From NCBI GenBank assembly GCA_015075305.1, contig JABTUS010000008.1, positions 124,001 through 188,000 on the forward strand: 64,000 bases of DNA, written 5' to 3'. Origin of the DNA: Opitutaceae bacterium (GTDB taxonomy: Bacteria > Verrucomicrobiota > Verrucomicrobiia > Opitutales > Opitutaceae). The position numbers and the translations under genes were made by a program. This document shows, piece by piece, positions 1 through 64,000 of the stretch (its first letter is position 1; every line of letters begins with the position of its first letter). The notes below the pieces were generated by a model. The model made no database searches, had not been told where the DNA came from, and saw only the letters and a program-made list of their open reading frames with translations.

Positions 1-1
1 A

Positions 2-1453
2 TTCCTTCAACACCTGAACGTGTGCATCCGCCTGCATTTTCGGAATCGCATGGCGCTGATCTACGGCTACCTGTTTCCGCTTGTTTTCCTGCTGGCATTC
101 TGGGTTCTCTATCGGCACGAGAAGATTCCCCTGCTTCATCACATGGGCGAACTGCTGACTGTGAGTGTGCTGGGCGGGGCGTGCTTCGGACTGCCGACCA
201 CACTGGTCAGCGAACGTGAGCGTGGGGTCTGGAAGCGGTATCGCCTGGCTCCGATGTCGACGGGGCTTTTTGTGGCAAGCACGGTCCTTGCGCGATTCGT
301 GATCATTGCAACAGCCGGGCTGGTGCAGCTTGGCGCGGCGCTCGCCGTGGGCATGACCGCGCCGGGGCACCCGCTGGCCCTGGCCGTGGTGTTTTCCTGC
401 GTGACGCTCTCGTTCATCGGGCTGGGTCTGGTGCTTGCGATGATGGCCGACACCGTTCCCGCGGTTCAGGCGCTGGGACAGTGCATCTTTCTGCCGATGC
501 TCATCATTGGTGGTGTTGCGGTGCAGCTTGTGAGTCTGCCGGAATGGGCGCAGCACCTCTCCGCATTTTTCCCCGGACGTTATGCGGTGGGAGCGATCCA
601 GCAGTGCGTGACCGGTGGCGGTTTTTCAGCCGTCGGTTTTTCCCTGATCGTCCTCACGCTGATGGGCGTGGCCGGATTTCTAACTGGTGCGAAGCTCTTC
701 CGCTGGGACACCCAGCAGCGCTTTTCGCGGATGCCTGGAAAGTCATGGCTGCTCGTTCCGCTGGCTGCGTGGATGGCTTCGGGTGCGCTTGCGGAATGGA
801 AGGGTGTGGCTGTTCTGTCAAAGGACGGGCCGGACACGGCGTCCGACGTGGTCCGAAAGCCGGAGCCGGCATCAACACCCGCGCCGGCGCCGGTCCCGGT
901 CCCGACGCTCGCGCCGAGCCCGATCCCCATGCCCACACCCACACCTTCGCCCACGCCACGTCCAACTCCGAAGCCAGTGTGGGCCTCGATCACCCCGGAG
1001 CAGACAGCCGGGCTCGATTTCAACGTGCCGCCGGACCGCGGAGTTGTCGCGCCATTTGCCGCAAGCGACGAGCAGCCTGATGACTACTCGGCGCCGGAGA
1101 TTGAGGCGGTGCGACGCAACATCGCGACCTGGAAACCTGGTCTGGTTCCGGACGAGATTCAGGCGATTCGAAACTATCTCTACATTGCCGCGGTTCCCGA
1201 TGCGATCCAGATGCCCGTTGAGCGTTATGTTCCGGTCGTTGTATTCGAGTTCCTCTCGGAAACGTATCCGAAGGACGAGCTCATCAAGATCCTCACCTGG
1301 ATAGCGCTGCATCCGGACGAAGGCACGGTCATGTCAGGTGTGAGTGACATTGGAATTTCAGGAACCGTGGGCGACACTTGGGTCGTGCGGGAGCGGGCGT
1401 ATCTTTACGCGATCAAGTTCATCGCGCGTTTGACCGGGAGAACGACCGACTAG
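2..1453 (+). CDS. ABC-2 type transporter permease, 5' partial, with Pro-rich linker and soluble C-terminal tail
   Basis: The reading frame is open to the left edge of the window, so the true start is missing; the GTG at 20 is only the first possible start visible. About six hydrophobic segments fill the first 250 residues, and an SERERGVWKRYRLAP stretch matches the conserved cytoplasmic segment of ABC-2 permeases. The family exports drugs, polysaccharides or lipids with a separate ATPase, which is not visible and probably lies upstream. After the membrane part there is an unusual extension: a run of Pro-Thr/Pro-Ala/Pro-Val dipeptides (nt ~870-975) and then about 160 soluble residues with no domain I recognise. 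The substrate cannot be told from the sequence. Family assignment is fairly sure; the role of the tail is unknown. Confidence 0.8.
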   Translation, partial: FLQHLNVCIRLHFRNRMALIYGYLFPLVFLLAFWVLYRHEKIPLLHHMGELLTVSVLGGACFGLPTTLVSERERGVWKRYRLAPMSTGLFVASTVLARFVIIATAGLVQLGAALAVGMTAPGHPLALAVVFSCVTLSFIGLGLVLAMMADTVPAVQALGQCIFLPMLIIGGVAVQLVSLPEWAQHLSAFFPGRYAVGAIQQCVTGGGFSAVGFSLIVLTLMGVAGFLTGAKLFRWDTQQRFSRMPGKSWLLVPLAAWMASGALAEWKGVAVLSKDGPDTASDVVRKPEPASTPAPAPVPVPTLAPSPIPMPTPTPSPTPRPTPKPVWASITPEQTAGLDFNVPPDRGVVAPFAASDEQPDDYSAPEIEAVRRNIATWKPGLVPDEIQAIRNYLYIAAVPDAIQMPVERYVPVVVFEFLSETYPKDELIKILTWIALHPDEGTVMSGVSDIGISGTVGDTWVVRERAYLYAIKFIARLTGRTTD

Positions 1454-1486
1454 CGTGCGGTCGGACGCGGTCGGCCTGGAAAATTC

Positions 1487-2140
1487 ATGAAGTCACCTTC
1501 CTTTCGTCTGGTCAGAATGGTACTGTTTGTCCTGTTTGTGATGGCGCTGGTGTGCGCGCCCTTTGTGATCTGGGGGGAGGATTTTGTGATGCCGCTGCTC
1601 AATGCACAGGAGCACAGGGTGGAGTGGCTGGTGGCGATTGCGATCATCCTGCTTGCGGCGGATTCGGTGGCTCCCGTGCCGGCGACGCTCGTCATCATGT
1701 TTCTGGCCGCGAAGGCGGGGACGATCGCCGGCATTGTTGGCGGCACCCTGGGCATGACAGCGGGCGTGCTGGCCGCCGGCTGGTTCGGCCGCGTTGCCGT
1801 GGGCCGCATTGCGCCGCGCTTTTTTCCCGACCAGGAGCTCGTTCGCCTGCGCGAGGCATTGCAGACCAGGCTTGCGCTCACGCTTGCGTGTCTTCGCAGC
1901 GTGCCGGTGCTGGCTGAGACGTCGGTCATCGTGGCTGCGGCCATGGGCATTCCACTGAAACGGATCGTGCTGCTCACGCTGCTGCCGAACCTCGCGGTGT
2001 CGCTGATCTATTCGGTTTCGGCCGACGATTCTTTCCAAACGGCGGTGTTCGCCTTTCTTGGAACAATGCTGGCGTCGGCAATCCTCTGGCTCTGGCTGAG
2101 GAAAAAGCACCGGCCTGACGGGGTGAATCACCCGGTGTGA
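1487..2140 (+). CDS. VTT/DedA-like (SNARE-associated, TVP38 type) integral membrane protein
   Basis: A 217-residue protein with an N-terminal membrane segment, a Gly-rich small-residue helix (GGTLGMTAGVLAAGWFGR), an amphipathic stretch after it and a further hydrophobic helix with MGIPLKR. This arrangement is typical of the VTT domain of DedA/TVP38 proteins, many of which act as lipid flippases or in membrane homeostasis. The start is ATG, 33 nt after the preceding stop, so it may be cotranscribed with the permease. No catalytic residues are expected. The family call rests on overall pattern only, and some other small multi-pass membrane family remains possible. Confidence 0.6.
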   Translation: MKSPSFRLVRMVLFVLFVMALVCAPFVIWGEDFVMPLLNAQEHRVEWLVAIAIILLAADSVAPVPATLVIMFLAAKAGTIAGIVGGTLGMTAGVLAAGWFGRVAVGRIAPRFFPDQELVRLREALQTRLALTLACLRSVPVLAETSVIVAAAMGIPLKRIVLLTLLPNLAVSLIYSVSADDSFQTAVFAFLGTMLASAILWLWLRKKHRPDGVNHPV

Positions 2141-2268
2141 TTCCGGGACGACGTCAGGTGGCGTGCGGCGGTTACGCAGGACCGCAGGAATTTTCCTGGG
2201 TAATGTGTGCGGGTGTTGTTACCAAACGGGCGGGTTGTGCCGTCATGGACCCTGTAACCAATCATTCC

Positions 2269-2442
2269 ATGAACTACTCAATTCTTCACAACCTTGTGGC
2301 CGTAACCCTGTTTGCAGGCATCGTTGCTGCATTCATGGATCACTCGACTCCGACAGCGCAGAATGACGCGGGCGACTATGCCGCCACGGTTCAGGTGCCT
2401 GCGATTGATTCGGTGGCCAATCCTGACGCGATGCCGCGTTGA
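2269..2442 (+). CDS. small putative membrane or secreted peptide (57 aa)
   Basis: The 353-nt gap between the VTT protein and the pseudouridine synthase holds one plausible short gene. It starts with MNYSILHNLVAVTLFAGIVAAF, a hydrophobic helix resembling a signal anchor, followed by a polar tail ending VANPDAMPR. In-frame starts further upstream (2245, 2137) add residues without recognisable features. I do not recognise a family. The hydrophobic helix argues for a real product, but the short length leaves chance possible. Confidence 0.35.
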   Translation: MNYSILHNLVAVTLFAGIVAAFMDHSTPTAQNDAGDYAATVQVPAIDSVANPDAMPR

Positions 2443-2493
2443 TCGGACGGCGCTTGCCCTTGGGTGCATGCATGAGCATGACCATGGGGCTGC

Positions 2494-3510
2494 GTGTCAA
2501 ATGACGTAAGAGCCTACCGGCATCCACCCGACGCCCGCCGCATGCGGGCCGACAAGGCGCTCGCGGCCGCCTTTCCCGAGTTCAGCCGCGCCGCGATCCA
2601 GCGAACCTTTGACGCGGGACTAGTGAGGCGAGGGGAGAGCGTGCTCTCGAAGGACACGATGCTTCTTCCCGAAGATGCGCTGGCATTCTCGTTCCCTGAA
2701 AATCGAACGCTGGAGCTGCGGCCGGTTGAGATTCCGCTGGAGATCCTCTTTGAGGATGAGCACATCCTTGCGATCAACAAGGCAGCGGGCATGGTGGTGC
2801 ACCCGGGTGCGGGCACGGGGGAGGACACGCTTGTGCATGCGCTGCTCGCACATTGCGCGGGCTCGCTGAGCGGGATTGGCGGGGTGGAGCGTCCCGGCAT
2901 TGTTCACCGCCTCGATCGTGAGACCTCGGGAGTGATGCTTGTGGCGAAGACCGACGCCGCGCACCGTGCGCTGAGCGCCCAGTTTTCAGAGAGGGCGCTG
3001 CGGAAGGAATACCTCGCGCTCGTGCAGGGTGTGCCGCCGCTGCTCAGCGGCGGCATTGTCAAACCGATTGGACGGAATCCCCAGCATCGTCACAAGATGG
3101 CGATCCGGGAAACATCCGAGGGAGGACGCGATGCCCACACGGATTGGGAGCGGGTGGAGGCGTTTGGCGGGCACGCGGCTCTGCTTCGTTGCATCATACA
3201 CACGGGCCGCACGCACCAGATCCGCGTGCATCTCAAGCATCTCGGACATGTCATCGTCGGCGATGCGGTGTACGGGTGGAAACCCGATCTGCGACATCCT
3301 GAGCTCGCGGCGGAGCGAGTGATGCTGCATGCGGAGCACCTGGTGGTGACCCATCCCCACACCGGGCGGAAACTGGATTTGAGGGCTCCGTTTCCGAAGG
3401 ATTTTCAGGCATTGCTTAGGAAGCTTCGAGCCGGGGCGAAAGCGGTTGACAAGTCACCTGGGCCCGTGGGTGCCGGGCGGAAAGCAAAGCAAACCCGAAG
3501 ACCTGCGTAG
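2494..3510 (+). CDS. RluA-family 23S rRNA/tRNA pseudouridine synthase
   Basis: RluA-type enzymes isomerise uridine to pseudouridine in 23S rRNA or tRNA. The N-terminal ~75 residues resemble an S4 RNA-binding domain (MRADKALAAAF, AAIQRTFDAGLV). The catalytic motif HRLDRETSG begins at about residue 138 and carries the essential Asp. HTGRTHQIRVHLKHLGHVIVGD follows further on, as in the family. The protein is 338 aa, a usual length for RluC/RluD-type members. The GTG at 2494 gives the longest form; the ATG at 2542 immediately before the S4-like region is an alternative. The C-terminal ~30 residues are basic. The exact uridine target cannot be decided from the sequence. Confidence 0.93.
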   Translation: MSNDVRAYRHPPDARRMRADKALAAAFPEFSRAAIQRTFDAGLVRRGESVLSKDTMLLPEDALAFSFPENRTLELRPVEIPLEILFEDEHILAINKAAGMVVHPGAGTGEDTLVHALLAHCAGSLSGIGGVERPGIVHRLDRETSGVMLVAKTDAAHRALSAQFSERALRKEYLALVQGVPPLLSGGIVKPIGRNPQHRHKMAIRETSEGGRDAHTDWERVEAFGGHAALLRCIIHTGRTHQIRVHLKHLGHVIVGDAVYGWKPDLRHPELAAERVMLHAEHLVVTHPHTGRKLDLRAPFPKDFQALLRKLRAGAKAVDKSPGPVGAGRKAKQTRRPA

Positions 3511-3552
3511 CCGAATGCCCCTCGCCATTGGCTGACGACGCGCAATGGTCGG

Positions 3553-5190
3553 TCAGAAGAGCACCCTGCCGTTTGCTTTGGGAGGCGCGGGGAGCCCGAG
3601 CAGATGCGAAAGAGTTGGAGCCAGATCATCGACGCCAACGCGTTCGGTGTGCTCGCCGCGCGGCACGCCCACGCCGTACCAGAGCAATGGCACGTGCGTG
3701 TCGTAGTTGTACGGCGAACCATGTGAAATGCCCATGCCGGATTTCTGGAAGTAGTAGGGTTTCACAATGACGAGCAGGTTGCCGCTGCGCTCCTTGTTGA
3801 AGCTCAGCAGCACCTGGTGTCCGATCCGGTCATGCACCTCGCCTTGTTCGAGTTGGGTTCTCGTGTAGGCGGCCTGGACCCATGGCAGCGTGAGCGCCGC
3901 ATCGCGCATCACCGCCTCGACTTCCGCGGCATGAAGATTTTTTTCCTTCAACGCCGAAGGCTGGATCAGCCCGTAGTCGACGAGCCATGCCCCGTTGTCG
4001 GCGAGAGGGCCGAAACGCGCGTTGAGCGCTGCCTCCTCCGCGCGGGCGACATCGCGAAAGCGAATGCGACCGCTCGGCACGGGACGTCCGGACGCCTGAA
4101 TGTATTCGGGCAGGGGCGCGGCTCCGTGATCGGCGGTGAGAATGATTGTGCAACGGTTCAATCCCACCCAGCCGTCGAGGAATTCAAAGAGCTCCGCGAG
4201 TATCCGGTCGGTGCGCACCGCGTTGTCCATGACTTCCTGGCTGTTTGGTCCGTAGTTGTGTCCGATTGCGTCGGGAACGGAGAAGCCGAGGCAGAGGATG
4301 TCGGTGACACCGCGCTTGCCGAGGTTCTCGCGCGTGATGGCGGTCCTGGCAAAGTCGGCAAGCAGCTCGCTGGCGAACGGCGTTGATCCGAGGGCTGAGT
4401 AGAACGCGCCGCCGGGTTTCGAGTCTCCACCATTGACCGTTTTGGGAAATGTGCGGCCAAGTCCGGCTCCCGTGAATTCGCCTTCCATGTCATCCGGTCC
4501 CTGGATTTCGTAGGCGGCGGGCGGAAGAATACGGTCCCACACCCTGCCGAAATAGGCATCCGCTTTCGCGGCGCGGTTCCAGTTGGCGACCCAGCCGGGC
4601 ACCGTGTTCATGTAGTAGGTTGAGGAGACAAACGAGCCCTCCTGCATGAAGTACGCGGCGTCGGCGAGGTGCCCGGCCATGAGGATTGCGGCGCGATCCT
4701 TGTTGGCGATTCCGATGACCTTCCGCCTGCCGCCGCGCGCGAGCTTGTACTCGTCGCCCACTGTGGTGACCATCAGGTTGCGCGGTGACCGGCCTTCCGG
4801 CGGCTTGCCGGAGAAGGTGCGTCCGACGATCGACACAGAAGGATCCGAGACGCAATTTGTGCCGAGCAGCGTGGTGCGGTCGATCCAGTCGTTGTCGATG
4901 ATGCCGTGAGTGTTTGGGTACGTGCCGCTGAGCATGACTGCGTGGCCGGGTCCCGTGATTGTGTACGCATGCTTGAAATGGCAGTCCGAATAGACAGCGC
5001 CTTCATTGAGCAGCAGGTTGAAACCCCGCGGGCCGAAGAACGGGCGGAATCGTTTCAGGTAGTCGGCGCGGAACTGATCGAGGCTGATCACGACGACGAG
5101 CGCGCGGTCGGTCTGTTCAGCAGCAATTGCCGCGATCGGGGAACCGATGACGGCCAGTCCGATCAGGAGGGTGCGAAGCTTGGATTGCAT
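3553..5190 (-). CDS. secreted alkaline phosphatase-superfamily phosphomonoesterase (PafA-like)
   Basis: A 545-residue protein with an N-terminal signal peptide ending near AIAA. Metal and nucleophile motifs are visible: SLDQFRADY near residues 37-44, TITGPGHAVMLSG with Thr79 as likely nucleophile, DAIGHNYGP and LTADHGAAP downstream. Thr (not Ser) as nucleophile and this spacing fit the PafA group of calcium-activated alkaline phosphatases; related nucleotide pyrophosphatases/phosphodiesterases share the fold. It is transcribed divergently from a metallophosphoesterase gene across a 196-nt gap, which suggests, without proof, a shared role in scavenging phosphate outside the cytoplasm. No Pho box was identified. 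Confidence 0.85.
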   Translation of the reverse strand: MQSKLRTLLIGLAVIGSPIAAIAAEQTDRALVVVISLDQFRADYLKRFRPFFGPRGFNLLLNEGAVYSDCHFKHAYTITGPGHAVMLSGTYPNTHGIIDNDWIDRTTLLGTNCVSDPSVSIVGRTFSGKPPEGRSPRNLMVTTVGDEYKLARGGRRKVIGIANKDRAAILMAGHLADAAYFMQEGSFVSSTYYMNTVPGWVANWNRAAKADAYFGRVWDRILPPAAYEIQGPDDMEGEFTGAGLGRTFPKTVNGGDSKPGGAFYSALGSTPFASELLADFARTAITRENLGKRGVTDILCLGFSVPDAIGHNYGPNSQEVMDNAVRTDRILAELFEFLDGWVGLNRCTIILTADHGAAPLPEYIQASGRPVPSGRIRFRDVARAEEAALNARFGPLADNGAWLVDYGLIQPSALKEKNLHAAEVEAVMRDAALTLPWVQAAYTRTQLEQGEVHDRIGHQVLLSFNKERSGNLLVIVKPYYFQKSGMGISHGSPYNYDTHVPLLWYGVGVPRGEHTERVGVDDLAPTLSHLLGLPAPPKANGRVLF

Positions 5191-5386
5191 GGGTGAAAGG
5201 CGGCGTCAGACGACGCAGAGGGTTCACCATTGTTCCTTTTGCAAACGATGCAAGGCCCTGCCGGGATATTGGAGAAATCGGGTGAATGTCAGCAAGGGTA
5301 TGAAGCTGCACAGACAGAGCGCATCTCAGCGTGGCGCGGATTGTCGCGTGCTTGAAGTCGCTGGATGGAACCGCTTCCCTTTTCGC

Positions 5387-6577
5387 ATGAAACGCCGTCA
5401 CTTCATCAGTCAGGTTGCGGGCGGAGCCGTTGGCGCCGCCTTGATTTCGGGTTCGGCACGCGCCCAGTCCGCCGCAGCAGCCGGACGTTTGACGCGGACC
5501 CCGATGGTGCTGATGGCACCGCGTCCGGATGGCTTCGAGGCGGTCTGGGGTGTCACGACACTATGCCGCGGGCGCATTGAATGGCTCGATGCGGATGGCG
5601 GAAAAGGCGTGGCGGGCACCGATGCATTTGGATTTGTGCCGCAGGGAGACAAGGTGCTGCGTGTCCGGGTCGCAGGTCTGAAGCCGGGCCGGACTTATCG
5701 GGTCCGCGCGGTGACGTCCGCAGCCGAAAGCGATCTTGTGGAGACGACGGATTGGAAGCCGTTCCGCACGCTGGATCCTGCAGCGGGTGCGACGTCATTT
5801 GTCGTCTGGAACGACACCCACATCAACAACCCTACCATCAAGGCGCTGCACGAGAAGACACCGTCTGCGGATTTTCTCCTGTGGAATGGCGACACCTGCA
5901 ATGACTGGAAGACGGAGGATCTGCTCGTGCCAACACTGCTGCATCCCGGCGAGTGCGACATCACCGACGGCAGGCCGCTGCTGCTGACCTGGGGGAATCA
6001 CGATGTTCGCGGCAGGTTTGGTTTTCGGATGCCTGAAATGGTGGCGACGCCGAGTGGGCGGCCGTTCTATGCATTCCGATCGGGTCCGGTCGCTTTCATC
6101 TTCATGGACACCGGAGAGGACAAGCCCGACGACCACCCGACATTTGCGGGACGCGTTTCGTTTGACCGCCTGCGCAAGGAACAGGCTCGGTGGCTTGCGA
6201 AAACCATCAAGCTTCCGGAGTTCGCCACCGCGCCGTATCGCGTCATGTGCTGTCACATTCCGCTGAGGTGGACTGATGAAAGCCCGCAGGACTATGCCAA
6301 TCGTGGTTTCGACCGGCACAGCGGTCGCAGTCGGGCCGCATGGCACGACTCCCTTGTGGCGTGGAAAGCGCAGGTGATCATTTCAGGCCACACCCACCGC
6401 GCGACCTGGATGCCGGCCACAGCCGAGTTTCCCTATGCGCAATTGATCGGCGGCGGTCCCCAGCCCGAGCGTGCCACCTGGATGGAAGGCGCGGCGGATG
6501 CGGACCGACTGCGGATTGTTGTGCGCAATCTCACGGGCGGAACAGCACATGATGTCTCGTTTTCGCCGCTGGTGTGA
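5387..6577 (+). CDS. Tat-exported calcineurin-like metallophosphoesterase
   Basis: I chose the ATG at 5387 because the protein then begins MKRRHFISQVAGGAVGAALISGSARA, a twin-arginine-like leader; the open frame extends upstream to 5147 only through sequence that looks non-coding. The metallophosphoesterase signature is complete: DTHINN, WNGDTCND, WGNHDVRGR, CCHIPLRW and SGHTHRATW, giving the usual two-metal site ligands. An N-terminal ~100-residue region before the catalytic domain resembles the purple-acid-phosphatase type fibronectin-like domain. Length is 396 aa. It faces the PafA-like phosphatase across a divergent promoter region. The substrate (phosphomonoester, phosphodiester or nucleotide) is not determined. 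Confidence 0.85.
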   Translation: MKRRHFISQVAGGAVGAALISGSARAQSAAAAGRLTRTPMVLMAPRPDGFEAVWGVTTLCRGRIEWLDADGGKGVAGTDAFGFVPQGDKVLRVRVAGLKPGRTYRVRAVTSAAESDLVETTDWKPFRTLDPAAGATSFVVWNDTHINNPTIKALHEKTPSADFLLWNGDTCNDWKTEDLLVPTLLHPGECDITDGRPLLLTWGNHDVRGRFGFRMPEMVATPSGRPFYAFRSGPVAFIFMDTGEDKPDDHPTFAGRVSFDRLRKEQARWLAKTIKLPEFATAPYRVMCCHIPLRWTDESPQDYANRGFDRHSGRSRAAWHDSLVAWKAQVIISGHTHRATWMPATAEFPYAQLIGGGPQPERATWMEGAADADRLRIVVRNLTGGTAHDVSFSPLV

Positions 6578-6645
6578 AAACGACGTGGGTTTGCGGGTAA
6601 AATCAGGCTTTCAATGTTGGTCGCCCCGCGCTTGATTGGACGTTT

Positions 6646-7062
6646 ATGCAGAAAACACTCATCATCCTGAAGCCAGACTGCATGCAGCAGAAGCATGTTG
6701 GAGACGTGCTGGGCAGATTGGAGAAGGCCGGATTTGAAATTGCTGGCGCGAAGATGATCCGCCTGACACCGGCGGTCCTGCGCGATCACTATGCGCATGT
6801 CGCGTCCAAGCCGTTCTATCCGGAGATCGAGCGTTTCATGAGCTCGCGTCCGGTGATCGTCGCGGCGCTGAAAGGCGACAATGTCGTCGCGAAGGTCCGC
6901 GACCTTCTGGGACCGACAGACTCCAAGAAGGCGGCGAAGGGGACCATTCGCGGTGACTACGGCACCGACATGATGGTGAATGTCGTGCACGCATCGGACA
7001 GCGACGAGAACGCCAGGATCGAACTGGCGCGTTTCTTCAAGCCCGAAGAGCTGTTCGGATAG
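6646..7062 (+). CDS. ndk: nucleoside diphosphate kinase
   Basis: Transfers the gamma phosphate of ATP to nucleoside diphosphates through a phosphohistidine. The 138-residue length is standard. The N-terminal TLIILKPD motif, the RPVIVAALKGDNVV segment and the active-site NVVHASDS with His115 are all present. The start is ATG, followed directly by the conserved beta strand. It stands alone between the metallophosphoesterase and the convergent fabV. Confidence 0.97.
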   Translation: MQKTLIILKPDCMQQKHVGDVLGRLEKAGFEIAGAKMIRLTPAVLRDHYAHVASKPFYPEIERFMSSRPVIVAALKGDNVVAKVRDLLGPTDSKKAAKGTIRGDYGTDMMVNVVHASDSDENARIELARFFKPEELFG

Positions 7063-7096
7063 ACTGCGTCCCGGCGAAAAGGCGGGGCGCCGCCTT

Positions 7097-8284
7097 CTAC
7101 AGCATCGGTCGATGGGGCTCCACCTCAGCGTCGTAATTGATGCCGGGAAGACCGAATCCGAAAAGCTTGAGGAATTCGGCGCGGTAGCCGGCGATGTCCG
7201 TCAATTCATTCAGATTTTCAGTTGTCACGGCTGGCCAGATGCGTGCGACCTCGGCCTGGACCGACGGCCTCATCTCCCAATCGTCGACGCGGACCCGGCC
7301 CGCGTCGTCAAACTGTGCGCCCCGACCGCCGAAGAGCTGGGTGGCAAACAGACGCTGCATCTGCTCGATGCAGCCCTCGTGCGTGCCCTGCGCCTTCATG
7401 ATCTTGTAGAGGATCGAGATGTAGAGCGGCACGACGGGGATGGCGGAGCTGGCCTGCGTGACCAGGGCCTTGTTGACGGAGATGAATGCGCGGCCGTAGC
7501 CGTTGGATTTTAGAATTGCATCGATCTTCCGCGCCGACTTCTCGAGGTCGTTCTTCGCAATGCCGATCGTGCCGTTCTTGTAGATCGGCCAGGTGACCTC
7601 GGGTCCGATGTAACTGTAGGCCACGGAAGTTGCGCCCGGCGCGACAACACCCGCGGCCATGAGTGCGTCGATCCACATTTCCCAATCCTCGCCACCCATG
7701 ACGGCAACGGTGTCGGCGACCTCGGCGTCGGAAGCCGGCTCGATAGTCACCTGACTGACAACGCCCTTGTCGGTGTCGACCGTCTTGTTGGTGAAAGTCT
7801 GGCTGATCGGCTTGAGGGTTGATTTGTGAACGACGCCGGTTTTCGGATGCGTGCGACGCGGGGAAGCGAGGGAATAGACGATGAGGTCCACCGGGGCGAA
7901 CTCCCGCTTCAGGAGGTCGATCGTCTGGGCCTTTATTTCGTCGGAAAAGGCGTCGCCATTGATGTTGAAAGCCTTGAGGCCCGCGTTGCGGGCCGCCTGC
8001 GTGAACGCGATCGTGTTGTACCAGCCAGGCGTTGCCGGTCGTCCGTCGTCGGACGGGCGTTCAAAAAACACGCCCAGCGTGTTGGCATTTGAGCCGAAGG
8101 CGGCGGCAATGCGCGAGGCCAGGCCATAGCCCGTGGATGCGCCGATGACCAGAACGCTCCGAGGTCCCTTGGTCAGGGGCCCCTTCGATTTCACGTAGGC
8201 GATCTGCTCGTTTACATGCGCCGCGCACCCCTCGGGATGGGACGTAATGCACACAAAACCGCGAACCTTTGGCTTGATGACCAT
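7097..8284 (-). CDS. fabV: trans-2-enoyl-[ACP/CoA] reductase FabV
   Basis: FabV reduces trans-2-enoyl thioesters with NADH in the last step of the fatty acid elongation cycle and is a triclosan-tolerant alternative to FabI. The 395-residue length fits the family (about 400). The N-terminal MVIKPKVRGFVC, the nucleotide-binding GASTGYG at 48-54, and the Tyr-x8-Lys catalytic pair at Tyr235/Lys244 are visible, exactly at the positions known for FabV. The start is ATG. It lies alone, convergent with ndk and followed by the sulfatase gene on the same strand after a 58-nt gap. Confidence 0.95.
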   Translation of the reverse strand: MVIKPKVRGFVCITSHPEGCAAHVNEQIAYVKSKGPLTKGPRSVLVIGASTGYGLASRIAAAFGSNANTLGVFFERPSDDGRPATPGWYNTIAFTQAARNAGLKAFNINGDAFSDEIKAQTIDLLKREFAPVDLIVYSLASPRRTHPKTGVVHKSTLKPISQTFTNKTVDTDKGVVSQVTIEPASDAEVADTVAVMGGEDWEMWIDALMAAGVVAPGATSVAYSYIGPEVTWPIYKNGTIGIAKNDLEKSARKIDAILKSNGYGRAFISVNKALVTQASSAIPVVPLYISILYKIMKAQGTHEGCIEQMQRLFATQLFGGRGAQFDDAGRVRVDDWEMRPSVQAEVARIWPAVTTENLNELTDIAGYRAEFLKLFGFGLPGINYDAEVEPHRPML

Positions 8285-8343
8285 GGGGGCTTAGATTTTA
8301 GGCTGCGCCCATAAGTGCAAGAGCCGAAAAGAACGGGACGCCT

Positions 8344-9834
8344 TCAACGCGGGCTCGCGGGCGGGGGTGTTGAAGGGCTCCAGCGGTCACCGATATGATC
8401 GAGCCAGCGTTGAACCTCCATGGTCAGCTCAGTGACAAGCTTTGGATTGGCGGCTGAAATATCATGAAGTTGGAACGGATCCGCCTTGTCGTCGAAAAGG
8501 CGCACGGGGGGTTCACCATCGCGGCCCTGGCTGAGTATCAGAGTATGTAGGTTGGTGCGGATTCCCCGGTGTCCACCATTGGTCTCATCCATGTAGAGCG
8601 ATGATTTCGGCCTTGCTGTGAAGGGCTGCCCGAGGAGCACGGAGGAATAGTCCGCGCCCTCGACCTGCGTGGGAATGGCGGTCTTGAGCCCCATGAGGCC
8701 GAGCACGGTTGGCATCAGGTCAGCGGTGCCGATGAGCAGGTCGTCCGAGGCGCCCGGGGCGATGTGTCCCGGCCAGCGGAAGATCAGGGGAATTTCAAAC
8801 GCCTCCCTGAAGGCGTAGGGTTTGCTCATCAGGCCGTGACTGCCCATCATGTCGCCATGGTCGCTGGTGAAGACGACAACCGTGTCTTTCGCCAGATTGA
8901 GGCGGTCCAGCAGCTCCAGGATGCGGCCGAGCTGTTCATCCACTCCTGAAATGGCGGCGAAATAGTCGAGCACCGCTGCGCGTGCCGCGGAGCCTGTGCC
9001 TTCCAGTCGCACATTGTCGCGGTTCAAGAGCTCGCGCCAGGTCCTGCCGTGATAGCGCTCGCGCAGGTGGGGTGGAATCTGCGCGTAGGGCGAATGCGGC
9101 GGATTGAGCGACATCCAAAGCGCGAAGGGCTTCGTTGCATCACGCATCCTGCCGTCCCGGTTCTCCAGGTAGCGGAGGGCAAGGTCCGTTTCGTGCGCGG
9201 GGGACCATTCGTCGACGTAGTGAAAATCATTTCGCCCGGCATCGGTTGTCCAGTATCGCGGGCGAAGGTGTTCGTCGTAGGCGTTGTAGGCGTACCAGAA
9301 ATCGATGTGATGCCGATCCTGCTTCGGAGTGAATTCGTCCCATTTGACATCATTCTCCCGTTGGTCCTGGGGCAGGTAGGGCTCATGCGGATGCGTGAGA
9401 TGCCATTTGCCGATGTAGCCGATGTTGTAGCCGGCCCGATGAAGCACGTCGGTGATGCAGTCTTCGTTTCGCCGCAGGTACACGCTGGGTCGCGTGGAGT
9501 TGGCGTTGTGCACGATGCCTGTGGCTGGAGGGTAGCGTCCGGTCATCATCATGCCCCGCCATGGCGTGCACAACGGATAGGTTGACGTCGCTTGCGGCAG
9601 GTAGATGCCCTCCCGCGCAAGGCGGTCGATGTTCGGCGTATGGACGGGATCTTCTCCAACAAATCCCATGGCCTGACGGCGCATCTGATCCGGAAAGATA
9701 AAAAGCAGGTTTGGGCGCCTGGGGGGAGGGGCGGAGGAATCGTTTCCCGCGCCGAGACCTGAGGGCGCCAAGAACCCCACCGCCAGCAAAAGCACGATGG
9801 TGGATGGCGTATATCGTTGGAAGAATTCCTGCAT
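8344..9834 (-). CDS. secreted sulfatase (FGly type, S1 family), distal gene of the GAG operon
   Basis: Signal peptide ending near residue 30, then the sulfatase fold: NLLFIFPDQMRRQAMGF (metal-binding Asp), CTPWR at residues 89-93 with Cys89 as the residue converted to formylglycine, GKWHL, and VFTSDHGDMMGSHG carrying further metal ligands. Length is 496 aa. It is the third gene of a leftward set: PL8 lyase, sulfatase, this sulfatase, with 21 nt between the two sulfatases. Context suggests removal of O-sulfate from chondroitin/dermatan fragments, but the position hydrolysed cannot be read from the sequence. It needs a formylglycine-generating enzyme or anaerobic maturase, neither of which is in the window. 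Confidence 0.92.
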   Translation of the reverse strand: MQEFFQRYTPSTIVLLLAVGFLAPSGLGAGNDSSAPPPRRPNLLFIFPDQMRRQAMGFVGEDPVHTPNIDRLAREGIYLPQATSTYPLCTPWRGMMMTGRYPPATGIVHNANSTRPSVYLRRNEDCITDVLHRAGYNIGYIGKWHLTHPHEPYLPQDQRENDVKWDEFTPKQDRHHIDFWYAYNAYDEHLRPRYWTTDAGRNDFHYVDEWSPAHETDLALRYLENRDGRMRDATKPFALWMSLNPPHSPYAQIPPHLRERYHGRTWRELLNRDNVRLEGTGSAARAAVLDYFAAISGVDEQLGRILELLDRLNLAKDTVVVFTSDHGDMMGSHGLMSKPYAFREAFEIPLIFRWPGHIAPGASDDLLIGTADLMPTVLGLMGLKTAIPTQVEGADYSSVLLGQPFTARPKSSLYMDETNGGHRGIRTNLHTLILSQGRDGEPPVRLFDDKADPFQLHDISAANPKLVTELTMEVQRWLDHIGDRWSPSTPPPASPR

Positions 9835-9855
9835 CGGAGGAGGCGTTGTTGTCGG

Positions 9856-11229
9856 TTATCGTGGTGGGTTCATCTGTGCTCCGACGTCCTTCAGCCAGCG
9901 ATCAAGACGCGTACCCAGTGCTCGGCGTTTTTCGGAGTGAGTGCGGGCAAGATCCTCCTTCTCGGAGGGGTCATCCCGCAGATTGTAGAGCTCTTCATGA
10001 TTGTCCTCGTAGAATCGAATGAGTTTCCAGTCGCCCACGTGCGCCACGCTGTAGGGGGACACCTTGCCGCCGAACCAGTAGTGGGGGTAGTGCCAGAAGA
10101 GGGCGTCGCGCGACAGGTCGCTGTGTCCTCGAAGCACAGATGCGAAACTCATGCCGTCAATGGCATGGGAGACGGGCGGCAGACCGGCCAGCTCCAGGAG
10201 CGTTGGCAGAAAATCATGGCTGATGACGGGCGTGTCGCAGACCGTGCCGCGTTTCACACCGGGCGCCCACATGAGCAGGGGAACGCGCAGCCCGCCTTCG
10301 TAGGGGTAGCCTTTCCCCAGGCGGAGAGCGCCATTGGCCGTGGCCGGGGGATTTCCGAAATGCACCGCACCGCCGTTGTCCGAGGTGAAGACGACAATGG
10401 TGTTCTCCTCGAGGTGTAAGTCCCGCAGCTTCTGGCGCAGGCGTCCCACGCTGTCATCCACGCTTCGAAGCATCGCGGCATAGACCGCGTTGCCCTGGCC
10501 ATCGGCAGGCGCGTGCTTGGATGCGTTCTCAATATCCTCCGGCTTGCCCATGAGCGGGCCGTGCACGGCATAGTGAGGCAGGTAGAGGAAGAAGGGCCGG
10601 GTGCGATGATCCTCGATGAAACGAAGTGCCTCATTCGTAAGCCGGTCAGTGAGGTATTCGCCTGGACTGCCGCCTCGCTCCGCGAGGCCCGGGACCTCAT
10701 GGGCCTGGCCTTTCCTTCCGTATGGCCAGAAGTAGGATGCGGGCTGGCCAGTGTCTCCGCCGCCGATGTTGATGTCGAAGCCGTAGTCCCTGGGTGAGTG
10801 ACCGCCTCCCAGATGCCACTTGCCGATGCTCGCGGTCGCGTAGCCGTGCGCCTTCAAAACCTCAGCCAGTGTGACCTCTGAAAGCGGCAGCGATTTCTGC
10901 CAGGCCGGCAGCAGCAGGCGGCTGCCGGCCGGTTCCTTCTCACCCGGAATCCAGTCCGTCAGATGAAGTCTTGCCGGCGCCTTTCCAGTTAGAATCGCCG
11001 CTCGGGAGGGTGAGCAGACTGCGCAGGATGCGTAGGCCCGGGTGAATTTGACTCCATCGGCGGCGAGTTGGTCGAGATTCGGAGTCTGATAGTAGCGGCT
11101 GCCAAAGCATCCGCCGTCGGCGGCACCCATGTCATCGATGAGAATGAAGATGATGTTCGGCGGCGCGGCCTTCGCGGCTCCAGGAGAAAGCAGCAGCAGG
11201 CAGGCAAGTGCGGCGATGGAAGTTTTCAT
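9856..11229 (-). CDS. secreted sulfatase (FGly type, S1 family, GalNAc-6-sulfatase-like), second gene of the GAG operon
   Basis: From the ATG at 11229 the protein begins MKTSIAALACLLLLSPGAAKA, a signal peptide; an ATG at 11250, 3 nt before the preceding gene's end, would add seven residues. Sulfatase motifs: NIIFILIDDMGAADGG (metal Asp pair), CSPSR at 72-76 with formylglycine precursor Cys72, ASIGKWHLGG, and VFTSDNGGAVHFG. This style is common among enzymes annotated as N-acetylgalactosamine-6-sulfatase; that is a resemblance, not a proven specificity. Its tight spacing after the PL8 lyase indicates cotranscription and a role in desulfating lyase products. Confidence 0.92.
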   Translation of the reverse strand: MKTSIAALACLLLLSPGAAKAAPPNIIFILIDDMGAADGGCFGSRYYQTPNLDQLAADGVKFTRAYASCAVCSPSRAAILTGKAPARLHLTDWIPGEKEPAGSRLLLPAWQKSLPLSEVTLAEVLKAHGYATASIGKWHLGGGHSPRDYGFDINIGGGDTGQPASYFWPYGRKGQAHEVPGLAERGGSPGEYLTDRLTNEALRFIEDHRTRPFFLYLPHYAVHGPLMGKPEDIENASKHAPADGQGNAVYAAMLRSVDDSVGRLRQKLRDLHLEENTIVVFTSDNGGAVHFGNPPATANGALRLGKGYPYEGGLRVPLLMWAPGVKRGTVCDTPVISHDFLPTLLELAGLPPVSHAIDGMSFASVLRGHSDLSRDALFWHYPHYWFGGKVSPYSVAHVGDWKLIRFYEDNHEELYNLRDDPSEKEDLARTHSEKRRALGTRLDRWLKDVGAQMNPPR

Positions 11230-11252
11230 GAAGTTTGGAGATTGAACCATTC

Positions 11253-14200
11253 TCAGGGCTGTGCGGCGAGTTTGACTTCGACGGGCAGTCCATCCCTGCA
11301 GGTGAATTCGAGAGTCGTGCGGCCGGATTCGTGGGAAACGACATGCACGCGGTTTTCTGGTTGAACGACAACGAAGCGGCCGGCGAGTTTCACCTGCACG
11401 CGCGAGGGCGAACTGGCGGCATGAAACCACTTTCTCGAGTAGATGCTGACCTCCCGCTGGCTCCCGTCCGGTGTCACCTGATCAGACTCGCGTCCGGCAT
11501 AGAGGTGAAGATCCGGGTCGCAGACGCTGAGTGTGAGGCCGCTTTCATTTGAACGCACCATGACCAGCGCGGGTGTATCGACCGCTTCCACGGCGAGCCC
11601 GGTGTCGGTGACGGGTTCGAAGCAGGCCATCGCAAGTATGCCTGTTTCGAGATCCCTGACGATGTGGGCGTGATTGTCCCGGCGGAGTATTTGGACGGGC
11701 GCGCCGCCCTTCTGATGAAGAGACTCGCCGAAATCGCGCAGGCGCTGGGCAGACGGCTGGATAAGAATGGCGTAGGCGTATCCAGCGTCCTGGGGAGCTG
11801 TGCCGTGGTCCAGCCAGGCGAGGACGAAATCGCCGGAGGTGGCCTGCTTGTCGTTGTTGCTGCGCGAGGTCTGGTTCGACTTGGCGATGCGGAGGGTGCT
11901 GTCCGAGAGGACAAAGTAGGCGTTGCCGATGGTGTCGGCGAGCCGGGTCCCGTATGCGTTGTTCTTTTCGAATCGGGAGGGAAAGTCGGCCATGACCGAC
12001 TGGTCGTTGACGGGCACCGGTGAGTTTCGCTGCCGGAGGTGATGCTGGAAAAGGGTGGTCCGGGTGTCATGGTTCGCATCGCTGTTTGTGATGCCCGTGC
12101 CGAGGAGCACGATGTGGTCCTCAAGGAGGAAGACGGATTTGCGGGCGCGATGCGATCCGTCGTACTTCGCGTGCTCGTGCAGCTTCATGGCGAAGAGTCC
12201 GTTGGAATGCTCCAGGCTGCAGCCGCCGGCGAACGCCTCGTCGCTGAGCAGCATTTCCTCGAAGCCGCTGTAAGCATCGACATTCCTGACGCGGGCGCGG
12301 AGGAGGTCGAGCGGCAGGTGGATCGTGGTTGTGCCGGGCCAGCAGTTCCAGTCCCAGCCGTTTTCAGAAAAGCCGCTGTCATGGAGGTTCACGGGACTGC
12401 CGCCTGCGAGAATTTCAACCTGGCCGTAGGCGAGGTACCGTCCGAAGACGTTGGCGGTGGGATAGATTTCCGAACCCCAGAGGTAGCGGTTGAAGCCGCG
12501 CGCGGTGACGAGCCAGTGGGCGCGGCGATGCGCCGCCGTCGTGGCGTAGCTCAGTGTGAGGTGTCCGGTCGGCGCAGGCTCCGGATCGACAGGAGGAAGA
12601 TTTGGGAAGATGGCGGACGATTCACCTGCGGGGACGGAGTCGGATGCATTGGCGAGGCGACGCCAGACGGCGCCGATCTCCGCATCGAAGGGTTCTCGGC
12701 CGTCCGGTGTGCCGGCGTTCGCGAGAAAACGGTAGGGGTCCGGAGACAGGGTGAACGTGGCGTTAGGATGCCGCCCGGAGAGGCTGAGAGGCCACTGCAG
12801 AACGTTGCTGTGAAACCGCAGATTGAGCATCGCCTGCCGGAGGCTCGCGTGGCCGGGTTCCGGCACGCGCAGGGAGGTGTTCCCGAAAAGCCAGAGCGCC
12901 TGCGCCGCTCCGAGGATTCCGCCCTCGGCGTAGGCGGGGTAGTGATTGGCGTGGTGAAGGATTGATCCGTCGATCTTGATTCCACCGGCGAGTCCGATGC
13001 AGGGCTCAAGAGAGCGGCCAAGCCACCGCGAGGTGGCATGCAGCGCACGCGCGCGCTCGTTTTCGTCCCCGATCATCAACTGGGCGGCGATCTGGCCGAG
13101 GAGCGTTGTATTCAGAGTGTCGATACTGACACCGTTGACTTCATCGAGCGGACCATAGGCCTTGCCGACGCCGCTGAGCCACGCCATCGCCTTGCGGACT
13201 TCGGTGAGACGTCCCGATGCGCTCAGTTCGTCACGCATGAGAAAGAGGGCCGGGTAGTAGAGCCGGTTGTTGTAGCCGAGGTGGTGGAGCGTGCCCATGC
13301 CGCTTCCGTCGGCCCAGCCCTGGTCCAGCAGGTGATCGCTGAGGTCCATGAACATTCCGAGCAGTTCCGCGCGGAACCCGGAGTCGCCCGTGCTTCGATG
13401 GGCCTGGGCCAGATCGAAAAGAAGCCGGGAGCAGGTCTGCAGCCCGTTCCCTCGACTCGATTCGGTGCGCTCCAATGATCCCGCGGGGTAGGCGGCGTAT
13501 TCATGGGGATAGGACACGGCGCGCCCGATGATGCCGTCCGGGGTGCGGCGGATTCCCCATTCCTTGAAACGCGCGCGCAATCTGGTCATGGCGGTGGAAT
13601 CGACTCGTGTCGGGCGTGAGAAGAGCTGCTCGTAGCGCTGGGCAAGGGTGCGTGCGGCATTGACCGCATCGGACGGAAGCGGAAGGGAGGGAATGGGTTC
13701 ACGGTCGAAGCGGTACAGGCCGAGCCAGTGGTCGTTGGCATCGGTGGGCAGGCAGGAATTGACAAAGGGCACCTGTCTGTCGCGGGTGTGGTGTCGCGCG
13801 TCGATCGGCTGCGAGAAGACCATCGAATCGAGGAACAGGGTGCCGCCGTTTCCCCCTTCGGGAGCGACGATTCGCAGGGTGTCCATGCCGTCGACCGGTT
13901 TGCCCTGCATGTCGCGTTCGAAGGCGACCCAGCAGGTGCGCCAGCCTGTGAAGTCGAGTCCGAAGTCGAACCAGCAGTTGCGTTCCGAACCGCGTCCGAA
14001 TTCAAACCTCAGGACGTTGCCGGGCCTTTGAGCGGGATTGTAGACCCAGACTATGAATGTGCTGAGCGCGTTGTTTGCCGCACCGGGCGCATAGGGCGTG
14101 AATGCGATGGGGTGGGAAAAGGTAAGGGCGGCGCCGGCCCGCCAGTCCCACCGCAGACTCTGCCGACCGTACTTGGCGTGTTCGGTCGTGACGCGCACCG

Positions 14201-14342
14201 AGGCCCCTGCATGAAGCGAGGCGGGCGGTGTGGAGTCCTCAAATGAGAGGACCGAAGTGGAGGCGGAGGCCATCCCTGTGCAGGAAATGGCGGCGAGGGC
14301 TCCCAGGGCGCGGGGAGGCATCCGAAAAAATCCGGCGGGCAT
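11253..14342 (-). CDS. polysaccharide lyase family 8, chondroitinase ABC-like
   Basis: A 1029-residue secreted lyase. The N-terminal ~200 residues form a jelly-roll-like module (LSFEDS, VWVYNPAQRPGNVLRF, WFDFGLDFTGWRTCWV), as in chondroitinase ABC. A helical catalytic domain follows and then beta-sandwich domains to the C-terminus. HHANHYPAY at about 463-471 and SGRHP at about 522-526 give His464, Tyr471 and Arg524, which fit in order and spacing the catalytic His501, Tyr508 and Arg560 known for Proteus chondroitinase ABC I. The NCWPGTTTIHLP and LLSDEAFAGG stretches are also family-like. It would cleave uronic acid-hexosamine linkages by beta elimination. First gene of the leftward operon, opposite an N-acetylhexosamine kinase. 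Chondroitin or dermatan is likeliest; hyaluronan is possible. Confidence 0.9.
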   Translation of the reverse strand: MPAGFFRMPPRALGALAAISCTGMASASTSVLSFEDSTPPASLHAGASVRVTTEHAKYGRQSLRWDWRAGAALTFSHPIAFTPYAPGAANNALSTFIVWVYNPAQRPGNVLRFEFGRGSERNCWFDFGLDFTGWRTCWVAFERDMQGKPVDGMDTLRIVAPEGGNGGTLFLDSMVFSQPIDARHHTRDRQVPFVNSCLPTDANDHWLGLYRFDREPIPSLPLPSDAVNAARTLAQRYEQLFSRPTRVDSTAMTRLRARFKEWGIRRTPDGIIGRAVSYPHEYAAYPAGSLERTESSRGNGLQTCSRLLFDLAQAHRSTGDSGFRAELLGMFMDLSDHLLDQGWADGSGMGTLHHLGYNNRLYYPALFLMRDELSASGRLTEVRKAMAWLSGVGKAYGPLDEVNGVSIDTLNTTLLGQIAAQLMIGDENERARALHATSRWLGRSLEPCIGLAGGIKIDGSILHHANHYPAYAEGGILGAAQALWLFGNTSLRVPEPGHASLRQAMLNLRFHSNVLQWPLSLSGRHPNATFTLSPDPYRFLANAGTPDGREPFDAEIGAVWRRLANASDSVPAGESSAIFPNLPPVDPEPAPTGHLTLSYATTAAHRRAHWLVTARGFNRYLWGSEIYPTANVFGRYLAYGQVEILAGGSPVNLHDSGFSENGWDWNCWPGTTTIHLPLDLLRARVRNVDAYSGFEEMLLSDEAFAGGCSLEHSNGLFAMKLHEHAKYDGSHRARKSVFLLEDHIVLLGTGITNSDANHDTRTTLFQHHLRQRNSPVPVNDQSVMADFPSRFEKNNAYGTRLADTIGNAYFVLSDSTLRIAKSNQTSRSNNDKQATSGDFVLAWLDHGTAPQDAGYAYAILIQPSAQRLRDFGESLHQKGGAPVQILRRDNHAHIVRDLETGILAMACFEPVTDTGLAVEAVDTPALVMVRSNESGLTLSVCDPDLHLYAGRESDQVTPDGSQREVSIYSRKWFHAASSPSRVQVKLAGRFVVVQPENRVHVVSHESGRTTLEFTCRDGLPVEVKLAAQP

Positions 14343-14498
14343 GATCCTCCTGAGTCCTCAATCGGGCGCGGAGTCAAACCTTGCACGACTTGCGCCGTTG
14401 AGCCGGCGAATTCCGCGGGATTGGAGCGAAGGGAGCTCGCGGCATGCGGGGTCGCGGGTCCGCTTGTCTCTGCGATGCACCCGATGAACGGAATCTAT

Positions 14499-14536
14499 TA
14501 TGATAAAAAATATGATAACTTGACATAATCGATTAT
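14499..14536. promoter_or_regulatory. A+T-rich divergent control region between the lyase/sulfatase operon and the kinase/epimerase operon
   Basis: In the 213-nt gap between two divergent operons there is a sharp A+T-rich patch. It contains TATGATAA twice as a direct repeat (14499-14506 and 14511-14518, 12 nt apart), a TTGACA hexamer at 14520-14525, and a perfect 12-nt palindrome ATAATCGATTAT at 14525-14536 with a central CG, the style of a LacI-family operator. The direct repeat would suit an AraC-type dimer; an AraC gene (18729) and a LacI gene (20876) lie in the same locus. Seen: the repeats. Inferred: their use as operators. Confidence 0.5.
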
Positions 14537-14555
14537 TTCCCCCGAAGCTAGGCCC

Positions 14556-15698
14556 ATGAGCCACCCCTCCAGCCTTCCGACCGTTGAGCTCGCACGCGTT
14601 GCCGGCGCGTTTCAGCTTCACGGTCGTTTTGTCGAGGGTGCGCCCTATGGAAGCGGTCACATCAATGACACCTTCGTCATCTCGATGAACCAGGCGGGGC
14701 GGACGGTGCGCTACCTGTTTCAGCGCATCAATCACAGGATATTCAAGGATGTGCCGGCGCTCATGGAGAACATCCAGCGCGTGACCGACCACGCGGCTCG
14801 CGGAGCTGAAAAGGGAGGCGGCGACTCGCGCAGCGTGCTGACGCTCGTCCGTGCGCGGGACGGCGCCGCCTGGCATCGCGACCAGCACGGGGCGTTCTGG
14901 CGGTGCTACCTTTTCATAGAAAACGCGCGGACCTACGACCTGGTCGGGAATTCCCGGCAGGCGTTTGAGGCGGCGCGCGCCTTCGGGGAGTTTCAGCGAA
15001 TGCTGGTCGACCTCCCGGGAGCCAGGTTGCACGAAACCATACCGGGATTTCACGACACGCGCGCCCGCCTTGCGCTGCTCAAACGGGCGGTCGCTGCAGA
15101 CCGGGCGGGGCGGGTGCGCTCGGTTCAGAAGGAGATTGATTTCGCGCTGGCGCGCGAGCCGGTCGCCGGGGTGATCCTGGACCTGATGGCCCGGGGGGAG
15201 ATGCCGGAGCGCATCACCCACAATGACACAAAGTTCAACAATGTGATGCTGGATGATGCGACCTCGCACGCTGTGTGCGTGATCGACCTGGACACCGTCA
15301 TGCCGGGATCAGCCCTCTATGATTTTGGCGACATGGTGCGCTCGGCCACCAACGCGGCGGCGGAGGATGAGCGCGATGTCGCCAAGGTCGCGATGCGCAT
15401 GGAAATCTATGAAGGCCTCGTCGCCGGTTACGCAGCCTCGGCCGGATCATTTCTCAACGCCGCGGAGCGCGCTCATCTGGCGTTCGCGGGAAAACTCATC
15501 ACCTACGAGATCGGACTGCGGTTTCTCACCGATCACCTCGAGGGGGATGTGTATTTCAAGACGAAGCGTCCGGAGCACAATCTCGACAGGTGCCGGACGC
15601 AGTTTGCGCTCGTGGCCAGCATCGAGCGGCAGGAGGCGGAGATGCAGGCGCTGGCGGACCGCGTGTTGAAGGCGGCGGCGGGCGGCGGGGGACGCTGA
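14556..15698 (+). CDS. N-acetylhexosamine 1-kinase-like phosphotransferase (NahK/APH fold)
   Basis: A 380-residue aminoglycoside-phosphotransferase-fold kinase. The N-terminus (GAPYGSGHINDTFVI, RYLFQRINHRIFKDV) resembles N-acetylhexosamine 1-kinase of bifidobacteria. The catalytic loop THNDTKFNNVMLD at about 221-233 and the metal-binding IDLDTVMPG and LYDFGDMVR are present. NahK-type enzymes phosphorylate GalNAc or GlcNAc at C1 with ATP. It is the first gene rightward from the divergent promoter and is followed after 1 nt by an epimerase. Since chondroitin lyase products contain GalNAc, a GalNAc kinase role fits. Uridylyltransferase, the next enzyme expected, is not in the window. Another sugar or a choline-type substrate cannot be excluded. 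Confidence 0.78.
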   Translation: MSHPSSLPTVELARVAGAFQLHGRFVEGAPYGSGHINDTFVISMNQAGRTVRYLFQRINHRIFKDVPALMENIQRVTDHAARGAEKGGGDSRSVLTLVRARDGAAWHRDQHGAFWRCYLFIENARTYDLVGNSRQAFEAARAFGEFQRMLVDLPGARLHETIPGFHDTRARLALLKRAVAADRAGRVRSVQKEIDFALAREPVAGVILDLMARGEMPERITHNDTKFNNVMLDDATSHAVCVIDLDTVMPGSALYDFGDMVRSATNAAAEDERDVAKVAMRMEIYEGLVAGYAASAGSFLNAAERAHLAFAGKLITYEIGLRFLTDHLEGDVYFKTKRPEHNLDRCRTQFALVASIERQEAEMQALADRVLKAAAGGGGR

Positions 15699-15699
15699 C

Positions 15700-16635
15700 A
15701 TGAAGGCGCTCATCACAGGCGGCGCGGGGTTCATTGGCAGCCATATCGCACAGGCGCTCCAGGGGCGCGCCGAGGTGCGCGTGCTGGACAATCTGAGAAG
15801 CGGCCACCGGCGCAATCTCGCGGGTTTGAAGGTGGAGTTTGTGGAAGGATCGATTCTTGACCGCGAGGCGGTGCGTGCGGCCGTGCGTGGGGTTGACCAC
15901 GTGTTTCATCTGGCGGCGATGGTCAGCGTGCCGGAATCGGTGGGGAAGATTCACGAGTGCGTGGCTCTCAATGTAACCGGGCTGCTCAATGTGCTGGAGG
16001 CCTCCGCGGATGCGGGTGTTCGCAAACTGTGCTTCAGTTCCTCCGCCGCGGTCTATGGCAACAATCCGATCGTGCCCAAGGTGGAGAACATGCTCCCCGA
16101 GCCGCGGAGTCCCTATGCCGTGACGAAGCTGGACGGAGAATACTACTGCCGCCAGTTCGCCGAGGACGGCCGGCTTGAGACCGTGGCGTTGCGCTTCTTC
16201 AATGTCTTCGGGCCGCGGCAGGATCCCGGCAGCGCCTATGCGGCCGCAGTGCCGATCTTCATGCAGAAGGCGCTCAGGGATGAACCGCTCACCATTTATG
16301 GCGACGGCGGGCAGACGCGGGATTTCGTTTACGTGAAGGATATTGCCGCGGCGAATATTTTTGCGGCGACGACCCCGGGGCTGACGGGGGTATTCAACGC
16401 CGGCTATGGCGGCCAAATCACCGTGCTGGAGCTGGCCCGTCAGATCATCGCCTGCGCGGGATCGCGTTCGGAAATCCATCACGCGCCGGAGCGAGCGGGG
16501 GATGTGCGGCACTCCCGGGCCAGCGTCGACGCCCTGCATGCCGCCGGTTTTCGACCGGTCAGCTCCTTTGAAGAGGGCCTTGCGGAGACACTGGCGTACT
16601 TTCGCGATCGGAGTACGGCCGGGCAAGGGTCATGA
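15700..16635 (+). CDS. NAD-dependent epimerase, UDP-hexosamine 4-epimerase-like
   Basis: Extended short-chain dehydrogenase of 311 aa: nucleotide-binding TGGAGFIG at 7-14, catalytic Ser in FSSSAAVYG and YAVTK with the Tyr/Lys pair, and a RFFNVFGPRQDP segment as in UDP-glucose and UDP-N-acetylglucosamine 4-epimerases (WbpP type). The start ATG is 1 nt after the kinase stop, so translation is probably coupled. Together the pair suggests conversion of GalNAc-1-phosphate-derived UDP-GalNAc to UDP-GlcNAc. A role in surface glycan synthesis is the alternative, but the location opposite a chondroitinase favours catabolism. Confidence 0.83.
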   Translation: MKALITGGAGFIGSHIAQALQGRAEVRVLDNLRSGHRRNLAGLKVEFVEGSILDREAVRAAVRGVDHVFHLAAMVSVPESVGKIHECVALNVTGLLNVLEASADAGVRKLCFSSSAAVYGNNPIVPKVENMLPEPRSPYAVTKLDGEYYCRQFAEDGRLETVALRFFNVFGPRQDPGSAYAAAVPIFMQKALRDEPLTIYGDGGQTRDFVYVKDIAAANIFAATTPGLTGVFNAGYGGQITVLELARQIIACAGSRSEIHHAPERAGDVRHSRASVDALHAAGFRPVSSFEEGLAETLAYFRDRSTAGQGS

Positions 16636-16776
16636 TTGCGCCTGCGCCATCCCACTCCAAGCTCTGCGTTGACTTCGCGCGCGCCAATTCCGCCCCGCCT
16701 TTGGAAACAGAAGAAGTGCATTGAATGACAAGATGGCGCGGCCGTCATTGGACCTCGCTCAAACCCCGGATTACCC

Positions 16777-18663
16777 ATGAAGCTGCTCCTCCTTGACTGG
16801 ATCATTGTGCTGCTGACCCTGGCCGTTTGTTTCATTCCGGCGCTCTTTTTCGGCAAGCGTGCGGGGAAAAACACGTCGGAGTTTTTTGCCTCGGGGCGAT
16901 CGGTGCCCTGGTGGCTCGCGGGCCTGTCCATGGTGGCGACCACCTTCAGCAGCGACACGCCCAACTGGGTGACGCAGCAGGTCCGGCAGTATGGCGTGGC
17001 GGGAAACTGGCAGTGGTGGGCGTTTGTGCTCACGGGCGTTTCGACGGTGTTTTTCTTCGCCCGGCTCTGGCGGCGGTCCGGTGTGATGACTGACCTGGAG
17101 TTCTACGAGCTGCGCTATTCCGGAAAAGCCGCATCGGTCGTGCGCGGATTTCGGGCGGTCTATCTGGGGCTTTTCTTCAACTGCTTCATCATGGCGATGG
17201 TCACGCTGGCTGCGTGCAAGATCGCCAACATTCTCTTCGGCCTGCCGCCCTGGCAGACGATCGTTATCTGCGGCGTGCTCAACGTTGCGTTTGCCGCGCA
17301 TTCGGGGCTGTGGGGAGTGCTGGTCATCGACATGGTCCAGTTCTTCATCAAGATGACGGCGGTTGTCGCCGCTGCATACTATGGGCTCGTGGCGGTGGCG
17401 CGGCAGACAGGGGTGGGGGAGGGTGCGCTTGCGGGGCTCAGGAAGCTGGTGGACGTGCTTGGCGCGCAGCAGGTCAACCTTGCCCCGGGCGGACAACCCG
17501 TTTTGTCCGCCATCGACGGCCATGGCCAGCCGATGCTGGACATCCTGCCGAACTTCGCGATGAGCGAACTCGCCCTCATGATATTCATCGTGCCGATGGC
17601 AATCGGCTGGTGGGCCAACTGGTATCCCGGCGCCGAGCCGGGTGGCGGCAGCTACATCGCTCAGCGCATGCTGGCATCCAAGTCGGAGAAGGATGCGCTG
17701 GGCGCCACGCTGTTTTTCAACTTCGCGCACTACGTGCTGCGTCCGTGGCCGTGGATCATCACGGCGCTCTGCTCCATCATCATCTTTCCGGAGTTGAAGG
17801 ACATCCAGGCGGCTTTTCCGGACGCAGATCCGGCACTGATCGGACATGACAGCGCATTTCCCGCCATGCTGAAGTTTCTGCCGGTGGGCATGGTTGGGCT
17901 GATGGTTGGCGGTCTCATTTCCGCCAACTCATCGACCATCCTCACGCACTTGAACTGGGGGGCCTCCTACCTCGTTCACGATTTCTACCGGCGGTTCATA
18001 AAGCCGACGGCCAGCGAGGCGCACTATGTGAAGGCGGGGCGCGTCTGCACCGTCGCCCTGTATGTGTTTGCGGCGCTGCTGAGCGGCGTCCTGAACACGG
18101 CGCAGGATGCGTTCGAGGTGCTCATTTCGATCGGTGCGGGCACGGGGCTGCTGTATCTGCTTCGCTGGTTCTGGTGGCGCATCAATGCGTGGTGCGAGGT
18201 GGTGGCGATGCTGGCGTCCTTTCTGATCACGGTGGTTTTCTTTTTGATGAAGAAGGCGGGTCATGCGCAGCCGTTTGCCCACACCGTCCTGTATTCGGTC
18301 GCGTTCACGACCGTCTGCTGGCTAGTCACCGCCTTCGTGAGCAGGCCCACGAGCGAGCAGCGCCTGATTGATTTTTATCGCAAGGTGCACCCCGCTGGGC
18401 CGGGCTGGCGCAGGATCCGGCGCGCGGCGGGTGTGAGCGAGTCGGACCCAGCGACGCATGGCGATCACATGGGGAAGGCCGCGATCGGGTGGATTGCCGG
18501 ATGCCTGGCGATCTGGTCGTCACTCTTTGCGATCGGAAACTTCGTGTACGGTCGCACGCAGCATGCCGTGCTCCTCCTGGGGGTCTTTGTGGTCACCGGC
18601 GGGACACTGATCCACGTTACCAGCCGCCTTTGGGACCGAAACACGGGGAGTTCCCGAAACTGA
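16777..18663 (+). CDS. sodium:solute symporter (SSS family)
   Basis: A 628-residue membrane protein with about 13-14 hydrophobic segments. It begins with a core typical of the family (FFGKRAGKNTSEFFASGRSVPWWLAGLSMVATTFSSDTP): the ASGR...WWLAG...S-x-TFSSDTP pattern marks SSS transporters. A later GGLISANSSTILTHLNWG segment is also family-like. It sits 141 nt after the epimerase gene and before an AraC regulator. Context suggests uptake of a monosaccharide or unsaturated disaccharide from glycosaminoglycan breakdown using a sodium gradient; the actual solute is not visible in the sequence. Confidence 0.9.
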   Translation: MKLLLLDWIIVLLTLAVCFIPALFFGKRAGKNTSEFFASGRSVPWWLAGLSMVATTFSSDTPNWVTQQVRQYGVAGNWQWWAFVLTGVSTVFFFARLWRRSGVMTDLEFYELRYSGKAASVVRGFRAVYLGLFFNCFIMAMVTLAACKIANILFGLPPWQTIVICGVLNVAFAAHSGLWGVLVIDMVQFFIKMTAVVAAAYYGLVAVARQTGVGEGALAGLRKLVDVLGAQQVNLAPGGQPVLSAIDGHGQPMLDILPNFAMSELALMIFIVPMAIGWWANWYPGAEPGGGSYIAQRMLASKSEKDALGATLFFNFAHYVLRPWPWIITALCSIIIFPELKDIQAAFPDADPALIGHDSAFPAMLKFLPVGMVGLMVGGLISANSSTILTHLNWGASYLVHDFYRRFIKPTASEAHYVKAGRVCTVALYVFAALLSGVLNTAQDAFEVLISIGAGTGLLYLLRWFWWRINAWCEVVAMLASFLITVVFFLMKKAGHAQPFAHTVLYSVAFTTVCWLVTAFVSRPTSEQRLIDFYRKVHPAGPGWRRIRRAAGVSESDPATHGDHMGKAAIGWIAGCLAIWSSLFAIGNFVYGRTQHAVLLLGVFVVTGGTLIHVTSRLWDRNTGSSRN

Positions 18664-18728
18664 GGCTGTCATTGCATGTGCATCACGCGCGCCATGTTTG
18701 AGCGGAACGACGGTTGACGCAGGATCCC

Positions 18729-19694
18729 ATGCAGCGAGTCCCAGGCAAAGCCAGCAGACGAACCGCAATCCCCGAAGCAGACCGCCGCGCCATCAGTTCG
18801 GCCATGGAGCGGATCAGCAACCCGGTGGATCTCTTTTCAGGAGTGCGGATCGGGGATGTGCTGCTTGCGGACAACATCGTCGTCTTCAAGCGCACGTCGA
18901 CGGAGATGCTGAAACCGCATGGGGTGACCCACAACTATCATCATCGCTTCGAGCTTGTTCTTCCGATTGTGAAGGGTGGACAGATTCATGCTGACGGCCT
19001 CTCGTTCCGATTGAACCCCGGGCATGCGGCGTTGATTTTTCCGCATCAGTTTCATCATTACCTCGATGTTGAGGCCGGCCCCATCCGATGGCTCTTCATC
19101 ACCTTCGAATCGGCGCATGAGCGCCTGCTGCAGCCGCTGAGAAATTCTCCGCGTGTGCTTGCGCCTGGAGATTTTGGGGTTCTCCGCGGGATTGTGGACG
19201 ATCTGTTGAAGTCAAAGCGGATGGTCGAAAGGAAGCTGGACTTGATGCTGAAAGTTTCCGCTTTCCTCCGGCGCATGCTTGATTCCCCTCGGGCCGGGGG
19301 TCCAACCCAGCGGAAAGTTGATGACGGTGACGCCTGCGGAGCCCTGCTGGAGTCGATCAACGCCCACGTCCGGGCCCATTTGAACCAGCCGCTCCGGATT
19401 GCGGACCTCGCGCGTCATACGGGCTATTCGGTGAGTTATCTGCGGGCGGTGTTCCGGAAGCAGTACGGCGTGAGTCTGGGCGGCTATATGCGCGATTCGC
19501 GTCTTTCCGTGGCGGCGTCGATGCTCGCCGGCGACGGACGTCCGCGCATCGAGGACATCGCAAAGGCGTGCGGTTTTGACTCCATATTCGCCTTCAGCCG
19601 CGCCTTCAAGAAGGCGATGGGGATCTCTCCGCGGGGATACGGCAGGCTGGTCAATGACAAGGCCGGCAGGAGCAGTGTGAAGTCAGACGCGTGA
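18729..19694 (+). CDS. AraC-family transcriptional regulator
   Basis: A 321-residue protein with an N-terminal cupin-like sensing domain (HHRFELVLPIVKGG, HADGLSFRLNPGHAALIFPHQFHHY) and a C-terminal double helix-turn-helix (LRIADLARHTGYSVSYLRAVFRKQYGVS and IEDIAKACGFDSIFAFSRAFKKAMGISPRGY). I chose the ATG at 18729 because CAGGA lies just upstream; a TTG at 18714 is in frame. AraC proteins of this build usually activate nearby sugar-use genes when the sensing domain binds ligand. The direct repeats at 14499-14518 are candidate targets, by inference only. Confidence 0.92.
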   Translation: MQRVPGKASRRTAIPEADRRAISSAMERISNPVDLFSGVRIGDVLLADNIVVFKRTSTEMLKPHGVTHNYHHRFELVLPIVKGGQIHADGLSFRLNPGHAALIFPHQFHHYLDVEAGPIRWLFITFESAHERLLQPLRNSPRVLAPGDFGVLRGIVDDLLKSKRMVERKLDLMLKVSAFLRRMLDSPRAGGPTQRKVDDGDACGALLESINAHVRAHLNQPLRIADLARHTGYSVSYLRAVFRKQYGVSLGGYMRDSRLSVAASMLAGDGRPRIEDIAKACGFDSIFAFSRAFKKAMGISPRGYGRLVNDKAGRSSVKSDA

Positions 19695-19742
19695 CCTGGA
19701 GGAGCGGCGGGGACGCATTTCCCAGGCCTTTTGGTTTGGCGG

Positions 19743-20810
19743 TCACGTCTGGGCTTCCGCGGCTTCGCGGCTCAAGGCATGCTGCAGGGGTTCACCCTTC
19801 ACGAAGCGCTTGAACTCCTCGACCATCGACCAGCCGAGCCGGCGGCATTCCGGGCCGAGCGAGCCGGCGATGTGAGGAGTCAGGAAGACATTGGGCAGGT
19901 CGTAGAGCGGGCTGTCCACCGGCGGGGGTTCCGGGAAGGTGACATCAAGCACCGCCTGAACATCCGTCCTTTCGCGCAGGAATGTGATCAACTCGGGTTC
20001 ACGCAACAGACCGCCGCGCGCCGTGTTGATCAAGGTGGCGCCGTGCTTCAGCCGGCGCAGCAGCGGACCGCCGATGAATCCGGTGGTTGCCGCGTTCAAG
20101 GGGGTGTGCAGCGAGACGACATCGCTGCGTGCCATCAGGTCCTCCAGTGTGACGGACTCGACTCCGAGCTCTTGAAAGCGTCCCGCAGGCAGGTGCGGGT
20201 CGTGGGCGATGATCCTCACGTCGAACGGGCGGAGCAGCCTGAGGACTTCCCGGCCTATCAGACCGAGGGAGACAAGGCCTACCGTGGAGCCGTGCACGCC
20301 GGCGACCCTTGGAAAGGTTGCCGGAAAGGCACGCTCCCGGCAGGCCCTCCTGTTCAGGATCCAGGCCTGTTTGAGGGAAAGCAGAATGGCGCCCAGCGTG
20401 AACTCAGCGACCGGCACGGCGTTGGCGGCGGCGGCCGTGCTGATGGTGATGCCGCGTTCCCAGAACCCCGCCGTGACCAGGGGGCGAACTGTGCCCCCTC
20501 CATGAAAAACCGCTCGCAGCCGTGGCAGTCGACTCAACAGGTTCGCATCCAGTCGCGGACTATGCCAGCCGGTGAAGATCGCCTCCACTTCGCCCAGAAG
20601 ATCAATCCAGTCCCGGTGCGGCTCGTGCGGGCCGAGCGGCCTGTCGGCGAGCAGGGTGGATTGCGCGCCGACGGCCTTCAGGCATTCCTCGCCATAGACG
20701 AGTTCAAACATGTCCGGGGGCAGCAGGAACGCGGCTGCGGGTCTGGTCGCGGATGCCGTGTTGACGGCGCCGGAGCCTGTGGGGCCGGGCAAAACGCTTT
20801 GGGCGGGCAT
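19743..20810 (-). CDS. D-isomer-specific 2-hydroxyacid dehydrogenase
   Basis: NAD-dependent reduction of a 2-keto acid to the D-2-hydroxy acid, or the reverse. The nucleotide-binding GLVSLGLIGREVLRLL, the catalytic Arg in NTARGGLL, the DVTFPEP stretch with Glu, and LTPHIAGS with the catalytic His are all seen. I chose the ATG at 20810 (355 aa). The frame stays open to 20909, but that would overlap the divergent LacI gene and gives a Ser/Pro-rich, unlikely N-terminus. The gene is divergent from the regulator, so its expression may be under that regulator. A role in uronate or glyoxylate metabolism is conceivable but not shown. Confidence 0.87.
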   Translation of the reverse strand: MPAQSVLPGPTGSGAVNTASATRPAAAFLLPPDMFELVYGEECLKAVGAQSTLLADRPLGPHEPHRDWIDLLGEVEAIFTGWHSPRLDANLLSRLPRLRAVFHGGGTVRPLVTAGFWERGITISTAAAANAVPVAEFTLGAILLSLKQAWILNRRACRERAFPATFPRVAGVHGSTVGLVSLGLIGREVLRLLRPFDVRIIAHDPHLPAGRFQELGVESVTLEDLMARSDVVSLHTPLNAATTGFIGGPLLRRLKHGATLINTARGGLLREPELITFLRERTDVQAVLDVTFPEPPPVDSPLYDLPNVFLTPHIAGSLGPECRRLGWSMVEEFKRFVKGEPLQHALSREAAEAQT

Positions 20811-20875
20811 GCGCCGACGCTGGGAGACATGAATTTCGCTGACAACACCGCTGCTACTGACACGGTTGAGTGGAA

Positions 20876-21913
20876 ATGAAGCCGAAGCCGACGATGGAGG
20901 AGGTGGCACGCGCGTCCGGCTTCTCGCGGGCCGCGGTATCGCTCGCGCTTCGGGGTGACCCCAGCATTCCTGAGAAAACGCGTGAACGGATTGCGTCGAT
21001 TGCGCGGAAAATGGGCTACAGCACGAATCCGCTGATATCCGCGCTCATGACCCTGCAGCGCCAAAGACGGCCCGTGATGGATGTGACGACCTCGGTCGCC
21101 TATCTCACGCACACGCCGTCCGACCTCTGGCGGAGGGCGGCGTTCTACCTCAGCATGTTCAACGGGGCCGCTGAACGACTGTCCGAGATGGGGTGCAGGC
21201 TCGAGGAGTTTGGATTGAGGTCCGAGGGAATGACGGCGGCCCGGATGCGCGAGATCTGGCGGACGCGCAACATCCATGCGGTGATCGTTGCCCCCATGCC
21301 GCATGGCGAGACGAGGGTGAATTTTGACTTTTCCGGCCTGGCCACGGTTGGCCTTGGCATGAGCGTCAGTTCTCCGGTCATCGAGCGCGTCTCCAGCGAT
21401 CACTTCCAGTCGGCGGTCCTTGCGGTTCAGGAATGTGCGGCGCTCGGCTACCGCCGGATCGGCCTGGTGCTCAGCCGGGAAACTTCGAGACGCCTCGATC
21501 ACCGGTGGCTCGGGGGATACCGCTTTGCGATCGAGGAGTGCAACCTGGAGGAGCGCATGCCTCCGCTGGCGACGGAACTGCAGTCGGAGCTTGGCGCCGC
21601 GTTGCCGCAATGGCTGCGCAATCACCGCCCGGATGTCGTGATTCTTGGCAATGCCGAGCGCGAGCTGCAGGTGAAACTGCCGGTTTCAATCGGCCTGGTT
21701 TCGCTGGGCGTGGACGGGCCGGATGGCCCGACGACCGGGATCTACCAGAATTATTCCCTGATAGGGCGGGTGGCGGCGGAACGCGCGCTGGCGAAACTCT
21801 ATACCAACAGCTTTGGCCCTTTGGACGAAGCGCATCTGCATCTGGTGGCGGGAACATGGGTCCCAGGGGCGACGGCACCGGGACCGAAGCGCCGGCGATC
21901 AGCCTTGGCGTAA
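20876..21913 (+). CDS. LacI-family transcriptional regulator
   Basis: Length 345 aa, standard for LacI/GalR proteins. The N-terminal helix-turn-helix and hinge are clear: TMEEVARASGFSRAAVSLAL, then PEKTRERIASIARKMGY. A periplasmic-binding-protein-like effector domain follows (LVLSRE, DVVILGNAE, LVSLGVDGP). The ATG at 20876 is preceded by a GAGTGGA purine run; a GTG at 20870 adds two residues. It is divergent from the hydroxyacid dehydrogenase and 112 nt upstream of a TonB receptor, suggesting local control of both. Likely operators have a central CG; candidates are at 14525 and 44853. Confidence 0.93.
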   Translation: MKPKPTMEEVARASGFSRAAVSLALRGDPSIPEKTRERIASIARKMGYSTNPLISALMTLQRQRRPVMDVTTSVAYLTHTPSDLWRRAAFYLSMFNGAAERLSEMGCRLEEFGLRSEGMTAARMREIWRTRNIHAVIVAPMPHGETRVNFDFSGLATVGLGMSVSSPVIERVSSDHFQSAVLAVQECAALGYRRIGLVLSRETSRRLDHRWLGGYRFAIEECNLEERMPPLATELQSELGAALPQWLRNHRPDVVILGNAERELQVKLPVSIGLVSLGVDGPDGPTTGIYQNYSLIGRVAAERALAKLYTNSFGPLDEAHLHLVAGTWVPGATAPGPKRRRSALA

Positions 21914-22025
21914 GCGTTTGTCACGGTGCACTGAACGGCGTCAGCTACCGGTTGCTTGGCGCGCGGAACGGATGAGCGTAGGTCATGCCTGTCTTCGCAA
22001 AACCGGCAATGTGCCACCCCGCCCT

Positions 22026-24707
22026 ATGAAAAAGAATCCGATTCGTTTGAGCGTCCTCAACTGGCTCGCTTCCCTCACCATCCTTGTGCTCGGCTGCCTG
22101 GGCCTCCCGGCTGCGCACGCCCAGACCACCGCAGCGACACCGCAGACCGAAGGAGCCGAATCCGACCAGGTCGTCTTTCTTTCAAAGTTCACCGTCACCG
22201 GGGAACGCGACACGGGGTATGAGTCCATGCAGACAACCTCCGGCATGCGCACCGTGCAGGAGCTCAAGAACGTGGCGAACTCCATCTCGGTCGTGAACAA
22301 CCAGATGATCCAGGACCTCGGTGCGCTGACGATCGAGGACATGACGCGGTGGACCGTCACGGGCGAAGTCAATCCGGACCCCCAGGTGGCGGGTGGAACC
22401 TCGCGGCTCATTTTTCGCGGAATCCAGAACAACTATTCTATACGCAACGGCTGGATCTGGTATTCGCCCATCGACTCCTACAGCACGGAGCGCGTCGAAC
22501 TCCTGCGCGGTCCCAATGCCTTTCTCTACGGAGAGGCGGACCTAGGCGGAGCGCAGAACCAGATCACCAAGCGTGGAATTTTCACGCGCAACATCACGCG
22601 GGCTAAGCTCTACGTCGGCAGCAACGACCTCCGCCGCGGCGAGATCGATCTCAACCGTCGTTTCAACGACCAGGTGGCTGTCAGGGTTGCGGCCGTGCAG
22701 TCGAACAACGACACCTGGTGGGATCACGGCCGGCGTGACTTCCGCGGCGTCTATGGCGCCGTCACCTACCGGCCGTTTCGCAGAACGACGATCAGTGTGA
22801 TGAGCGAGTATGCCAAGAACACCGAGGTCCGCTCCCAGGGATTGTTTGCCGACGCCTTCACTTACACGACGACATCGACGTACAACAATGCGAACGGAGT
22901 GGTTTTTCTCCCGATTGACGGCACCACCTACCGCCTGAACGGACGGAGGCGCAGCCAGGGTCCGAATGTTTCCATAGCGAATGCGCAGATTGTGCCGCGG
23001 GAGTATCAATTCAACGGCCCGAACGCCACCAACAAGACGAACCAGAAGTCGCTGGTGCTCGAGATCGAGCAGCAGATCGGGGAGAATTGGAACCTGCTGC
23101 TCTCGGCAAACTACTACTCGAGCGACAACGAGATCTGGAATGCGACCACGCGCAGTGTGACGCGCGACCTGAATCCGCTTCTGCCAAATGGCGCGAGCAA
23201 TCCCTACTACAATGAACTCTACACGGAGTACCAGCGCACCAATCAGCTCAGCGGCAACATCGTGCGCGACATCCGGCTTTCCTCGGTCTATGACTTGAAC
23301 GTCGGCTGGATGAGGCAGCAGATCGCGGTGAACGTCCAGCAGCACCAGGACAATCCCGGACAGAAGCGCCCGAAGATGGCGGAGTTCGTGTCACCCACGA
23401 GCGGTGCCTTCGTTGGAACAATCAATCCCGATGCAACACAGGCGGCGCTTAATGCGAATCGGACGGTGTTTGCGAACAACAAGTTCATTCGCCGCTACTA
23501 CCTCAAGGATGGAGATGGCGCGCGCCTGACGGGTTCACTGGGCCCGGTCTCAGGCATGTCCGACTACTTTCCCGATCTCGGTTCCGGCGCCCAGGGAGTC
23601 GTCGGTGCGACGGGAGCCGTTCTGGACCGGCGGTTTTACACACCATCGATCGGCGTCGGTGCGGCCGGCACGTACTTCAACGGCCACCTCTACACGCTGC
23701 TCGGCTATCGGCGCGATGAGTTCAAGATGAAGACCATAAACGGAGTGCCGCGGCCTCTCGCGAACACCTGGGTTGTCGATCCCATCCCGGGAGGTTTTTC
23801 GGATCCGCAATACGTGGACTACAAGTTCGATGGGTCCAACTATGGTGCCGTGTATCGCGTGAACGACATGCTTGCATTCACCTTCAATCGCGCGCAATCG
23901 TTCCGGCTCTCGCTGGGTGACGGAAGCGACGGCTTCCGCGTGGGTACCAAGCAGGGCATTCCCTACGGCGAAGGCACGGACATGGGCATCCGCCTCACCA
24001 TGCTGGGCGGCCGTCTCGAGCTCAACAGCACCTACTACAAGAACTATCAGCCCAACTCGCGCATCACACCCCTGGGGGCGGCCCAGCAGGCCGTCACGAG
24101 TGAACTGGCGGCGATCTTTCCGACGACGTTCGACGTCAATGGAAGGGACATTGAGAAAGTCACGACTTCCGGCGTTGAGTTCGAGCTCGTGGCGAACCTG
24201 ACGCGCAACTGGCGATTGATGGCCAACTATGCGACGAACAAGGTCGTGACTCGCGACCGCCTGCCCCAGCTTCATGCATTTCAGCAGGAGGCAAAGGGCC
24301 TGAACAAGCCGACACCGTTCCTTGACGCCTTTCTGCCGACGCTGCCCGATGGCGTTCCGAATGCGGGTTACACGAAGGATCGATTCAACCTGTTCACCCG
24401 TTACGATGTGAAGCAGGGCGCGTTGAAGGGATTCTATTTCGGCGGAGGCGCGAACTGGCGCAGCGAAACGTTCCGCGGCAATGCCGACTTGGATCGCGAT
24501 GGAGTTGCCGAGAAGCTGTGGTCACCGTCGTATGCGTTGGTTAGCGTGCTCGCCGGGTATCAGACGAAGGTCTTTGAGCGTCGTGTCACGTACGCCCTGA
24601 ACATCGACAACATCCTCGACAAGGATTATTTCCGCTCCGGCGCAACCGCCTCGGGCATGTGGGGAGAGCCCCGCTCATTCAAGCTGTCCGCGACCGTGGA
24701 TTTCTGA
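22026..24707 (+). CDS. TonB-dependent outer membrane receptor (carbohydrate-locus type)
   Basis: From the ATG at 22026 the product is 893 aa with a signal peptide (LASLTILVLGCLGLPAAHAQ), a TonB-box-like region (VVFLSKFTVTGERD), a plug domain (SISVVNNQMIQDLG, LIFRGIQNN, VELLRGPNAFLYG) and a long beta barrel ending in aromatic Phe (SATVDF), the usual barrel terminus. The frame is open upstream to 21813 but that part overlaps the LacI gene and is not receptor-like. No SusD-type partner is present. Its position after the GAG lyase locus and a LacI gene suggests oligosaccharide uptake; iron-chelate uptake remains possible. Confidence 0.92.
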   Translation: MKKNPIRLSVLNWLASLTILVLGCLGLPAAHAQTTAATPQTEGAESDQVVFLSKFTVTGERDTGYESMQTTSGMRTVQELKNVANSISVVNNQMIQDLGALTIEDMTRWTVTGEVNPDPQVAGGTSRLIFRGIQNNYSIRNGWIWYSPIDSYSTERVELLRGPNAFLYGEADLGGAQNQITKRGIFTRNITRAKLYVGSNDLRRGEIDLNRRFNDQVAVRVAAVQSNNDTWWDHGRRDFRGVYGAVTYRPFRRTTISVMSEYAKNTEVRSQGLFADAFTYTTTSTYNNANGVVFLPIDGTTYRLNGRRRSQGPNVSIANAQIVPREYQFNGPNATNKTNQKSLVLEIEQQIGENWNLLLSANYYSSDNEIWNATTRSVTRDLNPLLPNGASNPYYNELYTEYQRTNQLSGNIVRDIRLSSVYDLNVGWMRQQIAVNVQQHQDNPGQKRPKMAEFVSPTSGAFVGTINPDATQAALNANRTVFANNKFIRRYYLKDGDGARLTGSLGPVSGMSDYFPDLGSGAQGVVGATGAVLDRRFYTPSIGVGAAGTYFNGHLYTLLGYRRDEFKMKTINGVPRPLANTWVVDPIPGGFSDPQYVDYKFDGSNYGAVYRVNDMLAFTFNRAQSFRLSLGDGSDGFRVGTKQGIPYGEGTDMGIRLTMLGGRLELNSTYYKNYQPNSRITPLGAAQQAVTSELAAIFPTTFDVNGRDIEKVTTSGVEFELVANLTRNWRLMANYATNKVVTRDRLPQLHAFQQEAKGLNKPTPFLDAFLPTLPDGVPNAGYTKDRFNLFTRYDVKQGALKGFYFGGGANWRSETFRGNADLDRDGVAEKLWSPSYALVSVLAGYQTKVFERRVTYALNIDNILDKDYFRSGATASGMWGEPRSFKLSATVDF

Positions 24708-25126
24708 GCCTGGCCCGATTGAGGCAGGCTTCGACCTGCCTCTCCGCCTCTGACGTTGCTGAAGCCATCTGCGTCCCGGGCATTGTCGGGTCCGGCGCCG
24801 CGCTGTTTCAATCGTTCCTCGAGATCTCGCAGATCCTGCGTCAGGTGCGTCGATACGACGCGCTCGGCCTCGAGGTCATTCTTCAGCGCCAGCGAGTTTG
24901 CGCGTTCGAGTTCCGAGGCAATGCGCAGCGCATTGAGTTCATGTTGGCTGGTCCACAGCTTCATGCCCAGCCAGGCGGCGATCATTGCAAAAACAGCAGC
25001 GCATGCCCAGGCGAGCGGGGAGTTCAGGGCAAACACAGTGTTCGATCCTGGCCGACCACCCTCCTCGTCCGCTGATCCGGAGCGGCGAGTATCGGCAGGG
25101 TCGGCGGGATTGGTGTCTTGGCCCAT
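24626..25126 (-). CDS. single-pass membrane protein with cytoplasmic or periplasmic coiled coil, unknown function
   Basis: A 166-residue protein with a charged N-terminus, one strong membrane helix (PLAWACAAVFAMIAAWLGM, about residues 37-55), then an Ala/Leu/Glu-rich heptad-like region (ELERANSLALKNDLEAERVV, LRDLEERLKQR) and a polar tail. Third codon positions are rich in G and C, supporting real coding. Its end overlaps the convergent TonB receptor by 82 nt, which is uncommon and lowers confidence in the tail. It lies 96 nt downstream of metH on the same strand. I do not recognise a named family. Confidence 0.55.
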   Translation of the reverse strand: MGQDTNPADPADTRRSGSADEEGGRPGSNTVFALNSPLAWACAAVFAMIAAWLGMKLWTSQHELNALRIASELERANSLALKNDLEAERVVSTHLTQDLRDLEERLKQRGAGPDNARDADGFSNVRGGEAGRSLPQSGQAQKSTVADSLNERGSPHMPEAVAPERK

Positions 25127-25222
25127 GGTCTTGCCGTTTTCTCGTCGAGGACCCGCGTTTAGGCAAGCGTCGGAAGCGCGGGAAACGGGTCTTGCGCCTC
25201 TGCGGACACCGGCTGGCTCCTC

Positions 25223-27904
25223 TCAGGATGTCTCGTAGTCGAGGTAGGGCCCCAGCCAGTGCTCCATATCCGGGACAGTCCGGCCTTTTCGTTTTGCGTA
25301 GTCGACGACCTGGTCGCGCCCCAGTTTGCCCACTCCGAAATACTTTGAATCAGGATGATTGAAATACCAGCCGCTGACGCTGCTGGCCGGCTGCATGGCG
25401 CAGCTTTCGGTGAGAACAATTCCAGCCGTGGCGGTCGCACCAAGGAGCGCGAAGAGGCCGGGCTTTTCCGTATGGTCCGGACAGGCCGGGTAGCCTGGAG
25501 CCGGCCGGATGCCGCGATAGCGCTCGCGGATGAGATCCTCATGGCTCAGGTTCTCGGTTCGGCCGAATCCACAGGCTTCGCGTGCGCGCTTGTGAAACAT
25601 CTCGGCCATCGCCTCGGCAAGTCGATCGCCCAGCGCCTGCGTCATGATCGCCGAGTAGTCGTCGTTGTTCGCCCTGAATTCCGCCGCGAATTCCGCGACA
25701 CCGTGGCCGGCGGTGACGGCGAAACCGCCGCAGTAATCGATCCGTCCGCATTCCCTCGGAGCGATGTAATCCGCCAGACAGTGATTGAACTGGTCGGCGG
25801 GTTTTTCAAGCTGCTGGCGGAGCTGGTGAAAGGTTGTCAGGACCGTCCCGCGGGACTCGTCGTCGTAGACTTCGATGTCGTCACCCACGGCGTTGCAGGG
25901 CCAGAAGCCAATGACCGCCTTGGCGGTGAACCGCCGCTCCCTGACAATGCGCGTCAGCAGGGCCTGCGCGTCGTCGAACAGCCGCCTCGCCTCCGTCCCC
26001 ACCGATGGATCCTCAAAAATGCGTGGATAGCGTCCGTGAATTTCCCAGGCGCTGAAGAAGGGACTCCAGTCGATGAAGGGAAGGATTTCGTCGAGCGGAA
26101 CATCATTGAAAGCACGGGTTCCGAGAGAATCCGGTTTCGGAATGTCGACGGTTTTCCAATCGAAAATGGGACGACGCGAGCGTGCGACCTCGAGTGACAG
26201 AAGCGGTTTGCGGGCCCGTCGGGCGGCAAAGTCCTCGCGCTGTTTCTGCTGTTTCGCCCGCACATCCCCCATGAAGGCGGGCTTGCGCTCGGGCGACAGC
26301 AGCGCGCTGACAACATTGACGACTCGCGAAGCGTCGAGCACGTGGATGACGTCGCCCGAATATTCGGGGGCGATCTTCACCGCGGTGTGCGCCGGACTCG
26401 TTGTTGCGCCCCCGATAAGCAGCGGGGTGGTGAAGCCTTCGCGCTGAAATTCCCTGGCAACGTGCACCATTTCATCGAGCGAGGGAGTGATCAGGCCGGA
26501 GACTCCGATGACATCCGCCTGAATTTCACGCGCCTTGGCCATGATCTTGTCGCAGGGCACCATGACGCCGAGGTCCACAACCTCGTAGTTGTTGCACGCC
26601 AGAACGACGCCGACGATATTTTTGCCGATGTCATGGACGTCGCCCTTCACCGTTGCGGTGAGGATCCTGCCCTGGGATCGAGTCGATTCGCCGCGGGCGG
26701 CCGCCGCCTGTTTCTCCGCCTCCATGAATGGCGTCAGGTAGGCGACGGACTTTTTCATCACTCGCGCCGACTTCACGACCTGTGGGAGAAACATTTTTCC
26801 TGCGCCGAAAAGATCGCCAACGACGCGCATGCCATCCATCAACGGCCCTTCGATGATGTCCAGCGGCCTCGCGTAGCGGGTGCGGCACTCCTCGGTGTCC
26901 TTCTCGACGTAGGCATCGATGCCCTTCACCAGAGCGTGCTTCAGGCGCTCCTCGACCGGGGCGTCTCGCCAGGCGAGGTCCTCCCTGGCTTCCGTCCGGG
27001 ATCCGCCCCCCTGCCTGGCCTTCATTTCATCCGCGAGACGGACGAGGCGTTCCGTCGCATCGGGCCGGCGGTTGAACAGCACATCGTCCACCCTTTCGCG
27101 AAGCCCGGGATCGATCTCGTCGTAGACTCCGAGCATGCCCGCATTTACGATGGCCATGTCCAGTCCCTCGCGGATCGCGTGGTAGAGGAAGGCGGTGTGC
27201 ATTGCCTCGCGCACCGGGTTGTTGCCTCTGAACGAGAACGAGACGTTGGAGACGCCGCCTGACACCCTGGCGTGGGGGAGCGTCTCCTTGATCATCCGGG
27301 TGGCCTCGAAGAAATCGACGGCGTAGTTGCAGTGCTCCTCGATACCGGTGGCGACAGTGAGAATGTTCGGGTCGAAAACGATGTCCTCCGGCGGAAATCC
27401 GACCTGGTCGACGAGAAGCCGGTAGGCGCGCGTGCAGATGCGAACCTTGTCGTCCCGGGTGGCGGCCTGGCCCTGCTCGTCGAAGGCCATCACGACGGCT
27501 GCCGCACCGTAGCGCATCAGCAGACGCGCGCGGCGGAGGAATTCGGCCTCGCCATCCTTGAGCGAAATCGAATTGACGATTCCCTTGCCCTGCAGGCACT
27601 GCAGGCCCGCCTCCAGCACCGACCATTTCGACGAATCGAGCATCACTGGGATGCGTGCGATGTCGGGCTCCGAGGCGATGAGGTTGAGAAACTTCACCAT
27701 CGTCGCCTCGCCGTCGATCAGCGCCTCGTCGACATTGATGTCGAGAATGTTGGCCCCGCTTTCAACCTGCTGGCGTGCGATGTCGAGCGCGGCTGACCAG
27801 TCGCCGGACTTGATCGCCTTGGCGAACTTTGGCGACCCCGTCAGGTTTGTGCGTTCACCGATGACAAGAAAACCGGAGGCGTTGCGGGAAGGTGAGGACG
27901 ACAC
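25223..27904 (-). CDS. metH: methionine synthase, pterin-, cobalamin- and reactivation-domain protein (split MetH, C-terminal part)
   Basis: 893 aa covering everything after the homocysteine domain of MetH: folate-binding domain starting [16 protein letters not shown], the helical cap and cobalamin-binding Rossmann domain with DVHDIG (His424 as lower cobalt ligand, matching E. coli His759 after subtraction of the missing part) and GVSGLITPS, and the SAM-binding reactivation domain with [15 protein letters not shown]. It needs the separate homocysteine-activating protein encoded just upstream. The start is GTG at 27904, with a pyrimidine-rich leader and no clear ribosome site; the frame is open upstream of it. 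Gap to the upstream gene: 56 nt. Product: methionine and tetrahydrofolate. Confidence 0.95.
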
Positions 27905-27960
27905 TGGGAGGGAAAGGGCGTTGATGGATGCCTGTGCGGACGAGCAAATGCGCGGGCAGC

Positions 27961-29037
27961 CTAGGCGGCGGTGAGCGGTTCAAGTCCGCTCAAGCGCATG
28001 GCGGTCTCGGGTGTCGGCGCCCTGCGGGCGGGAATTCCCCTGACCGCCGCGGCTATTGCGGCGATGTGGTCGGGAGTCGAGCCGCAGCAGCCGCCCACGA
28101 GGTTGACAAGTCCGGACGATGCGAAATCGCGCATGATGGAGGCCATGTCGGCGGGGGTCTCGTCGTATCCGCCAAAGGCGTTGGGAAGTCCTGCGTTTGG
28201 GTAGCAGGAGACATGACAGGTGGCGATGCGGGAGAGTTCCTCGATGTAGGGGCGCATGGCGCGCCCGCCGAGTGCGCAGTTGATGCCGACGCAGAAGGGA
28301 TTCGCGTGCCGGATGCTGTTGTAGAATGCCTCGGTCGTCTGGCCTGAGAGTGTTCGACCGGAGGCGTCGGTGATGGTGACGCTGATCATCACGGGAAGCC
28401 GTGCACCGATTTCGTCGAAGACACTCTCGATGGCAAAAAGGGCGGCTTTTGCGTTCAAGGTGTCGAAGATCGTTTCCACCAGGAGGGCGTCGACTCCGCC
28501 CTGAACGAGAGCACGGACCTGTCCGGTGTAGGCGGCGACCACCTGACTCCATGTCACGGCGCGATAGTCGGGTCTATTGACATCGGGCGACAGGGAAAGT
28601 GTGCGATTCAAGGGACCGATGGCGCCGGCAACGAAACATTGGCGAGCGGGATTCTCTTTTTCCACGTTCGCAGCCGCGCGGCGGGCGCAGGCGACTGCGG
28701 CGAGATTGATGTCGGAGACCCTCGGTTCGAGATGGTAGTCGGCCTGTGCGATTGTTGTCGCGCTGAAGGAATTGGTTTCGACGATGTCGGCACCCGCTTC
28801 GAAATAGCGTCGATGTATGTCTTCGATCACGTCGGGACGTGTGATCGAAAGAAGGTCGTTGTTGCCCTTGAGATCGTGCCCGTGACTCGCGAGGGAGGCG
28901 TCGCGAAAGTCCTTTTCCTGCAGGTTGAATCCCTGGATGAGGGATCCCATGGCACCATCGAGGATCACGATCCTTTGGGCAAAGAGCGCGCGAAATGCGG
29001 CGTCGCGTTCGCGATTGAGTGGAGGAAGCGAGGCCAT
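27961..29037 (-). CDS. metH: methionine synthase, homocysteine-binding domain protein (split MetH, N-terminal part)
   Basis: 358 aa equal to the first domain of MetH, a zinc-dependent homocysteine S-methyltransferase barrel. It starts with the typical [16 protein letters not shown] (residues ~22-37). Zinc ligands are Cys254 in GINCALGG and the Cys317-Cys318 pair in [10 protein letters not shown], with the same 63-residue spacing as Cys247 and Cys310/311 of E. coli MetH. It ends [12 protein letters not shown], exactly at the normal domain boundary, with a TAG stop. The two parts lie in different frames. A palindromic operator candidate sits 51-80 nt upstream. Confidence 0.95.
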
Positions 29038-29087
29038 GGCTGAAGTTGGCGAGAAGATGAATGATCATCCGCCTTATGGCAAGATAA

Positions 29088-29117
29088 CATATCAATATAT
29101 CCGGATGTGTTGATATG
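29088..29117. promoter_or_regulatory. 30-nt palindrome, candidate operator for metH and possibly btuB
   Basis: CATATCAA at 29088-29095 and TTGATATG at 29110-29117 are perfect inverted arms. At the exact centre is ATCCGGAT (29099-29106), itself a palindrome, so 13 of 15 symmetric pairs match across 30 nt. It lies between the split metH and the riboswitch-led btuB-like gene. Such length and symmetry are typical of a homodimeric repressor site. ArsR-type methionine regulators such as SahR use A+T-rich palindromes, but I cannot confirm a match. Identity of the regulator is unknown. Confidence 0.6.
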
Positions 29118-29164
29118 ATTTTTTTGTTGATTGATGAGCGGGATGGTCCATGCCTGTGCGCCGT

Positions 29165-29385
29165 TTGTGTTCTTTGCATCGCTGGAGACCAGGGGAAGGC
29201 CGTGAGAATCGGCCACAGTTGCGCTGCGGTATCGCATCACAAACCTCCACCGCGCCCGTCGAGGGCGTGGGCAGAGCCAATCGATTCAGATCGATGAAGG
29301 CGGAGGCGAGGCGCTGGCGGTTGCTGAACAAGCATTCGCCGGCACATATGCGGAGTCCGAACATCCTGCCTCCGGCGCTCACGCA
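29165..29385 (+). promoter_or_regulatory. cobalamin (AdoCbl-type) riboswitch upstream of the BtuB-like receptor
   Basis: On the + strand two hallmark blocks of the cobalamin riboswitch occur in the right order and spacing. First, GGGGAAG-GCCGTGAGAATCGGCC then ACAGTTGCGC (29192-29225), the GGGAA..GGTG..AATCC..-like core. Second, GGAGTCCGAACATCCTGCC (29352-29370), matching the terminal AGxCxGxAxACCxGCCT block. It precedes a TonB receptor with BtuB features by 120 nt. In this class, cobalamin binding lowers expression of the transporter gene. Exact ends and the expression platform are estimated. A covariance-model search would settle it. Confidence 0.78.
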
Positions 29386-29504
29386 GCCGGTGCGAAAATG
29401 CGCGGATCGGCTGTGACTCCTTCATCGCATCAATGAAGCGTGAGAGTTCGAGGGAATCCGTTTTATCCGGAGGCCTCTGCTCTTGCCATAGAAAGCAGTC
29501 CTCC

Positions 29505-31403
29505 ATGCACCATCAGACGGGTGCCCGCCTTGCGGGCATTTTCCGTGCCGGCGTGCCGGCACTTTTCCCAATCGCGTTTGCGGCGTCGACCGTGAATGCC
29601 GCCAATGCGGGTGTTTCAGCCGCCCAGCGCGTCGCCTGGCTTGACCCCTATGTTGTCACGGCCACCAGGACGCCGGCTTCACCCCGGTCCATTGGAAGCG
29701 TCGTCGATGTGATCAGTGCGGCGGATCTCGAACGCCGCCAGGTCTCCTCATTTGCGGAGGCGCTTGCCGCCGCGAACGTTCCCGTGCTGGCGTCGGGTCA
29801 GCGGGGGGCATCAACCTCCATTTTCCTCCGCGGGGCGAATTCCAATCAGACGCTCTTCCTCGTGGACGGCCTGCGCTTCAACGATCCAAACACCGATTAC
29901 GCGGTGACGCTTGGCGGGAGCTGCGTGTCCGCATGCGACAGCCTTGAGATTTCGCATGGCCCGCAGAGCACGCTTTATGGCGGCGAGGCGGTGGGCGGAG
30001 TAATCTCCCTGCGCAGCCAGCGTGGCGCCGGTCAGGGCAGCTCAAAGGTTGCCGTCGAGGGAGGCAGCTTTGGCACGATTCAGGGGGCCTTGTCCTCGCA
30101 GGGCGAACGGGCGGACGGATGGGCGTACAATGTCGCCGTCCAGGGCGGCGTCACGGAAAACGACCGCATCAACAATGATTTCAGGAGCGGCAATCTCACC
30201 GCCCGGGTGGACCGCACGGTCTCGGAATCGCTGGCCCTGGGTGCGACCCTGCGCGGATTTCAGGGAGTCTACGGGTCCCCGGGAAGCCGGTTCACGGACG
30301 ATCCGGACAATGAGGAGCGCGAGTCGAACTGGCTTGGGACTGTATTTGCTGATTGGATACACAGCCGGAGGCTGCGCACGCATGTCGTTGCGGGCGGACA
30401 AGACCGACGCTTTGTTTCGGAGAATCCAACGGCCGGGCGGCCGACCTCGACGACGATCGTCAAGAACCGCCGCGCGGTGATCGACTGGCAGACGACCTTT
30501 GACGGACTGAATGCGCATCGCATCACGGGAGGTTTCACCGGGGAGGCGAATCACACGCTGAACACGGGTTTTGGCGCGATTGACGACAGCCAGCACCTGC
30601 TCGCCTTTTTTCTGCAGGACGAGTTCACGCCCGTCGAGAAACTGCACCTCACGGCGGGATTGAGGCACGACGATTTCGACACCTTTGGACGGCACACGAC
30701 CGGAAAGGCATCGGCCGCCTGGCTCGTGCTGGATGGAAGGCTGAAGCTGCGGGGAAGCTGGGGGACGGCGTTTCGGTCGCCGAGTTTCCTGGACCTCTAT
30801 GGACAGAGCGCCTTCTACGTGGGAAATCCGCATCTTCGGCCGGAGCGCGCGCGGGGAGGGGATGTCGGCCTCGACTGGTACCTGGCTGACGATCGGGGAA
30901 CGGTGAGTGTCACGTGGTTTCAGACACGATTTCGCGATCTGATTGTATCGGACTTTTCCCAGATGCCCAGTTCCGTGGCGAACGTCGGCAGGGCTGAGAC
31001 GCGCGGAGCTGAGCTGTCGATGAAGTGGGCGGTGTCCGAAGGTGCGCAGCTTCAGTTGGGCTACACCTATCTCGAGGCGGACAATGAGTCGAGCGGACGA
31101 CGCCTGCTCCGGCGTCCACGCCACAGCGGCAACATTGATCTCTGGCGCGATTTCGGCGGCGGTTTCAGCGCGGGGGCCGGACTGCGCGTCGTGAGCGGAC
31201 GGGAGGACGTTCATGCCGCGACGTTTGCCACGATCGATGGCGAGGATTACTCAGTCGCCCGAATCTACGCGGCATGGGAGGTGACCGAACGCCTGACGAT
31301 CAAGGCGCGAGTCGAGAACGTGTTCGACGAACGCTACGAGGAGGTTCACGGCTATCCGCAGCTGCCGGTGGGAGGCTTTGCGGGCGTTGAATGGCGGTTC
31401 TGA
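29505..31403 (+). CDS. btuB: TonB-dependent vitamin B12 receptor, BtuB-like
   Basis: 632 aa from the ATG at 29505, which gives a signal peptide ending near VNAANA; the frame is open to 29433 through the riboswitch leader. TonB-box region (LDPYVVTATRTPAS), plug domain (SVVDVISAADLERR, SIFLRGANSNQTLFLVDGLRFNDP, LEISHGPQSTLYGGEAVGGVISL) and a barrel ending VEWRF. The short length (about 610-640) and LVDGLR/STLYGGEAVGGVI wording are typical of BtuB rather than of the long carbohydrate receptors nearby. The upstream cobalamin riboswitch and divergent B12-dependent metH support corrinoid import. BtuF/BtuCD are not in the window. Confidence 0.88.
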   Translation: MHHQTGARLAGIFRAGVPALFPIAFAASTVNAANAGVSAAQRVAWLDPYVVTATRTPASPRSIGSVVDVISAADLERRQVSSFAEALAAANVPVLASGQRGASTSIFLRGANSNQTLFLVDGLRFNDPNTDYAVTLGGSCVSACDSLEISHGPQSTLYGGEAVGGVISLRSQRGAGQGSSKVAVEGGSFGTIQGALSSQGERADGWAYNVAVQGGVTENDRINNDFRSGNLTARVDRTVSESLALGATLRGFQGVYGSPGSRFTDDPDNEERESNWLGTVFADWIHSRRLRTHVVAGGQDRRFVSENPTAGRPTSTTIVKNRRAVIDWQTTFDGLNAHRITGGFTGEANHTLNTGFGAIDDSQHLLAFFLQDEFTPVEKLHLTAGLRHDDFDTFGRHTTGKASAAWLVLDGRLKLRGSWGTAFRSPSFLDLYGQSAFYVGNPHLRPERARGGDVGLDWYLADDRGTVSVTWFQTRFRDLIVSDFSQMPSSVANVGRAETRGAELSMKWAVSEGAQLQLGYTYLEADNESSGRRLLRRPRHSGNIDLWRDFGGGFSAGAGLRVVSGREDVHAATFATIDGEDYSVARIYAAWEVTERLTIKARVENVFDERYEEVHGYPQLPVGGFAGVEWRF

Positions 31404-31422
31404 TTGATTGCGCGTGGCGGGA

Positions 31423-33255
31423 TCAGTCGGCGAAACTCAGCCTGCTGTTGCTGCTCAGGTAGTCGGTGATCGCCTGCGCGAAAATCAGGCCGAACTCGGC
31501 CCGCTTCTTTTCGCCCATTCCAGAGATGCCTTTCATGGCGTCGACGGTCGCTGGGTAGAGGCGGGCCATTTGTCGCAGGGTGGCGTCCCCGAAAATCACG
31601 TAGGCGGGAACTTTTTTCTCGTCCGCAAGACGCTTCCTCAGGGCCCGCAACTGCGAGAAGAGGATGTCGTCGCAGGCAATCTCACCCTGTCGCGGCACGG
31701 TGATGCGCGTGACCTTGGGGGCCGCCGGAGCCTGGCTCAGCAGGATTGTCTGCCGGGATTTCAGTGCCTCGCGACCCGGGGCGCTGAGCTCCAGCGTGGC
31801 GAATTCGCCCGCGCTCCGCTCGAGGTAGCCTCGTCTGAGGAGCTCCCGGCCGACGCGTGTCCATTCGCTTCGCGGGAGCTCGCTGCCTATGCCGTAGGTG
31901 GAGAGCTGGCGGTGATTCCAACGCTGGATCTTTTCAGTGTCGGCGCCGGAAAGCACGTCGGCGATGTGGTTGATGCCAACCCCGAATCCGCTGGCCTGAT
32001 GAATGCGGTAGACGCATGAGAGGAATTTCTGTGCTACCAGCGTGCCGTCGTAGGTGGAAGGGGGATCCTGGCAGTTGTCGCAGGCGGCGCAGGTTTCGAG
32101 GGAAAAAGTCTCCCCAAAATAGGAGAGAATGTCGCGGCGGCGGCAGGTGGTGGACTCGGCGAAGGACACCATCTGGCGCAATTGTGCCCTTGCGACCTGC
32201 TGCTCTATGGGATCGGTGATCGCCTCTATGAAATGATTCTGACGGGCGATGTCGCCTGCGCTGAAAAGCAGCAGGCAGTCGCCGGGAAGTCCATCGCGCC
32301 CGGCCCGCCCTGTTTCCTGATAGTAGCTTTCGAGGTTTTTCGGAAGATCGTGGTGAACGACCCAGCGGACGTTCGGTTTGTTGATGCCCATGCCGAAGGC
32401 GATGGTCGCGCAGATTATCGTCACCTCGTCGCGGAGGAATTTTTCCTGGTTGCGAGTCCGCTCCTCCGCGCTGAGACCCGCGTGATACGGGCGGGCATTG
32501 AGTCCGCGGCCGTTGAGCGAATCGGCGAGGCGCTCGCAGGTGGCGCGACTGCCGCAGTAGACGATGCCGCTTTCGCCCTGCCGCTTGCGGATGAAATCGA
32601 CGACCTGTCGGGTCGGCTCATCCTTCGGAATCACCCGGTAGGTCAGGTTGGGTCGGTTGAAACTTGCGACAAAGACGTCCGGCGAACGCAGGCGCAGGTG
32701 ATTGATGATGTCAGCCCGAACGCGCTCCGTGGCGGTCGCGGTGAGCGCCATGAATGGGGTGTCGGGCACAAGGTCGCGCAGCCGCGAAACCTGCCGGTAG
32801 TCGGGACGAAAATCATGACCCCATTCCGAGATGCAATGGGCTTCGTCGATTGCGATGAATTCAACGTTCCAGGTCCGGAGGTTTTCCTGCCAGTTGTCGA
32901 GCATGAGGCGTTCTGGCGAGACGTAGAGCAGCCGCCACTCGTTGCGATGGAGCCCCGCGAGCCGCGACCGCGCCTCGTCGGCGCCCAGGGTGGAATTGAG
33001 AAAGGTCGCGGGCACACCCATGGCCTGCAGTTGATCGACCTGATCCTTCATCAGTGCGATCAATGGTGAAACCACCACGGTCAGACCGGGGCGGACGAGT
33101 GCGGGAAGCTGAAAGCAAAGCGACTTGCCACCTCCGGTGGGAAGCAGGGCGAACACATCGCGGCCAGCGAGCGAGGCCTCGATGATTTCGCGCTGCAGGG
33201 GGCGGAAGCGATTGTAACCAAATGTGGTGGCGAGAGTGTGAAGCAGTTCGGGCAC
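31423..33255 (-). CDS. recQ: ATP-dependent DNA helicase RecQ
   Basis: 3'-to-5' DNA helicase for recombination and replication restart. Walker A PTGGGKSLC, DEAH box in IDEAHCISEWGHDFRPDY, helicase C-terminal motifs (YYQETGRAGRDG), RQC zinc site (CRRRDILSYFGE, CAACDNC) and a C-terminal HRDC domain (LRALRKRLADEKKVPAYVIF). I prefer the GTG at 33255: it gives 610 aa, beside 609 in E. coli, and the first residues (PELLHTLATTFGYNRFRPLQ) line up with the family start; a TTG at 33321 adds 22 residues. It ends convergently 17 nt from the btuB-like gene. Confidence 0.96.
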   Translation of the reverse strand: MPELLHTLATTFGYNRFRPLQREIIEASLAGRDVFALLPTGGGKSLCFQLPALVRPGLTVVVSPLIALMKDQVDQLQAMGVPATFLNSTLGADEARSRLAGLHRNEWRLLYVSPERLMLDNWQENLRTWNVEFIAIDEAHCISEWGHDFRPDYRQVSRLRDLVPDTPFMALTATATERVRADIINHLRLRSPDVFVASFNRPNLTYRVIPKDEPTRQVVDFIRKRQGESGIVYCGSRATCERLADSLNGRGLNARPYHAGLSAEERTRNQEKFLRDEVTIICATIAFGMGINKPNVRWVVHHDLPKNLESYYQETGRAGRDGLPGDCLLLFSAGDIARQNHFIEAITDPIEQQVARAQLRQMVSFAESTTCRRRDILSYFGETFSLETCAACDNCQDPPSTYDGTLVAQKFLSCVYRIHQASGFGVGINHIADVLSGADTEKIQRWNHRQLSTYGIGSELPRSEWTRVGRELLRRGYLERSAGEFATLELSAPGREALKSRQTILLSQAPAAPKVTRITVPRQGEIACDDILFSQLRALRKRLADEKKVPAYVIFGDATLRQMARLYPATVDAMKGISGMGEKKRAEFGLIFAQAITDYLSSNSRLSFAD

Positions 33256-33381
33256 GATGAAGTCCGCGTATGAAACGCGGCCTTGAGCACGGCACAAAGA
33301 AGACAGCAGTCGAGCACGCAAATTGGCCGAATCGGGGCGGCCGCCGGCTGCATCGGCCGGCCTGTCGTTGCCTGCGGAAGG

Positions 33382-34218
33382 TCAGGCGTACGCGATCGAC
33401 TCGCAGCCGTACACGGGTCTCGATGAGACAAAATAGTCCCTGCCGACATCCGTTTGACTCTGACGGTCAAATTCCGGGGCGCATTCAGCGATGAGTTTGC
33501 GAAGGTTTTCCCGGGCCCGGGCGATGCGGCTCTTGACTGTGCCGACATTGATTCCGAGCGTGCGCGCGATGTCCTCGTAGGGCAGATGCAGCGTATTGCG
33601 CATCGTGAGGATTTCGCGTTGGCGTGCATCGAGCTTCTCCATGCAGGAGGCGATCAGGTCGGCGAATTCATTGGTCACCGTCTCCTGCGCGGGATCGCCG
33701 CGGTCAGCGGCTATGAAGTCGCCCAACGTCGCCCCAGTTTCCTCACCGAAAGGTCGATCGATGGAAATGCTGTCCTGCCGGCGTCGTCGGAAGAAATACC
33801 AATAGCGATTGCGGGCGAGATTGAGGGCGATGCGGTAGAGCCAGGTGGCCAGTGAAGAGTCACCGCGAAAGTTTGCGAGTCCGCGGTGCACTCGGAGGAA
33901 GGTGTCCTGGGCGATTTCCTCGGCGTCGGCGCGGTTCCGCAGCAGATTCAAAGCGAGACCCATGATCCTGCCATAGTAGCGGTTCATGATTTCGGTGAAC
34001 GCCGTTTCGTCGCCCGTGGTGAAGCGTTTGACAAGAGCAGCGTCGAAGGCGGCCTCGGCCTTCGTCTCAGGCTGGGTGCGTTCGCGGTCTGCGGTTGCGA
34101 CTTTGGCACCGGGCGTTGGATGTGCGATGGATGCCTGTCGGTTGGGCTCCGGATTGGAGAATATCTGACGTGCGGAGCGTGAAGGCTTCTGAGGCTGATT
34201 TGTGAGTGTGGCGGACAT
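33382..34218 (-). CDS. ECF-type RNA polymerase sigma factor
   Basis: Sigma-70 region 2 (GDETAFTEIMNRYYGRIMGLALNLL, then ADAEEIAQDTFLRVHRGL and LATWLYRIALNLARN) and region 4 (CMEKLDARQREILTMRNTLHLPYEDIARTLGINVGTVKSRIARARENLRKLI, a clear helix-turn-helix) are present, with no region 1 or 3. An N-terminal ~60-residue polar extension is unusual. Start chosen at the ATG 34218; an upstream in-frame start at 34266 would add 16 residues. No anti-sigma gene is adjacent: the neighbours are recQ and an OppA-like lipoprotein. The stimulus is unknown. Confidence 0.9.
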   Translation of the reverse strand: MSATLTNQPQKPSRSARQIFSNPEPNRQASIAHPTPGAKVATADRERTQPETKAEAAFDAALVKRFTTGDETAFTEIMNRYYGRIMGLALNLLRNRADAEEIAQDTFLRVHRGLANFRGDSSLATWLYRIALNLARNRYWYFFRRRRQDSISIDRPFGEETGATLGDFIAADRGDPAQETVTNEFADLIASCMEKLDARQREILTMRNTLHLPYEDIARTLGINVGTVKSRIARARENLRKLIAECAPEFDRQSQTDVGRDYFVSSRPVYGCESIAYA

Positions 34219-34439
34219 GGCGTGGCGCGCTGCGGATTGAAGCGGAAATGGGCTCGGAATGCCCAACGCGCCTGTAACTCAATCCGTGCCATCACCCATC
34301 GCGCATGCGTAAATATACCGCCTCAAAACGCTTACCGAGCTGCCTGTGATTATTCAGTGCGCAGAAAGCGTGCAATCTGAGCGACGCTTGCGCGCCGTTC
34401 TTGCAGAATGCATGACGGGGCGCCCAACAACCCGCGCAA

Positions 34440-36119
34440 TCAGCCTTTGGGCTCACCAGCTCCGGGCGCACCTGTCTTTTCCGGCTGGAGGAAAATGCCC
34501 TTGAGTGGATGGAGATCCAGAAGGTTGCTATGCCAGCCCTTCACCTCGGGTCGCTGCAGATTGTTCCGCACGTAGAAGTAGATCGGCAATATGGGATTTT
34601 CCGCGGCGATGATTTCCTCGCAGCGCTGGAATGCGGCAAAACGTTCGGTGTCGTTCGGCGCCAATTCCGCCGCGGCAATCAGGCGGTCATATTCGGCGTT
34701 CGACCATCCGGTCTGATTGTTGCCGTTGTCCGTGGTCATTGTGTCGAGGAAGGTGCTGGGATCCAGGTAGTCGCCCACCCAGGCGTAGCGGGCGATCTGA
34801 TACGACAGGGTCCGCATGGTTTCCACGTAGACCTTGGCTTCCTGATTGAAGAGGGAGACTTCTATGCCCAATTCGCGGCGCCACATCTGCTGGATGGCCT
34901 CGGCGATCTGCCGGTGCCCCTCGCTGGTGTTGTACAACAACTCCATGCGTGGGAAGCCCCTGCCGCCAGGAAAGCCCGCGTCGGCAAGAAGCTGGCGAGC
35001 CTGCACGGGATCGTACGGGACATCGGCCCTGGCCGTGAAACCTGCAATATTTGGTGGTGTGAGATGACCCGCGGGAATCTGCCCTCCCTTTGTGACGTGC
35101 TCGACGATCTGCCGGCGATTCACCGCCAGCGTGAGCGCGCGGCGCACGCGGGCATCATTGAGGGGAGGCTTCGTGACATTGAACCTGTAGAAGTAGGTGG
35201 CCAGCATCGGGTCCTGATTGAGCATCAGCCGGAGAGCGGGATCGTTTCGATACACGGCGATCTTTTCGATGGGTATGCTGGAGGTGATGTGCAACTGGCC
35301 GGCGCGGAACATGGATTCCTCGGTCGAGGTGTTCTCGATGGGAAAAAAGACGACGGACTCCAGCTTGACCCGATCCCGATCCCAGTAGGTCGCGGATTTT
35401 TTCATGCGGATCAGCTTGTTCGGCATCCATTCGGCGAGCGTGAAATAACCGTTGCCGATGAAATTTCCGGGTCGCGTCCACGCCGAGCCTCGTTCGTAGG
35501 TCCGCCCAAATTTCTCCAGTGTGGGCCGATGCACCGGGTACCATGCCGCATGGCAGACGAGCTTGGGAAGATACGGCACGGGATGCGTCAGCGTCAGGAC
35601 GAGCGTGTGCGGATCGGGCGCCTTTGCGCCCACAGTTGAGAAGTCGGATGTCTCCCGTTTGTAGTAGGCCTCTCCATTCTTGAGAATGAAGAGCATGCCA
35701 GCGTACTCCGCGCCCAGGCTGGGCGTGAGCATGCGCTGATACGACCAGACAAAATCATTTGCGGTGACGGGGTCGCCGTTTGACCAGACGGCGTTTTGGC
35801 GAAGGTGAAACGTCCAGGTCAGCTTGTCGTCGGAAACATTCCAGCCTTCAGCGACGGCCGGCACGGGCTCGCAGGTGCGTGCGTCGTATTGCGCGAGCCC
35901 CTCGATCAATGCCATGATCAGATTGAAAGTCTGCTGGCTGTCGGCGATCTGCGGATCAAGATCGTTGGGCTCGCTGAAATTGCCGACGAGAAGGGTCTGC
36001 GTGCGGTTGCCGAGTTCGACAGCGGATTCGCGTGGCGCGCACCCCAAAAACAGGAGCGGGAATGCGCCGATGGCGATTCCCGCAGCCAGAAACCCAGACG
36101 AGAAGCTCCGGTGCCTCAC
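34440..36119 (-). CDS. peptide/solute ABC transporter substrate-binding lipoprotein (OppA-like, SBP family 5)
   Basis: A 559-residue lipoprotein: signal peptide with lipobox LFLGC near residue 26, followed by the family 5 pattern (LLVGNFSEPNDLDPQIADS, ALIEGLAQYD, GWNVSDDKLTWTFHLR, NGDPVTANDFVWSYQRML). Members bind oligopeptides, nickel, or sugars for an ABC importer. No permease or ATPase genes are adjacent, so it is an orphan receptor here. The start is GTG in a GTGA overlap with the stop of the upstream gene, indicating coupled translation with that membrane-anchored protein, an odd pairing. Confidence 0.92.
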   Translation of the reverse strand: MRHRSFSSGFLAAGIAIGAFPLLFLGCAPRESAVELGNRTQTLLVGNFSEPNDLDPQIADSQQTFNLIMALIEGLAQYDARTCEPVPAVAEGWNVSDDKLTWTFHLRQNAVWSNGDPVTANDFVWSYQRMLTPSLGAEYAGMLFILKNGEAYYKRETSDFSTVGAKAPDPHTLVLTLTHPVPYLPKLVCHAAWYPVHRPTLEKFGRTYERGSAWTRPGNFIGNGYFTLAEWMPNKLIRMKKSATYWDRDRVKLESVVFFPIENTSTEESMFRAGQLHITSSIPIEKIAVYRNDPALRLMLNQDPMLATYFYRFNVTKPPLNDARVRRALTLAVNRRQIVEHVTKGGQIPAGHLTPPNIAGFTARADVPYDPVQARQLLADAGFPGGRGFPRMELLYNTSEGHRQIAEAIQQMWRRELGIEVSLFNQEAKVYVETMRTLSYQIARYAWVGDYLDPSTFLDTMTTDNGNNQTGWSNAEYDRLIAAAELAPNDTERFAAFQRCEEIIAAENPILPIYFYVRNNLQRPEVKGWHSNLLDLHPLKGIFLQPEKTGAPGAGEPKG

Positions 36120-36931
36120 GGTGCCGGGCTGGCGGAGGGGACCTCTCGAAGTCTTGATTCAATCGTGTTCATGCGCGCGACGAGATCAGCCTCGATCTTC
36201 TTTCGGTCGGTGCTGTTGACGATGCTCATCTTGGAGACATCCTTGATGACATTCGCGGGAAGCGTCAGCAGCCGGGTCAGCACACCCTGGTCCTTGAAGG
36301 TGCTGAGGTAGAGGGCGGTGACCTCATGTGAGAGCGAAAGCGATTCCCTCGCGACGGCCTGTGTGGCTGCGAGGTCGTTGTGCAGCTTCTGATTCTTTGC
36401 CAGTTCGGCGGTGAGAAGATTGCCGACTTGATCGGAAATCCGCTGGCTGTAGCCGCTGATGGCGTCGCGCGTGAGCGATTGATCGGAAGCCATCTGCTCG
36501 AGGATGGGCTGGATGCGCGTGGCAAGGCGGTCGCCTACCTTGTCGACCTGTTCATTCTGCTGAGCTTCCGCCTCCTCGGGAGTCTTGGGGAGCGCATTGT
36601 AAGGTTGGATCTTCACCGCGATGGCCTCGGCGAGCTTGTTGACGCGCTCCTCGGCGGCCTTGGACATTTCCGCATCGGTCATGAAAACATCGGCGGAGCG
36701 TTTCGAGATGGCATCCTTGAGGATGCCGTTCACGGCATCGATCTGCCGCCGGCTTTCATCGGCCGCGGCACGGATTTCCGCGTTGGTTTGTTCCCGCACG
36801 ACCGCGAGTTCGCGCTGCTGTGCTGCAATGGTTTCTGAAATCGTGCGTTTATGCAGCCAGTAGGCTGCGCCGCCGATGATCAACACGGTGATGATCACGG
36901 CCGGAAGTTGTTCTTTAAGTTTTTGCCACAT
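36116..36931 (-). CDS. membrane-anchored coiled-coil protein of unknown function, coupled to the OppA-like lipoprotein
   Basis: 271 aa from the ATG at 36931 (MWQKLKEQLPAVIITVLIIGGAAYWLHK): one N-terminal membrane helix, then long charged helical regions (ETIAAQQRELAVVREQTNAEI, MSKAAEERVNKLAEAI) likely to form a coiled coil, and a C-terminal segment (LTRLLTLPANVIKDVSKMSI) before a polar tail. The open frame runs to 37030 but the extra residues include several Cys and look non-coding. The GTGA overlap links it to the substrate-binding lipoprotein. I recognise no named domain; methyl-accepting or scaffold-like roles would be guesses. Confidence 0.75.
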   Translation of the reverse strand: MWQKLKEQLPAVIITVLIIGGAAYWLHKRTISETIAAQQRELAVVREQTNAEIRAAADESRRQIDAVNGILKDAISKRSADVFMTDAEMSKAAEERVNKLAEAIAVKIQPYNALPKTPEEAEAQQNEQVDKVGDRLATRIQPILEQMASDQSLTRDAISGYSQRISDQVGNLLTAELAKNQKLHNDLAATQAVARESLSLSHEVTALYLSTFKDQGVLTRLLTLPANVIKDVSKMSIVNSTDRKKIEADLVARMNTIESRLREVPSASPAP

Positions 36932-37041
36932 GGAGGTTTGGAGGGGACTATCGGAGTTTAGCGCAGACCGAAGCGAATGCAATGCCGCGGTGCATGCGGA
37001 AAAGGCGTTGTTTTTGGAACCGCAAACCACACCTTCGCCGC

Positions 37042-37368
37042 ATGGGTCTCAATCGGGCAGAGCAAACGCTTTCTGATTACGTTCTGACACATGTGGATGA
37101 GAGACAGTATTGGCAGGAGAAGGTTCGAGAGGTCTGTCGAAATTTTTCTGATGAGCACGAAGCAGCCCGCCGGTTGGAGGCAGCAATCAAGGTCTATTTT
37201 CGCGAACGAGCGTCAGTGGTGAGGGAATTGGGAGAGGTTGCCGCCCGAGAAGGGTTGACGGCAGTCAGCCTGCGCACGCTTGCCGAATACTGGATTCGCG
37301 TCTGGACGGTTCCGCGCAAGAAAGTCGTCCGAAGTCGATCGATTATGGATCGAATTGATCTACAATGA
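37042..37368 (+). CDS. conserved-looking small hypothetical protein (108 aa)
   Basis: From the ATG at 37042 (MGLNRAEQTLSDYVLTHVDERQYWQEKV) the protein is mostly helical and charged, with no signal peptide or membrane helix. YWQEKVREVCRNFSDEHEAARRLEAAI and LRTLAEYWIRVWTVPRKK are distinctive and look coding rather than random. It is divergent from the preceding membrane-anchored gene, with 110 nt between. I do not recognise a family; the basic C-terminus might suit nucleic-acid contact, but that is only a guess. Confidence 0.6.
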   Translation: MGLNRAEQTLSDYVLTHVDERQYWQEKVREVCRNFSDEHEAARRLEAAIKVYFRERASVVRELGEVAAREGLTAVSLRTLAEYWIRVWTVPRKKVVRSRSIMDRIDLQ

Positions 37369-37546
37369 TTAACGGTGAAAAGCCAACGGGCAAACCGCGA
37401 TCGGGCGTGCCTCCTATGCACGACGGGTTGAATCGGTGTTTGCTGCAGCGACGGACGAAAAATGTCATAGGGCGCTTACCAAGAGCTAGTTGTGTATATC
37501 GCGCAGAAATCTTAAAACACTTCGAACGTTTCTGAGGCACCAGCGT

Positions 37547-37655
37547 CTTTCTTTATGGTTCTGGTTATAACTTCTCCCGCTTAGCGGGAGATTTGGGGTA
37601 ACAAAGAAAGCAATGGGCGGACTGCTTAGGGGTAGGCAGCCCGCCCTCTTTTTTT
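37547..37655 (+). ncRNA. structured RNA of unknown class with terminator, upstream of the PIN-PhoH gene
   Basis: The 451-nt gap 37369-37819 has no convincing gene but a compact set of helices on the + strand. CTTTCTTT (37547-37554) pairs with AAAGAAAG (37603-37610). GTTA (37564-37567) pairs with TAAC (37599-37602), stacking on the first. An inner hairpin CTCCCGC-TTA-GCGGGAG occupies 37574-37590. A strong terminator hairpin with T tract follows at 37615-37655. The pattern is that of a free small RNA or a leader with attenuation. I do not recognise a riboswitch class. The rest of the gap shows nothing else I can name. Confidence 0.55.
37615..37655 (+). terminator. intrinsic transcription terminator
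   Basis: Inverted arms 37615-37625 (GGGCGGACTGC) and 37636-37646 (GCAGCCCGCCC) pair in 10 of 11 positions around a 10-nt loop and are followed by a T-rich tract at 37647-37655 on the + strand. It ends the structured RNA, 165 nt before the PIN-PhoH start, so either it closes a small RNA or serves as an attenuator for the downstream gene. Confidence 0.8.
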
Positions 37656-37819
37656 GTCCGAATAGCGGGATGTCTTCGCGAGAAGATGGGATGCGCATGC
37701 CGCGCTGACGCGTCGATTTTTCGTGTAAACCGTTGCTGCTTCAAATTCCTGCATCGTTGGTGAAGTCGAACATCGACACTCCCCTGGCGGCAGGATATCC
37801 CCATGTTATTCACAAAGCG

Positions 37820-39358
37820 ATGGAACACTTGAGCGGGACTCCTGCCCTTGAATCGCAACCTGAGGTTTCCACGAAGATCAAGACCTTCGTCCTGGATACC
37901 AATGTTCTCCTCCATGATCCTCAATCGATCTTCAATTTTGAGGACAACAACCTCGCCATACCGGTCGAGGTGCTCGAGGAATTGGATGCCATCAAGACTG
38001 AGCAGTCGACCGAGCGCGGGAGGAATGCGCGTCGCGTGCATCGCATCCTGCAGGAACTTCTTCCCGATTCGCGTTCGATGCTGGAGGGGGTGCGGCTTCC
38101 CAACGGCGGCACGCTTTCGGTCATCATCAATCGCTATTTGATCGAGAATCGAAATGACACGCCGGCGATGCTGCGACTCCGCGCGATCCTGCCGGATCTG
38201 ACGAAGAAGGACAATCGCATCATTGCCTGCGCGCTGTTCGTTCAGGAGCAGTTTCCTCCTCCAACGATACTCGTGACGAAGGATGTCAATGTTCAGCTCA
38301 AGGCGCGTGCCGTCGGTCTGGAATCCGAGGATTACCTGAACGACAAGGTGCCGGAGGTCGATGAACAGTCCTATCGGGAGATTCCCGTCAGCATTTATGA
38401 GATGCAGCGTTTCTGTTCCGAGGGTGAGCTCGACATTGGAATCGGATCGACGGAAGGACTGCACTTGAATGAATACGTCCTGCTGCGATCGGACCAGGAC
38501 AAGACGATGCCCGCCCGCTGGTTCGGAGATGGGCTCGTGCGGCGATTGAAGATTCCCGAATTCGTGAAGGCGCCGGGCGGCATACCAATCCGCGCGCGCA
38601 ATCTTGAGCAGCAGTTCTTCATGGATGCCCTGCTTGATGACAGCATTTCACTGATCACCTGCTTTGGTAAGGCCGGCACGGGCAAGACGCTGCTTTCAAC
38701 AGCCTGCGCCCTGCATCAGACCTGCGATGAAAGTGGACGGTATGACGGCCTGTCGATTTCCCGTCCGGTCTTTGCCCTGGGGAAGGATATTGGCTACCTG
38801 CCGGGCTCCCTGGAGGAGAAGATGAAGCCCTGGCTGCAGCCCTATCACGACGCCCTTGAAGTGCTGATTCCTTCAAAGCCCCTGAAGGAACCTCAGTTCG
38901 CAACCAAGAAGGTCGCAAAGAAGAAGGCGAAGAAACGCGAGTCGGTGATGGCCATGATGGCCGCGCAGTCATCTACGAACGGGAGCCAGCCCAGCACTCT
39001 TTCGACGCCGGCCACGCCAATGAAGCCCTATGAACGGCTTCTTCGCTCCGGGATAGTTGAGATTGAGGCGCTGGCGTTCATCCGAGGACGGTCGATCGCG
39101 CGCCGCTTCTTCATTCTCGACGAGGCGCAGCAACTGACGCCGCACGAGGTCAAGACCGTGATCACGCGCATAAGCGAGGGTTCGAAAATTGTCCTGATCG
39201 GCGATCCGGCGCAGATTGACAATCCGTATGTCGATGCGCGCAGCAACGGGCTGGTCTATGCCCACAATCGCATGAAGGGACAGGCCCTTCATGCGCATGT
39301 GCAGCTCACGAAGGGCGAGCGATCGAAACTGGCGGAGCTTGCGGCGGACCTGCTCTGA
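37820..39358 (+). CDS. PIN domain and PhoH-like ATPase fusion protein
   Basis: 512 aa from the ATG at 37820; a TTG at 37733 is in frame but the added residues are not family-like. The N-terminal PIN nuclease domain begins TFVLDTNVLLHDP with further acidic residues (EVLEELDAIK, KKDNRIIACAL, LVTKDVNVQLKA). The C-terminal PhoH domain has Walker A GKAGTGKTLLS and Walker B-like FFILDEAQQLTP with IGDPAQID. PIN-PhoH proteins are RNA helicase/ribonuclease-like. Between the Walker motifs sits a Lys-rich insert (KKVAKKKAKKRE). The structured RNA with terminator lies directly upstream. Confidence 0.93.
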   Translation: MEHLSGTPALESQPEVSTKIKTFVLDTNVLLHDPQSIFNFEDNNLAIPVEVLEELDAIKTEQSTERGRNARRVHRILQELLPDSRSMLEGVRLPNGGTLSVIINRYLIENRNDTPAMLRLRAILPDLTKKDNRIIACALFVQEQFPPPTILVTKDVNVQLKARAVGLESEDYLNDKVPEVDEQSYREIPVSIYEMQRFCSEGELDIGIGSTEGLHLNEYVLLRSDQDKTMPARWFGDGLVRRLKIPEFVKAPGGIPIRARNLEQQFFMDALLDDSISLITCFGKAGTGKTLLSTACALHQTCDESGRYDGLSISRPVFALGKDIGYLPGSLEEKMKPWLQPYHDALEVLIPSKPLKEPQFATKKVAKKKAKKRESVMAMMAAQSSTNGSQPSTLSTPATPMKPYERLLRSGIVEIEALAFIRGRSIARRFFILDEAQQLTPHEVKTVITRISEGSKIVLIGDPAQIDNPYVDARSNGLVYAHNRMKGQALHAHVQLTKGERSKLAELAADLL

Positions 39359-39390
39359 CAACGGAAGTGCGCGCCCGCCAGCTGGCGCCA

Positions 39391-39930
39391 TCAAGCGTCC
39401 GCTTCCGCTTCCCGCGCCATGAGCCAGAGCAGATCGGCAAGCCGGTTTGCAATCTGGAGCAGCAGCGGCCTGACTGCGTCACCGCGTTCATCCACCAGCG
39501 CGACGAGCCTGCGTTCGGCCCGACGAGCCGTCACGCGAGCCATCTCAAGGGCAGCCGAATGCGGGTTGGCACCGGGGGACGCCCAGCCGTCGAAGCGAAG
39601 ATTGCGCGCCTCAATGGCTGCAATGTCCGCATCAATGCGGGCGAGCGTGCCTTCATTGACCTTGGGAAAATTCGACGAGGCATACCGCGCCGCGTCAGCG
39701 GGATCGCAGGCGATTTCCCCCATGAGCGCGATGAGATCCGATTGCAGCGCGATCAGGTTGTTCCGGCGGCTCTGCACGGCGCAGTTCGCCTTCGCCACGC
39801 CGAGAGCGACATTCAGTTCATCGAATGCCCCCACTGCTTCAATGCGTGGATGCGATTTCGAGACACGCTGCCCGTAGATGAGTCGTGTCCTGCCGTCGTC
39901 GCCGGTGCGTGTTGCGATCGATGCCGCCAT
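39391..39930 (-). CDS. PduO-type cob(I)alamin adenosyltransferase
   Basis: 179 aa, the usual size. The ATP-binding N-terminus TRTGDDGRTRL, the VGAFDELNVALG motif, and the C-terminal helix ARVTARRAERRLVAL (RRAER being a family hallmark) are seen. It transfers adenosyl from ATP to reduced corrinoid to make adenosylcobalamin, the form sensed by the riboswitch at 29165. It lies convergent to the PIN-PhoH gene and 59 nt downstream of a Gfo/Idh gene on the same strand. No adenosylcobalamin-dependent enzyme is visible in the window. Confidence 0.9.
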   Translation of the reverse strand: MAASIATRTGDDGRTRLIYGQRVSKSHPRIEAVGAFDELNVALGVAKANCAVQSRRNNLIALQSDLIALMGEIACDPADAARYASSNFPKVNEGTLARIDADIAAIEARNLRFDGWASPGANPHSAALEMARVTARRAERRLVALVDERGDAVRPLLLQIANRLADLLWLMAREAEADA

Positions 39931-39989
39931 TGTTGGATTGGGAAATTGCCGCGAACCGCCTTCCGATGCGGCTGGTCCCGCGGCTGCAA

Positions 39990-41069
39990 TCAGGCGATCC
40001 TTCTCGCGGCCAGCTGGGCGCGCAGACAGAGTTCCGCCGCCTTGAACGTGTGCGCCTGGGTCATCGCCTTGTCAGTGCGATTCAGACAGTCCAGGATCAG
40101 TTCACCAAAGAAGCGGAATCCAACCTTCCCGGCAACGTTGAGGTACCGTTCCCCGGAATCATCGACGATGTACACGTTGTCGCCCGTCTTGTCGCGACCG
40201 ACGTCGACGTACTTGCGAAGCTCGATGTATCCTTTTGTGCCGAGGATGGTCGTGCGCCCGTCGCCCCAGGTGCTCAATCCCTTGGGGGTGAACCAGTCGA
40301 CCCGAATGTAGTTCGACGTGCCGTTGTCCCCGAGCAGGGATGCCTCCCCGAAATCCTCGAGCTCCGGCGTGTCCGGGTTGTTGAAATTTGCAACCGCGGC
40401 CTGGGTGACCGTTGCGTCTGTCGCGGCGGAGAATGTGAGAAACTGTTCAAACTGATGGCTGCCGATGTCGCAGAGTATGCCTCCATACTTTGCCTTTTCG
40501 TAGAACCATCGCGGGCGGCTCTCCTTGGCTCCGATGCGATGCGGCCCCAGTCCGATTACCTGGATGACGCGCCCGATGGCGCCCTGGCTGACAAGGTCGG
40601 TGGCGAACATAGCGGATTCGACGTGCAGCCGTTCGCTGTAATAAACGGCGTATTTCCGGCCGGTTCTGGCCACGACCGCCTTGGCTTGGTCGAGCTGATT
40701 GAGCGAGGTGAACGGAGTCTTGTCGGTGAAATAGTCCTTGCCCGCCTCCATGACCCGGCAGCCGATCGGGCCGCGTTCGCAGGGAATGGCCGCGGCAGCG
40801 ACAAGGCGCACGGATGGGTTGTCGAGAATCTCATCCAGCGAGCGCGCGGCCCTGGCCTGGGGATAGCGCTCGATGAACGTCTTGACCTTGGCGGGATCGG
40901 GATCGAACACGAGCGCGAGACTTCCGCCGGCCTCGATCAGTCCGTTGCATTGTCCATAGATGTGACCGTGATCCAGATGCGCGGCGGCGAAGGTGAACTC
41001 GCCGGGTTTGACAACCGGACTTGGCTTCCCCTGCGGGGCGTAATTCATGCCGTCGGATTTCTGGCTCAT
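39990..41069 (-). CDS. Gfo/Idh/MocA-family oxidoreductase
   Basis: 359 aa. The N-terminal Rossmann region (FTFAAAHLDHGHIYGQ, LALVFDPDPAKVKTF) lacks the textbook GxGxxG; in its place is AHLDHGH, as in a subgroup of the family. The usual EKP motif appears as DKTPF, keeping the Lys but replacing Glu with Asp and inserting Thr. The C-terminal substrate domain contains GGILCDIGSHQFEQFL with the expected Asp and His. Members act on sugars, inositols and related compounds with NAD(P). ATG at 41069 is used; an ATG seven residues in is possible. Confidence 0.88.
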   Translation of the reverse strand: MSQKSDGMNYAPQGKPSPVVKPGEFTFAAAHLDHGHIYGQCNGLIEAGGSLALVFDPDPAKVKTFIERYPQARAARSLDEILDNPSVRLVAAAAIPCERGPIGCRVMEAGKDYFTDKTPFTSLNQLDQAKAVVARTGRKYAVYYSERLHVESAMFATDLVSQGAIGRVIQVIGLGPHRIGAKESRPRWFYEKAKYGGILCDIGSHQFEQFLTFSAATDATVTQAAVANFNNPDTPELEDFGEASLLGDNGTSNYIRVDWFTPKGLSTWGDGRTTILGTKGYIELRKYVDVGRDKTGDNVYIVDDSGERYLNVAGKVGFRFFGELILDCLNRTDKAMTQAHTFKAAELCLRAQLAARRIA

Positions 41070-41115
41070 GCGTTTGGTTCTGGCAGGTGTGGGTGATGCA
41101 GGGAAGCGAAGTCAA

Positions 41116-41685
41116 TCAAGTCCGGGTTGCGGAAGCGCGGGTCTCGGCGGCAAGCGCCTTGATTTCCGTGTCGAGGGTCTGGCGGAGCTTCTTGTCCATG
41201 CGGTCGATGAACAGGACTCCGTTCAGGTGATCGACCTCGTGCAGGATGCAGCGGGCAAGCAGGCCGTTGCAGACCATGGTGTGAGCGACGCCGTTAAGGT
41301 CCTGAAAGGCGACGCTTATCCGGTCGGGTCGAATCACATCGCCCCGGATCCCCGGAAATGAGAGACAGCCCTCCTCGTAGGCGAGGTTCTCCGAGGCCTG
41401 GATGCTGATCGAAGGATTGACGAGGGTCATGGGCATGATCAGCTCCAAGGGAGTGGCCACCCCGTCCAGCGACCAGGTGAAATTGCGTTTGGCCGATGCG
41501 AGATCGACCACGCAAAGCTGCAGGGCGAGTCCGATCTGCTGGGCTGCCAGCCCTATGCCTTCGGCCACATTCATGGCTGCGACCATTTCACTGGCCAATC
41601 TGGCGAGGTCGGCGTCGAAGACCGTGACATTGCGGCCTTTCTGCCTCAGGATCGGGTCGTTGTAATGAACTATTCGCAAGGGCAT
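41116..41685 (-). CDS. def: peptide deformylase
   Basis: Removes the formyl group from nascent proteins. From the ATG at 41685 the protein is 189 aa and starts MPLRIVHYNDPILRQ, as the family does; the open frame extends upstream to 42147 only as the antisense of the next gene. The three metal-site motifs are intact: GIGLAAQQ at 43-50, EGCLS at 105-109 and HEVDH at 149-153. It is divergent from the membrane protein gene at 41747, with 61 nt between. Confidence 0.95.
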   Translation of the reverse strand: MPLRIVHYNDPILRQKGRNVTVFDADLARLASEMVAAMNVAEGIGLAAQQIGLALQLCVVDLASAKRNFTWSLDGVATPLELIMPMTLVNPSISIQASENLAYEEGCLSFPGIRGDVIRPDRISVAFQDLNGVAHTMVCNGLLARCILHEVDHLNGVLFIDRMDKKLRQTLDTEIKALAAETRASATRT

Positions 41686-41746
41686 CGGTCGATGAGTGAA
41701 GCAGCGTGGATCTGAGATCAATTCCCGCAAACCAATAGTTGTCCCG

Positions 41747-43432
41747 ATGACATCGAAACGTCGCTCCATCCCTTTGCGAGTAGCGGTGGCCGCATGGATG
41801 CTTCTTGCCTTGATGGTGCTCGCGATTTCCTGGGCCTTTCCGATCAATCTGCGGTCCGTCCCTCCCTCATTGCTTGCGGTGGCGGGAGAGGGAGGCCCCT
41901 CGATTTCCGAGGCGGGCAGGCAGCTGCTCGAGCGCGAGAAACTCGGCCCCGCGGCCTTGTTTGCCGCCGCTGCCAAACGTGCGGGCGATCCGGGGCTGCC
42001 CGCATTTGCCTCCCGACTGGCGGAGGCGAATGCACGCCAGCCGACGCTTGTGCCGTGGGGAGGATGGGATCCGTTTCTCGAGCCGATTTTCAAGCTCGAT
42101 GAAAACAAGGGGCAGGCGGCGAGCACGCCGGTTCTCACATTCTTCATTGCGGAGAAAGCGCGTGTGGCGCTGCGAACCTACCTTCAGAACTCGCGCTCGC
42201 TTGGCGTGCAGGCGCTGCTGCGCACCCGCGAGACTGGCGTCACTTCACAGTTCGTGCCGGTGAAAAGCCCCGGCGGGCAGACGCTGGACGCCGTCATCCT
42301 GCTCGCGGCGCTCCTGTATCAGGGCGAGCACTTTTCCGCGCCCCTTCAGCGCGACCTGCGCAACCTTGCCGAGATTGCATCCGGAAGAATGGACATGGGT
42401 GATCTCGAGGATGTTTTTCTCGACCTGCTCTCGCTGGGCAAAAGGCTCAATTGGGTTCAGCTTTGTGAGCTGGTGCGGCTGACGGATGACCGCAAGACGT
42501 TGAGTGAGTACGCGCATCTTGCGCGCGTGGCGCCGGATGACTTTGCGCTGATTTATGCCGCGGCGATGTTCTCCGGTTCGGCGGACCGGGTCGCCTCCTA
42601 CCTGCTTCAGTTTGGGAAATCCGGACTCGGCGATCTCGCGCTTGCGGCCCGCGACGGGCAGGGCGCCGTGAAGCTCCTGCTCCGGCTGCAGGTTCCGGTG
42701 AATCACGCACGCAGGCCGGCCCTGCCTCCGGTTGCGCGTGTGGCGCTCGCATTTCCCAATGCCGCTCTGGTTGCAAAATGGCTCGGTTTCTTCCTCGGAT
42801 CCTATGTCCTGCTGCGTGCGATGAGGCTGGCCGCTGTGGGGCGCGCAGCCGGACCGCGACCGTCCGTGACCACGGCGGTCCTCGGTGCGCTGTGCGCGGC
42901 GCTGATCGTCCTGTTCACGGAACCCACGCTTTTCAAGATTCCCCCTCCGTCTGAATTCGCCGTCAGGCTCGCGGTGCCCGTACTCGCCACACTTTCCGAT
43001 CCCGCTTCGCTCAAAACTGTTGAACCCACGATCGCCATGGACACGACCACCCTGATTTCCATCGGGCTTTTCGCCCTGCTCCAGATTTTCTGGTTCCTCA
43101 TATGCCTGCGCAAGATCTCGGAGATTGCCCGGTCCACGGCGACCCCGCAGCTCAAGCTCAAGCTCATGGAGAACGAGGAGAACCTGTTTGATGGCGGGCT
43201 TTATCTCGGCATTGCGGGCACGGCGACCGCGCTGGTCCTGCAGGTGCTCGGCCTGATCCAGCCCAATCTGCTCGCGGCGTATTCCTCGAACATGTTTGGC
43301 ATCGTGTGCGTGGCGCTGGTCAAGATCCGGCACGTGAGGCAGTTCAAGCGCCAGTTGATTCTCGAAGGTCAGGCTGCCGCCGGTGACGCCACGCCGGCGC
43401 CGGTAGCCGCCCAGCCGGGTGGAGCGTCATGA
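41747..43432 (+). CDS. multi-segment membrane protein of unknown function, first of a coupled pair
   Basis: 561 aa from the ATG at 41747 (MTSKRRSIPLRVAVAAWMLLALMVLAI). One N-terminal membrane helix precedes about 300 soluble residues rich in Ala/Leu helices, possibly helical repeats. The C-terminal half has about five hydrophobic segments (VAKWLGFFLGSYVLL, VTTAVLGALCAALIVLF, ISIGLFALLQIFWFLICL, LGIAGTATALVLQVL) and a short Pro/Ala tail. No family is recognised. The stop overlaps the next start by ATGA, so translation is coupled with the downstream coiled-coil protein, suggesting they form a complex at the membrane. Confidence 0.75.
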   Translation: MTSKRRSIPLRVAVAAWMLLALMVLAISWAFPINLRSVPPSLLAVAGEGGPSISEAGRQLLEREKLGPAALFAAAAKRAGDPGLPAFASRLAEANARQPTLVPWGGWDPFLEPIFKLDENKGQAASTPVLTFFIAEKARVALRTYLQNSRSLGVQALLRTRETGVTSQFVPVKSPGGQTLDAVILLAALLYQGEHFSAPLQRDLRNLAEIASGRMDMGDLEDVFLDLLSLGKRLNWVQLCELVRLTDDRKTLSEYAHLARVAPDDFALIYAAAMFSGSADRVASYLLQFGKSGLGDLALAARDGQGAVKLLLRLQVPVNHARRPALPPVARVALAFPNAALVAKWLGFFLGSYVLLRAMRLAAVGRAAGPRPSVTTAVLGALCAALIVLFTEPTLFKIPPPSEFAVRLAVPVLATLSDPASLKTVEPTIAMDTTTLISIGLFALLQIFWFLICLRKISEIARSTATPQLKLKLMENEENLFDGGLYLGIAGTATALVLQVLGLIQPNLLAAYSSNMFGIVCVALVKIRHVRQFKRQLILEGQAAAGDATPAPVAAQPGGAS

Positions 43433-44766
43433 ACCGGACCCTCCTGCTGATACTCTGCGACTTCCTCCTGCTCAACCTGCTTGCGCTGACGCGGTGGGAG
43501 CAGGCTGAGCCGTCGCGCATTGCGCGGACTCCCGCGCCCGCTGCGCAGGGATCCGCGGCGTCGCAGCGTCAGGACATTCTGGAAACGATGAAGCTTTCGC
43601 TGGAGGACGAGCAGGCGGCGCGCGAGCTGCTTGCCCGGCGGCTTGAGAAGACGCAGACGGAACTGGAGTCGAGGGAGCAGAACGTGGCGTTGCTTGAGTC
43701 GCAGCGCAGCGACCTCTCGGCGCGCATGGCCGCGGCGGAGCAGGATGCCGCGCTGAATCGCGCGCGTCTCGCGCAGACGCAGCGCGAGCTTGAGGAGAAG
43801 CGGCGCCAGGCCGAGGACCAGGCGAGGCAGCTGACCTCGCTCAATGAGCAGCAGGTGCAGGCCCGTGCGAGGATTGAAGGCCTCAGCGTGGCGGTGAAGG
43901 TTGCGGAGCGGGAGAAGGAGCTCCTGCGGGAGACAACCGTGACACTGCGGACCCAGGTGGACACTGAGCGCAAGGAGCGGATCCGGGTGCAGGAAACCGC
44001 CACGCAGCTGGCGCAGGGGGTGGGGCAGCTTGCCGAGCAGTCCACTTCGCTGACCAAGGAGATTCGCGACAACCGCCCCGTGAGTGCGAACACGCTTTTC
44101 AGTGAGTTCCTGGCGGGCCGCGTGCAGATGTCCTTCACCGCCTCCCGCAGGAACCTGCTGGGACCGGTCCAGCGGGACAAGACCGCGGGCACGGTGCTGG
44201 TCACGGACGGCCGCGCGACATACGCCGTCCTTCATGTTGAGGACACTGCATTGAGCCTGCGGGAAGTGCCCGAGAACTGGGAGGGATTGACGGCCACATT
44301 CAGAAAGGGCGGCTACTCGGCGGGCGCCCCGGAGATGACATTCCTTTCGGTGGATCCCCGGGTGGTCGCGATTCCGGTGACACCCGCGCAGGTCGAGGCG
44401 TTGGGAGCCAAGGTCTACCAGGTGGCGCTGGATCCCTTTAAATTTCCCGAGGCGGTGCTGATTTCCAGCGGCGGCGCTGGATACGGCGAGGTGCCTTTCA
44501 AGCTTGAGGCCGGCCATGCGAGCTACGTGCGCATGGACAATCGACTCTTCAGACGCCTGTTCGGCGACTTCTCCCCGTCACGGGGGGACCTGGTGCTGAG
44601 CAAGACCGGTGAGTTTCTCGGCATCATGGTGAACGCCGAGTACTGCGCCGTCGTGGACAATTTTCTTCCCGCACAAAGCATCCGGATGGGCGAGACGACA
44701 CCCACGGCAGCCAAACTGAGGGAGTTGAACCGGCGCTACCGGTCGCTGCCACTGCGCCTGCAGTAG
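43429..44766 (+). CDS. membrane-anchored coiled-coil protein with C-terminal protease-like beta domain, second of a coupled pair
   Basis: 445 aa. An N-terminal hydrophobic anchor (LLLILCDFLLLNLLAL) is followed by about 160 residues of Glu/Arg/Gln-rich heptads (ARRLEKTQTELESREQNVAL, AQTQRELEEKRRQAEDQ), a long coiled coil. The last ~210 residues are beta-rich; SRGDLVLSKTGEFLGIMVNAE recalls the GDSG-and-strand region of trypsin-like proteases but with Leu where the catalytic Ser would be, so an inactive relative is possible (inference). Start ATG in a 4-nt overlap with the preceding membrane protein gene. Confidence 0.75.
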   Translation: MNRTLLLILCDFLLLNLLALTRWEQAEPSRIARTPAPAAQGSAASQRQDILETMKLSLEDEQAARELLARRLEKTQTELESREQNVALLESQRSDLSARMAAAEQDAALNRARLAQTQRELEEKRRQAEDQARQLTSLNEQQVQARARIEGLSVAVKVAEREKELLRETTVTLRTQVDTERKERIRVQETATQLAQGVGQLAEQSTSLTKEIRDNRPVSANTLFSEFLAGRVQMSFTASRRNLLGPVQRDKTAGTVLVTDGRATYAVLHVEDTALSLREVPENWEGLTATFRKGGYSAGAPEMTFLSVDPRVVAIPVTPAQVEALGAKVYQVALDPFKFPEAVLISSGGAGYGEVPFKLEAGHASYVRMDNRLFRRLFGDFSPSRGDLVLSKTGEFLGIMVNAEYCAVVDNFLPAQSIRMGETTPTAAKLRELNRRYRSLPLRLQ

Positions 44767-44852
44767 GCGCGTTCCCCAACAGGACATCTGCGACCCGGCT
44801 CAAACCTGCTTGTTGACCTCCGGGTGCCGAAGGGAATGTTTTCATTTATGCT

Positions 44853-44893
44853 AAAACGTTTTTAGTTGACGCGGAAACGCCTCCTCCTACAAG
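44853..44893 (+). promoter_or_regulatory. LacI-style operator candidate and promoter before the second carbohydrate locus
   Basis: AAAACGTTTT at 44853-44862 is a perfect 10-nt palindrome with a central CG in an A+T-rich setting, the core form of many LacI-family operators. TTGACG (44866-44871) and TACAAG (44888-44893), 16 nt apart, could be -35 and -10 elements next to it. It stands 87-127 nt before the TonB receptor start. A repressor bound here would block the polymerase. Operator and promoter are both inferred from sequence. Confidence 0.42.
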
Positions 44894-44979
44894 GAACCGC
44901 AATCCGGGCCGTCGTGGCTCCTCCAAATGGATTTGAGCGGCCCTGCGATTTCACGATTCAACCCCCCCCTGACGCATCT

Positions 44980-47976
44980 ATGCCAAATAACATGAGAACC
45001 ACACTGCCACCCCATCCCCTTCGCTTCCGAGCCATACTCCTGGGCCTTGGATTTCTGCTGACTTTTGTTGGAGCGGTCGTCGCCCAAACGTCGACAGGCA
45101 CGATTTCGGGTGCCGTGAACAATTCCGACACCGGAATGTTTCTCAAGGATGTGCTGGTCGAGCTGCCTGAGCTGCATCGTCAGGCGCTCACTGATGACTC
45201 CGGCACATACCGGCTCTTTGACGTGCCTGCGGGCACGCACACCGCAAGAGTGTCCTATATCGGTCTCGACACAATCACCCGCCCGGTGACGGTCGTAGCC
45301 GGACAGCGCGTGTCCCTGGACTTCAGCATGGGAACGCAGGTCTACAAGCTTCAGGCGTTCACGGTGACAGGCGAACGCGAGGGCAATGCCGCATCCATTA
45401 CACGCCAGCGCAACGCACCGAACGTGAAGAATGTTCTCGCGCTCGATGCCCTCGGCAACCTGCCCAATGATTCGGCGGGGGAGCTGCTCATCCGGCTCCC
45501 CGGAGTCGCCGGCGCGTATGATGATGAGGGAAATGTCACGGGAGTCAGAATCCGCGGCGCGGATACGGGGCTCAACACCGTGAGTGTCGATGGAAACATC
45601 CAGGCCAGCGCAGGCGGATTCAACCGCGATTTCCGCACTCACAACATTTCCGGAGCGCTTTTCGAGGAGATCGAAGTGATCAAGGCGCCGACGCCCGACA
45701 TGCCGGGCGATTCCCTGGGTGGGGCGGTCAATCTCAAGACGCGCTCTCCGCTTGCAATGAAAGAGAAGCGCCGGATCGAATATGGCGCCTCCGCGCGCTG
45801 GGCACCCGCCTTCCTCGACAACATCCCGCTGCGTTCCGGGCATCGCATCCACCCGATGCTGAGCATGGGCTACCAGGAAGTGTTCGATGTGATGGGCGAA
45901 AGCCGCAATCTCGGTGTCTCCCTCAAGGCGTTTTACAGCGAGAACGTCAACACGGTTGACCAGACGCTTCTCGACTACCAGTCGAACTCGATCAATGCCC
46001 CGGCCTATGTCTGGGACTACCGCAGGCAGAATGCCTACAACAATCGTGTGCAGCAGAGCATCAATGCGAAGGTGGAGTTCAAGCTCTCAGATCGATCGCG
46101 CTTCTTTCTGGGAAGCATATTGAACGAGGCTCCCGAGAAGTTCAATCGCCTGTACACCGTGCGCGCCTACACCGGCTCGCAGACTGTTGCGGCGATAGGA
46201 GCAAACGGCCAGCCCACCGGAAGCAATCCCATTCTTCCCGGGTGGACCGCAGACAGGACTGAAATCCGGGCGGTGCCCAACAGCATTGTCCAAATGAACT
46301 CAACCCTGTACAGCTTCTTCGACCGGCAGCGTCAGGTGAATGGCGGAGGCGTGCATGAGTTTGACCGGTTGAAAATCGACTACGACGCGGCCTACAGCCA
46401 CTCCAAGCCTCTTTTGCAAAGCAGCCGCCGGGCAGGCAATGCTGGAGGCGGTATTTTTACAATGGATACGCGAAACGTGGGATGGATCTTCGACAAGTCG
46501 CAGTCAGCAACCGAACCGTCGTTCAAGACTACGGGAACGGTTGATATCCATGATCCGGCTTCCTATTCCAATGGACAGCTCGTCAATCGCGACAACAAGC
46601 GCTATACCACGTACACGAATGCCAGCGCCAATGCGACCTACGTGCTTCCGACAAATTTTGCGGCCTCCATCAAGACCGGGTTCCGGTTTCGTGGAGGGAA
46701 ATTCGAGGAGGAGAGGAACCAGCAGCAATTCACCTACATCGGCAGCAGCTTGGGCTCCCTGGCCGACCGCAGCCTGAAGCTTTCCTATTTCGATGACTTT
46801 GGCGGCTACCTTCCGTTCATCGACTCCGCGGCTGCCGGACAGGATATCCGCGCCAATCCGCAGAGCTGGAGGGAGGATCTCTACTACCAGCGCTCGCAAT
46901 GGTACCAAGGGACACGTGCCGCCGACGAAGACGTCACGGCCGGATATGTACAGGCGAGCGCCCGTTTCGAGAATCTGAGCCTGCTCGGCGGTGTGCGCGT
47001 TGAACGGACTGAAGTCAACACGTGGGGCTATGTGCGCTCGCGTGTGCTTTCGACCACCGCCCAGCGAAATGCCGATCCGATTGGATCAGCCGATCGCGAC
47101 TACAACAATTACACGGAGCTGAACGGCAGCTATACCGACTGGTTCCCTGGGCTGCATGCGGTGTACAAGTTCACCACCAATCTTCAGGCTCGTGCAAGCT
47201 GGTCCAACAGCATCGGCCGTCCGACAATCACGAGTCTGCTGCCGTCCCTGTCCTTCAGCGATGCCGCGCAAACGGTGACTATCAGCAATCCGTCCCTCAA
47301 GCCGCAGTATGCGGAGAACTGGGATCTCGGGCTGGAATACTATTTCGAGCCCGTGGGACAGGTTTCCCTGGGATGGTTCAGAAAGGATATCAGCGATTTC
47401 ATCGTCAATGGCACCGCCGGAATTGTGGGGTCGGGACCTGACAACGGCTTCAATGGCGACTATGCGGGATACGAAATCCGCACCACAGCCAACGGAGGGA
47501 ACGCAAAGATCGACGGGTGGGAGTTCAACTATCAGCAGCAGTTCACCTTCCTTCCCGGCTTCTGGCGCGGCTTGTCCTTCAGCGCCAACTATACGAAGCT
47601 GGAGACCAGCGGCGACTACGGTGAGGCAGGGCCTCGCACAACCACGACCGATGTCGCGCGGTTTGTGCCGGAGACGGCGAACATCCGCCTGGCCTATTCC
47701 TACGGGAAACTTGGGTTCAACATCCTCTACAATTACCAGAGCGCGTATCTGCAGGACTACAGTGCGACCGACGCCGCGCGCCTGCGCTACAGGAGTGCGC
47801 GCGAACTCATCAATGTCGGCGTGTCCTACCGCATCCATCGCAATGCGAGTCTCTCCGTCGATGTGGCCAATATCTTCAACGAACCACAGGAATACTATCG
47901 CGGCCTGGCTGACCGGCTCGAGCGCTCGACCACAAACGGAGTTGCCGTGGTGGTCGGAGTGCGCGGTCGCTTCTAG
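44980..47976 (+). CDS. TonB-dependent receptor with N-terminal carboxypeptidase-regulatory-like domain
   Basis: 998 aa from the ATG at 44980; an ATG at 44992 is an alternative, and upstream open frame to 44866 covers the promoter candidate. Signal peptide ends near VVAQ. A beta-sandwich domain (TGTISGAVNNSDTGMFLKDV, TDDSGTYRLFDVPAG) precedes the TonB box (LQAFTVTGERE), plug (VRIRGADTGLNTVSVDGN, GGAVNLKT) and barrel ending VRGRF. This build is that of oligosaccharide receptors in Opitutaceae. It heads the run of genes leading to the PL6-type lyase. Confidence 0.93.
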   Translation: MPNNMRTTLPPHPLRFRAILLGLGFLLTFVGAVVAQTSTGTISGAVNNSDTGMFLKDVLVELPELHRQALTDDSGTYRLFDVPAGTHTARVSYIGLDTITRPVTVVAGQRVSLDFSMGTQVYKLQAFTVTGEREGNAASITRQRNAPNVKNVLALDALGNLPNDSAGELLIRLPGVAGAYDDEGNVTGVRIRGADTGLNTVSVDGNIQASAGGFNRDFRTHNISGALFEEIEVIKAPTPDMPGDSLGGAVNLKTRSPLAMKEKRRIEYGASARWAPAFLDNIPLRSGHRIHPMLSMGYQEVFDVMGESRNLGVSLKAFYSENVNTVDQTLLDYQSNSINAPAYVWDYRRQNAYNNRVQQSINAKVEFKLSDRSRFFLGSILNEAPEKFNRLYTVRAYTGSQTVAAIGANGQPTGSNPILPGWTADRTEIRAVPNSIVQMNSTLYSFFDRQRQVNGGGVHEFDRLKIDYDAAYSHSKPLLQSSRRAGNAGGGIFTMDTRNVGWIFDKSQSATEPSFKTTGTVDIHDPASYSNGQLVNRDNKRYTTYTNASANATYVLPTNFAASIKTGFRFRGGKFEEERNQQQFTYIGSSLGSLADRSLKLSYFDDFGGYLPFIDSAAAGQDIRANPQSWREDLYYQRSQWYQGTRAADEDVTAGYVQASARFENLSLLGGVRVERTEVNTWGYVRSRVLSTTAQRNADPIGSADRDYNNYTELNGSYTDWFPGLHAVYKFTTNLQARASWSNSIGRPTITSLLPSLSFSDAAQTVTISNPSLKPQYAENWDLGLEYYFEPVGQVSLGWFRKDISDFIVNGTAGIVGSGPDNGFNGDYAGYEIRTTANGGNAKIDGWEFNYQQQFTFLPGFWRGLSFSANYTKLETSGDYGEAGPRTTTTDVARFVPETANIRLAYSYGKLGFNILYNYQSAYLQDYSATDAARLRYRSARELINVGVSYRIHRNASLSVDVANIFNEPQEYYRGLADRLERSTTNGVAVVVGVRGRF

Positions 47977-48003
47977 GACGATTCAACCTGCATGCGCTGC
48001 ATC

Positions 48004-49992
48004 ATGAAACGCCACTTACTACGGGTACTTGTCTTGGCATTGATCGGCGGTGTGCTTTCAGCTGCGCCGGAGATGCCGCGTCTCAAGCACAACAATCCAG
48101 GCCTGCTGGTGGAGCTGGGGGTTGGACTCTGGGCGTGGCCCCTGCCCATGGATCATGATGGGGACGGCCTAATGGATCTCGTCGTGGTTTGCACCGACAA
48201 GCCTTCGAACGGCATCTATGTTTTCCGGAATTCAGGCCAGACGGACCCGCAGAACCACCTTCCTGTCTTTCTTCCCGCGAAACGCATCGGTTCCGCAGTG
48301 GGGAATCCGCAGGTTTCGTATATTGACGGCAAGGTGATCGTCACGAGTCCGAATCACGTCTATCCTGATTTTAGGGAGCGCGGCTTCCAGGGCGGAGTGA
48401 AGATTCCCGCGCCAAGCAAGATCCACGTGGCACCGGGCAATATCCGGGCGAACCAGTGGCGCTTTGTCGACTACGATGGCGACGGCCGGCTGGATCTGAT
48501 CGTTGGCATCGGTTGGTGGGGCGACTATGGCTGGGACAACGCCTACGATGCCAGTGGCAAATGGACCAACGGTCCGCTGCATGGATATGTCTATCTTCTC
48601 CGAAACACCGGCACCTCCGCCAAGCCGGTGTATTCCCCCGCGGTCAAGCTTCATGCGGGTGAAAAGGAGATCGATGTCTACGGCATGCCATCGCCGAACT
48701 TTGCCGACTTCGATGGCGATGGTGACCTCGACCTGGTCTGCGGAGAGTTTCGCGATGGTTTCACCTACTTCGAGAATGTGGGAAGTCGCACCGCACCCCG
48801 ATACTCGGCGGGTCGCCGCCTGACGAACGGAGGACGCTCGATTTCCATGGACCTCTGCATGATCACGCCCGTGGCCTATGATTTCAACGGCGATGGGCAT
48901 ATGGATCTGATCGTGGGTGATGAGGATGGCCGCGTGGCGTTCATCGAGCACACGGGCAAGGTGCTGGACGGCATGCCGCAGTTTCTTCCTCCGCGCTATG
49001 CGCGCCAGTATGCGGACAATGTGAAGTTTGGTGCGCTTTCATCCCCGGTGAGCGTCGATTGGGATGGTGACGGGCTGGACGATCTCGTCTCGGGCGACAG
49101 CGCCGGTTACATTGGATTCATCAAGAATCTTGGCGGCAGCCCCCCGCGCTGGGCCGCGCCCGTCTATCTGGCGGCCGATGGCCGGACCATTCGCATCATG
49201 GCGGGACCAAATGGTTCCATACAGGGTCCGGCGGAGGCGAAATGGGGGTATTCCAATGTCAGTGTCGCAGACTGGGACGGCGACGGTTTGCCCGACATCC
49301 TGGATCTCGGGATCTGGGGGCGCATCACATTGTACCGTAACATCGGCACGCGCACAGAGCCCCGGCTCGCAAAGGGTGTCGCGCTTGAGGTCAATTGGGG
49401 TGGTCCCGTACCCAAGCCGGCTTGGAACTGGTGGAGCCCGCGAGGCGGTGAACTGGTGGTACCGTGGCGTTGCACGCCCTCAATGATAGACCTCAATGGC
49501 GACGGCCTCATGGATCTCGTCACGCTTGATACCGACGGCTACCTTGCATTCTACCAGCGCCGTCGCGTCGCGGATGGCAGCCTCGAGCTGCAGCCCCCGC
49601 GTCGCGCATTCTGGAGCGAGGGAGCTTCTGAATTCAACAGCGCTGGTGTTCCAACAGGTGCCGGCAAGGACAGGCCGGGACTGCTTCGCATGAATTCGGG
49701 GACGGCGGGCAAGAGCGGGCGCCGCACGTTCTGCTGGGTCGATTGGGATGGAGACGGCAGGCTGGACCTGATAGTCAATAGCCAGCCGAACGCGAACCTG
49801 TTCCTTGGTCGCGGAATCAACGACCGGGGAGAGTGGGCGTTTGATTACAAGGGGCCCATGCATCCGCAGGTCATTGCGGGTCATTCCACCACTCCAACCC
49901 CGGTGGACTGGGACAAGGATGGAGTGTCAGACTTGCTCATCGGTGCGGAGGATGGGTTTTTCTACAACCTGAAAAACCCGCGCTCAAGGTAG
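48004..49992 (+). CDS. secreted FG-GAP/VCBS repeat beta-propeller protein, nine calcium-binding-like loops
   Basis: 662 aa from ATG 48004 with signal peptide (LLRVLVLALIGGVLSAAPE); an ATG at 47992 adds four residues. Nine loops of the form D-x-D/N-G-D-G-x-x-D recur about every 50-100 residues, from DHDGDGLMD near residue 40 to a degenerate DWDKDGVSD near the C-terminus, each followed by a strand and often YxRNxGT-like sequence. FG-GAP/VCBS repeats build seven- or eight-bladed propellers and bind calcium. It lies 27 nt after a TonB receptor and before sugar-acid genes, so glycan binding or cleavage is plausible. No catalytic residues are recognised. Confidence 0.85.
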   Translation: MKRHLLRVLVLALIGGVLSAAPEMPRLKHNNPGLLVELGVGLWAWPLPMDHDGDGLMDLVVVCTDKPSNGIYVFRNSGQTDPQNHLPVFLPAKRIGSAVGNPQVSYIDGKVIVTSPNHVYPDFRERGFQGGVKIPAPSKIHVAPGNIRANQWRFVDYDGDGRLDLIVGIGWWGDYGWDNAYDASGKWTNGPLHGYVYLLRNTGTSAKPVYSPAVKLHAGEKEIDVYGMPSPNFADFDGDGDLDLVCGEFRDGFTYFENVGSRTAPRYSAGRRLTNGGRSISMDLCMITPVAYDFNGDGHMDLIVGDEDGRVAFIEHTGKVLDGMPQFLPPRYARQYADNVKFGALSSPVSVDWDGDGLDDLVSGDSAGYIGFIKNLGGSPPRWAAPVYLAADGRTIRIMAGPNGSIQGPAEAKWGYSNVSVADWDGDGLPDILDLGIWGRITLYRNIGTRTEPRLAKGVALEVNWGGPVPKPAWNWWSPRGGELVVPWRCTPSMIDLNGDGLMDLVTLDTDGYLAFYQRRRVADGSLELQPPRRAFWSEGASEFNSAGVPTGAGKDRPGLLRMNSGTAGKSGRRTFCWVDWDGDGRLDLIVNSQPNANLFLGRGINDRGEWAFDYKGPMHPQVIAGHSTTPTPVDWDKDGVSDLLIGAEDGFFYNLKNPRSR

Positions 49993-50062
49993 GCCCGCCA
50001 AACATCCGGGTAAGGTCCGATTGATGTCCCGCTATTGATCGGGACGCCGCTCCGACTCTTTC

Positions 50063-50977
50063 ATGTCATCCACATACAGGCCCAAGGGCATATATTCAGC
50101 ACAATGGATTCCAACGGATGCCGCGGGGCGGCTCGATCGGCGGGCGCTTGCCGCGTTGATTGAATTTACGCGCGGTCACGGCATCCACGGCATCCTCGCG
50201 CTGGGAAGCACGGGGGAGTTTCCGCAGTTCGGTGTGGAGGAGCGCAAGGTTGTGCTCAGGGCGGTCGTGGAACTCGCCGGAGGATTGCCGGTGATCGCAA
50301 ACATCAGCGACGTTCGTCCGCGTGCAGCCGTTGAACTCGGGCGGTATGCGAAGGAGGTTGGCGCGTCCGCCGTGGCGCTGATGCCGCCGATGTTTTTTCC
50401 GGTTTCACCTGCAGATCAGCTTGCGTACTTCCTGCATGTCGCGGAATGCGTGGGCCTGCCGGTCATGCTCTACAATTTTCCAGAACTGACGGGAAAACGC
50501 ATTGATTTGAATGTGGTGTCGGATTTCGCCGATCGGGCGCCGATGTGCGGAATCAAACAGAGTGGCGCCGAATTCGGCTATCACCGCGATTTGGTCGCAC
50601 TCGGAAAAGAGAAACATTTCTCGGTCATGTCCGGTGCGGACACTCGTCTGCGCGAGGTGTTTTCGTTAGGCGCGTCAGGTGCGATCGGAGGGCTGGTGAA
50701 CATCGTTCCCGAGTGGATGGTCACTTTGTATCGGATAGCGTTGGAGGGGTTGAAAGCCGACCCCACGGTGCCTGCCGCCGGCATGGTGGAGGTCGGAAGA
50801 ATTGTGGATCAGCTCACTTTCCCCCTCAATGTTGCCGCGGGCATCGAGGCCCGCGGCCTGAATCCCGGCGTGCCCAAGATGATTGTGTCCGCCGAGTCCC
50901 AGGCACGCTATCGAAAGGTGGTTTCCGACCTGCGCGAACTTTTCTTAGGGACCGGGATTGGGCCGGGTTCAATTTGA
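50063..50977 (+). CDS. dihydrodipicolinate synthase/N-acetylneuraminate lyase family aldolase
   Basis: 304 aa TIM barrel. GSTGEFPQF resembles the GTTGE loop, LYNFPELTG carries the catalytic Tyr, and GIKQSGA carries the Schiff-base Lys. Family members include DHDPS, sialic acid lyase and 2-keto-3-deoxy-gluconate or -galactonate aldolases. Lysine synthesis is unlikely in this setting; a keto-deoxy sugar acid formed from uronate products of the PL6 lyase is more likely (inference). ATG start, 70 nt after the FG-GAP gene. Confidence 0.85.
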   Translation: MSSTYRPKGIYSAQWIPTDAAGRLDRRALAALIEFTRGHGIHGILALGSTGEFPQFGVEERKVVLRAVVELAGGLPVIANISDVRPRAAVELGRYAKEVGASAVALMPPMFFPVSPADQLAYFLHVAECVGLPVMLYNFPELTGKRIDLNVVSDFADRAPMCGIKQSGAEFGYHRDLVALGKEKHFSVMSGADTRLREVFSLGASGAIGGLVNIVPEWMVTLYRIALEGLKADPTVPAAGMVEVGRIVDQLTFPLNVAAGIEARGLNPGVPKMIVSAESQARYRKVVSDLRELFLGTGIGPGSI

Positions 50978-51147
50978 TCACGCGAAACTCCAGGCGCTGA
51001 ATGTGCAGTCATTTTCCAATTTCCCTGCGATCCTGGCATGCATCATCAGACTGGCTGCGGATGTGGCACCGTGTATGGATTGAAGCCCTTGATCTGCGTG
51101 TGATGCAGCCCGACTTTTGTTCATTTCCGTCGTGACTGGATTTCAGG

Positions 51148-52197
51148 ATGCGGGCATTTTGGGCGCGCATGAGCAAATCCCCGGCGGTCGTCAACTTTGC
51201 CCCTGAACCCCATAGTGTGGAGCTTCGTGAGTTTGCCCGTCCGACGCCAGGAGCGGACGATGTGATCCTCGCCGTTGAGGCAGTGGGAGTGTGCGGAAGC
51301 GATCTGCACCAGTGGACATCCTCCCATAGCTGGCCGGTCAACTACCCGGTTGTGCTCGGACACGAATTCGGCGGCGTGATCGCCGAGGTTGGATCCGCGG
51401 TGAGGAACTGGAGGGAGGGCGATCGCGTCGTTTCAGAAACCGCCGCCGTGATCAATCCCGACAGCCCGCTGTCGCGCGCAGGGCTTTACAACCTGGATCC
51501 CGGTCGCAAGGGCTTTGGCTACGGGGTCAATGGAGCCATGACCCGCTTCGTGCGCGTTCCTGCACGATGCCTGCACCGCGTGCCGGCCGGACTGTCCATG
51601 GAGTTTGCCGCGTTGACGGAACCCTGCTGTGTGGCGTTCAACGCTGTTGTTCAGAACTCCAGGATTACTCCGGGAGACCGCGTGATCGTTCTCGGACCGG
51701 GCCCCATTGGGATCCTCTGCGCAGCGATGGCGAGGCTTGCCGGTGCGGACGTGGCGCTGGTCGGGCTCGAGCGTGACCGGGCGCGGCTCGAAGTTGCACG
51801 GCACTACGGCTGTGAGGTGATTGTCGGCGATGCAACGGCGTGGGCGAAGGAGCGTGACGGGCTCGGGGCGGATGGCGTCATCGATGCCGCAGGTGTGTCC
51901 GCCGCGCTTAAGATTGCGCTCGAGCTCGCACGGCCGAATGGCTGGATCAGCAAGGTCGGCTGGGGCCCGCAGCCTCTGGGATTCTCGCTGGATCCGCTCG
52001 TGCAGAAGAATCTGACGCTGCAGGGAAGCTTCAGCCACAACTGGCCGATCTGGGAGCGCGTGCTGGCGCTGCTGGCCTCGGGTCGGCTGGATCTGAAACC
52101 GATTGTGGGCGGTGTCTGGAAGCTTGAGGAATGGCATGAGGCGTTCGAGAAGATGCATTCGGGTGCGATCGTGAAAGCGGTGCTTCGGCCCGCGTGA
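51148..52197 (+). CDS. medium-chain zinc-type alcohol/polyol dehydrogenase lacking structural-zinc cysteines
   Basis: 349 aa. Catalytic-zinc motifs are present: VGVCGSDLHQW with Cys and GHEFGGVIAEVG. The NAD-binding GPGPIGILCAAMA follows. In the loop where polyol dehydrogenases have four structural-zinc cysteines, the sequence instead reads INPDSPLSRAGLYNLDP with no Cys. Sorbitol- and threonine-dehydrogenase-like members oxidise polyols or sugar acids. An ATG at 51169 is an alternative start. The stop lies immediately before the SD of the next gene; the 170-nt upstream gap has no recognisable feature. Confidence 0.87.
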   Translation: MRAFWARMSKSPAVVNFAPEPHSVELREFARPTPGADDVILAVEAVGVCGSDLHQWTSSHSWPVNYPVVLGHEFGGVIAEVGSAVRNWREGDRVVSETAAVINPDSPLSRAGLYNLDPGRKGFGYGVNGAMTRFVRVPARCLHRVPAGLSMEFAALTEPCCVAFNAVVQNSRITPGDRVIVLGPGPIGILCAAMARLAGADVALVGLERDRARLEVARHYGCEVIVGDATAWAKERDGLGADGVIDAAGVSAALKIALELARPNGWISKVGWGPQPLGFSLDPLVQKNLTLQGSFSHNWPIWERVLALLASGRLDLKPIVGGVWKLEEWHEAFEKMHSGAIVKAVLRPA

Positions 52198-52211
52198 GGA
52201 GGGGCGCAACC

Positions 52212-52982
52212 ATGAGACTGAAGGACAAGGTCATCATCGTCACCGGATCCTCGACCGGCATCGGCCGTGCGATCGCGGAGCGCTGCGTGAAGGAGGGGGC
52301 GGCCGTGCTTGTGCACGGTCTCGTCGCGGCGGAGGCGAGGGAGGTGGCGCAGGCGCTCGGCGCAAGGGCGGTGGCGCACGGGGACGATCTCGCCGACGCA
52401 GCGAGCCCCGGGCGCATTGTGGAGAGAGCGATGCGCGAATTTGGCCGCATCGATGCCCTGGTCAACAATGCGGCCGCGATCGTGCGTAGCAATCTGTCGA
52501 CCACGAGTGTGGATTTTTTCGACCGTGTCATGGCGATCAATGTGCGCGCGCCGCTTCTGCTGATCCAGGCCGCGTTTGCCGAGTTGAAGCGGAACCGCGG
52601 CTGTGTGTTGAACATCGGCTCGATCAACGCCCTCAGCGGTGAAAGCGAGCTCCTTGACTACAGCATTTCAAAGGGGGCGCTGCAGACGCTTTCCAGGAAT
52701 CTTGCAAACGCCCATGGCGAGGATGGTGTGCGCTTCAACCACTTCAACCTCGGCTGGGTGCTCACGCCGAATGAGTACGCTCTGCAGCGGCGACTCGGGC
52801 AGCCCGAGGACTGGCCGTCCCATGTGCCGAAAACCTACGCACCGTCCGGCCGGCTGCTTGCGCCTGAGGATATTGCCAGTGCGGCGGTCTACTGGCTCGG
52901 TGACGAATCCCGCCCCGTTTCCGGATCAGTGCTCGAACTCGAGCAGTACTCCATCTACGGACGCAATCCGCTCAAGGTCTGA
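52212..52982 (+). CDS. short-chain dehydrogenase/reductase (SDR)
   Basis: 256 aa, classical SDR size. Cofactor motif VTGSSTGIGRA, NNAA, the catalytic Ser in NIGSINALSG and Tyr-x3-Lys in DYSISKGA are all present. I chose the ATG at 52212 because GAGGAGG lies 10 nt upstream, a good ribosome site; the GTG at 52194 overlaps the previous gene. In this operon a reductase for the unsaturated uronate product (4-deoxy-5-keto-uronate to 2-keto-3-deoxy-gluconate) would fit, as would another sugar acid. Confidence 0.92.
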   Translation: MRLKDKVIIVTGSSTGIGRAIAERCVKEGAAVLVHGLVAAEAREVAQALGARAVAHGDDLADAASPGRIVERAMREFGRIDALVNNAAAIVRSNLSTTSVDFFDRVMAINVRAPLLLIQAAFAELKRNRGCVLNIGSINALSGESELLDYSISKGALQTLSRNLANAHGEDGVRFNHFNLGWVLTPNEYALQRRLGQPEDWPSHVPKTYAPSGRLLAPEDIASAAVYWLGDESRPVSGSVLELEQYSIYGRNPLKV

Positions 52983-52999
52983 TCCGACGACAACCCGCC

Positions 53000-53890
53000 A
53001 TGCCAAAACTGGCCGCCTTTCCCAAGGCTTTCGTTCGCGCCCTTTGCAAGGACGCCACCATGACCCTGCAGCAATGGGTCGATCTCGCTGCTCCGTTGAG
53101 GCTCGACGGGCTTGAGTATTACAGCGGGTTTCATGAGCTTCAGGATCCGGCGCGCTGGAGCGATGCCCGCCGGACGGTGGAACGGGCGGGCATGGTGATT
53201 CCGATGCTCTGCTGCTCCCCGGATTTCTCGCAGCCTGATCCGGAGTTGCGGCGCAGGGAGATCGAGCGTGAAAAGACGTGGATTCGCATGGCCGCGACCC
53301 TCGGCGCCGGATATTGCCGCGTGCTCTCGGGTCAGCGCCGCCCCGAGCTGTCGCTCTCCCGGGGACTCGACCTGGTGGTGAGTGCGATCGAGGAGTGCCT
53401 TCCCGAAGCGGAGGCCTGCGACGTAACGCTCATCCTTGAGAATCATTACAAGGACGACTTCTGGAGTTATCCCGAATTTGCGCAGAGGATGGATGTCTTT
53501 TGCTCGCTCGTGGATCGTATCCGACACCCGCATTTTGGCGTGAACTACGACCCCAGCAATGCGATCATCGCGGGGGATGACCCGCTCGAACTGCTGCGGC
53601 GGGTGAAGGACCGTGTCGTCACCATGCACGCCAGCGATCGTTTTCTGATCGAAGGAACGATTGAGGATCTGCGCTGTGAGGAAAACGGAAGCGAAGGCTA
53701 TGTGAAGCGACTCCGCCATGGGGAGATAGGCCGCGGGCTGAATGACTACGATGCCATCTTTGGCGAATTGCGGGGCGTGGGATTCGACGGGTGGATCAGC
53801 ATTGAGGATGGCGTCGACGGCATGGAACAACTCGAGGCAAGCGCCCGTTTTCTTCGCATGAAGATTGCCCGGCATTGGAATCCCCCCTGA
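53000..53890 (+). CDS. sugar phosphate isomerase/epimerase, TIM-barrel (xylose isomerase-like)
   Basis: 296 aa. The pattern of strands and acidic residues (LILENHYKDDF with Glu metal ligand, GVNYDPSNAIIAGDD, VVTMHASDR, WISIEDGVDG with Glu) is that of the AP-endonuclease-2/xylose-isomerase-like family, which includes tagatose, myo-inosose and hydroxypyruvate isomerases. The start ATG is 17 nt after the SDR stop. The substrate is not determined; position between the SDR and PL6 gene implies sugar-acid or keto-sugar isomerisation. Confidence 0.85.
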   Translation: MPKLAAFPKAFVRALCKDATMTLQQWVDLAAPLRLDGLEYYSGFHELQDPARWSDARRTVERAGMVIPMLCCSPDFSQPDPELRRREIEREKTWIRMAATLGAGYCRVLSGQRRPELSLSRGLDLVVSAIEECLPEAEACDVTLILENHYKDDFWSYPEFAQRMDVFCSLVDRIRHPHFGVNYDPSNAIIAGDDPLELLRRVKDRVVTMHASDRFLIEGTIEDLRCEENGSEGYVKRLRHGEIGRGLNDYDAIFGELRGVGFDGWISIEDGVDGMEQLEASARFLRMKIARHWNPP

Positions 53891-53913
53891 TATCGCACGC
53901 CGCCCCCAACCCC

Positions 53914-55317
53914 ATGATTTGTCGTCGCTGTTCATTGAAGCCGCTGTCCGCAGGCGGCGTGTTTTTCCTTCTGTTGTTCTGCACGGCTATCCATGCGGAA
54001 ACGCACCTTGTGGAGACGCTGGCGGATCTTCAGAGCCGGATTGAGGAGGCGGTGCCGGGCGACACGATCACTCTGAAGAATGGCGCCTATTCCACATCCG
54101 CCTCAATTTCGGTCACCTGCCGCGGGACGGAGGAGGATCCGGTGACGATTGCGGCGGAGACGGTCGGCGGAGTCGAGATTGGCGGCACGCATGGCTTCAA
54201 TGTCGGCGCGCCGGCGAACTACGTGGTGATTTCTGGATTCAAGTTCACCCACGCGTCGGGCAGGACGACAGTCGGCGCGGGGACGCGCCACATCCGGTTC
54301 ACGCGCAACACCTTTCGTTGCACGGGATCCGGTCCCTATCTGGCGGTGCTGGGACATGATGTTCAGATCGATCGCAATGACTTTGGCGACAAGCGGACGA
54401 GCGGGAGCCTGATTGCCGTGAGTGGTCCGACCGGCCAGGTCGCTCAGCGGCTGTGGATTCACCGCAATTACTTTCATGACTACGGCAGCGCCAGTGGAGA
54501 ACCTGGCGAGATGCTGCGACTTGGCCTGAGTGCACTGGCGCTTTCCGTGGGGAGCGGTGTTGTGGAGTACAATCTTTTCTCTAGGTGTCGCGGCGAGAAT
54601 GACATGATCTCCAACCGCTCCTCGGGAAATACGTTCCGTTACAACACCCTTGCGGACAGCCCAACGGCGCAGTTCAGCCTGCGGCACGGGAATGACTGTG
54701 CGGTGTATGGAAACATCCTTCGCAATACCGAAGGTCTGAGGATCTATGGGGACCGGCACCAGGTGTTCAGCAATGTTTTCGAGGGCAATTACATCGGGGT
54801 GAACATGGGCAACGGATCGGTTGAAGTGGCCGATGGCGGCTCAATGGGAGCACATGATCGGCCCGACAACTGCTTGATAGCCTTCAATACCTTTGTGGAC
54901 AATCGAACCCACTACCAGATGAGCCGGCGCAGTTCCAACGCCCTCGGCGCCACCCATGCGGTGTTTGCCAACAACATTCTGCAGGGGGGAGGCATGGCGG
55001 CGAAGATAGACGGCCCTTATGCGGATCCCGTGTGGGAGGGGAATATCGTCTGGAATACCGGTGGTGCGGGTGATCTTCCAGCGGATGCCTACATTGCGGT
55101 CGACCCCCGGCTTGGGCGTGATGGTGCGGCGGATTTCCACCTGCAGCCGGGCAGCCCGGCCATTGATGGGGCCGTTGGCGTCTATCCGGGGGTGGGCTTC
55201 GACGTCGACGGCGAGGCTCGCGGAGACATGAAGGACGTGGGTGCCGACGAATTCACCGAGGCACCCGTTGTGGCACATGCCCTGACACCGCGGGACGTCG
55301 GACCTGCGTATGACTGA
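53914..55317 (+). CDS. polysaccharide lyase family 6-like beta-helix protein (alginate lyase/chondroitinase B type), altered catalytic base
   Basis: 467 aa from ATG 53914 with signal peptide (GGVFFLLLFCTAIHAE); an ATG at 53875 overlaps the previous gene. A right-handed beta helix with PL6 features: PGDTITLKNGAYS at the start, ISGFKFTHASG, repeated IRFTRNTF/YGNILRNT rungs, and the segment from ENDMISNRSSGN to SLRHGND. Aligned with chondroitinase B, Glu228 and Asp230 fall at Ca-ligand positions and Arg257 (LRHG) at the Arg271 position, but the Lys250 position is Arg235. Such enzymes cleave dermatan or alginate by beta elimination. Last gene of the operon. Confidence 0.85.
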   Translation: MICRRCSLKPLSAGGVFFLLLFCTAIHAETHLVETLADLQSRIEEAVPGDTITLKNGAYSTSASISVTCRGTEEDPVTIAAETVGGVEIGGTHGFNVGAPANYVVISGFKFTHASGRTTVGAGTRHIRFTRNTFRCTGSGPYLAVLGHDVQIDRNDFGDKRTSGSLIAVSGPTGQVAQRLWIHRNYFHDYGSASGEPGEMLRLGLSALALSVGSGVVEYNLFSRCRGENDMISNRSSGNTFRYNTLADSPTAQFSLRHGNDCAVYGNILRNTEGLRIYGDRHQVFSNVFEGNYIGVNMGNGSVEVADGGSMGAHDRPDNCLIAFNTFVDNRTHYQMSRRSSNALGATHAVFANNILQGGGMAAKIDGPYADPVWEGNIVWNTGGAGDLPADAYIAVDPRLGRDGAADFHLQPGSPAIDGAVGVYPGVGFDVDGEARGDMKDVGADEFTEAPVVAHALTPRDVGPAYD

Positions 55318-55404
55318 CACCCGGGTTTGTTGAAATTATTACGTAGAGGTCCGGGGCACCTTGACATCACGCGGTGGAATTTCAGCCTGCGTCGATAGAC
55401 GGAC

Positions 55405-56526
55405 ATGAATCAGTTCTTGAGGCCGGCCAGACTCATCAGCCACCTGCTCGCGCTGGGAATTTCTCTGTTGCCCGTCCAAAAGGCAGTGGCGCAAAGCCAG
55501 CAGGGAGCCGAGGCGCCGTCTGCCCAGTCAAAAGTGGCGGAGGAGCAGAATCAAACGGAGCTCCTGCGTTCGTATATTCAGCTTCGTGAACAATTGCATG
55601 CCACGCAGATGGCGGTTGCAAACAGCCGGGTGGAGGCTGAAACGGCGGCGCGCATACAGGCTGCCGCACTCAACGAGAAGCTGGATGCGATCAAGACATC
55701 GATGGACACCGAGCGAGAGCGCCAGCTCGTCGATGCGGCGCGCCTCTCCGCGGAGAGGGCAAGCCAGGAGGCCGTGATGAAGCAGTCGCAGAGGACCTTC
55801 ATCTGGGTCGCTTCCATCTTTGGGGCCCTGGGGGTGCTGGCGCTGCTGCTTGTTCCATTTTTTCAATGGCGGGCTCTCAGTCGCGTGATCGACGGAGTCG
55901 CTGCCCGCACGTCAACACCCGTTCCATTGCCGGCTCCCAGCACACCGGCACTTGCGCTCGGCGCGCTGGATCAGGCGGTGGAGTTGTCGAATCAACGATT
56001 GATGTCAGTCATAGACCGCGTGGAGCAGCGGGTCATGGAGCTGGAACATACTGCGACCCAGCAGCCAGTGCCTTCGAGTTCTGATGCACTGGCAATTGGC
56101 GCGGCCTCGCACGCGAACGGCAGCGGGGGCGCGGCGTCCACAAGCCCCTCTGAATCACTTTCGACCAGACCTGGAGTGGGGGGGGCTTCGACAGTCGCGG
56201 ATGTGGACCCAAGAATTTCACTTCTGCTGGGGAAGGGGCGCCAGATGCTGAGCGCCAATCGCGCGCGTGAAGCGCTTTCCTGTTACGAGGAGATCCTCAA
56301 GATCAATCCGGAACACGCGGAGGCGCTGGTCAGAAAAGGTTCCGCACTTGAACGCCTCAAGCGCGACGAGGAGGCGATCTGGTGCTATGACCGGGCGATT
56401 GAGGCTGATCGCAAACTGACCCTGGCCTTTCTTTACAAGGGAGGGGTTTACAATCGCCTGGGACGCTACGATGACGCGTTGCGGTGTTACGAGCAGGCGC
56501 TCCACACCGCGGAGGACTCCGCGTGA
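55405..56526 (+). CDS. membrane-anchored protein with C-terminal TPR repeats
   Basis: 373 aa. N-terminal signal or anchor (LISHLLALGISLLPVQKAVAQ), a Gln/Glu-rich helical region (ELLRSYIQLREQLHATQMAV), a second membrane helix (FIWVASIFGALGVLALLLVPFF), a Pro/Ser/Ala-rich linker, then about three TPR units (REALSCYEEILKINPEHAEAL, EEAIWCYDRAIEADRKLTLA, DDALRCYEQAL). TPRs are protein-docking modules. A TTGACA at 55361 may be its -35. No enzyme signature; the partner is unknown. It ends convergently 46 nt before the HDED-like gene. Confidence 0.82.
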   Translation: MNQFLRPARLISHLLALGISLLPVQKAVAQSQQGAEAPSAQSKVAEEQNQTELLRSYIQLREQLHATQMAVANSRVEAETAARIQAAALNEKLDAIKTSMDTERERQLVDAARLSAERASQEAVMKQSQRTFIWVASIFGALGVLALLLVPFFQWRALSRVIDGVAARTSTPVPLPAPSTPALALGALDQAVELSNQRLMSVIDRVEQRVMELEHTATQQPVPSSSDALAIGAASHANGSGGAASTSPSESLSTRPGVGGASTVADVDPRISLLLGKGRQMLSANRAREALSCYEEILKINPEHAEALVRKGSALERLKRDEEAIWCYDRAIEADRKLTLAFLYKGGVYNRLGRYDDALRCYEQALHTAEDSA

Positions 56527-56572
56527 ATTTTCAACGGGTCGTCGGAGTCCTGCTGCCGCGACTCGAGGCACC

Positions 56573-58051
56573 TCAATCGGGGTTGAACCGGCTTCGCTCG
56601 CGCTCGACGCTCAGGTGCTGGCGCGCCACGGCTATGCGGGCCCCGATGAGTTCACGGTTTGCCTCGCCTTTTTCGGCGAGTTGCCGTTCCAGTTCCTCGA
56701 TTCGCTGTTCGTAGGCGCGGATGCGCTCCTGAAGCGGGGTGTGCAGGGATTCCAGCCGCTGTTCGAGTTCGCCCATCTCCACTTCAGCCTTCTGCTGGAC
56801 GCTGAGCAGTTCGGATCGCTGGCGGAACAACGTCTGGAAGACTTTCTCGCGCATCCAGCCCAGGACACCGGATCGGATCGCCTGGTGGGCGCGATCGGCA
56901 CGCCCCTCGGCGATCAAGGCGCGGTTTCGCCAGACATCCGAGTTGTTTCCGTCCGACAAGAGCCTTCCCTCCGCTCCCAGGAGCATTTCCGGAGTTGAAC
57001 CCGGGAGGGCCGGCGGAGAAGGGCGGGAACGCAGCCGCCAGAGGACGAGCAGAAGCGAGAGGCACACGAAGGCGAGGCTTCCGACGATCCACTTGGTCTG
57101 GCTCTTGATCTGACCCGCAATGGTTTGCTCCTGATCGAGTCGTGATTGCAGTGTACCGATGAGGCTCTTTTCCCGCAGGGCAGCCAGCACGCTGACCGCC
57201 TTCTGATCGATGTTCTGTCCCTTTCGTATGACAACCTGCGCGGCCTCGTAAACAGTGTTGGCGGCAACGCCCTCTTGCTTCCTGGCTCTCAGGAGTTCGG
57301 TGAGAGCCGGGTCAGCCGCGGCATTTGCCTCCACAAAACCTGCCGCAAATCGCGCCAGATCCTCCTGTCCAGGTGCGTAGCTCGTCTCCACCAGCCGCCG
57401 CGCGCGCCACAGACTGAGGATCCTTCCCGAGGCAATACGAGTGGAGGACTTTTCGAGGTCCTTCAGCTCGGGGGATTCATTCAGGTTCGCCACCGTGACA
57501 AGCTGCATGCTCTGGTTGGAGGGGATCGTTGAGTCAGTCTTGGAGGCCACGATTGGCTGGAGCATGACCTCCTTCAGCGGTTGAAGGATGCCCGCAATCA
57601 GGAGGTGATCACTCCCGCCTTTGAGCCAGATGGGTGCAAAGCGCGGGAGTGGGAGGCTGGCGGGAGATTCCGCGGATACTATCCTGACTGCGGTGACGTA
57701 TGCCGGGGAGGTTGCCGCAAGATCTGTGGCAGGCTGACCATTGAGCGCGTGTCGAAGCGTGGTGAGAAAGTTGCCCTTGGCCGTTTCGAGCTCCTGCCTC
57801 AACCGCTGCTCAAGCTCCTCCGCTTTTCCGGGGTTGAAGCGCAGGATTGGAAGGACTTCCTGCGCCAGTTTCTCCTTCAGTTTCCCTGTCGCCACAGGAT
57901 CGACAACCGTGAGTGCGACGGGCGTGATGACATCCTGGTCGGCAACGTCACCGAGCTTGTACAGGGGGACGGTTGCACTGGCGGTAAAATACGCAAAAAG
58001 GAGGGCGCTGAGCAGGGCTGCGGGCCGGAAAGCGGCGCGAGGTTTAGCCAT
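56573..58051 (-). CDS. 7TMR-HDED-like extracellular domain protein lacking the HD phosphohydrolase domain
   Basis: 492 aa. Signal/anchor helix (ALLSALLFAYFTASATV), then ADQDVITPVALTVVDPVATGKLKEKLAQEVLPIL, a stretch like the start of the 7TMR-HDED extracellular domain of PgpH cyclic-di-AMP phosphodiesterases, and GQNIDQKAVSVLAALRE as that domain's end. A single membrane helix (IVGSLAFVCLSLLLVLW) and a C-terminal coiled coil (ELLSVQQKAEVEMGELEQRL, RIEELERQLAEKGEANREL) follow. Neither the other membrane helices nor an HD motif is seen. A sensor or scaffold without catalysis is inferred. Confidence 0.7.
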   Translation of the reverse strand: MAKPRAAFRPAALLSALLFAYFTASATVPLYKLGDVADQDVITPVALTVVDPVATGKLKEKLAQEVLPILRFNPGKAEELEQRLRQELETAKGNFLTTLRHALNGQPATDLAATSPAYVTAVRIVSAESPASLPLPRFAPIWLKGGSDHLLIAGILQPLKEVMLQPIVASKTDSTIPSNQSMQLVTVANLNESPELKDLEKSSTRIASGRILSLWRARRLVETSYAPGQEDLARFAAGFVEANAAADPALTELLRARKQEGVAANTVYEAAQVVIRKGQNIDQKAVSVLAALREKSLIGTLQSRLDQEQTIAGQIKSQTKWIVGSLAFVCLSLLLVLWRLRSRPSPPALPGSTPEMLLGAEGRLLSDGNNSDVWRNRALIAEGRADRAHQAIRSGVLGWMREKVFQTLFRQRSELLSVQQKAEVEMGELEQRLESLHTPLQERIRAYEQRIEELERQLAEKGEANRELIGARIAVARQHLSVERERSRFNPD

Positions 58052-58255
58052 TGTGTGCGAGTTGACGACTGTCGGGCACGGTGTCGATGGTCTCCGTGGA
58101 GGAAGCAGTCATCCTGGGATTTTCTGCCCCGGTGGCATTTGTGCCGCAAGCGTTTTGTGGCTCATGCGGCAGGAATAAGGCGCGGTGAAACGCGTCAGCC
58201 GGTGAAAGGCTTGACACTCCGGCAGGCAGAAAGTCCCGAACCGAGGCGGATGCCG

Positions 58256-61200
58256 CTACTTCTGGACGGCCCCCATCGGAGCCACGAGCATGAGGTAGAC
58301 CGCCGAACGGAAGCGTTCCAGGCGGTTTGAATCACTCGTCGCCGCAGGCATGCGCTCGATGGCGGCGGTGAGGAGGTTGACGTCGCGCAAACCCATGGAG
58401 CCGCCCGCAAGAAGGAGATTCAGGCGATCGACGAGGACGTGCGGTGTCGCTGTGAGCGCGAGAGTGGCCGCGTCTGGAAGCAGGCCAACCGTCTGGCTGG
58501 CGGCATTTGTGGCGGTCGGGCGGCTGGCGTAGATGTAGCTCCGCAGAAAGTTGGGTGTCGAGATCGCCGTGGTGTCGGTCAGGATCTGGAATTCAGGCGC
58601 GACCAGGCCCGACCGCGCAAGAGCTCCCGCCTGTATGTAGGAGGGAATGTAGAAGTTGAACACCGTGGGAGAATTCAGCGCGGTCTGTGCGAGACTGTTG
58701 TCCGTATTGCTGGCGCTGATCGGAATGCGACCGCTGTTGGAATCGCCTCCGAGGGAACGAAGCAGGGATGTCGCCCGCAGCAGCGGTTCGCGCAGCTTTC
58801 CGAAATCGACGGCGCCGGCCTTCGTTGAGGAACGGGCTTCGTGGTCGAGAAGGATTGCACGGACCACGGCGCCAAGATCACCTCGGACACCAGCGCCGTT
58901 GTTGGCGAACACTTGGGCGACGCGATAGATGTAGCCCGGGCTCGGGTTGCTGGTCACCAGGCGCTGGATCAACTGCCGGCAGATGAATGGCCCCGTGTTC
59001 GGATGGTTGAAGAGCGTGTCGAGCGTGTCCCTCAGATCCAGAACTCCACCCTGGTTCGCCGGGAGGATCCGCCCGCCGAGGATGGTCTTGGATGAGTTGT
59101 CGTGATAGTTTGGATACAACTGCATCGGCTGGGCGTAGTTCTTGGCGGCTCCAAAGAAGCTCGGGTTGGTGGCGCTTGAGGCGAAACCCCAGCCGGTGAA
59201 GACCTTGGCGGTCTCGGCGATGGTCTGCTGGTCGTAGACGGGTATGGGCGCTCCCGCCGAGTCGAGCACGAGCGAGCCGTCGGGATGGAGCTGGTTCAGG
59301 CCGACGCTGAAGAGCTGCATGACCTCGCGCGCGTAGTTCTCATCCGGGTAGGTGAGCGGCATTCCCTGGGCGTTGAAGGTGCCCTTGTTGTTGCGGAGGT
59401 GGCTCAGGTAGACACCCATGACCGGACTGAGTGAAACCTGCTCGAGGAGCGTGCGAAAGCTCCCGAACGCGTGCTGCGCCAGCATGTCGTAGTAGCCGGC
59501 CAGGTCGACCGGAACCGCGGGGATCGCGTCGTTGGCCTCCGAGACGACGAATATCTGGCTGAGGGCGAAGGCGACGCGCTGGCGCAACTGGTCCGGTCCC
59601 TTCACGACGATTTTCCACCAGGCGTAGTTGCGGCTGCTGGAGCCGACGGTTGTCTTCTCCGGCGTCCTGACAAAGGCGTCAAAGTCGGCCTGGGTCTCGG
59701 TGCGATGCGACGAGGCGGGCACCGCAAACTGGGCGCTGATCCATGCGTTGAGATCGGCCTGGGATTTTCCGGTGAGACTTTCGATTTCTCCGAGTGTGGG
59801 ACCGAATGTGGCCTGGGTCAGAAAGCGCGAGGCATCGGTTGCGGACAGTGGTGAATTGGAAACGGCGGGCGGGGGTACGGGGGGGACGAAGGCCGCGGAA
59901 CCCGTCGAGCGAACAAACGAGCCCACAAGTTCACCCGTCGGCAGAAGTTCGGTCTGCACGGATACGAAGATGCGTCCATCCTGCAGCGCGGCCAGAATAT
60001 CGGCGACCGAGAGGTTGCCCGATGCCCGGAAGGTCCAGCGCAGCCCGGTCACCTGGCCGTTCGGAAGCCGGACCATTTCGACGCCGACCTGATTCTTGTC
60101 ACCGAGACGAATGTAGGCCACGGTTTGCGGCGAAGAGAGTCCGAAGAAGTTCACGTTGACCGTGCCGTACGTTCCATCGGGGCTCATCTGGAGACTGGCG
60201 GAACCGGATGCTGTGGAACCGGTGGAAAAGAAGGGAACACGCAGGCTTGCGACATAAAGGCCGCCGGATTCGTACACCAGCGTGAGTGTCGCGGACGGTT
60301 GCGCCCCCAGATTGTAGGCATTGGAGGAATCGAGGGCCACCGTCAGAGTTCGTGTCGAGGCGCCGGCATCGGCTGGATTCGCCAGTGTGACGTTCAAGAG
60401 GACGCTCCCCTGGCCGGCGGCAAACGTCGCAGTCAAAGGAGGAGTGATGTAGTCAATGCCTGGCCGGGCGCTTCCTTGAAGTGTGAAGGATACGGTGAGA
60501 GGAGCCTGGACGGACCCGGTCCTGACCAATTGAAAGGAAGCGGGTGAGCCGCTTGCGGAGCTCACAGTGGCCGCTGTTGCGCTTATGCTGACGGTGGCAG
60601 GCGAGACGGTTGGAGTGGGTGAGGGAGAGGGAGTCGGAGACGGGGTGCCGGTGGGCGTGACGCCCGGAGTGGGAGTTGGGGACGGAGTAGGTGTCGGCGT
60701 CGGCTGCGGCGGCAGGGTTGGAATGGTCGTCGGGCGTGGGGTGGGTGAGGGCGTTGGAATCGAGGTGGGCGGAGGCGTCGGTGTCGCGGTCGGCACAGAG
60801 GTGGGCCGCAGCGTGGGAGACGGAGATGGTGTGGGAGTGGCAGTGGGTCGTAGCGTGGGAAGCGGGGAAGGTGTCGGTGTAGGTATCGGCGGGACAGTAG
60901 GTGTCGGCGACGGAATTGAGGACGGAGTAGGCGACGGTGTAGGCGATGGTGTAGGCGATGGTGTAGGCGACGGTGTGGGCGACGGTGTGGGCGTCGGTGT
61001 AGGTGAAGGCGTGGGAGTGGGGGTCGGCGTGGGAGTGGGGGTCGGCGTTGGAGTGGCGGTCGGTCGAGGCGAGGGTGTGGGCGACGGAGTTGGTGTGGGC
61101 GAAGGGGTCGGTGAAGGCGTCGGCGTGGGCGTCGGAGTCGGCGTGGGAATGGGCGGTGGTTTCCCGATCGTCATTTCCGCCGCCGGCTCGAAGCTGACTT

Positions 61201-62401
61201 TGTAGTGCTCGTTGGGAAGCAGGCGCAGCACCACGGTGCGCGGCTGTGCCCACGGCGGTGGTGTCGCCGCGTTTATTGCCTCGATTTCAACGCGCACGGA
61301 ATGGGACCCTGCCGGGATGACGACATTGTAGGGGACTCCCACGTAGTCGATTCCCGCATTGGCGGTTCCTTCCATGGTGTAGTGCACCGTCATCGCCTCC
61401 CCCAGCGAACCGGTGCGCGTGATCGTGAAGGATCCAAGCAGATTCCTCCTGGTGCTGCTGGTGAGGGAATCGGTGGAGACACTGACGGTGGGTATTCCCG
61501 GGGCAGTCACGTCATAGACCTCGACGAGCGCGATCCCGGTGCTTCCGGCGGCTCCGTTGACGACCATCGTGTAGCTTCCCGGCGCAAGATCGACCACGAG
61601 TGCCGCGTCCTTCGAGGCGGAGCTCGCGAAGGCAAAGGCGCCGCTGGAAGCGAGCGCGCTGGAGACGGAGCTCAAGCCATTGTTGTCCGACCAGTTGTCA
61701 TTCGCGGCGATCTCGATTCCGCGGGAATTCCTGATTGAAAGGATGGGATCGGCAAGTGCGTCGGGGACTCCGAACTCCGCCAAAGACGGGCCCATGGCTC
61801 GGACCAGAAGCCGGCGGCTGTCAGAGCCAGGGCTTATGACGAGGCCCGAGATGACGATTTCGGCACCGGCCCGGACCTCGGCCCGGGTTGACAGATTCAT
61901 AAGGCGCGCGGGACCGGACACGTCATAGACCTCGACGAGCGCAACACCCTCGCGGCCATCGGCTCCGCTCACGACCGCTGTGTAGCTTCCGGGCGAAAGG
62001 GTCACCAGGACCGCCGCATCATCCCTGCCGGTGAAGGGGAATGCTCCGACGGCATTGAAGGCGGCGGCGATCGCAGCGGCTTCTCCACCCGGAACCGTCC
62101 AGCCCGCGTTCTCAAGAAACTTTGTCCCGCTGTTGTCGTAGAGTTCGAGCTTTGGCCTGGGAAGCGTGGCCTCCAGTCCGAACTGGGAGAGGCTGGGGCC
62201 GGCCGCGCGGATGAGCACCTGCTTTGCAGGGCCCTCCCCGACCACAAATCCGGCCACGATGGACCGCGGACCAGTGCCGGCGTGCGCGCGGGAGGAGAGA
62301 TTTCCGAGACGGTCGGGGTGGGGCGCCGCCGATGCACTCCAGACGAATGCCATCAGCATGAGGGCCGGTAGGTGTGGAATGGATACGCGATTCCCTTTCA
62401 T
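58256..62401 (-). CDS. very large secreted DUF1800 protein with Calx-beta and CHRD domains and a Pro-Thr linker
   Basis: 1381 aa with a signal peptide. In order: two similar ~120-residue modules ([14 protein letters not shown]..., [14 protein letters not shown]...) at about 30-275; a Calx-beta-like domain at 285-400; a Pro-Thr/Pro-Ser linker at about 414-597; a second Calx-beta-like domain at 600-700; a CHRD-like domain at 710-825; and a DUF1800 domain from [17 protein letters not shown] at about 850 to the end. DUF1800 genes usually sit beside a DUF1501 gene, but none is seen here. The protein is likely exported and cell-surface; function unknown. Confidence 0.85.
60600..61170 (-). repeat. 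low-complexity tandem repeat coding Pro-Thr/Pro-Ser linker
   Basis: About 570 nt of short, imperfect repeats; on the + strand units such as GGCGTGGGAGTG and GGTGTAGGCGAT recur in tandem. Read on the - strand they give [11 protein letters not shown] for nearly 180 residues. The length is prone to change by slippage. Long open frames on the other strand here are its shadow. Confidence 0.9.
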
Positions 62402-62733
62402 GCATCGATGACTGATTCACACCCGTGTCCAAGGGGAGCTCGAAACGGCCGGAGCCGGTCAAAAAAGGATTAAAGCGCGCGCATCCCCGCGCCGTTTTTG
62501 ATAATTCGAAAACAATTCCGGCGATCGAAAACAGCGGTCGCGGAGCCTGCGGGATTTCGCCCGATCTCCTGGGGAGTTGCGCGGCGAAATCCGTGCCGTT
62601 GAGAGGTCGCGGCTGGAGGAAAGACCGGCAAATGCTGGATTGACTCACGCGTGCGGATCTGGCTCCGGCCGCCCGACACGCGCGAAACTTTTTCCTGTCG
62701 CGGACCGGTGGTCCCGGGTAGCGTTGCCTTCGC
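62402..62733. other. divergent intergenic region, no gene seen
   Basis: 332 nt between the divergent DUF1800 gene and the aminotransferase. Short open frames exist on both strands (for example 62425-62643) but show no coding character or domain. It has a run TCAAAAAAGGATTAAAG at 62459-62475 and an A+T-richer patch near 62497-62520, probably part of the promoters. Nothing else was recognised. Confidence 0.5.
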
Positions 62734-64000
62734 ATGGTGCCCGTCATTCCGCCAAGTTCATACATTCCGAAGCCATACCGCGGCTCTTCCGCGGAGGAGG
62801 TGCTTGCCCTGCGGAAACAGTATCTGAACCCGGTGATCTTCCATTACTACCGGAAGCCGCTCATGATCGTTGAAGGACGCGCGCAGTGGCTGTTTGATGA
62901 AACCGGTCGGAGGTATCTGGATGGTTTTGGCGGGATTGTGACCGTGGGTCTGGGGCACTGCCATCCGGAGGTTGTGGCGGCGGCCAACCTGCAGAACGGG
63001 ATGATTTCCCATACGACGTCCATCTATCTGAATCCGGAGCCGGCCCTGTATGCGAAGGAGCTGGCCGCGAAACTGCCGGGCGAGCTCAAGGTGGTCTACT
63101 TTGTCAACTCGGGCTCGGAGGCCAACGATCTGGCCATGCTTATGGCGAGAGCCTTCACCGGCAACTATGACATGATCGCCTTGAGGAACGGCTATCATGG
63201 CGGCACGACCGGCACCATGGGACTCACCTCCCACAGCACCTGGAAGTACAATGTGCCCCACAATTTCGGGGTGCAGCATGCGCAGGCGCCGGACACCTAT
63301 CGCGGTCCCTTTGGCGGAGATGATCCCGAGGCAGGGAGAAAGTATGCGGCGGACGTGGAGTCGCTCATTCAATTTGGAACCTCGGGTCGCATCGCCGGCT
63401 TCATCGCCGAGTCCGTTCAGGGCGTTGCGGGTGCGGTGGTCTATCCGGACGGATACCTGCGGCATGCCTTTGCGCATGCGAGAGCCGCCGGAGGCGTCTG
63501 CATTTGTGACGAGGTGCAGACCGGGTTCGGCCGCACGGGATCGCATTACTGGGGTTTTGAAACCCAGGGCGTGCTGCCCGACATCGTGACGATGGCCAAG
63601 GGCATCGGCAACGGCCACCCTCTTGCCGCGGTCGTGACCACGCCGCGCATTTCCGAGGCGATGCTTTCGCGCACGCATTTCAACACCTTTGGAGGCAATC
63701 CGGTTTCCTGCGCGATAGGACGGGCCGTGCTTCGGGTGATCGACAGGGAGGAGCTGCAGAAGAACAGCCTTGAGGTGGGGGCTCACTTGAAGGCCGGGCT
63801 GGAGGGACTGGCTGCACGGCACTCCCTCATTGGAGAGGTTCGGGGACTCGGTCTTTTGCTCGGAGTGGAGCTGGTGAAGGATCGAAAGTCAAAGGAGCCG
63901 GCAAAGGAGGCGTGCGCGGCCGTCTTCGAGAGGGCGCGCGAGCTCGGGCTCCTGATCGGCAAGGGAGGCCTTTGGGGCAACACGCTTCGCATCACTCCGC
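62734..64000 (+). CDS. class III (PLP-dependent) aminotransferase, AGXT2-like, 3' partial
   Basis: My translation from the ATG at 62734 stays open for 422 codons and runs off the right edge, so the C-terminus is missing. Motifs of PLP-fold-I class III enzymes are complete: [42 protein letters not shown] and [10 protein letters not shown] with Lys289 as PLP Schiff-base residue. Alanine-glyoxylate aminotransferase 2 and related omega-amino acid aminotransferases fit best; 4-aminobutyrate or ornithine aminotransferase is an alternative. A long open frame on the opposite strand (62758-63822) is its shadow. Divergent from the DUF1800 gene. Confidence 0.92.

Follow-up and report, generated by a model that had tools for sequence, protein, structure and literature searches.

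Several bacterial small RNAs (sRNAs) are encoded as sets of sibling copies, including Qrr, OmrA/OmrB, LhrC and CcsR, and several of these carry a C-rich anti-Shine-Dalgarno motif. Other sRNAs, such as MicA and RybB, depend on Sigma-E, and ECF promoters are marked by boxes of the GRAMC...CGTC type. Among further structured RNAs, 6S RNA, about 180 nt in length, folds into a long closed stem that is interrupted by a central bubble; the protein CsrA needs a GGA core.

Here we describe an element in the window, that is, the whole 64,000-nucleotide stretch of an Opitutaceae genome that was analysed (contig JABTUS010000008.1), which is predicted to be one member of a multi-copy sRNA family of Opitutaceae and their relatives. 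Like Qrr, OmrA/OmrB, LhrC and CcsR, this family consists of near-identical copies, some of them in tandem, with exposed motifs and intrinsic terminators; unlike those sRNAs, its sequence is unrelated (no Rfam match), its Opitutaceae motif is the G-rich GGGGUA rather than a C-rich one, and Hfq was not found in the Opitutaceae lineage (21 genomes). With MicA and RybB the window copy shares a predicted ECF-sigma-like promoter directly before an sRNA with an intrinsic terminator, whereas an Opitutaceae sister copy has a TTGAC-type promoter, Hfq was not found, and the signal for pairing with receptor mRNAs was seen in the source genome and was not replicated elsewhere. As in CsrB and RsmZ, a short motif is repeated in a loop and a linker and the RNA is present in several copies; unlike CsrB and RsmZ, the Opitutaceae RNA has two motifs only, lacking the GGA core, and CsrA was detected in 12 of 21 Opitutaceae genomes.

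Locus and conserved structure

The element is located between a + strand open reading frame (ORF) ending at 37368 and a gene with PF13638 and PF02562 domains (PIN-PhoH), in a gap that, from a reading of the ORFs, contains no plausible + strand genes (Table 1). The preliminary description of this gap had the sequence right, and the 7-bp hairpin and the terminator with its T tract to which it pointed are present, conserved and covarying. The terminator stem contains one A/C mismatch (37621/37640) ahead of the T7 run, to which we attribute the fact that a simple terminator scan of 36900-37950 listed nothing. Folding of 37540-37655 yields a minimum free energy of -45.8 kcal/mol (z -2.83), with 3 of 200 shuffles equally stable.

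Table 1. Predicted features of the window copy and its upstream boxes (window coordinates)
Feature	Position	Strand	Basis
-35-like box, ECF-sigma type (CGAACGTTT)	37523..37531	+	sequence; GRAMC...CGTC pattern among PhoH-locus copies
-10-like box, same promoter (GCGTCTTT)	37543..37550	+	CGTC-TT in 11/11 aligned PhoH-locus rows
Predicted small RNA, ~100 nt	37556..37655	+	copy matched by blastn and covariance model
Hairpin 1, perfect, 7 bp, loop UUA (CTCCCGC-TTA-GCGGGAG)	37574..37590	+	conserved, covarying
Linker motif UUUGGGGUAAC, first G-rich motif	37592..37602	+	consensus predicts mostly single-stranded
A-rich linker AAAGAAAGCAA	37603..37613	+	conserved across the 85-copy alignment
Terminator stem-loop	37615..37646	+	99.8% of cells paired; double changes in 10 of 12 consensus pairs
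Second G-rich motif UAGGGGUA, terminator loop	37627..37634	+	AGGGGUA invariant in 85 copies
T tract (T7) of intrinsic terminator	37649..37655	+	sequence

The evolutionary evidence for structure is far stronger than the folding energy. We aligned 85 distinct copies from 93 seen in the fetched loci, leaving out identical copies, one truncated copy (L061) and duplicate loci; some of the weakest blastn places lay outside the fetched loci and hence outside the alignment. The consensus comprises 19 pairs in two separate hairpins over about 90 nt, with 98.5% of cells paired and double changes in 15 of the 19 pairs, so that the alignment of relatives which the preliminary description had proposed revealed strong covariation. 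Shuffles averaged 9.6 pairs with double changes and 85.0% of cells paired, none of 500 reaching the observed level, and structures slid along the alignment paired at most 45.6% of cells.

For the nested outer helices that had also been drawn, the complementarity is present but a conserved structure is not. Across 11 PhoH-locus sequences from 11 loci, in which hairpin 1 and the terminator are 100% paired, the outer helix CTTTCTTT/AAAGAAAG (37547-37554 with 37603-37610) is 81.8% paired, with double changes in two of eight pairs (4 cells), and the helix GTTA/TAAC (37564-37567 with 37599-37602) is 79.1% paired, with double changes in none of its four pairs. Furthermore, the 5' arm CTTTCTTT overlaps the GCGTC of the -10-like box (37543-37547), and thus should lie mostly upstream of the transcript. 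Judging from the boxes, the 5' end of the RNA would be near 37556, and its 3' end is placed by the T tract.

A structured RNA of no known class, as had been suggested, is consistent with the Rfam searches. With Rfam 15, the only match in the whole window was a cobalamin riboswitch elsewhere; the 281 bases around the element gave a best E of 1.7, with all scores under the gathering score, and eight loci with other copies gave nothing at E up to 1. The 6S RNA family, named beforehand as a possible hit, was among those without a match, and the two hairpins over about 90 nt do not correspond to its closed stem. The cobalamin riboswitch (RF00174; 29148-29387, + strand; 32.8 bits against a gathering score of 31.5) precedes a TonB-dependent receptor gene (29433-31403, + strand; Plug match at contig positions 153685-154002), and an ORF for a methionine-synthase-like homocysteine methyltransferase (27961-29037) is present nearby on the opposite strand.

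Two G motifs, UUGGGGUAA in the linker and UAGGGGUA in the terminator loop, are nearly unchanging across the 85 copies. Within the linker GGGGUAA, G33-G35 and U36 are invariant and G32 is nearly so. In 22 order-level copies, GGGGUA is kept in the terminator loop of all 22 (by eye), and a strict check for both G motifs passes in 16. Hairpin 1 keeps its place outside Opitutaceae, with a varying loop (UUA-type, UACG or GNRA in these 22 copies). This 5' hairpin would be a structural cap that probably stabilises the RNA, and the G motifs would be the functional part. The 85-copy alignment is the unbiased set for motif conservation, given that about 120 of the 214 loci considered below were found with a pattern holding both motifs, which biases motif frequencies among them.

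Distribution

A blastn search with a 221-base query identified two further copies in the source genome and matches in 42 of 57 genomes, the source genome included. The covariance model built from the 85 copies matched all 100 sampled Opitutaceae genomes, representing 49 of 49 genera. Each genome had 1-7 matches at E up to 0.001, of which a few are weak, partial or on the opposite strand. In a phylum-wide draw, the same model matched 63 of 387 genomes, of which 36 belong to the same family, 26 to the same order and one to the same class; this sole match beyond the order (L330, genome G371) was rejected as false, both G motifs being absent. With a broader covariance model, matches were obtained in 110 of 177 genomes of the order and, in a class draw, in 32 of 188 genomes, all 32 in the same order. 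Of the 67 order-level misses 20 are listed, among them five genomes of family f2 and several with sizes near 1 Mb; searches of more than 40 genomes used stricter filters, and thus these misses are no proof of absence.

A motif-pattern scan recovered, among the matches listed (80 of at least 120), Opitutaceae, other Opitutia, Pelagicoccus and a Puniceicoccaceae MAG; Opitutaceae bacterium EW11, strain IMCC26134, Ereboglobus sp. and Pelagicoccus mobilis are among the carriers that it names. In the NCBI taxonomy the class Opitutia includes both Opitutales, with Opitutaceae, and Puniceicoccales, with Pelagicoccus; the order used in genome sampling is presumably the wider GTDB order. The listed matches also include one Parcubacteria record, LBRC01000022.1, in which an AT-rich lspA-like gene runs straight into the sRNA, followed by the start of a DAHP synthase gene; we consider this contig chimeric and do not count Parcubacteria as carriers.

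Tandem copies occur in some genomes. At one such locus (L328, G217:C1:3953200-3956800), two of the tandem copies contain an extra linker hairpin, CCTAGCG...CGCTAGG. Copies that are dispersed and sometimes tandem could suggest that the element is mobile or repetitive DNA and not a gene for an RNA, but two of the positions are common to many genera, compensatory changes keep the pairing, the T tract is on one strand, promoter-like boxes are present, and viral contigs contain no exact match to the core pattern. This reading is disfavoured, and we regard it as extremely improbable.

Genomic neighbourhoods and promoter-like boxes

The neighbourhoods of 214 copies were compared: 41 are at the PhoH/109-aa locus, 86 at a DAHP-synthase locus, and 87 are elsewhere or have flanks too short for assignment ('other' copies). 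Two weak copies (score below 45) were dropped before the promoter, neighbour-orientation and motif counts, and the promoter count was made on the 206 that remained after removal of those with too little upstream sequence. The locus takes part of its name from a conserved protein of about 109 aa (36982-37368, + strand, in the window), which adjoins the PhoH-locus sRNA copy also where PhoH is not seen nearby and for which no Pfam family scored above the cut-off.

The boxes upstream of the RNA differ between loci. At the DAHP locus, 81 of 82 copies carry TTGAC (6.25 in shuffles), in most cases 45-49 bases ahead of the linker GGGG; it is also present in 45 of 84 'other' copies (5.6 in shuffles) and in none of 40 PhoH-locus copies (2.56 in shuffles). 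At the PhoH locus, by contrast, the ECF-sigma-like pattern GRAMC...CGTC occurs in 14 of 40 copies versus 0.33 in shuffles, and a second ECF-like pattern in 17 of 40 versus 0.15; by eye, more of these copies show GGAAC without CGTC. The window copy, with GAAC at 37524-37527 and CGTC at 37544-37547, was missed by the first ECF pattern and matched by a strict pattern. In 1.24 Mb of the source genome the window copy was the sole match to the strict pattern, a result that is uninformative with regard to the idea of a shared ECF regulon, which we did not retain. Outside the family, CTTGC or TTGAC precedes 16 of 22 order-level copies, versus 1.37 in shuffles. In several tandem pairs each copy has a separate -35-like box. 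Thus, as far as the boxes can be read, the window copy would have an ECF-sigma-like promoter and its sister before DAHP synthase a TTGAC-type promoter; with two promoter types, the same RNA output would answer more than one signal. Transcription of the copies and their sigma dependence are predicted, as is the 5' end. A gene for an ECF-type sigma factor, as read from its translation, is present in the window at 33382-34266 (- strand), about 3.3 kb from the sRNA copy.

The orientation of adjacent genes bears on two further explanations. Structured RNA and a terminator before a co-oriented gene, found here at two loci, are shared with leader attenuators and riboswitches, and an attenuating riboswitch, with autoregulation of PIN-PhoH, had been considered in the preliminary description next to a small RNA. 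Were the downstream gene (PIN-PhoH or DAHP synthase) controlled in cis by an attenuator or riboswitch in its leader, this would account for the order of promoter, structured RNA, terminator and co-oriented gene, the last seen in 79 of 80 scorable DAHP-locus copies (one convergent) and 24 of 37 scorable PhoH-locus copies. However, the same RNA precedes unrelated genes at many loci, convergent downstream genes follow 40 of the 73 scorable 'other' copies (33 have a co-oriented gene) and 13 of the 37 at the PhoH locus, and the terminator is strong, the consensus containing no conserved competing pairing. The attenuator reading is largely refuted and very unlikely for either gene, and regulation of PIN-PhoH in cis by the sRNA is just as improbable.

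Alternatively, the element might belong to the upstream genes and be no more than their conserved terminator or a fragment of their 3' UTR, as its ending in an intrinsic terminator and the presence of a + strand gene upstream of the PhoH-locus copies (26 of 36 scorable) might suggest. We consider this highly improbable: across the 85 copies, conservation of hairpin 1 and the linker equals that of the terminator, upstream genes point away from the RNA in most copies that could be scored (divergent in 71 of 75 at the DAHP locus and in 50 of 80 'other' copies), and the RNA is preceded by -35-like boxes of its own.

Taken together, the unrelated loci, the convergent downstream genes and the separate boxes of tandem copies argue for a free-standing sRNA gene and not a PIN-PhoH attenuator. 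The small RNA reading of the preliminary description is thus borne out by dispersed copies with promoter-like boxes (recognised by sequence only, and not in every copy) and a conserved terminator. Each copy would comprise promoter-like boxes of its own, an exposed linker and an intrinsic terminator, and we are highly confident that the element is such a gene.

Candidate partners and targets

Hfq (PF17209) was detected in none of 21 Opitutaceae genomes, in a search whose control was positive in 5 of 14 genomes, E. coli included, and an Hfq-dependent sRNA was therefore rejected. CsrA was found in 12 of the 21, including the source genome, with at least two of the misses being incomplete genomes.

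The free-standing sRNA might instead act on a protein, which it would bind and sequester via its two identical G-rich motifs much as CsrB or 6S RNA does. The presence of two short, almost identical motifs in the terminator loop and the linker, the several copies per genome, some in tandem, and the lack of a reproducible target motif at gene starts would fit this possibility. Against it, the GGA core is absent, CsrA was found in only part of the Opitutaceae genomes examined (some of its misses being incomplete genomes), and GGGGTA is not enriched at gene starts (14 seen versus 12.1 expected), unlike what would be expected of a shared mRNA site. Sequestration of a protein is accordingly possible but rather unlikely, and a CsrB-type RNA in the strict sense was rejected on the discrepancy between the RNA (100 of 100 Opitutaceae genomes) and CsrA (12 of 21).

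The most likely mode of action of the sRNA would be in trans and without Hfq, UUGGGGUAA in the linker and AGGGGU in the terminator loop pairing with C-rich stretches of mRNAs. We give base pairing in trans a slightly better than even chance, and with some confidence prefer, as the overall explanation, a free-standing sRNA gene that acts in this way.

We searched for complements of the motifs at gene starts. At 1411 starts from the source and other genomes, after removal of 76 windows near sRNA copies, TACCCC was seen 20 times versus 19.3 expected, and is neither enriched nor depleted. An apparent depletion of TACCCC at 879 source-genome starts (3 sense, 11 antisense, -100..+60) disappeared with the 1411 starts and was dismissed as small-sample noise.

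Top duplex scores together with 12 receptor-like genes gave rise to the idea that TonB-dependent receptors are targets. Of the 84 Plug matches of the source genome, 82 were used to evaluate it (two fragments omitted), and 55 of the 82 lie outside the stretches that suggested the idea. Compared with 857 other starts, the 82 receptor starts of this genome pair better with the linkers of the three copies (p 0.0005, 0.0007 and 0.00006; 0 of 60 shuffled linkers as good for each), and the difference persists for those 55 receptor starts alone (p 0.003-0.005) and for the 82 receptors versus 267 secreted-like starts (p 0.003-0.005). For the terminator loop alone, 7 of 60 shuffles were as good. CCCCA is the top 5-mer of 687 at the receptor starts of the source genome (22 of 82 versus 72 of 857), and TCCCC, CCACC and CCCC are also raised there, with TACCCC in 0 of 82. 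The CCCCA rate is 0.27, versus 0.23 in shuffled windows, and is attributed to base composition.

In other genomes, CCCCA was present in 2 of 22, 2 of 30 and 4 of 20 receptor starts versus 74 of 534 background starts, with pairing p values of 0.3-0.8, and in 4 of 28 for genomes without a match to the RNA. This replication is imperfect, as starts were called by a crude scorer and best-scoring Plug matches were used; the set of 22 consists of the best-scoring Plug matches of relatives (25 of 27 loci, 22 usable). Given that the source-genome signal was not replicated in other genomes, TonB-dependent receptors are not claimed as targets and are retained as a lead only. Plug-domain matches number 84 in the source genome, 34-140 in eight genomes of the same genus, 45-73 in five other Opitutaceae genera, and 1-10 in six members of the class in which the RNA had no match. 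A family-wide, Hfq-independent regulon, in which TTGAC- and ECF-driven copies would tune the very large TonB-receptor repertoire by pairing G seeds with C-tracts around start codons, is speculative and improbable.

Implications

Outside over-represented phyla, annotated sRNAs average one or two per bacterial genome, according to PMC9029176. No published work on sRNAs of the Opitutaceae group was found in the literature searched, most subscription papers being outside the reach of that search. As a bacterial sRNA gene, the element is ordinary in kind, and within what was searched it is new as a family; its universality in Opitutaceae, the double G motif and the two promoter types are unusual. 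The family is a candidate new Rfam family. It comprises a strongly conserved RNA, matched in 100 of 100 sampled genomes of a bacterial family with Hfq found in 0 of 21, and thus provides a handle on how bacteria without Hfq may use sRNAs and on how one RNA would be wired to two promoter types.
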